Source of the DNA: Methanomassiliicoccales archaeon
Lineage (GTDB): Archaea > Thermoplasmatota > Thermoplasmata > Methanomassiliicoccales > UBA472
Assembly: GCA_035527755.1 (NCBI GenBank)
Contig: DATKZX010000025.1
Coordinates: 1-33,595, forward strand
Direction: 5' to 3'
Length of the DNA: 33,595 nt
Numbering within the stretch: position 1 is the first letter of the stretch; each line of letters opens with the position of its first letter. This document shows, piece after piece, positions 1 to 33,595 of the stretch. Made by a program: the position numbers and the translations under genes. The notes beneath the pieces were generated by a model. That model made no database searches, had not been told where the DNA came from, and saw only the letters and a list, made by a program, of their open reading frames with translations.

Positions 1-1514
1 TCACCGATGCTATTGACGGCGGTGATGTTGTACCAGTAGATCTGGCCGTTGGTCAGTCCACTGTCGGTATGGTTCAGTTCGACGGTCGAATCGATAAGGA
101 CGAACGGACCGCTGGCGTCCGTGGACCGATAAACGTTGAAACCGGTCACGGTGCTGTTACCGGTGAACGATGATGCTTCCCATGTGAGAACGACCTCGGT
201 ATGGCCCGCGGCGGCCTGGAGGTTCTGCGGCGAACCAGGGGCGGACAGGCAGGTGGTGTTCAGACCCTCCCAGATCGGAGTGGTGAACCCGGAGGACCCG
301 TTCAGGTAATAGATCATCAGGCTGGAATTATGGTCGATTATCCAGTCGCTCTGACAGGTCGGTGCCCCTCCCAGGAATATCATTTCGGTCATTACTGTGC
401 AGTTGGAGAGCCCATAGTTCATGATGAGATCGACACTGCTTGGAATGGTCACCGAGGTGAGCGAGGTGCAATAATAGAATGCCTGATAACCTATGGTGGT
501 GACATTGTTGGGAACGGTGAACGGTCCAGCTATGGCCAATGGATATTGGACGAGATAGGTTAGGGCCTTGTTATAAAGCACACCTCCCACGCTGGCATAG
601 TTGGGGTTGCTGGGGTCCACATCGATAGAGGTTAGATTGAAGCATTGATAGAACACCATAACTCCGATGCTGGTGACGCTGCTCGGAATGGCCAAGGAGG
701 TGAGAGAACCGCAAAGACGGAAAACCTGGTTCCCGATGGTGGTAACATTTCCTGGAATGGTCACCGAGGTGAGGGATGTGCAGGTAGAGAAGGCCGATGT
801 ACCGATGCTGGTAAGATTCTCAGGCATGGTCACCGAGGTAAGGGAGATACAGGAGTAGAACGTGAATGAATTGATGACCGTGACGTTCTCTGGAATGGTC
901 ACTGAGACCAAGGACTTGCAGGTGTGGAAGGCGAGGCTCCCGATGGTTCTGAGACTATCGGGAAGGTCGATCGATACCAACATGTCGCAGTAAAAGAACG
1001 AAGAGTTACCGATGCTGGTGACCTTGTCAGGAACCGTCACCGAGGTTAATTTTCGGCAATAGGCGAACGCATAATCATGGATGATGGTTACATTGTCCGG
1101 AATGATCACGGATGTCAGGGAACCGCAGGTATAGAACGTATCATTGGCGATCGCGGTGATGTTGTTTGATAGATCGATCGAGGCCAGGTTGATGCAGGAA
1201 CGGAACGCTCCGTAACCTATGTTCTCTACGCTATCGGGAACGGTCATGGAGGTGATGGACGTTTTACCAAGGAACGCTTGGTATCTGATGGAGGTGACCG
1301 GCAACCCGGTTATATCACTCGGTATTTCCACCGCTCCACCAGCTCCAGTGTAACCGATTATCTCGACCTCGGTATCGCCGTTGATCAGCTCATACGTGAA
1401 ATCACCACTCGTGGCAGCGGTCACGGTAACTGCGGTCAACGTCAACAATGTCGTTGATATCAATAAGAAAACGATAATCAAGCTTACTCTGCGAATGTAC
1501 AATTCTTTCTTCAT
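1..1514 (-). CDS. Secreted BspA-type leucine-rich-repeat protein with Fn3 domain (3' end off the window)
   Basis: The frame is open from an ATG at 1514 to the window edge, about 504 codons with no stop. An SD-like GAGGTGA lies just upstream (about 1523-1529). The N-terminus is basic (MKKELYIRR) followed by a hydrophobic stretch (SLIIVFLLISTTLLTL), a signal peptide or anchor. A long array of about 23-residue repeats follows, of the form LTSVTIPxxVTxIGxxAFxxC, which is the LRR_5/BspA pattern. A fibronectin type III-like domain then begins (PGSPQNLQAAAGHTEVVLTW, later TGFNVYRS) and is cut by the edge. Such proteins act at the cell surface in adhesion or ligand binding; the ligand cannot be read from sequence. 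Many NxS/T sequons suggest glycosylation. An intergenic gap separates it from the helicase upstream on the same strand, so it is probably its own unit. Confidence 0.88.
   Translation of the reverse strand, partial: MKKELYIRRVSLIIVFLLISTTLLTLTAVTVTAATSGDFTYELINGDTEVEIIGYTGAGGAVEIPSDITGLPVTSIRYQAFLGKTSITSMTVPDSVENIGYGAFRSCINLASIDLSNNITAIANDTFYTCGSLTSVIIPDNVTIIHDYAFAYCRKLTSVTVPDKVTSIGNSSFFYCDMLVSIDLPDSLRTIGSLAFHTCKSLVSVTIPENVTVINSFTFYSCISLTSVTMPENLTSIGTSAFSTCTSLTSVTIPGNVTTIGNQVFRLCGSLTSLAIPSSVTSIGVMVFYQCFNLTSIDVDPSNPNYASVGGVLYNKALTYLVQYPLAIAGPFTVPNNVTTIGYQAFYYCTSLTSVTIPSSVDLIMNYGLSNCTVMTEMIFLGGAPTCQSDWIIDHNSSLMIYYLNGSSGFTTPIWEGLNTTCLSAPGSPQNLQAAAGHTEVVLTWEASSFTGNSTVTGFNVYRSTDASGPFVLIDSTVELNHTDSGLTNGQIYWYNITAVNSIG
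395..1292 (-). repeat. Array of about a dozen 69-bp leucine-rich repeats inside the surface protein
   Basis: Units of about 23 codons recur, with conserved words for TSVTIP, V-T-x-I-G and A-F-x-x-C. On the plus strand these appear as repeated ggaatggtcac(c)gaggt blocks, for example near 445, 689, 757, 826 and 894. One unit is interrupted by an island containing YASVGGVLYNKALTYLVQYP, a common BspA variant. DNA-level similarity between units would allow recombination that changes repeat number. Confidence 0.8.
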
Positions 1515-1761
1515 ATGAAATTCACCTCTGCAAACACTTCTTTACTGGTGCTGGACGTGCTTTGATAAGCAAATTACATCATATTTAAATGTTAATAACA
1601 AATAATTATTTCGATCAATTAACAAATGAAAAGCGTACACGTTTGAATTCGAAATACAAATAATTTTATAGAACAAATACAAAACAAGCGGCTGTCCGAA
1701 CGACCCTACGATCAGACCGTCCTTGCTAGAAAAAATACCCCGGACGAAGGTGTAAGGAAAT

Positions 1762-1784
1762 AAAGTGGCCTTATCGGCCACTTT
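1762..1784 (-). terminator. Hairpin terminator of the first DEAD-box helicase gene
   Basis: A perfect 9-bp inverted repeat (AAAGTGGCC, loop TTATC, GGCCACTTT) lies 15 bases after the helicase stop. Read on the minus strand it is followed by TATTTCCTT. The rest of 1515-1799 is AT-rich and holds nothing else I can support beyond the promoter area of the repeat protein. Confidence 0.55.
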
Positions 1785-1799
1785 TCCTGGGTTTTTCGC

Positions 1800-3227
1800 T
1801 CACTGCTTGGCGATGAGCGGCAGCTCGCGCTTGACCACTTCCACCTTGAGCTTCTTGTTATCGACCCTCAGGCTCTTGAGCTCCATGAGCACCTTCTTGG
1901 CCGAGTCCTTGTGGATCTCGAACGAGGTGTTGTCCTCGCCCACCTTGATGCGCCCGACGGCTATCTCCGGCACTCGCAATTTTCGTATGAGCATCTCCAG
2001 CAGCTTCGACTGCTCCACCGGTTCTCCGCCGTTTGCGATCACCTTGAACAGCACCATGCCGAACAGGTCGGCCTGGTCCTCGAAGTCCATGACCTTATGC
2101 ACCACGTCCTTGCGGCCGCTCTCCGGCACTTCTTCGCGGGAGATCTCAGTGATGCCGAACTCATTGATCTTCTTCAGCAGATGGATCTCCTGAGAAGTGA
2201 TGAAGGTGATGGCGATGCCCTCCTTTCCGGCGCGTCCAGTACGACCGATGCGGTGCACGTAGATCTCCGGGTCCTCCGGGATGTCGTAATTTATGACATG
2301 GGTGACGCCGTCGATGTCCAGGCCCCGAGCGGCCACATCAGTGGCCACCAGGATCGTCGTCTTGTTGTCACGGAACTCCTGCAGAACCTTCTCTCGGCGA
2401 GCCTGAGTGAGGTCTCCATGAAGGGAGCTGACCCGGTAGCCGTAGGAGAAAAGACGCTTGGCGACAATATCCACCATGACCTTGGTCTGGGCGAAGACCA
2501 TGGCCTTCGGCTTGTAGGCGTCCAGGACCCGGCACAAGGCCCAGATCTTGTTCCTTCGTTCGATGTTGAAGTAAACCTGCTTGGTGGTGGGGAGGATGAT
2601 CTGCTCCTCCCCTATCATGACCGTCTCCGGGTCGGTCATATGCTTGGAGGCGATGTCGCGTAGGCCTGGAGGTATGGTCGCCGAGAAAAGCATGGTCTGT
2701 CGCGGGGTCTTGGTCTTGGAGGCGATGTATTCGATATCCTCGATGAACCCCATGTCCAGCATGCGGTCCGCCTCGTCAAGCACCAGCACAGCTATCTCGT
2801 TCAGCTGCAGGGTCCCGCGGCGCAGATGGTCTATCACGCGTCCAGGCGTTCCTACGACGATGTCAACGCCCTTGCGTAGTGCGTCTATCTGGTCGTCTAT
2901 GGACTTTCCGCCGTAGACCGCCAGCACTCTAACGTCGTCCATGAAATAGGATAGCTTCTTCAGTTCTTCGGAAACCTGCGCCCCCAGTTCCCTGGTGGGC
3001 ACTAGGACGAGGGAGAACGGTTTGACTCCCTGGGTGAGCGTCTCTAGGATGGGTATGCCGAAGGCGGCGGTCTTGCCGGTGCCCGTCTGGGCCTGGGCGA
3101 TGACGTCCCTCCCCGTCATGATGATGGGAATGGTCTCCACCTGCACAGGGGTCGCTTCAACGAATCCCATGCGTTCGATGGCCTTCATTATCTCATCCTT
3201 GAGACCGAAATCTGTGAAATTGGTCAT
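1800..3227 (-). CDS. deaD: DEAD-box RNA helicase, DeaD/CsdA type
   Basis: ATP-dependent RNA helicase that unwinds structured RNA, probably in ribosome assembly or cold adaptation. From the ATG at 3227 the order is: Q motif (ATPVQ), motif I AQTGTGKT at about 46-53, PTRELGAQ, the DEAD motif (VLDEADRMLDMGF), LFSAT, and motif VI HRIGRTGRAGKEG. The C-terminal 75 residues (from about PVEQSKLLEMLIRKL to VEVVKREL) look like the DbpA-type RNA-binding fold seen in CsdA. An in-frame GTG lies three codons upstream (3236), but the N-terminus MTNFTDFGL aligns with the second helicase in this window and favours the ATG. No good SD is seen. A TATA-like TTAAAATATCC lies right at the stop of the upstream PPK2 gene, so it probably has its own promoter. 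Confidence 0.93.
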   Translation of the reverse strand: MTNFTDFGLKDEIMKAIERMGFVEATPVQVETIPIIMTGRDVIAQAQTGTGKTAAFGIPILETLTQGVKPFSLVLVPTRELGAQVSEELKKLSYFMDDVRVLAVYGGKSIDDQIDALRKGVDIVVGTPGRVIDHLRRGTLQLNEIAVLVLDEADRMLDMGFIEDIEYIASKTKTPRQTMLFSATIPPGLRDIASKHMTDPETVMIGEEQIILPTTKQVYFNIERRNKIWALCRVLDAYKPKAMVFAQTKVMVDIVAKRLFSYGYRVSSLHGDLTQARREKVLQEFRDNKTTILVATDVAARGLDIDGVTHVINYDIPEDPEIYVHRIGRTGRAGKEGIAITFITSQEIHLLKKINEFGITEISREEVPESGRKDVVHKVMDFEDQADLFGMVLFKVIANGGEPVEQSKLLEMLIRKLRVPEIAVGRIKVGEDNTSFEIHKDSAKKVLMELKSLRVDNKKLKVEVVKRELPLIAKQ

Positions 3228-3271
3228 AAGGATCACTGCTCTATGATAGCTAGGGCATGGTCCTGGATATT

Positions 3272-4771
3272 TTAATCATTTGGTCTCTTAACCTTCAGCG
3301 ACCTTGCCTCCATCGCGTCAACGATCGTCTGCAGGGTCTTCACTCTGGAATAATATTTGTCGTTGCTCTCCACGATGGTCCAGGGAGCGTGCTTGGTGCT
3401 GGTGCGGGAGAGCATCTCATCCACCGCCCTTCCGTAGAAGTCCCACTTCTCCCGGTTGCGCCAATCCTCCTCGGTGATCTTCCACTGCTTCAGCGGATCG
3501 GCCTCTCTCTCCTTGAAGCGCTGCAGCTGGGTCTCATTATCTATCTCCATCCAGATCTTGACCAGCACCGTCCCGTTCTCTACCAGCATCTCCTCGAACT
3601 CGTTCATCTCCTGGTAGGCGCGCTTCCATTCCTCAGTGCTGCAGAAGCCTTCCACCCTCTCCACCAGTACTCTTCCGTACCAGGATCGGTCCAGGATGCG
3701 CATTTGCCCGGCCGGGGGAAGGATCCGATAGAAGCGCCACAGGTAGTGGCGGGCCTTCTCGTCCTCTGTGGGTATGCCGACCGGCACGACCTCATATCCC
3801 CGGGGGTTCAGTTCACCGGTGAGACGCTGGATGGCGCCGCCCTTGCCGGCGGCGTCCCAGCCCTCGAAAAGAATGATCGTAGGTATCTTCAAACGATTGA
3901 GGTCGCACTGCAGCTCACCGACCTTGTTCTGAAGCTTCTTGATCCGCTCCCGGTAATCATCCTGGGCAAGCGTCCTTCCCAGGTTCAATCCTCCTCTGCT
4001 GGAGTTGAACATCACCCCGTTCTTGATCAGGGGGTTGCTGTCAAAGCTGACCTGGTTCTTGGCGTCCAACTTGCTCAGGCCGTACTCCATCATTCTGACG
4101 GCCGTCGACAATATCTTGGCCGAGGCGTACTTGGTATCCTCCGCCTCCACGATGGTCCAGGGTGCGTACTCCCGGTCGGTCCTCTCGATCATCTCCTCGA
4201 TCAAGGGGAGCATCTTGTCGTACTTCCTGAAGAACTCAAGCTCCCTGTCGCTGATGGCGCAACGGTCCAGATCGTTATCGCGGTACTTTTCCAGCCGTTT
4301 CTTATGCTCCTTCTTGCTGAGGTGCAGGAAGAACTTCATGATGAGATAGTCGTCCTGGGACAGCATCTCCTCGAACTCGCTGATCTCCCGCCACGAGCGT
4401 CGGGCGTCCTCCGTCTTCCTTTCGACCGCCCGGGCCAACGAACGGAAGTACCAGGACCGGTCGAAGACCGCTATGCGCCCCCGGGCGGGGATGCGGATGA
4501 AGAAGCGCCAGATGAAAGGTCTCGAACGCTCCTCGGCGTTGGGGACGGAGATCGAGTGGACCAGGAAACCGCGCGGGTCCAACGGAAGGATGAACTTGTT
4601 CACCGTCTCGCTCATGCCCACGGTGTCCCAGCCCTCGAAGACCACCATGATGGGCATGCCCGCGTCCCTGGCCTTCCGCTGCAGCTGGCCCAGACGGTCC
4701 TTGAGGTCCGGGGCTATGCGGTCATACTCCTTCTGGTCCAGGCGCTTGTCCAGGTCTATGTGCTCGAACAT
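3272..4771 (-). CDS. Two-domain PPK2-family polyphosphate kinase / polyphosphate:AMP phosphotransferase
   Basis: The 499-residue protein is two PPK2 domains in tandem. Both carry FEGWD and DRSWY motifs. The second has an intact Walker A (FEGWDAAGKGG, about 300-310). In the first the same place reads FEGWDTVGMSE (about 45-55), without the lysine-glycine core. That matches fused class II PPK2/PAP enzymes, where only the C-terminal domain is catalytic and AMP is phosphorylated by polyphosphate. The substrate preference (AMP, ADP or GDP) cannot be fixed from sequence. The gene is divergent from the SelB-like gene with only 57 bases between them. It lies near a phosphate transporter operon, which fits a role in phosphate and energy storage. 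It ends in TAA overlapping the helicase promoter. Confidence 0.88.
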   Translation of the reverse strand: MFEHIDLDKRLDQKEYDRIAPDLKDRLGQLQRKARDAGMPIMVVFEGWDTVGMSETVNKFILPLDPRGFLVHSISVPNAEERSRPFIWRFFIRIPARGRIAVFDRSWYFRSLARAVERKTEDARRSWREISEFEEMLSQDDYLIMKFFLHLSKKEHKKRLEKYRDNDLDRCAISDRELEFFRKYDKMLPLIEEMIERTDREYAPWTIVEAEDTKYASAKILSTAVRMMEYGLSKLDAKNQVSFDSNPLIKNGVMFNSSRGGLNLGRTLAQDDYRERIKKLQNKVGELQCDLNRLKIPTIILFEGWDAAGKGGAIQRLTGELNPRGYEVVPVGIPTEDEKARHYLWRFYRILPPAGQMRILDRSWYGRVLVERVEGFCSTEEWKRAYQEMNEFEEMLVENGTVLVKIWMEIDNETQLQRFKEREADPLKQWKITEEDWRNREKWDFYGRAVDEMLSRTSTKHAPWTIVESNDKYYSRVKTLQTIVDAMEARSLKVKRPND

Positions 4772-4828
4772 CCTTTCTCAAGTACATGGTGCCGAGAGAT
4801 AGATAACGCTTGGCTAGACGAAAGGAAT

Positions 4829-5803
4829 ATGTTCCCCCAGAGCTTGCCTCCTCACATGGGAAACCTCAATGTGGCGGCGGTCGGCACTCTGGGCTACGCC
4901 AAGGACCTGGGGAAGAAGGGAACCGTCAGCGACATCACCATCTACGACCTGAAGAAGGGTCATGACACCGTCAGCATACTGGAGCCCAGCAAGTATCCTG
5001 AACGGATCAACTCTCTCTATTTCTGCGTCAATCTGGCCGAACTAGCCCTGGTCGTGGTGGATGAGATCAACGCCGCCCTGGGCGAGACGCTGCTCATGCT
5101 GGATTGCGCCAACGTCAAGCGCGGTATCTTCATACTGCGCAATTACCTGACACCGGACCGCATCGCGCCGCTGCTCAAGGACACGGTACTGACCAACTAC
5201 ACCTACATGGCCGACGATCCGATCCTTCTCCGCGAGTTCCTGTTGGAGGAAGCGGCCAAGGTCCAGAACAGTGGGGAGGGGAAAGGCGTCGTTCCCATCG
5301 ACCACCATTTCAACGTCAAGGGGGTAGGGACGGTCATACTCGGCTACGTGGCCAAAGGCGTCATCAACCGGCACGACAACCTGAAGGTGCTGCCTACGGA
5401 GCGCACGGCGTTGGTCCGGTCGATCCAGAAGCACGATGACGATTTCGATGTGGCCTACAAGGGCGACCGGGTCGGTCTAGCGCTCAAGAACATCGACGCG
5501 GAGGACCTTGACCGCGGTTTCGTGCTCACCAACGACCCGGACATGAAGGTCATTTCCGAACTGAGCGGCCGACTGGACCTGGTCAAGTACTGGCAATCCC
5601 CCATCAAAGAGGGCATGGTCATGCACCTGGGACATTGGATGCAGTTCCTGCCCTGCAGGGTCACATCGGTCAGCGGGGACGCGAAGAGGCCCCAGGTCGT
5701 ACTGACGCTGGAAAAGCCTCTGATATACTGCGCTGGGTCCAGAGCCGTGATCACCTACCTGGAGGGAGGAAAGCTGCGCATCGTGGGCACCATGGACCTC
5801 TAG
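4829..5803 (+). CDS. SelB-like translation factor homologue (aSelBL type) with degenerate GTPase domain
   Basis: The 324-residue product has the EF1A/SelB layout: an N-terminal GTPase-like domain, then beta-barrel domains. The middle part (DHHFNVKGVGTVILGYVAKG, then LKVLPTERTALVRSIQKHDDD and GDRVGLALKNID) is typical of EF-Tu domain 2 in SelB-like proteins. The GTPase part lacks a recognisable P-loop (VAAVGTLGYAKDLGKKG) and an NKxD motif, so GTP hydrolysis is doubtful. Known biology: archaeal SelB-like proteins (aSelBL) are widespread and some have lost GTPase motifs; a role with pyrrolysyl-tRNA was once proposed and is unproven. Start: ATG 4829; ATG 4856 (MGNLNV) is an alternative. It ends in TAG, overlapping the convergent DUF47 gene by four bases. 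Confidence 0.78.
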   Translation: MFPQSLPPHMGNLNVAAVGTLGYAKDLGKKGTVSDITIYDLKKGHDTVSILEPSKYPERINSLYFCVNLAELALVVVDEINAALGETLLMLDCANVKRGIFILRNYLTPDRIAPLLKDTVLTNYTYMADDPILLREFLLEEAAKVQNSGEGKGVVPIDHHFNVKGVGTVILGYVAKGVINRHDNLKVLPTERTALVRSIQKHDDDFDVAYKGDRVGLALKNIDAEDLDRGFVLTNDPDMKVISELSGRLDLVKYWQSPIKEGMVMHLGHWMQFLPCRVTSVSGDAKRPQVVLTLEKPLIYCAGSRAVITYLEGGKLRIVGTMDL

Positions 5804-6426
5804 CCCAGGCCGAAGGCGGCCCGATGAAGGATGTCCACCGTGGCGCTCAGCGCCCGGCCCGCGTCCTTGAGATGGTGGTAGATCTCCCTCTTCTTCAACG
5901 CTATCATATGGTCCTTGAGCGTGAAGACCTCCCGCATGCCCAGGACGTATATCTCCTCGATGAGGTCCTCCTCCTCCCGCATCCTATGGATGCGCGTTTC
6001 CTCCTTGGACGATTCTTGGCCGAGGGTCCTCACCCCTTCCACCACCTCCTCCGTCCCGATCAACAGATGCTCCGCCATGTCTATCATGCAGCGGTCCGGC
6101 TCCACCTCGAAGGCGTCTATCTCCACCAGGGTGGTCCGGGCGAAGTTCATGACCGCCTCCAGCTGCCGGGACATGCTGTAGATGTCCTGACGGTCGAAGG
6201 GGGTGGAGAACGCCTCTCCCAGCTTACGTTCCATGTCATGGCGCATCTGGTCCGTCCGGTCGTCCAGGTCCTTCAGCTCCTGGAGGTAATGGTCCTTATC
6301 GCCCTTCAGTGCCGCTATGAGTGTCTGCACTCCCTGGACGGTCATCTCTGCCTGGGCGACCAATAGGTCAAGGAAATCGTACCTTGGCGGGAAAAGCCCG
6401 TCCAAAAACCTCTTTCTCTCGCTCAT
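5800..6426 (-). CDS. PhoU-like DUF47 protein, partner of the Pit transporter
   Basis: A 208-residue, highly helical, charged protein of the DUF47/TIGR00153 type. This family resembles PhoU and is usually encoded beside Pit transporters, where it is thought to regulate phosphate uptake. Supporting segments are RKRFLDGLFPPRYDFLDLL at the N-terminus, KGDKDHYLQELKDLDDRTDQ, and a C-terminal helical half with EEEDLIEEIYVLGMREVF. The ATG at 6426 is one base after the TAA of the transporter gene, so the pair is co-transcribed and probably coupled. An upstream in-frame GTG (6435) lies inside the transporter gene and is less likely. The stop TAG shares the palindrome CTAG (5800-5803) with the convergent SelB-like gene. 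Confidence 0.88.
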   Translation of the reverse strand: MSERKRFLDGLFPPRYDFLDLLVAQAEMTVQGVQTLIAALKGDKDHYLQELKDLDDRTDQMRHDMERKLGEAFSTPFDRQDIYSMSRQLEAVMNFARTTLVEIDAFEVEPDRCMIDMAEHLLIGTEEVVEGVRTLGQESSKEETRIHRMREEEDLIEEIYVLGMREVFTLKDHMIALKKREIYHHLKDAGRALSATVDILHRAAFGLG

Positions 6427-6427
6427 C

Positions 6428-7459
6428 TTACACACCTGTCAGATATCTCAATCCTATTACCAATATCGCGGACAGCAGCGTAGTGGCCGGGATGGTCATG
6501 AACCAGGACACCACCAGGTCCTTACCGACATGCCAGTGCACCATCTTGCGGTTCTCCGCCGTGCCCACTCCCATGACGCCAGAGGTCACCACCTGGGTGG
6601 AGGAGACCGGCGCCCCCATCAGCGTGGAGAACATCACCGTCAAGGCGGAGTTCGCCTGGGCGACCAGGGCGTGCACCGGCCGTATCCTGAAGATCCTACG
6701 GCCGACGGTGCGCATGATGCGGTATCCTCCACCCAAAGTGCCCAGGGCGATGGCCAGGGCGCAGGCGAAACGCACCCACAAAGGTACGTTCAGATCGGAA
6801 GAGCTGCCCATGGCCATCAGGAGCAACGCGATCAGGGCCATCTGTTTCTGGGCGTCGTTCGCCCCATGGGCCAGGGTCTGCGCTCCGGTGGTGAACCACT
6901 GCAGTCGTTTCAGGAGAACGTTGATGTCCACGGTGGCTCGGCGCAGCAGGAGGCTGGCGATCTTCATCAGGACGAACCCGCCCAGGAACCCTATGAGGAC
7001 CGAGATCATGAGGAACACCAGCACCTTGGTGACACCGGTCAGCTGTCCCCGTGTCAACGCGCTAAGCCCCCAGTTGACCCCCGACAGACCTTGGAACGAT
7101 ACGCCTACGCCGATCAGCCCGCCGATCAGGGCGTGAGTGGATGACGAAGGTATGCCGTAATACCAGGTGAAAAGGTTCCAGAGGTTGGCAGAGGCCACCG
7201 CGGCGAATATGGCCAGAGATATCTCCTGGCCTATGCCAGTGGTCAGCACTCCCTGCAATGTCAGTACCACGGCGCTGCCGCCTATCAACGCCCCTATGAA
7301 ATTGGCCAAGGAGGCGGTGAGCAGCGCTCCCTTCACCGAGGCCGCTCCCGAGGAGACCATGGTGGCCACGTCCGCCCCGGCGTCGTTGTAACCGTTGGTG
7401 AAGGCAAAGAAAAGGGACAGCAGAATGCCGGCCATGGCCAGTATCAGGAGGGCGTCCAT
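6428..7459 (-). CDS. pit: Inorganic phosphate transporter, Pit family
   Basis: A 343-residue membrane permease with about ten hydrophobic helices. It carries the two PiT signature regions: FTNGYNDAGADVATMVSSG near the N-terminus and TLAHGANDAQKQM in the middle. Pit proteins take up phosphate (often as metal-phosphate) driven by H+ or Na+; sulfate is carried by some homologues. The gene lies 10 bases after corA and directly before the DUF47 gene, which strongly supports phosphate as substrate. Pairing with a Mg2+ channel gene is sensible because Pit substrates are often neutral metal-phosphate complexes. Start ATG 7459. Confidence 0.93.
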   Translation of the reverse strand: MDALLILAMAGILLSLFFAFTNGYNDAGADVATMVSSGAASVKGALLTASLANFIGALIGGSAVVLTLQGVLTTGIGQEISLAIFAAVASANLWNLFTWYYGIPSSSTHALIGGLIGVGVSFQGLSGVNWGLSALTRGQLTGVTKVLVFLMISVLIGFLGGFVLMKIASLLLRRATVDINVLLKRLQWFTTGAQTLAHGANDAQKQMALIALLLMAMGSSSDLNVPLWVRFACALAIALGTLGGGYRIMRTVGRRIFRIRPVHALVAQANSALTVMFSTLMGAPVSSTQVVTSGVMGVGTAENRKMVHWHVGKDLVVSWFMTIPATTLLSAILVIGLRYLTGV

Positions 7460-7469
7460 CTTACCCCGT

Positions 7470-8549
7470 TCAGAGCCACCCTTTGCGGCGGAAGTAAAGC
7501 AGCAGCAGCACGGACACCCCGGTCATGCCGATCAGGACCATCGGATATGCCAGCTCGTTGTTCAGTTCCGGCATATATCTGAAGTTCATGCCGTACAGAC
7601 CGGCGATGAAGGTCAAGGGGATGAATATGGTGGCGATTATGGTCAGGGTCTTCATGATCTCGTTCATGCGGTTGCTGACGCTGGACATGTAAACGTCCAG
7701 CAGTCCGGAGAGCATGTCGGTGTAGGTGTCCACCACATCCATGACCTGTATGGAATGGTCGTAGACGTCCCGCAGATAGGTATTGGTGCTGGGCGACACC
7801 AGATCGGTGTCCTGGCGCATGAGGGCGGCGACCACCTCTCTAAGGGGCCAGATGGACTTGCGCAGGAAGATCACCTCCCGCTTCAGGCGATATATGTCAC
7901 CGAGCAGCACCGGGTCTGGATCTTCGGTCAATCTCTCCTCGATGTCCTCGACCCGGTCGCCCACCGTTTCCAGGGAGGGGTAATAATTGTCCACCACCGA
8001 GTCGATGAGGGAGTACACCAGGTAGTCGGCTCCGGACTTGCGCAGACGCCCCTTGTTGTTGCGAATACGTTCGCGTATGCTGTTGAAGACGTCACCTTCC
8101 CTTTCCTGGAACGAGAGGACGTAGTTCTTGCCCAGCACCAACGACAGCTGCTCGTAGTTGATCTCCTTGCCGTTCTCTCCACGGTAGATCATCTTGACCA
8201 CCATGTAGATGTAATCATCATAAAGCTCCAGTTTTGGGCGCTGTCCAGTGTGAAGAACGTCTTCCATGACCAGGGGGTGCAGTCCGAAGGCTTCGCCCAA
8301 CTTTCGAATGGTCTCCACATCGGACAGGCCTGAGAAGTTAAGCCACGTGGTACTGGAGCTGTCCCGCAGCGGCAGGCACTCCTCAAGGGTGATATCGGTC
8401 TTTTCCAGTACCTCGGTCTCCGTGTAGTCCAGCACCGATATCTTGGTGGCTGCGGGCGTTCCATCACCTATATAGACGAGCGATCCAGGGGGCATGCCCA
8501 CCTTCTTTGAGATCTGTCTATGCATCAATCGAAGACCTTTTATTTCCAT
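7470..8549 (-). CDS. corA: Magnesium/cobalt channel CorA
   Basis: A 359-residue CorA-family divalent cation channel of the cytoplasmic membrane. It has the large cytosolic N-terminal domain (including VMEDVLHTGQRPKLELYDDY and the conserved YSLIDSVVDNYYP), a long coiled stalk helix, and two C-terminal membrane helices. The diagnostic YGMNF selectivity motif (GMN at about 320-322) ends the first helix. A short basic tail (FRRKGWL) closes the protein. It starts four bases after the msrB stop and is followed 10 bases later by pit, forming one operon. Mg2+ is the usual substrate; Co2+ or Ni2+ are possible. Confidence 0.94.
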   Translation of the reverse strand: MEIKGLRLMHRQISKKVGMPPGSLVYIGDGTPAATKISVLDYTETEVLEKTDITLEECLPLRDSSSTTWLNFSGLSDVETIRKLGEAFGLHPLVMEDVLHTGQRPKLELYDDYIYMVVKMIYRGENGKEINYEQLSLVLGKNYVLSFQEREGDVFNSIRERIRNNKGRLRKSGADYLVYSLIDSVVDNYYPSLETVGDRVEDIEERLTEDPDPVLLGDIYRLKREVIFLRKSIWPLREVVAALMRQDTDLVSPSTNTYLRDVYDHSIQVMDVVDTYTDMLSGLLDVYMSSVSNRMNEIMKTLTIIATIFIPLTFIAGLYGMNFRYMPELNNELAYPMVLIGMTGVSVLLLLYFRRKGWL

Positions 8550-8553
8550 TCGC

Positions 8554-8946
8554 TCACTCCTTGGCCTTTAATTTGATAGAGACGGAATTAATACAATAGC
8601 GCTGCCCCGTCGGCGCCGGGCCATCGTTGAACACGTGCCCGAGGTGTCCGCCGCAATCGGGACACAGAACCTCGGTTCGGACCATGCCGTGACCTAGGTC
8701 ACGTTGCTCCTCCACCTCCTCCGTTGGCTTGGTGAAGCTCGGCCAGCCGCATCCGGAGTCGAACTTGTCCTCAGAGGAGAAGAGGACCTTGCCGCATCCG
8801 GCGCATACGTAAGAGCCCTGGTCCTTGCTGCGATGATATTTCCCGGTGAAAGGGGCCTCGGTCCCTTTTTCCCTGAGCACCCGGTACTCCTCCTCGCTCA
8901 GCTCCCGCTTCCACTCCTCCTCGCTCTTCTCCACCTTGCGTTTCAT
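8554..8946 (-). CDS. msrB: Peptide methionine-(R)-S-oxide reductase MsrB
   Basis: Repairs methionine-R-sulfoxide in oxidised proteins. The 130-residue product has the full MsrB core: zinc ligands C48, C51, C95 and C98, the GCGWPSF motif with C66, the [10 protein letters not shown] motif, and the catalytic C118 in RYCINSVSI. The start at 8946 is chosen because AGGAG lies at the right distance (TAGGAGTTCCCATG). A longer in-frame start at 9009 would place the probable TATA box inside the coding sequence. It is the first gene of the operon msrB-corA-pit-DUF47. Grouping an oxidative repair enzyme with ion transport is unusual but may only reflect shared transcription. Confidence 0.94.
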
Positions 8947-8973
8947 GGGAACTCCTATGTGGTATGGTCCGCC

Positions 8974-8985
8974 AAGTTTATTTGA
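8974..8985 (-). promoter_or_regulatory. Likely TATA element for the msrB-corA-pit-DUF47 operon
   Basis: On the minus strand the sequence TTCAAATAAACTTGG sits about 30-40 bases before the msrB ATG. That leaves a short leader containing the AGGAG site. This is inferred from position and AT content only. Confidence 0.4.
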
Positions 8986-9032
8986 ATTGTTACCGTGAAA
9001 ATTTTTCATGCCATTATCATTTGCGAAGGGGC

Positions 9033-9356
9033 GTGGAGCCCCCCAAGGTTCATTTCCATGAGATGCAGCGCCTGCGCGCCTGGTGGGCGGTCCTTCTCAG
9101 GCCCAGGGTCGTGACGCCCCAGGACGTTCTTTCCTACCGCGCGTTTCAATACCGCCCCATCGTCGATTACGGCGGATGGGGTATCAAGGGGACATCGTCA
9201 GATCGCGCCTACAACGTCCACGGGAACCAAGGGGTGAACATCGCTCTGATTGACGACAAGCATAGCATGAGCGGTTCGCTGAGGTCGGGAGATCTCAAAC
9301 TTGCCTTGTACGCTCTGGTATGGGCGGACCGGGACCGAAGGGCCGGGGACCGACGC
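9033..9356 (+). pseudogene. Remnant of a small PH-like membrane protein with an internal deletion
   Basis: Between msrB and the SOUL gene one plus-strand frame is protein-like. It begins near a GTG at 9033 with a segment reading [18 protein letters not shown], like the first helix of a family of small bacterial/archaeal membrane proteins. It then jumps to YRPIVDYGGWGIKG and AYNVHGNQGVNIALIDD, ending GSLRSGDLKLAL. These two parts match the N-terminal and C-terminal conserved regions of that family as I know it (YGGWGI, AYNVSGxxGV, GSQRPEEL), but the membrane region and part of the domain between them are missing. The frame has no stop after the conserved end and runs antisense into the SOUL gene. 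I read it as a decayed gene; the family assignment is from memory of the motifs. Confidence 0.45.
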
Positions 9357-9893
9357 TCACTCTCCCAGCTCCACCGACCTGGGCACCACTCTGACCGCAA
9401 CCTCGTTGTGCCGCATGAAACCCGGGGTGAAGGGGGAGTTATAACGCAACAGGAAAGGCCGATGGTGCGTATCGAAGTTCGCCTCCTTCAGTTGACCCAT
9501 GAGGTCTTGGGTCATCCTCTGGACGTCGTCCCCGCCCGCTCGTCCCCGGAAACGCATGACCGCAAAAAGACCTCCTTTCTTCAATTCCAGCACCACCCGC
9601 GGGTCCCGTGGGCGGGGGGCCTTCTCCAGGCTTGTGCCCGCTGGTAGAATGAATGACAGATGTCCCTCGGAACTTGGGTCCGGTGGCACTCCTGTCCGGG
9701 AGACCACCGGGGTGGTCATGGCGATCTTCGTTCCGGCGTCGTTATCTCCGCTTATGAACCGGAACAGCAACTGGAAGGCCTCATCCTCTTCCATGTCGTA
9801 TACCGTCACCAGCACCATATCGTCATACCTTCTCACCTCAGCTTCGCCAAGATGTCGGACCACCTCGTAGGGAACACTGCTCACCATGCTCAT
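9357..9893 (-). CDS. SOUL-family heme-binding protein
   Basis: The 178-residue product matches the SOUL/HEBP fold: YEVVRHLGEAEVRRYDDMV at the N-terminus, then FRFISGDNDAGTKIAMTTPV, which corresponds to the conserved YI-G-N----KI-MT-PV core. A C-terminal part follows with RPFLLRYNSPFTPGFMRHNEV, like the W/RYNPP-TP-F-RRNEV end of the family. Family members bind heme or tetrapyrroles; in prokaryotes the role is unclear. The start at 9893 is chosen because its ATG overlaps the TGA of the upstream small membrane-protein gene (ATGA), the usual mark of translational coupling. An ATG at 9902 is also in frame. Confidence 0.87.
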   Translation of the reverse strand: MSMVSSVPYEVVRHLGEAEVRRYDDMVLVTVYDMEEDEAFQLLFRFISGDNDAGTKIAMTTPVVSRTGVPPDPSSEGHLSFILPAGTSLEKAPRPRDPRVVLELKKGGLFAVMRFRGRAGGDDVQRMTQDLMGQLKEANFDTHHRPFLLRYNSPFTPGFMRHNEVAVRVVPRSVELGE

Positions 9894-10135
9894 CCGCTCC
9901 ATTCCTCTAGAATATCGATCGCTCCCCCTTCGCTCTCCAGGTGCGGGAAGGAGGCACTATGTTCGGCGACCTCTTTCATAGCGTGAACCTCGCCATGGAT
10001 GTCGATCCCTGCTTCATCCGTAATGTCCATTATATTCAATGGTTCGAAGAACAGGGCCGCAACAACGATCGCCGTGATGAACAGGAACTCGAATATGGTG
10101 GCTTGGTTCGCATCCACGTCCTCCGATGGGCCCAT
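9890..10135 (-). CDS. Small single-helix membrane protein coupled to the SOUL gene
   Basis: An 81-residue protein, not recognised. An acidic N-terminus is followed by one hydrophobic helix (about residues 14-31, TIFEFLFITAIVVAALFF). The remainder is acidic and probably soluble (TDEAGIDIHGEVHAMKEVAE). Its TGA overlaps the ATG of the SOUL gene, so the two are probably made together and may act together at the membrane. Upstream is a T-rich and TATA-like stretch between it and the next small membrane gene. Coding status rests on the ATGA overlap and the clear helix. Confidence 0.62.
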   Translation of the reverse strand: MGPSEDVDANQATIFEFLFITAIVVAALFFEPLNIMDITDEAGIDIHGEVHAMKEVAEHSASFPHLESEGGAIDILEEWSG

Positions 10136-10171
10136 GAAAAAGATATCCTTTTAAGGGATAATTAAAGGAAG

Positions 10172-10196
10172 TATAAAAAAAATGAAAAAGAGGTTT
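10172..10196 (-). terminator. AAACCTCTTT plus oligo-T terminator of the 78-residue membrane protein gene
   Basis: Two bases after the stop, the minus strand reads AAACCTCTTTTTC and then ATTTTTTTT. Archaeal transcription commonly ends at such T-runs. The word AAACCTCTTT recurs after other stops in this window. Confidence 0.55.
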
Positions 10197-10198
10197 GT

Positions 10199-10435
10199 TC
10201 ACTGCTTCATGAAGATCTTTGACCCTTTGGTCATCGAACCACCAAGCATGGAGGCCATGGTCAGCAATGCCGCGGCCAAGGCACCCCAATTGGCGTCCAG
10301 GGCCCCAGGTTCGAAAATGAACTCCACGGCCACCTTGATGATCAGGAGGGTGACCGCGAAGTAGATGATGCCCAAAATTATCAGCATGATCGTACCCGCG
10401 AGGACCATCAGGAATCCCATTATCTCTTCTCTCAT
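10199..10435 (-). CDS. Small two-helix membrane protein
   Basis: A 78-residue protein with two hydrophobic segments: about residues 6-40 (including MVLAGTIMLIILGIIYFAVT) and about 50-65 (GALAAALLTMASMLGG). It ends in a basic tail. No family recognised. A good SD (GAGGTGG, seven bases before the ATG) and an oligo-T terminator flank it, so it is very likely a real monocistronic gene. The upstream 180 bases (10436-10622) are extremely AT-rich and hold no other gene I can support. Confidence 0.72.
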   Translation of the reverse strand: MREEIMGFLMVLAGTIMLIILGIIYFAVTLLIIKVAVEFIFEPGALDANWGALAAALLTMASMLGGSMTKGSKIFMKQ

Positions 10436-10622
10436 CTTTCCACCTCTTTTTTATTAAAAAGTTTACTATAAAACAATTAAGCTATTTTGTATAAATAAAT
10501 TGTTAAAAATATTTATTATCGTTAAGATATCTTTTATTAACTGGCACATGCTAAATATTACGTTAGGAAGAATATAATAATATTAATTATAATATATAAT
10601 TACACTAGCATCCATGAGATGT

Positions 10623-11462
10623 TCAATCCTTGGTAACGTCGACCAAAGTATCTAGCTCCTGGATGACCTTTTCAAGGAACGTCTCGTCCATCAGTTCGAG
10701 ATGGACGGCCCCCTCCGGGCAGACGGTGGCGCATCGACCGCAACCCTTGCAGCTCTCCTCATCGATCACGCCCTTTCCGTCATGTATGGTGATGGCCCGT
10801 ACGTAGCAGACCTCCACGCATTTCCCGCATCCTAGGCAGTTGTCGTCGATCAAGACGCGAAGTCCGGGTAGACGTTTGATCTTCTGTGATATGTCCGGGT
10901 CCAGATCGGGGAGCATCTTCCAAAGGCAGCAACAGGGGCAGCAGTTGCAAATGGTCATCAGGTCCTCCTTGGGGGTGGCGGACGTCCATACGCTATCGAT
11001 CTTGTTGCGGCCGATGAGGTGCACCAGACCAGCCTTCTCACACCTGTCCAGATGGGTCAATGCCTCTTCTTTGCTGACCATGCGCCCTAGACGGGGATCG
11101 ATCTTTAGCGTGGCCTTTCCCAAGAACAGGCAGCCCAGGTCCCTCGGGTAGTCATGGCATTGTGCCGAGGTGCGGCAGATGCAATCGTTCATGAGGAAGT
11201 GATAGCGGGACCTCTCCACGAAGTGGCGCACCACCGCTGAGGGCAATACCGTGTCCTCCCTTTCCGGAGCTGGAAGGTCCACGATTATTTCGGTCGTCCT
11301 TGTCGGTCTCTCCTTTGGAAGTATGAAAATATCATCGCCATCGAAAAAGGCGTGGTCCATCATCCGGCCGAGAAGAGGCAACCGGGTAAGCTTGGCCAAC
11401 CCGAATCGAAAACGGAACCCTCGCTTGATCAGACGGACATAGATCATCGTCTTTCTACCCAA
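10623..11462 (-). CDS. Cysteine-rich 2[4Fe-4S] ferredoxin-type protein
   Basis: A 279-residue soluble iron-sulfur protein. Three cysteine regions are visible. First, C94-x-C96, C102 and C111 (NDCICRTSAQCHDY). Second, a dense cluster at 172-179 (CNCCPCCC). Third, two classical ferredoxin motifs: C209/C212/C215/C219 and C238/C241/C244/C248 followed by P. It probably carries at least three Fe-S sites and moves electrons for an unknown partner. The TTG start at 11462 is preferred because AGGGAGGT lies six bases upstream; the first ATG (11447) would be too far away. It diverges from the winged-helix regulator at 11577, and a GGTTACA element lies in the shared region at the expected promoter position. 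Family level function is not known to me. Confidence 0.8.
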   Translation of the reverse strand: MGRKTMIYVRLIKRGFRFRFGLAKLTRLPLLGRMMDHAFFDGDDIFILPKERPTRTTEIIVDLPAPEREDTVLPSAVVRHFVERSRYHFLMNDCICRTSAQCHDYPRDLGCLFLGKATLKIDPRLGRMVSKEEALTHLDRCEKAGLVHLIGRNKIDSVWTSATPKEDLMTICNCCPCCCLWKMLPDLDPDISQKIKRLPGLRVLIDDNCLGCGKCVEVCYVRAITIHDGKGVIDEESCKGCGRCATVCPEGAVHLELMDETFLEKVIQELDTLVDVTKD

Positions 11463-11498
11463 GGCACGACCTCCCTGGCAGGGATGCCATGCAAATTA

Positions 11499-11505
11499 TG
11501 TAACC
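11499..11505 (-). promoter_or_regulatory. GGTTACA element upstream of the Fe-S protein gene
   Basis: Read towards the Fe-S gene, the sequence is CGGTTACATAATTTG. The GGTTACA word is the same as the one upstream of both 69-residue genes. CATAATTT next to it could serve as the TATA box. A looser inverted repeat GCAAA/TTTGC (11491-11511) surrounds the site. Confidence 0.4.
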
Positions 11506-11576
11506 GTTTGCCAGAACGGTCCCGGTCCCTGGTCATAGGCAGGCGTGACAATCAATCCTTAATAACTGGGAAAGCC

Positions 11577-11876
11577 ATGCTCGACAGAATGGAGATCGAG
11601 GAAGTAGCCAAGGCACTGTCGTCAATCACCCGCCTGAGGATACTGAAGATCCTGGCCGATGGAGAGGCCTCTGCGGTGCACGTCTACAAGTCGTATAACG
11701 AACGGTTCGCCGAGCGCAAGGAGAGAGCTACCATCTACCGTGAACTAGAGGTGCTCTTCAAGTGCAACTTCCTGGTTAAGACGTATAATGGGGAAAGCAA
11801 GGAGATAGTGTATTGCCTCGCGGCCCGCAGCATCAACCTCGATCTCATACAGCAGACCGCCTACGCCGGTCCATAG
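11577..11876 (+). CDS. ArsR-like winged-helix transcriptional regulator
   Basis: A 99-residue DNA-binding protein. The core reads IEEVAKALSSITRLRILKIL followed by a recognition region (ASAVHVYKSYNERFAERKER) and a wing-like segment (LEVLFKCNFLVKTYNGESKEIVYCL). This is an archaeal ArsR/MarR-type winged helix, here without an obvious metal-binding cysteine pair. It lies between the divergent Fe-S gene and the duplicated 69-residue genes, all of which carry GTTACA elements, so it is the natural candidate for their regulator. That link is an inference. The ATG at 11577 follows a TATA-like CTTAATAACTG. It ends in TAG. Confidence 0.75.
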   Translation: MLDRMEIEEVAKALSSITRLRILKILADGEASAVHVYKSYNERFAERKERATIYRELEVLFKCNFLVKTYNGESKEIVYCLAARSINLDLIQQTAYAGP

Positions 11877-11922
11877 AACCCTCATTTTCGTTACGATTTA
11901 ATTATATTCGTACCATGATTTA

Positions 11923-11947
11923 GTAACTGGTTACACAAACATGTAAC
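11923..11947 (+). promoter_or_regulatory. Operator-like GTAAC/GTTACA repeats before the first 69-residue gene
   Basis: The sequence contains GTAAC-TG-GTTAC (11923-11934) and GTTACA-N6-TGTAAC (11930-11947), two overlapping perfect inverted repeats. A TATA-like CGTTTAAGCC follows at 11951, about 65 bases before the ATG. The position just upstream of the TATA box suits an activator or the TFB contact region. Confidence 0.5.
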
Positions 11948-12021
11948 AAACGTTTAAGCCTGCGGGTATTGCTGTAGGTAACAATCGTAGTGGTTTATAT
12001 CGCTACAAGGGAGGAAATCAT

Positions 12022-12231
12022 ATGGTTAAAGTAGAATTGACCTTTGGCGTGCCTGACAAGGTCGCCGAAGAAGTAAAGAAGAAGTTCAAGGACGAGAAGG
12101 ATGCATTGCGGGTCACCAAGGCCAACCCGAACTTCCCACCGTACTACTCCGTCGGAGACCCCAGGGCCAAGCCCGAGGAGATCAAGGTCGACGGAAAGAA
12201 GTACTGGGTGTACCGCTGCTTCCAGGGCTGA
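12022..12231 (+). CDS. 69-residue small basic protein, copy A of a tandem pair
   Basis: No family recognised. The protein is short, rich in lysine and aromatic residues, and has no membrane helix. It starts MVKVELTFGVP, has a charged helix (KKKFKDEKDALRV), a P/Y-rich middle (NPNFPPYYSVGDP), and ends YWVYRCFQG with a single cysteine. The SD GGGAGG is strong and well placed. It is 65/69 identical to the gene exactly 550 bases downstream; differences are K13N, E16D, L29M and K55S. The 21 bases before the ATG and about 35 bases after the stop are also nearly identical. Strong SDs and a shared operator suggest high, regulated expression. It lies downstream of a winged-helix regulator and near a divergent Fe-S protein. 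Confidence 0.8.
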   Translation: MVKVELTFGVPDKVAEEVKKKFKDEKDALRVTKANPNFPPYYSVGDPRAKPEEIKVDGKKYWVYRCFQG

Positions 12232-12571
12232 TCAGGCCCCAAAACCTTTCCAATAAACCTCTTATCTTGTTGTAGGTTCCATCAGATGGGCGATGGCCAT
12301 GGAAGATGATATTGGGTATTCCCATGGCGCTGCTGCGTGTGCTTGGGAACGCTCCTTAAAGTTCAATGGGATGGCAGGATATGTTCTATGGTCATCTCAG
12401 ATCAAATACGACCTCTTTTAAGGCCGTTAACTCAAAGGGTAACATGATACAGACGCGCTCAACCAGTATCATCGAGATACAACTGGTTACACCGGTATGA
12501 AACAAATCCTTATACCCCCGTAAAGGGTTGGAACATTCAGCGGTGAAAACCGCTACAAGGGAGGAAATCAT
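12232..12571 (+). promoter_or_regulatory. Spacer between the two 69-residue genes with operator and promoter of copy B
   Basis: No open frame of note. It begins with the copied 3' flank and an AAACCTCTT word (12255-12263), probably the end of transcript A. Further on are GTATC-N5-GATAC (12466-12480) and GTTACA-N6-TGAAAC (12486-12503), the counterpart of the repeat upstream of copy A with one mismatch. CCTTATACC (about 12508-12516) is the likely TATA box. The distance from ACTGGTTACAC to the TATA region is the same (15 bases) in both copies. Confidence 0.55.
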
Positions 12572-12781
12572 ATGGTTAAAGTAGAACTGACCTTTGGCGT
12601 ACCAGACAATGTTGCCGACGAGGTCAAGAAGAAGTTCAAGGACGAGAAGGATGCAATGCGTGTCACCAAGGCCAATCCGAACTTCCCGCCGTACTACTCC
12701 GTCGGAGACCCCAGGGCCAAGCCCGAGGAGATATCCGTGGACGGAAAGAAGTACTGGGTGTACCGCTGCTTCCAGGGCTGA
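12572..12781 (+). CDS. 69-residue small basic protein, copy B of a tandem pair
   Basis: Near-identical to the gene at 12022 (65/69 residues), with the same SD-containing leader and 3' flank. Many of the DNA differences within the coding region are silent (for example ttg/ctg, gtg/gta), which shows purifying selection acts on both copies. The duplication has its own promoter and operator, so dosage or separate tuning may be the point. Function unknown. The next gene, a radical SAM protein, begins 113 bases later and has its own promoter-like sequence. Confidence 0.8.
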   Translation: MVKVELTFGVPDNVADEVKKKFKDEKDAMRVTKANPNFPPYYSVGDPRAKPEEISVDGKKYWVYRCFQG

Positions 12782-12804
12782 TCAGGCCCCAAACCCTTTC
12801 CAAT

Positions 12805-12814
12805 AAACCTCTTT
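12805..12814 (+). terminator. AAACCTCTTT terminator-like word after copy B
   Basis: AAACCTCTTTCGTTCTTATT lies 23 bases after the stop. The same decamer follows several other stops in this window. It is pyrimidine-rich, as expected for an archaeal terminator. Confidence 0.4.
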
Positions 12815-12894
12815 CGTTCTTATTATGTTCTCATCATCCACCTCAATTACGGGATTATCATTTTACCCCGGTCCCACCTAATGTTAGTCTAGAC

Positions 12895-13842
12895 ATGATA
12901 TCCAAGTACGTGTTCGGCCCGGTACCGTCCCGTAGGTTCGGGAGCTCCCTGGGGGTCAATCCCCTGCCGCGTAAGACCTGCAACTACTCCTGCGTGTACT
13001 GCCAGCTCGGGCGAACTCATAAATTACAGACCGGAAGAAAGGAGCACTACCCCACCGACGAGGTGCTGGCCGATGTTAAAAGGGCGGTTGGGCAGTTCGG
13101 GGACGATATCGACTACATCACCTTCATGGGCGACGGCGAACCGACCCTGGCAGCGAACTTGGAGGACATGGCATGGGGGGTGCGTGATCTCTGGAAAGGT
13201 AAGATGGCCCTGATAACCAATGGCAGTCTTTTCCAACTTCCGGAGGTAAGGGCGGCCGCCGCCCCTTTCGACGTAATATCGCCGACCATTTCCGCTGGGG
13301 AGGAACGAACCTTCCGTCGATTGCATCGTCCCTCACGATCTGTGACGTTCGCCTCTGTTCTGGAAGGGCTCAAGCTCCTGCGCGGCGAGTTCCCTGGAGA
13401 GATATGGGCAGAGCTCATGCTGGTCCAGGGAGTGAACGATTCGATATCCTCGCTATTGGCCACGCGCAAGGCCATAAGGGCCGTTGGCGCGGACCGGGTG
13501 TACGTGAACGTGCCGATCAGACCACCTGCGGAAAGCTGGGTCCTGCCCCCGACCACGGAGGTGCTGAGACAGGTGTTCGATATATTTCCGGACGTGATCG
13601 ATATGACCGGTCCGGAGGAAGGTCCTTTCATCAGGAACGAGGAGGAACGGGAGGAGGAACTGTTGGAGATCGCCAAGAACCATCCCCTTCGTGAGGACCA
13701 GGCGCTGGAGATACTGTCAATGGCCCTCGGTGAGGAGGGCGCGCGGGATTCCCTGAGCAAATTGGTGGACGAAGGAAAGCTGCGGTCAAAGGTCTATTCT
13801 GGTAAGACCTTCTACTCCGTGCCGTTGAACTCCCTGAAGTGA
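12895..13842 (+). CDS. Radical SAM protein, COG0731-type
   Basis: A 315-residue radical SAM enzyme. The N-terminus YVFGPVPSRRFGSSLGVNPL is typical of the COG0731 group, followed by the [4Fe-4S]/SAM motif C29-NYS-C33-VY-C36. Further support: TFMGDGEPTLA (the SAM-binding GE motif) and LITNGSL. The last 70 residues (about 240-315) look like a small winged-helix or helical domain (RKDE-rich, SKLVDEGKLRSKVYSGKTFYSV), as in many archaeal members. The reaction is unknown; relatives include wyosine-type tRNA modification enzymes, but TYW1 itself is not claimed. The ATG at 12895 is directly preceded by GTCTAGAC and no strong SD. Its stop lies in the 5' arm of the stem-loop described next. Confidence 0.85.
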   Translation: MISKYVFGPVPSRRFGSSLGVNPLPRKTCNYSCVYCQLGRTHKLQTGRKEHYPTDEVLADVKRAVGQFGDDIDYITFMGDGEPTLAANLEDMAWGVRDLWKGKMALITNGSLFQLPEVRAAAAPFDVISPTISAGEERTFRRLHRPSRSVTFASVLEGLKLLRGEFPGEIWAELMLVQGVNDSISSLLATRKAIRAVGADRVYVNVPIRPPAESWVLPPTTEVLRQVFDIFPDVIDMTGPEEGPFIRNEEEREEELLEIAKNHPLREDQALEILSMALGEEGARDSLSKLVDEGKLRSKVYSGKTFYSVPLNSLK

Positions 13843-13955
13843 GCCGTTCCATGGGATCGGGGACCTCAGATCGTGGGCATCGGTAGGACCATCGTTTTCA
13901 CGATCATAGCGCCCGATCGGAATCGACACAGATCAACGGTATCGCGGCTCACTTC
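13836..13955 (+). ncRNA. Nested stem-loop element downstream of the radical SAM gene (candidate structured RNA)
   Basis: Four nested complementary stretches are present. Outer: GAAGTGAGCCG (13836-13846) with CGGCTCACTTC (13945-13955). Next: TTCC (13847-13850) with GGAA (13919-13922). Next: GATCGGG (13855-13861) with CCCGATC (13912-13918). Inner: GATCGTG (13869-13875) with CACGATC (13899-13905). The pairs are in order and nearly collinear, giving a long hairpin with small internal loops and one 22-base bulge on the 3' side. The 5' arm includes the TGA of the radical SAM gene. It could be a 3'-UTR structure, a small RNA or a remnant palindromic element. It was found by eye, without an energy calculation. 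Confidence 0.5.
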
Positions 13956-14077
13956 ACATAATCGATGCGGTTTGGTCATTTCATAGGGGGTCGGTCCTTC
14001 TCATTTTTTGAACCCCGATCACCCCACCTATCCTTTAAAATAATTTTTCGGTGCATACATGAACTGGTGATCTGAGA

Positions 14078-14551
14078 GTGACCGAGATACGTCTGGTCCC
14101 CATGACCAGGAAGGATTTCGAGATCGTTCGAGAGGCCGGGGTCAAGAGGTACGCCGAGGAGAACGTCAGGGCTGGGTACTGGACCTCGAACGAATCGCTG
14201 AAGCGTTCCCGGGAAGCCCATGACCGTTTATTGCCCGAAGGCCATAAGACCGAAGGCCACCACTTCTTCAAGGCCATGGACGCCGAGCGCGACGTTCAGG
14301 TCGGGAACATATGGATAAAGGTCGAGCCGGGGGAGGACCGCCGGGGCTTCATATTCGACGTGTTCATCGATGAGGAGCAACGCGGGAAAGGATACGGAAG
14401 GGCGATGATGGAGGCCCTGGAATCCAAGGCCCGCCGCATGAAGTTGAGCTCACTGGCATTGCACGTGTTCGCCTTCAACGAAGCGGCAAGGCATCTCTAT
14501 GGATCGCTGGGATATGAGATGAAGAGCCTGAACATGGTCAAGATGCTATGA
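14078..14551 (+). CDS. GNAT-family N-acetyltransferase
   Basis: A 157-residue acetyl-CoA-dependent acetyltransferase. Motif A is clear: FDVFIDEEQRGKGYGRAMME, with the acetyl-CoA loop Q101-R-G-K-G-Y-G. Motif B follows: LALHVFAFNEAARHLYGSLGYE. The N-terminal part (LVPMTRKDFEIVREAGVKRYAEENV) is typical of archaeal and bacterial GNATs acting on small molecules or protein N-termini; the substrate is unknown. The GTG start at 14078 is used because an ATG just upstream is closed by TGA; GGTGA seven bases before can act as SD. TTTAAAATAATTTT at about 14034-14047 is a fair TATA region. Confidence 0.88.
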   Translation: MTEIRLVPMTRKDFEIVREAGVKRYAEENVRAGYWTSNESLKRSREAHDRLLPEGHKTEGHHFFKAMDAERDVQVGNIWIKVEPGEDRRGFIFDVFIDEEQRGKGYGRAMMEALESKARRMKLSSLALHVFAFNEAARHLYGSLGYEMKSLNMVKML

Positions 14552-14639
14552 CTACGGGGCATATGGTCTATCCATCATTATGCAGGAAGGTTGGATATGC
14601 GCGCGGTCAAAGGTCGCGTCCTCTGGAACGAAGCTCACA

Positions 14640-14924
14640 TCAAACGCTCTTGAGGTCCTTGAACAATCCCCCGTACAGCAGAACGAACTCGTTCCACAGT
14701 TCCACCGATCTGTCCCGGTACTTGTGTCCGAACATCACCTGACAATCAAAATCCCTGGAGTCGTCTATCAACACCACATCGTCAAATCTCCAGCTGTAGA
14801 GCATCAGATTGACGATGAAAGCGGCGTAGGGATGGGTCGTCGGGTCCGCCGCATCCACCGGTATGTTCTCTGGAAGGACGTACTCCTTCTTCGAATGATT
14901 GAAAACTCCGTATCTTACTCCCAT
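14640..14924 (-). CDS. Hypothetical protein of 94 residues
   Basis: The protein begins MGVRYGVFNHSKKEYVLPENI and continues with AAFIVNLMLYSWRFDDVVLIDD. This arrangement (an N-terminal YxVxNxxKKE stretch, then a central helix and WxxDxVxxxDD) resembles a family of small proteins of unknown function found in bacteria and archaea, where it reads roughly YLVNLTKKEY. I do not know its role. A strong SD (GAGGAGG, eight bases before the ATG) supports the start at 14924. The 3' end is convergent with the acetyltransferase gene, with 88 bases between. Confidence 0.72.
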   Translation of the reverse strand: MGVRYGVFNHSKKEYVLPENIPVDAADPTTHPYAAFIVNLMLYSWRFDDVVLIDDSRDFDCQVMFGHKYRDRSVELWNEFVLLYGGLFKDLKSV

Positions 14925-15061
14925 TCTTCGTTCCTCCTCTAATTTGTATACTATGATCGTTCAAGGTCGCTGGTAGGTAATTAAACTGTCTGAACAATGA
15001 TGCCTTTAGATCGCGCATCAAGGCTCAAGGTTAAATCGTTCCTTGGTAATGCTTGCCTCCG

Positions 15062-15445
15062 ATGCGCTGCACCCATTGCCAGAAGTGCTGTCAGGACACC
15101 CAGATGGAGCTCTGCAAGGCGGACATCGCCCGGCTGGTGCGGCGAGGATATCGCGAGGACGATTTCTCCTCCATAGGCGAGGACGGCATACCCCGTTTGA
15201 AGAACGTGGAAGGACACTGTTACTTCTTCGATCGGGAAAGGAAACGATGCAAGGAGTACGCTTCCCGGCCGTTAGGATGCAGCATCTATCCGATCAACCT
15301 GACCGATGACGGGGAGATAGTCATCGACGAGCTTTGCCCCGAAGGGAGTACGCTGACCCGGGACGAGGTGAAGGAAAAGGGGAGGCGTCTCCGCAGGCTG
15401 CTAGACACGATCGATGCCGAGGCTAGGCATAGGCGTGACAGATGA
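15062..15445 (+). CDS. YkgJ-family CxxCxxCC metal/iron-sulfur cluster protein
   Basis: A 127-residue protein that starts MRCTHCQKCCQDTQMELCK, giving C3, C6, C9 and C10 in a CxxCxxCC arrangement. A later set is in GHCYFFDRERKRCKEYASRP and LGCSIYP. This matches the YkgJ/CxxCxxCC family, which binds zinc or an iron-sulfur cluster; its function is poorly known. The ATG at 15062 is preferred over an upstream TTG. GGTTAAATC lies about 25-30 bases before it with no SD, so the mRNA may be leaderless. The charged C-terminal helix is lysine- and arginine-rich. Confidence 0.82.
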   Translation: MRCTHCQKCCQDTQMELCKADIARLVRRGYREDDFSSIGEDGIPRLKNVEGHCYFFDRERKRCKEYASRPLGCSIYPINLTDDGEIVIDELCPEGSTLTRDEVKEKGRRLRRLLDTIDAEARHRRDR

Positions 15446-15504
15446 GAGCGGAACGTTCGCATACACGATCTGTCTCGTGAACGGGACAACGGCTCGATCC
15501 TCCA

Positions 15505-15846
15505 ATGGGTGCGGAGGTGTTCGCCGATCACCTGATCACCAAGGTGTTCCAATACCCGATCGATAACGCGGTGCGATATGGGGACGACATCACCTCCATC
15601 CACTTCTCGGTCGAAGCGGTCGATGGCGTTCGATCCATCGTTCGTGAGGACGACGGTGCCGGCATCGTGGTGGAAATGAAAATAGGTCTGTTCACATGCG
15701 GATTCGGAAAGGACCACGGTCTGGGTCTGTTCCTTTCCCACGAGATATTGGCCATCACCGATATCACCATCGGGGAAACGGGCGAACCGGGTCACGGAGC
15801 GAGGTTCGTCATGAAAGTGCCTCCAAATAAGTTCAGGACAGCGTGA
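15505..15846 (+). pseudogene. Orphan histidine-kinase ATPase domain (truncated histidine kinase)
   Basis: The 113-residue frame encodes only the C-terminal HATPase_c domain of a sensor kinase. The N box (IDNAVRYGDDI), G1 (EDDGAGIVVEMK) and G2 (GKDHGLGLFLSHEI) are all intact, and it ends in the usual GEPGHGARFVMKVP. No sensor domain and no phospho-accepting histidine helix precede it. A TGA closes the frame 24 bases upstream of the ATG, and the few residues there (RLDPPMGAEVFADHLI) still resemble the linker of full-length archaeal kinases. This suggests a 5'-truncated remnant. A stand-alone ATPase working in trans cannot be ruled out, since all nucleotide-binding motifs survive. Confidence 0.65.
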
Positions 15847-15892
15847 CCTCGCAATTATGTAAAATGAGGCCCGCGAGTCGATGCTCGAAGGA

Positions 15893-16312
15893 TCACTTGC
15901 CCGATGCAAGGAAGTTCTTGATAGCTTCCCTTAGCACATTGGATGCCAACAGGGCGCAGTGCTCGCTCTCCGTGGGCAGTCCGCCCAATGCCGCTAGGAC
16001 GTCCTGCTGATCGATCTTGCGGGCCTCGTCAAGGCTCTTCCCCCTGGCCAATGAGGTGACCATACTGCCCGAGGCGATGCTGGTCCCGCAACCATCGGTG
16101 GTGAACGCAATATCCGTGATGATGCCGTCATTGACCTTCAGCCAAATATTGATGGTATCGCCGCAGGGACCGCAGACCTTGGCGAAACCGTCCGCATGGT
16201 CCATGACGCCCTGGTTCCTCGGGTTCATGAAGTGGTCGATGGCGGTCTCGGAAAATTTTTTCCTAGCGTCCCTAAGAACAAGCTCCTGGAGCTCATCGAA
16301 CTGTGATGTAAT
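15893..16312 (-). CDS. iscU: IscU/NifU N-terminal-type Fe-S cluster scaffold, probably non-AUG start
   Basis: Scaffold on which Fe-S clusters are assembled. The three cluster ligands and the aspartate are present: CGPCGDT, TDGCGTSIASGS and EHCALLA. The first in-frame ATG (16228, MNPRNQG) would cut off the conserved KFSETAIDHF, so the true start lies upstream. The frame stays open to a TGA at 16330. It contains no ATG, GTG or TTG there, but an exact GGAGGT (16324-16319) sits six bases before an ATT at 16312. Starting there gives 139 residues with an extra N-terminal helix (ITSQFDELQELVLRDARK), which I recall from related archaeal proteins. The alternative is an ATG at 16296 in another frame, joined by slippage on an A6 run. 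No IscS gene is nearby. Confidence 0.85.
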   Translation of the reverse strand: MTSQFDELQELVLRDARKKFSETAIDHFMNPRNQGVMDHADGFAKVCGPCGDTINIWLKVNDGIITDIAFTTDGCGTSIASGSMVTSLARGKSLDEARKIDQQDVLAALGGLPTESEHCALLASNVLREAIKNFLASGK

Positions 16313-16320
16313 CGTATTAC

Positions 16321-16713
16321 CTCCATTTCAACGTGGTACGACCGATCTGTCGGGAAAAGGAATCGTGTCCGACTATAATATATGTCATAAAACTGGCACG
16401 AAATTCCGCTATATTATAGGGTATGGCCAGATCCGATGCGGACAACCATTTTAGTTCCTTAAATACCGATGGTTGGTCTTGCAGGGTCCATGGCTTAAAA
16501 ATGATCATATTGTTGTGTCCACAAGAATTTTCAGTAATGAGCGACAAAAGAATATAAAAAAATAATTCACGTACGCAAATATTTAACGATCCCGCCATTG
16601 TAATGAAGGTCGAAGGACGCGGGACGTTATATTATTTTAACAACTTAATATATATCTGTTTAAAAACCATCTAATAGACGATCAATATTGACCGACCAAC
16701 AGTCGGTATTAAA
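16321..16713. promoter_or_regulatory. Divergent intergenic region between iscU and the TetR gene
   Basis: This is an AT-rich region. CATATATTATAGTC (about 16374-16387, minus strand) may be the iscU TATA box, and TTAATATATATCTG (about 16645-16658) the one for the TetR gene. A 93-residue minus-strand frame (16317-16598) is present but looks like chance. Nothing else is supported. Confidence 0.45.
16691..16707 (+). promoter_or_regulatory. TetR-type operator
   Basis: A perfect inverted repeat ACCGAC-N5-GTCGGT lies seven bases before the TetR start codon. Size and placement fit an autoregulatory site for the TetR protein, which would control itself and the following exporter. Confidence 0.65.
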
Positions 16714-19034
<2,321 letters not shown>

Positions 19035-19035
19035 A

Positions 19036-19045
19036 AAACCTCTTT
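19036..19045 (+). terminator. AAACCTCTTT terminator-like word after the MFS gene
   Basis: The decamer starts one base after the TAG and is followed by CAATCTATATT. It is the same word as after the 69-residue gene copy B and, on the minus strand, after the 78-residue membrane protein and the secreted protease. Confidence 0.4.
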
Positions 19046-19097
19046 CAATCTATATTACCGAAAAGAACAGGACACGCACTCGTGAAAGGTGTTTCAA

Positions 19098-19532
19098 ATG
19101 AATCTGTACAGAACCATCCTAATACCGACCGACGGAAGTAGCAACAGCAGGTCGGCGATCGAGCACGGGCTCGAGATCGCCAAGCTATCGAACGCTGAGG
19201 TCACCACATTGAGCGTCATCGATGTCGGCGATGTGTCCTCGACCCTGCAGGGTATGAACCCCGCGCCCCACGGCTCCGTCCAGGCGGAGGTGGCCGACGC
19301 CGCGGTAGGAGAAGCGTCCGCCATGGCCGAGAAGGCGGGGGTCAAGATGAAGGTGGAGGTCAGAATGGGCAGCCCGGCGCTTGACATAATCGAGATGTCA
19401 GGTAAGTTCGACCTGATCGTCATGGGCACCCAGGGGCGAACAGGATTGCCGCACCTGCTCATCGGAAGCGTGGCCGAGAAGGTGGTGCGCGAAGCGAAGT
19501 GCCCGGTACTGGTCATCAAGGCCAAGAAGTAA
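19098..19532 (+). CDS. Universal stress protein (UspA family)
   Basis: A 144-residue single-domain Usp. It begins [20 protein letters not shown], the usual first strand with the conserved aspartate. The ATP-binding motif is present at the C-terminal end ([21 protein letters not shown], the G-x2-G-x9-G-S pattern), and the last strand reads [10 protein letters not shown]. The ATG at 19098 has AAAGGTG six bases upstream; an in-frame GTG nine bases earlier overlaps that site and is less likely. The role is in stress tolerance through ATP or AMP binding, not more precisely known. Confidence 0.92.
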
Positions 19533-19540
19533 GGCGCATC

Positions 19541-19558
19541 GGCCGGGGGTTCCCGGCC
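19541..19558 (+). terminator. GC-rich hairpin after the universal stress protein gene
   Basis: GGCCGGG-GGTT-CCCGGCC forms a perfect 7-bp stem nine bases after the stop. A loose T-rich stretch follows further on (AAACGCCTTTCCGTTCATTTTC). Confidence 0.5.
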
Positions 19559-19692
19559 AGATCACGCTACGAACGATCTCTAAAACGCCTTTCCGTTCAT
19601 TTTCATCCCTGTCATAGCATATTCATGAATGGCCGGGGCAGCTCGCTCCTTTAATTACCCCTCGCTCCCCTATTATACACTGAGGTGAGAAC

Positions 19693-19950
19693 GTGACCGC
19701 GGAGAAGCGCAAAAAGTCGGAGGACGATTCCGAGAGGTTCGTCTATGAGAAGGAAAAGGTGTTCGAGGACATCTACGACGATGACGCCAGGCAGGAGATG
19801 CTCGAGGACGACGAGATAACCGCCGCGGAAGAGGGGTTCATGCGCGGCTGGGAAGGCACCGTGGAAGGTGGGAAGAAGCATAGGAAGGACAGCGCCCACA
19901 AGGACACGGCATCCGTCGAGCTGGCCAAGGAACAGTATCAGGAGGACTAG
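19693..19950 (+). CDS. Small acidic, highly charged protein
   Basis: An 85-residue soluble protein made almost only of charged residues, with segments such as EKRKKSEDDSERFVYEKEK and EDIYDDDARQEMLEDDEI. A central GFMRGWEGT may be its most specific part. It is predicted helical. I know of small archaeal proteins with this general shape but no function. A GAGGTGA SD lies four bases before the GTG start. It ends in TAG and is convergent with the Lon-family gene. Confidence 0.7.
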   Translation: MTAEKRKKSEDDSERFVYEKEKVFEDIYDDDARQEMLEDDEITAAEEGFMRGWEGTVEGGKKHRKDSAHKDTASVELAKEQYQED

Positions 19951-19998
19951 CCGCCCTCCAGATACGTCCCATGAATGCGTTTATGAAATTAGGATCGA

Positions 19999-22401
19999 TC
20001 ATCGTGAGGGTATCTGGTACTCTCTGACCATTTCAGCCATCTCCTGCAATCTTTTGTTGACCAGGTAGTTGATGGTGCCCTTCTTGTACGATCCGTCCGC
20101 CAGTATTTTCCCTGCGGGCACCCCGGTGAGCACCTCGATGCCCTCATCGATCGTCTTCACCGGGTATATGGTGAACTTCCCCTTCTTGGCGGCTTCCAAT
20201 ATCTCTTCCTTCAGCATCAGGTTCTGAACGTTGCTCCCTGGTATCATCACACCATTTTCTTTGGTCAACCCCTTGGCCTTGCACACCTCGAAGAAGCCTT
20301 CGAGCTTCTCGTTCACGCCTCCGATGGCTTGAATCTCGCCCCTTTGGTTGACAGAGCCGGTGACAGCAAGGCTCTGCTTGATCGGCAGACCGGAGAGGGC
20401 GGAAAGGATGGCGTAAAGTTCCGTACTGGAGGCACTGTCTCCGTCCACACCTCCATAGCTCTGCTCGAAGACGAGCTTGGCGCTCAGGGAAAGGGGCTTG
20501 TCCTGGGCATATTTATGGGCCAGATAACCTCCGAGGATAAGCACGCCCTTGGTGTGCGTCGGTCCTCCCATCTGGGACTGTCGCTCGATATCGATGATCC
20601 CGTCACGGCCCACGGCCACGCTGGCGGTCACCCGTGAGGGCCTTCCGAACGCCAGGTCGCCCATTGCCATGACCGACAGCCCGTTTATCTGTCCTACCTT
20701 GCTTCCCTCGGTATCTATGAGGTAGATCCCGCGATCGATGAACTCATGGACCTTCTCCTGGATCAGGCTGGAGCGGTAAAGCTTCTCCTCGATGGCCTTG
20801 TTGATGTGTTCCACGGTGATGAGCTTCGATCCCTCCCGCATGGCGTAGAAGTTCGCCTCCTTGATCAGGTCGGCCACGTTGGAGAACCTGGTGGAAAGCT
20901 TCCGCTGGTCCTGGGCAAGCCTTGACCCGAACTCCACCACCTTGGCAATGGCGGTGTTGTCCAGATGTTTCAGTTTGAACTTGTTGCATATGGTGCATAT
21001 GAAGAGGGCGTACTTCATCGCGGAACCCTCGTCCCGGTCCATCACCACGTCGAAGTCCGCTCTTACCTTGAAGAGGTCCTGAAAGTCGGGATCTCCCTGA
21101 TGGAGTATCTGATAGACCTCCGGCGTACCGATGAGCACGACCTTCACGTTCAGAGGGATCGGTTGAGGTTTGAGGCCTCTGGTGGAGATGAAACCCGCGT
21201 GCTCCCCCGGTTCCTCTACCTCCACGTTCTCATTCCTCAGGGCGTGCTTGAGGCCGTCCCAGGCAAAGGGATATCGAAAGAGGTCCATTACCGGTATGAC
21301 CAAGTAGCCACCGTTCGCCTTGTGCAGTGAACCGGGGCGGATCATACTGAAATCGGTGGTGACCACACCGAACTGCATCTCCTTTTCCGATTTTCCGATG
21401 AGGTTCGGGTAGCTGGGGGTCTCCTCGAAGATCACCGGGGCGCCCAAGGCGCTGCCGTTGTCCACCACGACGTTGATCTCGTACTTCCGGAAGGCCAGGT
21501 CCTTCGCCAACCATTGCTGGAACTGGGCTGGGCCCTGCTCCGGTTGGGGATGGTTCCCTTTAAGGAACGTCCCAAGGTTCCTCAGTATGTCCTTCTGGAC
21601 GTTCTCGATGTGCGAGAACACCTCCCGGATCGAGCTGTATCTCTCCTTCAGATCGGTTAGGAGATGGCCGATGGCCTCCATCGCGATCTCGATGTTGAGC
21701 TCGGCGACGACCTCCAAACCTTTAAGATCGATCTCCCGGACCTTGCGGAATATGACCCGAAGCTGTTCATCCAGTGTATGCCTGCTCTCGAGGATCCTCT
21801 CCTTTTTCTCCTTGGGGAGGGCCTCGAATTCCTCTGGACTGAGCGGCTTACCGTCGAGGACAGGAATGATGATCAGGCCCGCAGCTCCCAATTGGATAGT
21901 GAAGCCAAGCTTTTCCGCGACCTCATTGGCCTGATCGATCAGATCCACCCGCTCCTTGGTGAGCTTTCCAAGGGCCTGCTGGCGTTTGGCATCGTACTCC
22001 TCGCTCTCGAACGTCTTGGGCAGCGTCTTTCTGGCCTCTTCGATGAAGGCGGCCATATCGGCCTTCAGTTGGATGCCCGTTCCCGGGGGGAGGCGCATGG
22101 CCAGCGGCTCGTAGGGATTGGCAAAGTTGTTGACATAGATCCAATCGGCCGCCTTAGGTTTGGTGCTGGCCAATTCGTAAAGGAAGTTATTGACCGCGGT
22201 CTTCCTGCCAGTGCCGGGCGATCCGGACACATATATGTTGAACCCCTTCTCCAGAATCTCAAGACCGAAATGGAGGGCCTTCTGGGCCCTTTCCTGCCCG
22301 ATGATCTCATCCGTTGGTCTCAGCGTCTCCGTAGAAGTGCAATCCACCTTTTTAGGGTCGTACAAGGCCCGGTAATCCTTAAGCGGTATGGGTTTGATCA
22401 T
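19999..22401 (-). CDS. Lon-family ATP-dependent protease (COG1067 type, AAA_32)
   Basis: An 800-residue soluble protease of the Lon-like AAA_32 type. The P-loop is at 60-68 (GSPGTGRKT). A long helical insert follows (about 110-290). The Walker B region lies in NGGYLVIPVMDLFRYPFAW. The C-terminal Lon proteolytic domain carries the catalytic dyad: S656 in DGDSAS and K699 in GGVNEK. It lacks the N-terminal substrate domain of bacterial LonA and the membrane helices of classical archaeal LonB. It degrades misfolded or regulatory proteins using ATP. The ATG at 22401 follows GAGGGAAATAGTGA. A T-rich TATA-like CTTTTTTAAGC lies about 40 bases upstream. Confidence 0.92.
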   Translation of the reverse strand: MIKPIPLKDYRALYDPKKVDCTSTETLRPTDEIIGQERAQKALHFGLEILEKGFNIYVSGSPGTGRKTAVNNFLYELASTKPKAADWIYVNNFANPYEPLAMRLPPGTGIQLKADMAAFIEEARKTLPKTFESEEYDAKRQQALGKLTKERVDLIDQANEVAEKLGFTIQLGAAGLIIIPVLDGKPLSPEEFEALPKEKKERILESRHTLDEQLRVIFRKVREIDLKGLEVVAELNIEIAMEAIGHLLTDLKERYSSIREVFSHIENVQKDILRNLGTFLKGNHPQPEQGPAQFQQWLAKDLAFRKYEINVVVDNGSALGAPVIFEETPSYPNLIGKSEKEMQFGVVTTDFSMIRPGSLHKANGGYLVIPVMDLFRYPFAWDGLKHALRNENVEVEEPGEHAGFISTRGLKPQPIPLNVKVVLIGTPEVYQILHQGDPDFQDLFKVRADFDVVMDRDEGSAMKYALFICTICNKFKLKHLDNTAIAKVVEFGSRLAQDQRKLSTRFSNVADLIKEANFYAMREGSKLITVEHINKAIEEKLYRSSLIQEKVHEFIDRGIYLIDTEGSKVGQINGLSVMAMGDLAFGRPSRVTASVAVGRDGIIDIERQSQMGGPTHTKGVLILGGYLAHKYAQDKPLSLSAKLVFEQSYGGVDGDSASSTELYAILSALSGLPIKQSLAVTGSVNQRGEIQAIGGVNEKLEGFFEVCKAKGLTKENGVMIPGSNVQNLMLKEEILEAAKKGKFTIYPVKTIDEGIEVLTGVPAGKILADGSYKKGTINYLVNKRLQEMAEMVREYQIPSR

Positions 22402-22727
22402 TCACTATTTCCCTCGTAATTTTATTGCGTTTGTCAGCTTAAAAAAGAATCGTTCATTCAGGGCAGTGGTCCCACATCGAAGATCACCCAATGCAGGTTC
22501 CCGCAGAATTTCAGCCAGGAAAAGGTCCCGTTACCATTGGGGGGATGTCGGGACCGCCCAGCTCGCCCTTCATCGAACCGCTCTTCAGGCATCCTCGGTC
22601 AATTGGTCCCCGATCTCCTATTCCATATCGAGCATGGTTCCAGATCATCGGTCACGCTAGGCGATCACTTCAGTGACCTCTCCGGGCACGGCATGAGTAC
22701 CGTCCAGGGAACCAGCTGATCCGAGGG
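22402..22727 (-). promoter_or_regulatory. Intergenic region upstream of the Lon-family gene
   Basis: The region holds the Lon promoter area (CTTTTTTAAGC, about 22437-22447). The only protein-like reading is a 44-residue minus-strand frame at 22458-22592 that ends WLKFCGNLHWVIFDVGPLP. It may be a small gene or the tail of a decayed one; no SD is evident. Plus-strand frames here look like chance. Confidence 0.35.
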
Positions 22728-23522
22728 TCACTTGGACAGGGCCCTACGGAACATCATGGTGGTCGCGCTCAGCGTGATCGTTCCGACGATGGCTATGGCC
22801 AGGAACGCCTGTCCTATCAGACCCCAGTCAAAGCCATGGATGATCATCCCTCGTACGGCATCGGCCACGTACGAGACCGGATTGTATCCTGAGAACGTCT
22901 GCACCCACGGTGCCAGGAACTCCATGGGCATCACCGCGGTGGAGAGGAAAAGCATCGGGAACACGAACATGATGGAGATGACCAGCGTCGACTCGGAGTT
23001 CCTGGTGGTCAATGCTACGAACGTCGAGATGCCGGACCAGGCTATGCCGAAGAACATGACCATCAGCAGTATCATCGCGATGCCGGGGAGACCGGCGGCC
23101 ACCTGGACCCCCAGGATGTAACCGAGGACGATGATGATCGAGACCTGCATGACGATGCGGAAGCCGTCGCTGAACACCTTGCCCATCAGTATGGAGGAGC
23201 GCCGGACGGGCGTGGTCCTCATCTTGTCAAGATAGCCAGATTCGACGTCATCGACCATACCTAGTCCGCTCTGCAAAGCGGATGTCAGCACGGTCTGAAC
23301 GATCACCGCGGCGCTGAAGAAGGTGAGATAGGAACCGGTACCGGTGAGACGTTCGAAACCGGGGATGTCAGCGACCGCTTGGAACGCCTGCGTGAACAGA
23401 AGGAACCATATCAGCGGTTGGATCATGGAGAAGGTGAGGTTGGTCGGGCGTCGTACCAGCTTGCGCATCCAGCGACTGAAGATGGCGGAGATCTCCGTGA
23501 GAAAGTCCAATTTCAGCTCCAT
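22728..23522 (-). CDS. ABC-2 type transporter permease (DrrB-like)
   Basis: A 264-residue membrane protein with six hydrophobic helices. It begins with an amphipathic stretch (FSRWMRKLVRRPTNLTFSMI) and then IQPLIWFLLFTQAFQ, the classic start of DrrB/NodJ-type permeases. The conserved TPVRRSSILMGKVFSD lies on the cytoplasmic side and corresponds to the coupling region. It starts two bases after the ATPase gene and forms a two-component exporter with it. The substrate is unknown; relatives export antibiotics, lipids or polysaccharide precursors. Confidence 0.92.
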   Translation of the reverse strand: MELKLDFLTEISAIFSRWMRKLVRRPTNLTFSMIQPLIWFLLFTQAFQAVADIPGFERLTGTGSYLTFFSAAVIVQTVLTSALQSGLGMVDDVESGYLDKMRTTPVRRSSILMGKVFSDGFRIVMQVSIIIVLGYILGVQVAAGLPGIAMILLMVMFFGIAWSGISTFVALTTRNSESTLVISIMFVFPMLFLSTAVMPMEFLAPWVQTFSGYNPVSYVADAVRGMIIHGFDWGLIGQAFLAIAIVGTITLSATTMMFRRALSK

Positions 23523-23524
23523 GA

Positions 23525-24547
23525 TCAGCGCCTCCGGGAACGAAAGCCGATCTTGGGCGGCAGCTTCTGAAGATCGGTCCGCAGATGTTTTCCGGTGAAC
23601 TTGATGAACACGTCGTCCAGCGACGGTTTGGCCAATACCAGGTTATCGATCTCGATCTGTGCGCTATCGAGTGAGCGGACGATCAGCGGCACGAGATTGC
23701 TGCCGTTGGTGCTGTAGATCACGATGCCATCGGTACAATTGATGCCTTCATTGGTACAGTCCTGCGCCTCTTTGACACCAGGTAGCTGAGATACCATGTC
23801 CACCGCCTTGCGGACCAGGTTCGGGTCCTCCCCTCCCTTGATGACCAGGCGTATCATGTCCGCGCCGATCTGACCCTTCAGTTCGCTCGGCTCTCCCTCG
23901 GCCACGATCTTGCCGTTGTCTATGATGCAGAGGCGGTGAGCCAGCTGGTCCGCCTCATCCATGTACTGGGTGGTAAGGAAGATGGTGGTGCCCTTACGGT
24001 TCAGGTCCCGGATGTGGTCCCAGATGGCACGTCGGCTCTGGGGGTCCAGCCCGGTGGTCGGCTCGTCAAGAAAAAGGATCTCCGGGTCGGAGACCAGGGC
24101 GGTCGCCAGGTCAAGACGGCGCTTCATTCCCCCGGAGTACGTGCCGGCGATCCGATCGCCGACGTCGGCGAGGCCCACGGTCTTGAGCAGGTCGCTCGCC
24201 TTTTGCACCGCCTTATCCTTGGGAATGTGGAAATATCGGCACTGGAGGATCAGATTCTCTCGACCGGAAAGGTCGGCATCGACGCCGATCTCCTGTGAGG
24301 CGTAGCCGATGATCCTACGGATCTCACGAGCGTCCTTCTCGATGTCGAAACCATTGATATCGACCTCGCCGGAGGTTTTCTTTAGAAGGGTGGTAAGAAC
24401 CTTGATGGCGGTGCTCTTACCGGCTCCGTTGGGGCCGAGAAAACCGAATATCTCGCCCTTTGTGACCGTGAAGGAGATATCGTCGACGGCGCGGATATCG
24501 GGATCGTAGAGCTTGACCAAATTTTTAACCGTAATTATGTCGGACAT
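23525..24547 (-). CDS. ABC transporter ATP-binding protein (DrrA-like)
   Basis: A 340-residue ATPase. Walker A is GPNGAGKST (38-46), the signature is YSGGMKRRLDLA (about 140), Walker B is ILFLDEPTTGLD, and the H-loop lies in TTQYMDEADQL. The long C-terminal part (about 220-340) with PSLDDVFIKFTGKHL is the DrrA-type C-terminal domain. It drives the permease encoded immediately downstream. ATCTAAATAAGG near 24625-24636 may be the TATA box. Confidence 0.94.
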   Translation of the reverse strand: MSDIITVKNLVKLYDPDIRAVDDISFTVTKGEIFGFLGPNGAGKSTAIKVLTTLLKKTSGEVDINGFDIEKDAREIRRIIGYASQEIGVDADLSGRENLILQCRYFHIPKDKAVQKASDLLKTVGLADVGDRIAGTYSGGMKRRLDLATALVSDPEILFLDEPTTGLDPQSRRAIWDHIRDLNRKGTTIFLTTQYMDEADQLAHRLCIIDNGKIVAEGEPSELKGQIGADMIRLVIKGGEDPNLVRKAVDMVSQLPGVKEAQDCTNEGINCTDGIVIYSTNGSNLVPLIVRSLDSAQIEIDNLVLAKPSLDDVFIKFTGKHLRTDLQKLPPKIGFRSRRR

Positions 24548-24729
24548 AGGATCGATCGACCTGGGGATATGGCATGGGGCGATCAGAGTTCCCCAAATTC
24601 GTCTAGGTACTTTTCTCTGACCTTATTTAGATATCACCGACCTTTCGATCGAACAATAGAGAAAATGTCACATTAGGACCATTCTCGCATTCGACCGAGG
24701 TCTCCTTCCACCGCGATCTCTCGCGCCTG

Positions 24730-24753
24730 AAAAAATGGGGGTCGTCACGCCCC
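24730..24753 (-). terminator. Hairpin plus T6 terminator after the DUF5678-like gene
   Basis: Directly after the TAA the minus strand reads GGGG-CGTGACGAC-CCCC, then ATTTTTTC. A short stem followed by six T residues is a good terminator. Confidence 0.6.
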
Positions 24754-25008
24754 TTATCGATGCGAGTAGCCAGCATCGGTGACGGTGGAGGTTGGAAGGA
24801 TGAAGTACAGCGAATATTCCTGGTCACCGGCGATCTCGTCGGCTTCCACCTCGACATCCGTTTTTGACAGACCATCGGCGATGACCTTCTGGTCCAGGAC
24901 CGCGATCCATTTCCGCGGGTACTTCTGCATCAGGTCGATGTAGTTCTCCTTGAACCACATGTCGTTCCTCATGTCCTTCATGCTCTCACGCCCTTCTTCG
25001 TCATCCAT
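24754..25008 (-). CDS. DUF5678-like small protein
   Basis: An 84-residue soluble protein. The core WFKENYIDLMQKYPRKWIAV, then DQKVIADGLS, fits the DUF5678 pattern (a helix, then KYxGKWVAV-D--VIA-G). It ends in a predicted strand, EYSLYFILPTST. Function unknown; such proteins are common and often found beside regulators or toxin-antitoxin genes. The start at 25008 (ATG) is used rather than the GTG one codon upstream. Its own terminator and the divergent AsnC-type gene show it is a single-gene unit. Confidence 0.72.
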   Translation of the reverse strand: MDDEEGRESMKDMRNDMWFKENYIDLMQKYPRKWIAVLDQKVIADGLSKTDVEVEADEIAGDQEYSLYFILPTSTVTDAGYSHR

Positions 25009-25145
25009 CACATCAATTCCCCCTACGGTAATAATATTCTAGCTTGGAGGACATTATTCTTTCTATCGGACCTTCGATCGTGCTAGGGGCCATTGCATTG
25101 AACGGTATGGAACAATGTAAATCGTAGGGCGACGATTCCTAAGAA

Positions 25146-26069
25146 ATGGACAGGAGCGACCTCCGTCTCATCAATCTCTTGGTACACGATCCAAGGGCCA
25201 CCTATAGGGACCTGGCGGACGAGCTCGAGGTCTCTGTGCAGGCGGTACATCGTCGCGTTCAGCAGATGATCGAGGAGAAGATAATATTGGGATTCTCAGC
25301 GACCATCTCCTCCTCCTATCTGGAGGCGGTGCCGGTGACCATCTGCGGGCGGTCCCATCGCCGTACCCGCGAGGAGACGATCAAGGCCCTGGAAGGGAGC
25401 GATCTCGTCTCCAGTGTGCTTTTTGGCAGCGGGGGCATCGTCCATGTCTATTGCACGCTGCGTCGGAGCAGCGAGCTGGACGGGCTTTTCGAGTTCGTAA
25501 GGAACGCCGCGCTCCTAAAGGACGCGTGGATCGGCTTGGAGGCCGTTCCAAGATCGGGAAAGGAACCGGCCACCATACACGATGAGCCGCTGACCCCCTT
25601 GGACAGACGCGTGATCTCCTCCCTGGTCAAGGACGGAAGGAAGGCATCGGCCGAAGTGGCGAAGGAACTGGGGGTCACGGCGGCCACGGTGAACAGGCGC
25701 TTGGACCGTTTGAACAGGATCGGGGCCATCGAATACGCGGTCGCGCTCCACCCTGGTTTCTCCGGGGATATAGTGTCGATCATCAGCATAGAACTGGTCG
25801 AGGGATCGGACCGGGGAGCTAAGATCGCGGCCATGAGGAACTCGCTGGGGGCCACGGTCGATTACTATCGGACGTTCAGCAATGTTCCGGGGATGTTCAC
25901 CTGCGTCTCCTGGACCAAGACGCTGAAGGACCTGGAGATGCTCACGAACGATATTTTGAAGGACAGCGATGTGCTCAAGGCGGTGCCGGACATCATATTC
26001 ACCGGTTGGTACCACTCCAATTGGAAGGATATCATGGCGATGGACGTCACCCATCCCAAAGGTCAGTAG
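25146..26069 (+). CDS. Double winged-helix AsnC/Lrp-type transcriptional regulator
   Basis: A 307-residue protein with two AsnC-type helix-turn-helix units. The first is at about 3-50 (RLINLLVHDPRATYRDLADE and SVQAVHRRVQQM). The second is at about 150-195 (RRVISSLVKDGRKASAEVAK and TAATVNRRLDRLNRIGAI). Each is followed by a ligand-domain-like stretch of beta strands. Such duplicated Lrp-like proteins are common in Thermoplasmata and halophilic or methanogenic archaea. The regulated genes are unknown; the downstream membrane/flavoprotein set starts 134 bases later and could be a target. It ends in TAG. Confidence 0.85.
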   Translation: MDRSDLRLINLLVHDPRATYRDLADELEVSVQAVHRRVQQMIEEKIILGFSATISSSYLEAVPVTICGRSHRRTREETIKALEGSDLVSSVLFGSGGIVHVYCTLRRSSELDGLFEFVRNAALLKDAWIGLEAVPRSGKEPATIHDEPLTPLDRRVISSLVKDGRKASAEVAKELGVTAATVNRRLDRLNRIGAIEYAVALHPGFSGDIVSIISIELVEGSDRGAKIAAMRNSLGATVDYYRTFSNVPGMFTCVSWTKTLKDLEMLTNDILKDSDVLKAVPDIIFTGWYHSNWKDIMAMDVTHPKGQ

Positions 26070-26203
26070 GCCAGACGATTGTTATCGACACCTCCGGACC
26101 ATCATTTTTCAACATCATGGTTGAGGAACATGATATTATTGTAATTAGGTCGCGATGGAACATCAACCGCGGTGTGAACACAGGGATATCACCCCCTTCT
26201 AGG

Positions 26204-26713
26204 ATGGGTAGGATAGGCAGGCGAAGAACGCCTGTCGTCAGGGTGATACGTTTGGTCAAGGAAAAGATATCAGAAATAAGCGGTCGGAAGGGCATACGGG
26301 GCGTCGCATCGTTGGCCGGGCCGTTCCTGATGGTCCATGGCGTCATGCACATCATACTGCTCCTGTCCCCTCGTGAGAACGGGGGGCCGGGCAATTTCCT
26401 CACTCAGAACGGGACCTCGTGGCTACTCGATGGTCTTGGAATGGATGCTGCGAGCATCGATCTCTTTGGTACCGCATTGGTGCTGGTGGCGGCTTTGGGG
26501 CTGATCACCGGTTCGTTCGGGCTCATATGCAAGATGAGAACGGTCGTATGGAGAGATGCGGTCCTGGTGTCCAGCGTGCTATCTTTGTTCTTCATGATGG
26601 CGTTCTGGTCCGATTGGTTCGTCGCAGGCGCGGCCATAGACATCGCAGCGATCGCATTGGCGCTAAAGTACAGGCCGATGACAGGATCGGTCCCAGAGAA
26701 GGTGGCACTGTGA
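26204..26713 (+). CDS. Multi-pass membrane protein, first of a three-gene overlapping set
   Basis: About 169 residues with four hydrophobic segments: ASLAGPFLMVHGVMHIILLL, then LFGTALVLVAALGLITGSFG, then VLVSSVLSLFFMMAFW and FVAGAAIDIAAIALAL. A basic N-terminus precedes the first. No specific family is claimed; the general plan (HG-MH, then SWLL) resembles small bacterial membrane proteins of unknown role. The start is uncertain: ATG 26204 is chosen because a TATA-like TGATATTATTGTAATT lies at about 26129-26144, but ATG 26117 is also in frame. The stop TGA overlaps the GTG start of the next gene. Confidence 0.68.
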   Translation: MGRIGRRRTPVVRVIRLVKEKISEISGRKGIRGVASLAGPFLMVHGVMHIILLLSPRENGGPGNFLTQNGTSWLLDGLGMDAASIDLFGTALVLVAALGLITGSFGLICKMRTVVWRDAVLVSSVLSLFFMMAFWSDWFVAGAAIDIAAIALALKYRPMTGSVPEKVAL

Positions 26714-27495
26714 AAGTACTGGTGATAATGGGCAGCCCCCGGAAGGAGGGGACCGGGTCCAGGGCAGTAAAGGCGATCGAGAGCAGGCTGGCAACGCATG
26801 GGCCGGTCCAACTTGAGGTCCTGAGGCTGAAGGATGCGAACCTGGGGCAGTGCAGAGGCTGCTTCCAGTGCATTAGCAGGGGCGAGGAACTGTGTCCGAT
26901 GAGAAAGGAGATCGTCGCCGTCGAGGAAATGATCGAGGCCGCGGACGGAGTGATACTGGTATCCCCCGGCTACGTGCAGAACGTCAGCGGTCTGATGAAG
27001 AACTTCATGGACCGTATCGCCTACACCAATCATCGTCCCCGCTTCTTCGGGAAGAAGGTCATGATAGTGGCGAACGGAGGGTCGGGGCTGGCGAAGACAT
27101 TGGACGCGCTCCGGATAGCGATCGGAGGTCCTGAGGTCGTCAGCGAGCTGGAATACACGCAGCTCCCCTGGCCGATGCAGGAAAGATCGATAGTGAAGCG
27201 CCGGGCGGACCTCGAAAAGGCGGTCGACAAATTCTATAAGGCCCTGCAGGTCAAGGACATGAGACCCAGTTTCAACAATTACATGCGTTTCCTCTTCTTA
27301 AAGGGCGCATCGGTCGAAGCGAAGGAATGGCTGCCCGCCGATCACGAGTTCTATAGGGACCTGGACCGCTACTATTATGATGTGGACGTCGGGATGGGAA
27401 TGAGGATCAAGGCGTCGTTGCTCATGCCCGTGGCGAAGTTCTTCATGAGGGGCATGGCCCCCCAAAGGGATGGTGCCGATGGCAGTGATCGATGA
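26710..27495 (+). CDS. Iron-sulfur flavoprotein / NADPH-dependent FMN reductase family
   Basis: The flavodoxin-like N-terminus VLVIMGSPRKEGTGSRAV binds the FMN phosphate. It is followed by the compact cluster motif C48-x2-C51-x2-C54-x7-C62 (LGQCRGCFQC), which matches the archaeal iron-sulfur flavoprotein (Isf) pattern. VSPGYVQNVSGLMKNFMDR is the second FMN-contact region. Isf proteins handle O2 or H2O2 and pass electrons from ferredoxin. At 261 residues it is longer than a plain Isf: the last 90 residues (from about FNNYMRFLFLKGASVEAKEW) are an extension. The GTG start at 26710 overlaps the stop of the membrane protein (GTGA), so translation is coupled. Confidence 0.85.
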   Translation: MKVLVIMGSPRKEGTGSRAVKAIESRLATHGPVQLEVLRLKDANLGQCRGCFQCISRGEELCPMRKEIVAVEEMIEAADGVILVSPGYVQNVSGLMKNFMDRIAYTNHRPRFFGKKVMIVANGGSGLAKTLDALRIAIGGPEVVSELEYTQLPWPMQERSIVKRRADLEKAVDKFYKALQVKDMRPSFNNYMRFLFLKGASVEAKEWLPADHEFYRDLDRYYYDVDVGMGMRIKASLLMPVAKFFMRGMAPQRDGADGSDR

Positions 27496-27775
27496 ACCGT
27501 TCGAGCTCATCCTCGAGAGCGAGCGGGTGAGGCTGGGAAAGGTCGATCGTCCGGACGGAAAGGTATCGATCGAGGTGATGGTGCTGTTGATGCGTCCTTC
27601 ATCGAGCATCGAACACTCGAGGTTACGACGAACAGCGGACACGGTGGAACGGCTTGGTGGAATGGGCATCACGATGATCTTTCTCGAAGGCGGGTGGGCA
27701 GTGGGCGAGCTGACCGTTCCATCGGGAAGGTCGGAGGAGAGCGTTTCCAAGATCAGGGACATACTATCGGTTTAA
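27479..27775 (+). CDS. Small protein, third of the overlapping set
   Basis: A 98-residue soluble protein (MAVIDEPFELILESERVRLG) with alternating strands and helices; near the end is TMIFLEGGWAVGELTVPSG. Not recognised. It overlaps the end of the flavoprotein gene by 17 bases. Two in-frame ATGs are possible (27470 and 27479); the second has AAAGGGA at a better distance. The overlaps suggest the three genes act in one process, perhaps membrane-associated redox chemistry. Confidence 0.65.
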   Translation: MAVIDEPFELILESERVRLGKVDRPDGKVSIEVMVLLMRPSSSIEHSRLRRTADTVERLGGMGITMIFLEGGWAVGELTVPSGRSEESVSKIRDILSV

Positions 27776-27851
27776 AAATTCAAGTTGGGCTGAGCTCTGA
27801 ACTTCCTGCGATCCGACCAGATGGGAAGACCTTATCGGCTTGAGCGAACGA

Positions 27852-29168
27852 TCAGATCCTTATCTGGGAGAACATGGTGTTCCTCATCACCGCGTTCCGC
27901 ATCCGGTCCCGCTCGATGCCAAGCTCCTTGAGCAGGCACAGCTCCAGCATCAATCGTAGCCGCATCGTCGCCAACACCAGATCGCTTCCTTTCAGGACCA
28001 TGTCATCACCGTTGCCCTCCAAATGTGTCAGATGGTTCCTGGTCCGGGTGAGCTGGAAAACGAACTTCTTCCTATCGTCCACGAACTCGTCCATGGTTTC
28101 ACGAAGATCATCATAGATCTCTTTCAGCCGCTGACCGTGGGAAGGCTCATTGCTGTACTCCAACCCGTCCCTCATCCACTCCCGGTACTGCTCAGGTATG
28201 CTTTCCAGAATGACCGCCACGCGTCTCCGGTGCTCCTCCGGTTCCACTTCGAAATTGCGGTAGCGGTGACGGTGGTAGGCTTCGATGGCCTGCATGTACA
28301 TCAGGAAACGGGTCGCCTGGAACAGCTCGGCGCTCTGCGAGGCGGCGAAATAGAGGTCCAGGACCTGCGTCATGTTCTCGTTGATGGCGAACCATTTGGA
28401 TACCATGTTCCCCATGTCCGCCCCGATGCTGCTCAATGGCAGGAGCATGTCCTCAAGTTCCAGCGGGTTCGCCTCCCGATCGTTGGCGAAGGATGGATAG
28501 AAGACCTCCACCTTCATTTTCGAACCGTCATCGTCCGCACCTCTTCCAACGGCGCCCCAGACCCTCACCTCGTGGGTCGACCGGTGCATGAACAGCGCCA
28601 TCAGATTGCGCAGCTGGCGCACCATCTCGATCCCCTGGTCAAGGCCTATTTCGTTATTGAGGTCCATGGTCAATCGGCAGGAGCCGTCGCCCTCGGACCC
28701 GATGATCAGCTTTCCGATGACACCTATGTCGCAATCAAGTGCGAGCGCCCTTGGCAGAGAAGGCGCCGGTCCAGGTTCCATCCCCTTTACCCAGTCCGTA
28801 AGATAGGAGAGATCGATGGTCAATCCTTTGAACTCGATCTCTTCCTGCGAGCCATAGTGCTTTCCGATCACCAGTACGTCAGCGCAGAGGGCGGAGCAGG
28901 TAGGGACGTCCGGCTCACCGTCATCCACGATGCGGTAGGGGTGCTCCAACCAGATGCCGCTCGATCCGATCAGGGTTATCGCCCTTCCGTCAACGGTCTC
29001 CCCGAGCACGATCTTGAAGGGTATGGCGCAGGTATCGCTCTCCCTGAGCATCCCGCCCAGGTTCAGGATGGCGCCCTTGGACGGGTCGAAGTTCATATCT
29101 CCGGTGATGACATTGTCCGGGTAGGCAGGGGTCCACCATTTTCCTTTGAGAACGAACGCTTCCTTCAT
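27852..29168 (-). CDS. ApeA-like HEPN protein (putative anti-phage RNase)
   Basis: A 438-residue protein in two parts. The N-terminal 280 residues are beta-rich and begin EAFVLKGKWWTPAYPDNVIT, then GDMNFDPSKGAILNLGGML, which resembles the ApeA N-terminal domain. The C-terminal third is helical and carries the HEPN active-site pattern R-N-x3-H (R377, N378, H382 in TRTRNHLTHLE), as in Apea-type HEPN domains. Known biology: ApeA is a single-gene anti-phage system; HEPN domains with this motif are usually RNases that act in abortive infection. Function here is inferred. The ATG at 29168 with AGGATGA upstream is preferred; an in-frame TTG at 29219 would add 17 residues. No restriction or CRISPR genes lie beside it. 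Confidence 0.72.
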   Translation of the reverse strand: MKEAFVLKGKWWTPAYPDNVITGDMNFDPSKGAILNLGGMLRESDTCAIPFKIVLGETVDGRAITLIGSSGIWLEHPYRIVDDGEPDVPTCSALCADVLVIGKHYGSQEEIEFKGLTIDLSYLTDWVKGMEPGPAPSLPRALALDCDIGVIGKLIIGSEGDGSCRLTMDLNNEIGLDQGIEMVRQLRNLMALFMHRSTHEVRVWGAVGRGADDDGSKMKVEVFYPSFANDREANPLELEDMLLPLSSIGADMGNMVSKWFAINENMTQVLDLYFAASQSAELFQATRFLMYMQAIEAYHRHRYRNFEVEPEEHRRRVAVILESIPEQYREWMRDGLEYSNEPSHGQRLKEIYDDLRETMDEFVDDRKKFVFQLTRTRNHLTHLEGNGDDMVLKGSDLVLATMRLRLMLELCLLKELGIERDRMRNAVMRNTMFSQIRI

Positions 29169-29219
29169 GTTATCATCCTGTATGAGCCATAAGCCGTAGG
29201 TAACTGCGACCTTGGCCAA

Positions 29220-29535
29220 CCATCGCTTCCGGTCCTAACACCATCATCGTGCAGCTATAACGTATCCGGGGTGCTAATTAATTGGTATTGCGACCCAAGA
29301 GGTCCACTTCCTTTATGTGGAGTTGTTAGAACAATATGTTCGTACAAGCGGCATAATCGATGCTATCGGGGATCATCACTGACACTCCAGGACCACCTAG
29401 GGCCGACGGAGTGAGATCACATGCCACCATTCGGATCATCATCAAGGCTCAGGTGGCAATGAGGAAATCGCCCCGTCATCATCTTTCTCATCTGTAGATC
29501 AGTGAAAAAAGAAAAAGATTTGAAAGAGGTTTGGC
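29220..29535. promoter_or_regulatory. Intergenic region upstream of the ApeA-like gene
   Basis: No gene is supported. On the minus strand CGTTATAGC (about 29254-29262) is a possible TATA box for the ApeA-like gene. A hairpin TTGT-TA-GAACA-ATA-TGTTC-GT-ACAA lies at 29324-29347. A longer hairpin, TGCCACC/GGTGGCA, is at 29422-29428 and 29452-29458. Confidence 0.4.
29504..29532 (-). terminator. T-rich terminator of the secreted protease gene
   Basis: Starting three bases after the TGA, the minus strand reads AAACCTCTTTC and then AAATCTTTTTCTTTTTTC. It combines the recurring AAACCTCTTT word with two T-runs. Confidence 0.6.
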
Positions 29536-31683
29536 TCAGCCTTTGAGCAGACCGAATCTGTAGTTGGTCGGTCCGGCGTCCGAAGATATGATGATGTACA
29601 CATCTTTGTATCCGGAGAAACCCGCGAGATTCTGTATGATGGTCTCGGTATCATCCGCCAGGTTCAGAACCATCATATTGTACGGCAGCGAAAAAGCACC
29701 ATTTCTATACGCTGGAGCGTAGATGGTGACCGAGAAGTCGACCTCTACAGGCGGCTGCATCGATACGAAGGACAGCACATCATCACCATTATCGACGATC
29801 TCTCCATTGATGGCGATGTTGTCCACGAACCAGCCCTGCTCTGTGTAGCCCCAATCGGTCATGTACCGGAAGGCGATCAACACTTCACCGCCGACATGAT
29901 CGGTCAGATCGAACGCCATGTTCCCAGAACCGGATCCGGTCAATCCAGGCAGGTTATCCGCGATGTCCGGGTGGCCATCATAGACAAGGTCATAGGTGGT
30001 ATGATCGTTCTCCAGCGAGGTCCAGGTGGTTCCACCATCCGTCGATATCTGCACGAAACCGAAGTCCCAATTCTCTTCGATCGCATAGTAGGTATCGAAG
30101 GTGAGGGTCGCCTCGGTCATACCGCTCAGGTCGACCGTTCCAACGATGGAGACGTCCCTGAGGTCGCTAGCACCCGAATACCAGGCCATGCCTGAGATCC
30201 CTGGAACAGCAGGGCCGGCAGCGAGCTTCCAACCCGGTTCGTATTTATCATTGCCGTCGAACACAAAGTTGAGATCGCGCAGCTCTCCGACCCGTACTCC
30301 CTGGACCTTAAGGTAGTCAGTACCGTACGGTCCCAGCAGATAGGTTCCGGTATTGTACCCGTCCTGGGTCCAAGTGTATTGGAAGGCGTAGGACTGGGTA
30401 ACGAAACCCATCCCCGGCTTGATCTTCAAGGTGGTCAGCTCTCCCGCCTGAGGGTCGTTCAGATCGATCGATACGTAATTGTACCAGCCATCACCGAAGT
30501 CGTCGGTATGGACCAGGTTGGCCATTTTCCACGCATCGAACACCCTATCGAAGTCCCAATCCCCATAGCCAGCTGAGGCCAGGGTCGCGGTCACTCCCTC
30601 TTCACCGTTGGCCGGATTGGCCGCTAGTGCGGAGATGAAGTCCGCTCCTCCGAAGTGGTCATTTAGGTATACGGCGAACATCGCAGCCGCGCCGTAATCG
30701 GCGATGATGTTGATGTCACCCTGGTCGCCCCACTCGGTCAAGGAGTTGTCCGGGGTGAACAGGAACTGCTCGATGTATCCCCACGGGATGCCGTAGCCGC
30801 AAAGCATCTCCGAGTACATTGAGCAACCCTCGTTGACGAAGGACACCTCATCCGCGTCCAGATCGTCGTGCAGCAGGTGCTGGTACTCGTGAGCGACGGT
30901 CGATTCGTATACGTACGGTCGGGCTACGTCGGCACCGAGCCTGTTCGTCCAGTCATAGCTGTCGAGGTGTATGACATTTCGATCATAGTAAACCTCGATG
31001 GACGGTGAATAATAGCCGACGACATAGCTCGGATAGGTCGGATCGTAATAGCTGTTATCGACCATGTTCCAGACCATGATCATCAGCTTTCCATCGACAT
31101 CGTCGAAGAAGGGATAGCCCCATCCCTCAAAGACGGAGTTCGATCCGTCATGGAACGTGGGCGTTCCGAAGTAATCCGACTCTATGGGTAAGATGACCTC
31201 TTCATACTCAGTAATGAGGTAATCGATCTGCCAGTCGTATATGGTGATCTTGCTCGGAACGTCGTTACGCGGGTCGCCGTCGGGGAAGCTCAGGTCTGTG
31301 GCGACCCATACCTCCACCTCGCTGCCCTCTCCCCTCTTCTCGAACTCAATAAAATTACTTGGTCCGTATCCGTTCACATAATAGTCCTCTGTATCGCCGA
31401 TCTCATATACGTCGGCCGAGCCAGATCGCAAGGATATCTCCGAAGCTGCGGCCAAGACCTCAGTCGGGTTAGGTTGCAGTTCTCGGACCTCTGGTCCAAT
31501 ATCCATTTTCACTACGTCAGCGATCCTCGGGACGGCCGAGGTCGTTGCGGCACCGGGCACAGCCATTGCCGAGAAGGCCCCTATGACCATCAGCATAGCT
31601 AGTGCTAAACACAATATCTTTGATATTTTCAGTTGAATCCCCCCTATGATCGGACCCTCGAAAAAGGCCCATCCTAAATTCAT
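29536..31683 (-). CDS. Secreted HExxH zinc metalloprotease, immune inhibitor A-like
   Basis: About 715 residues. A hydrophobic signal sequence (LKISKILCLALAMLMVIGAF) ends near an AVPGAATTSA cleavage region. The zinc site is H265-E-Y-Q-H269, with a likely third ligand E285 in FVNEGCSMYSE. After the catalytic part come beta-rich domains, one MAM/jelly-roll-like (FGFVQISTDGGTTWTSLEND ... GWFVDNIAI). The layout resembles M6-type secreted peptidases. It is probably exported for protein degradation outside the cell. The first ATG (31683) leaves an odd 17-residue lead; a CTG at 31632 with AGGGGGGA five bases upstream would begin exactly at the signal peptide (KISKILCLALAML). A TATA box, TTTATAAATT, is near 31713-31722. 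Confidence 0.83.
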   Translation of the reverse strand: MNLGWAFFEGPIIGGIQLKISKILCLALAMLMVIGAFSAMAVPGAATTSAVPRIADVVKMDIGPEVRELQPNPTEVLAAASEISLRSGSADVYEIGDTEDYYVNGYGPSNFIEFEKRGEGSEVEVWVATDLSFPDGDPRNDVPSKITIYDWQIDYLITEYEEVILPIESDYFGTPTFHDGSNSVFEGWGYPFFDDVDGKLMIMVWNMVDNSYYDPTYPSYVVGYYSPSIEVYYDRNVIHLDSYDWTNRLGADVARPYVYESTVAHEYQHLLHDDLDADEVSFVNEGCSMYSEMLCGYGIPWGYIEQFLFTPDNSLTEWGDQGDINIIADYGAAAMFAVYLNDHFGGADFISALAANPANGEEGVTATLASAGYGDWDFDRVFDAWKMANLVHTDDFGDGWYNYVSIDLNDPQAGELTTLKIKPGMGFVTQSYAFQYTWTQDGYNTGTYLLGPYGTDYLKVQGVRVGELRDLNFVFDGNDKYEPGWKLAAGPAVPGISGMAWYSGASDLRDVSIVGTVDLSGMTEATLTFDTYYAIEENWDFGFVQISTDGGTTWTSLENDHTTYDLVYDGHPDIADNLPGLTGSGSGNMAFDLTDHVGGEVLIAFRYMTDWGYTEQGWFVDNIAINGEIVDNGDDVLSFVSMQPPVEVDFSVTIYAPAYRNGAFSLPYNMMVLNLADDTETIIQNLAGFSGYKDVYIIISSDAGPTNYRFGLLKG

Positions 31684-31926
31684 TCTCTCGAATGATAATT
31701 AATAGTTCCGATTTCAATTTATAAAAAGGAAGAACATAAAAATAGGGTACTTTGAGGTTCTAAAATGGGGCTCGTCGAATAGACGTTGCGACGCATCCAT
31801 ATTGTAGAAATTAATCCCAGGAATTGAAATATCGGCTCCAACCCCTTCTTTTTATTAACATTATTTTATATTCAATTTATCAATGGTTCACAAGAAAATG
31901 CCGCCCAATTTCTTACATTTTCCAAC

Positions 31927-31944
31927 CAGTTATTTGGTTAACTG
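31927..31944 (+). promoter_or_regulatory. Palindrome 1 upstream of the second helicase
   Basis: CAGTTA-N6-TAACTG is a perfect inverted repeat. An overlapping AACCA-N6-TGGTT (31924-31939) shares its middle. It lies about 25-40 bases upstream of the TATA box, where an activator would bind. Confidence 0.5.
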
Positions 31945-31950
31945 TCGTTT

Positions 31951-31968
31951 CGCACATCAATTTGTGCG
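31951..31968 (+). promoter_or_regulatory. Palindrome 2 upstream of the second helicase
   Basis: CGCACA-N6-TGTGCG is a perfect inverted repeat with the same 6-6-6 layout as the first. The centres are 24 bases apart, a little over two helical turns. It abuts the TATA box at 31970. Confidence 0.5.
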
Positions 31969-32063
31969 CACATTTAAATACAATAATCGCAAACACCATT
32001 TAGAAATTAAAGTTCGTCTGTGAGATCTTACAGACCGTTTTATTTTCTCACAGAGTGAATATC

Positions 32064-33326
32064 GTGACAACTTTCACAGAATTACAGATCTCAAAGGAGA
32101 TCATCAGAGCGATGAACGACATGGGCTGGGAAACACCCACACCCGTGCAGATTGCAGCAATACCAGTCGGCCTGAAGGGCGGCGACATGTACGCCGAGGC
32201 TCAGACCGGTACGGGAAAGACCGGCGTTTACGGGACCATAATAATGGACGGGATCAAGCCTGGGATGAGGGCTCCGTCCGCATTGGTGCTCGTTCCCACC
32301 AGGGAATTGGCCAATCAGGTATACGAGGAGATGACCAAGCTCGCCAAGTACACCGGCCACAAATCCCTCCCCATATACGGTGGAGTGGGCATCGAGCCTC
32401 AGATATCCCGGCTCAGAAGGGGCACGGACATCGTCGTGGCCACACCAGGCAGGACCAAGGACCTCATAGAGAGGAACGCCCTCAACCTTTCGAACGTATC
32501 GATCGTCGTACTGGACGAGGCGGACCGCATGCTCGACATGGGTTTCGCCCGGGACCTCCATTTCATATTATCAAGGGTGCCCAAGAGAAGGCAGTCGCTG
32601 CTGTTCTCCGCGACGATGTCTCAGGACATCAGGCGGCTGGCGATGCGTCAGATGGTCAACCCCCAGGAGATACTGGTCTCCAAGGACGAACCGGTCTTGG
32701 ACCTGACCAAACAATATTACCTCATAGCCACCAAGGACAGCAAGCGCGACGCTCTCTACACCGTTCTGGACCTGGAGAATCCCAAGGCCATTGTGTTCTG
32801 TCAGACCAAGCGCAGGGTCGACCAGGTGACGAAGAAGCTGCTGGCCTACAACTACCGCGCGGGCGCCATACACGGGGACGTCGCCCAGAACCGCAGGGAG
32901 AAGGTCATCCAGAGCTTCAAGGACGGTTCCATCCGGGTCCTGGTGGCCACGGACGTTGCCGCACGCGGACTGGACATCAGCTCCGTGGATTGTGTCATCA
33001 ACTTCGAGGCGCCGAACGATCCGGACACCTACGTACACCGTATCGGACGGACGGGAAGGGCGGGAAAGGAAGGCACTTCGATATCGTTCTTCCTGCCAGA
33101 GGAGATCCGCATGATCAGGGATATCGAGCGCAGGACCGGCAAGCCCATCGAGAAGTTGGACATAACTATCGTTCCTAGACCTGAACCGGAGTTCAGGAAC
33201 AATAATGCGGTCCACAGCGCTCCGAGAGGAAGAGCGCCTGCGAGACAGCCTCAATGGACGAACAGATCAGGTCCGCGAACCGAAGGACGTTCACCGAGAT
33301 CGAGCTCGGGATCGCGGTCGAACTGA
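32064..33326 (+). CDS. DEAD-box RNA helicase with basic C-terminal tail
   Basis: A 420-residue RNA helicase. Motifs in order: PTPVQ (Q motif), AEAQTGTGKT (about 44-53), VLVPTRELANQV, VVLDEADRMLDMGF, LLFSATMSQDI, VFCQTKRRVDQV, VATDVAARGLDI and HRIGRTGRAGKEG. The C-terminus is a disordered arginine/serine/glycine tail (APRGRAPARQPQWTNRSG), which binds RNA non-specifically in such enzymes. It lacks the DbpA-like domain of the helicase at 1800-3227, so the two have different RNA targets. The GTG at 32064 is chosen because its N-terminus (TTFTELQIS) aligns with the other helicase and GAGTGA lies five bases upstream. GTG 32055 would place the start inside that SD. Elaborate upstream palindromes suggest strong regulation, perhaps by temperature. 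Confidence 0.92.
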   Translation: MTTFTELQISKEIIRAMNDMGWETPTPVQIAAIPVGLKGGDMYAEAQTGTGKTGVYGTIIMDGIKPGMRAPSALVLVPTRELANQVYEEMTKLAKYTGHKSLPIYGGVGIEPQISRLRRGTDIVVATPGRTKDLIERNALNLSNVSIVVLDEADRMLDMGFARDLHFILSRVPKRRQSLLFSATMSQDIRRLAMRQMVNPQEILVSKDEPVLDLTKQYYLIATKDSKRDALYTVLDLENPKAIVFCQTKRRVDQVTKKLLAYNYRAGAIHGDVAQNRREKVIQSFKDGSIRVLVATDVAARGLDISSVDCVINFEAPNDPDTYVHRIGRTGRAGKEGTSISFFLPEEIRMIRDIERRTGKPIEKLDITIVPRPEPEFRNNNAVHSAPRGRAPARQPQWTNRSGPRTEGRSPRSSSGSRSN

Positions 33327-33400
33327 GCAGGGTGAGGTCGGAAAACCGGTGAGAACCGGCACCGACCTTTCCACTCGGAAAGGGTTCGTCTCAGGATAAT

Positions 33401-33423
33401 ATCTGTCAACAGATGTTCTTTTT
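33401..33423 (+). terminator. Hairpin plus T-run terminator of the second helicase
   Basis: ATCTG-TCAA-CAGAT is followed by GTTCTTTTTG. A second foldable stretch, GGTCGG ... CCGACC (33336-33367) with CCGG pairs inside, lies just before it. After 33423 to the window end I see only AT-rich sequence without a gene. Confidence 0.6.
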
Positions 33424-33595
33424 GTGAGATTCGGTCTTCCGTTGATGCGTTGTGATATAAAAATCCACGGAGTCTGGCTCGTTTCTGAACATAAAATAAA
33501 TCACTAGATCGCGATCCGATATTGTTCTATGACCTTTCATCCGCTCATATCTTTCATTCGTCTATTGTATCTAGCCTGGTAAAATCCAAAGAAAC

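Follow-up and report, generated by a model that had tools for sequence, protein, structure and literature searches.

The window, by which we mean the whole stretch of 33,595 nucleotides analyzed here, comes from a member of the Methanomassiliicoccales and encodes a 438-residue protein of the ApeA family, which is probably a stand-alone antiviral sensor-effector specified by a single gene. This one-protein reading is favored by the family to which it belongs, its invariant motif and its two-part build. To our knowledge, few archaeal defense systems have been tested. A compact one-gene RNase system in Thermoplasmatota, a lineage with little CRISPR-Cas (PMC12988326), would be a convenient test case for whether growth-arrest defense of the bacterial type operates in archaea.

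Domain architecture, conserved motif and predicted structure

The gene lies on the minus strand (27852..29168), with its ATG at 29168 and its stop codon ending at 27852. A Shine-Dalgarno-like sequence, AGGATGAT, can be read directly 5' of this ATG, and an in-frame TTG is found upstream at 29219. The codon usage is ordinary for the genome (GC3 0.774, codon fit 0.199) and within the range of the neighboring genes. An earlier reading of the DNA (the original prediction) had described a lone archaeal gene coding for a two-domain ApeA-family HEPN protein with a likely role in defense. This part of it stands on the evidence of Pfam, PADLOC and our alignment, and the peptide it quoted from the N-terminal region, WWTPAYPDNVITGDM, is found at residues 11-25. 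Profile searches recovered the HEPN_Apea domain (PF18739) with an E-value of 2.8e-30 (105.9 bits against a cut-off of 24.4) and, to its N-terminus, ApeA_NTD1 (PF18862) with an E-value of 1.4e-24 (87.4 bits against a cut-off of 25.5). These scores exceed the curated cut-offs of both models by a wide margin, which excludes a chance match; the original prediction thereby survives its own refutation check, the absence of a match to either profile. The ApeA_NTD1 region, which is beta-rich and presumably the sensor or inhibitory part, spans approximately residues 8-259 (28392..29147, minus strand), with the strands of the structural model at residues 5-174. It is matched in two stretches, corresponding to profile positions 3-115 and 180-271, because most homologues have a longer middle portion. 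The presumed RNase, the all-helical HEPN_Apea domain, follows at residues 289-421 (27906..28304, minus strand).

Searches with PADLOC matched PDC-S58 (1.9e-73, the best by E-value) and Cas13-ApeA (4.5e-39); the homologues that match one also match the other, and 'Cas13-ApeA' is that resource's name for the ApeA class. No NCBIfam model matches the 438-residue protein. Identity with Cas13 of the type VI CRISPR systems was ruled out: the protein has one HEPN domain only, rather than two, and no Rfam family matches positions 26000-32000 of the window at the gathering threshold. By the same search, there is no match in this interval to an RNA comparable to the non-coding partner of AbiF.

To characterize the motif we used an alignment of 14 homologues, drawn from Methanomassiliicoccales, one haloarchaeon, Bacillota, Pseudomonadota and one cyanobacterium, all 14 of which match both Pfam ApeA domains. 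Setting aside two close archaeal relatives, its members are just 18-24% identical to the window protein, and only 12 columns are invariant; the window protein keeps every one of these residues. The R-N-x3-H motif that had been proposed at 377-382 is present (R377, N378 and H382; R-N-H-L-T-H in full; 28023..28040, minus strand), and both R377 and H382 are among the invariant positions. Such invariance amid so much divergence is the pattern that would be expected of an active site.

An AlphaFold2 model based on nine sequences has a mean pLDDT of 76, with the C-terminal helical domain at about 90 and the beta-rich N-terminal part of mixed confidence; modeled alone, the C-terminal domain is all-helical with a mean pLDDT of 86.5. 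The two putative catalytic residues are not far apart in the model, being placed, five residues from each other, at the end of a single predicted helix (366-382). Foldseek searches with the full model (against PDB and viral models) and with the HEPN domain alone returned no significant match. The top two rows of the HEPN-only search are 4nqf, 'HEPN domain protein' (E 0.46, probability 0.85, not significant), with Csm6 and AbiV chains further down the list, none of them significant; the HEPN names near the top do not count as proof. A sequence search of solved structures likewise found none that matches the protein.

Relation to known systems and proposed mode of action

ApeA itself is reportedly a HEPN one-gene anti-phage system, attributed to Gao et al. 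in 2020. The window protein resembles it in the order of ApeA_NTD1 and HEPN_Apea, in being encoded by a single gene, in the intact R-x4-H motif and in matching both Cas13-ApeA models of PADLOC; this likeness is drawn from profiles and homologues rather than from the experimentally tested E. coli protein. It differs in being archaeal, in its identity of only about 20% to the bacterial members and in the shortened middle of its N-terminal domain (profile positions from 115 to 180 are unmatched). PDC-S58, although the best PADLOC match, is a putative candidate class for which we found no experimental test in the literature searched.

The original prediction further held that an archaeal homologue would extend the family, and here it was anticipated: the family is already recorded in archaea. 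A 2013 survey gives the phyletic pattern of ApeA/BMEI1217 as 'Bacteria > Archaea' (PMC3710099), and three haloarchaeal plasmids (from Halanaeroarchaeum, Halomicrobium and Halocatena) carry full-length homologues with both Pfam domains. The latter, annotated as 'HEPN domain-containing proteins', are likewise archaeal and encoded by single genes; they differ from the window protein in their plasmid location, and the Halanaeroarchaeum protein is about 22% identical to it and falls outside its clade in the tree. The gene is thus a well-supported addition to a family that already reaches archaea. A single trait sets the window protein apart: its N-terminal domain has a shortened middle, which leaves room for a different trigger. 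It is conceivable, though unlikely, that the Methanomassiliicoccales clade, with this shortened domain and its long separation from the other members, senses an infection signal unlike that of the bacterial enzymes and tied to archaeal viruses.

As a stand-alone sensor-effector, the protein might operate as follows. In the uninfected cell the beta-rich N-terminal domain would hold the HEPN domain inactive; upon infection, a virus-made or virus-provoked signal would bind this domain, and two HEPN domains would then come together in a composite active site containing R377 and H382. The activated enzyme would cut cellular or viral RNA, tRNA being a likely target, whereupon translation would halt, and the virus with it, leaving the cell in growth arrest. 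Regarding the trigger, a lead comes from the title of a 2026 preprint, according to which deoxydinucleotides are said to activate bacterial ApeA. By analogy with the family, an abortive-infection role may be proposed for the protein. In comparable Abi proteins, the N-terminal domain may serve as a built-in inhibitor (PMC3710099), and HEPN enzymes are homodimeric RNases, one of which cleaves tRNA (PMC13405049).

Phyletic distribution and mobility

The closest relatives, at 63-64% identity, come from two archaeal genomes, which are metagenome-assembled genomes of Methanomassiliicoccaceae archaeon from fen samples. All nine congeners searched lack the gene, and HEPN_Apea is found in 4 of the 147 genomes of the order (~3%). 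The gene is present in genomes G014 and G017, while the copy in G010 (58% identity) is cut by a contig end and that in G043 is divergent (26%). Across 390 genomes of the phylum, matches were limited to the genome of the window and one other (G334), whose copy is broken. In three genera of a single family (g1, g2 and g6) the gene occupies different loci: G014 and G017 share one that is unlike that of the window, and in G010 yet another set of genes lies alongside.

This patchiness bears on the possibility that the protein is an active HEPN RNase with a job in host RNA processing or regulation, kept as an ordinary chromosomal gene. The codon usage and GC content, which fit the host genome, and the chromosomal housekeeping surroundings in the window agree with such a role; however, it does not explain why the nine congeners and some 97% of the order lack the gene, and we consider it very improbable. 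The host-like composition suggests that the gene, if acquired, came either not recently or from a similar donor. The phylogenetic tree places the three close archaeal proteins together with strong support (100/100); its deeper forks are open, so that the direction of transfer, including an origin from bacteria, is not read from it. We also attempted an empty-site comparison with G006, a congener that has a peptidase 78% identical to that of the window; as the genes beyond the peptidase differ, insertion of the ApeA-family gene alone is not demonstrable.

Single-gene homologues are found on plasmids, adjoining integrases and IS elements, as well as in IMG/VR contigs. The window protein itself has no match in viral contigs, a phage collection or PHROGs, and no virus carrying its clade was found in them. 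The broken homologue in G334 (L052 2485-3827, minus strand) is split over two frames with stops, next to hydrogenase-like genes, and is either a pseudogene or an assembly error. Accordingly, decay may occur in these genes, and the window copy might itself be a transferred defense gene that is decaying and has lost its function. Its open reading frame, by contrast, is intact, with a good ribosome-binding site, all family-invariant residues and normal codon usage, making this extremely unlikely.

Genomic neighborhoods

The neighbors in the window are housekeeping genes; they code for an FMN reductase, a peptidase resembling immune inhibitor A, a helicase of the DEAD-box type, a regulator and transporters. 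No specific defense gene lies beside the ApeA-family gene in the window, the HTH, DEAD and ABC matches being to generic domains. The redox and protease neighbors do not accompany the gene from locus to locus and are thus uninformative. The peptidase (29536-31683, minus strand) is predicted to be secreted and has a MAM-type domain; a second copy is encoded elsewhere in the genome (G000:C4) and its relatives are common in the family. An open reading frame for 101 amino acids (27470-27775, plus strand) overlaps the FMN reductase gene at its end; having no Pfam or PADLOC match and a weak codon fit, it may not be a gene.

In G043, from the same order, the C-terminal half of Avs2 (6.6e-186) is encoded by an open reading frame that runs off the contig; the divergent homologue is located downstream of it on the same strand, at a distance of 209 bp, and is also near PDC-M36A (6.5e-216). 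Together these constitute a defense island at L051 (11021-13150, minus strand, and 7092-8459, plus strand). The Halanaeroarchaeum homologue adjoins a PDC-S31-like gene. The defense reading is supported by both domains, the intact invariant motif, the patchy single-gene distribution, the mobile settings of homologues and the Avs2 linkage of a same-order relative; weighing against it, that linkage is seen only in a relative of 26% identity, the window gene has no adjoining defense gene, and neither the sequence search of solved structures nor Foldseek gave a significant match.

These contexts also speak to the alternative that the protein belongs to a toxin-antitoxin or stress-response module as its HEPN toxin, the RNase serving dormancy or element maintenance rather than antiviral defense. 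HEPN proteins are often toxins, and of the homologues on plasmids some adjoin toxin-antitoxin genes. However, no partner gene recurs beside the homologues at the loci examined in archaea and bacteria, nor is there a conserved antitoxin gene at any of them; moreover, the protein has its own N-terminal domain and the nearest defense model is a single-gene one. We therefore regard a toxin as distinctly unlikely and retain the one-gene sensor-effector as the preferred reading.

Bacterial homologues adjoin integrases, transposases or phage genes. In a Bacillus subtilis plasmid record (L019 3971-5389 and 5636-6935) the homologue is directly upstream of aimR/aimP, a lysis-lysogeny peptide system, which suggests that the carrier is a temperate-phage-like element. 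Plasmids of enterococci widely carry a divergent ApeA-type protein (Enterococcus faecalis; 33 records from Enterococcus), and at the one such locus read (L027) its gene is flanked by an integrase on one side and an IS30 transposase on the other.
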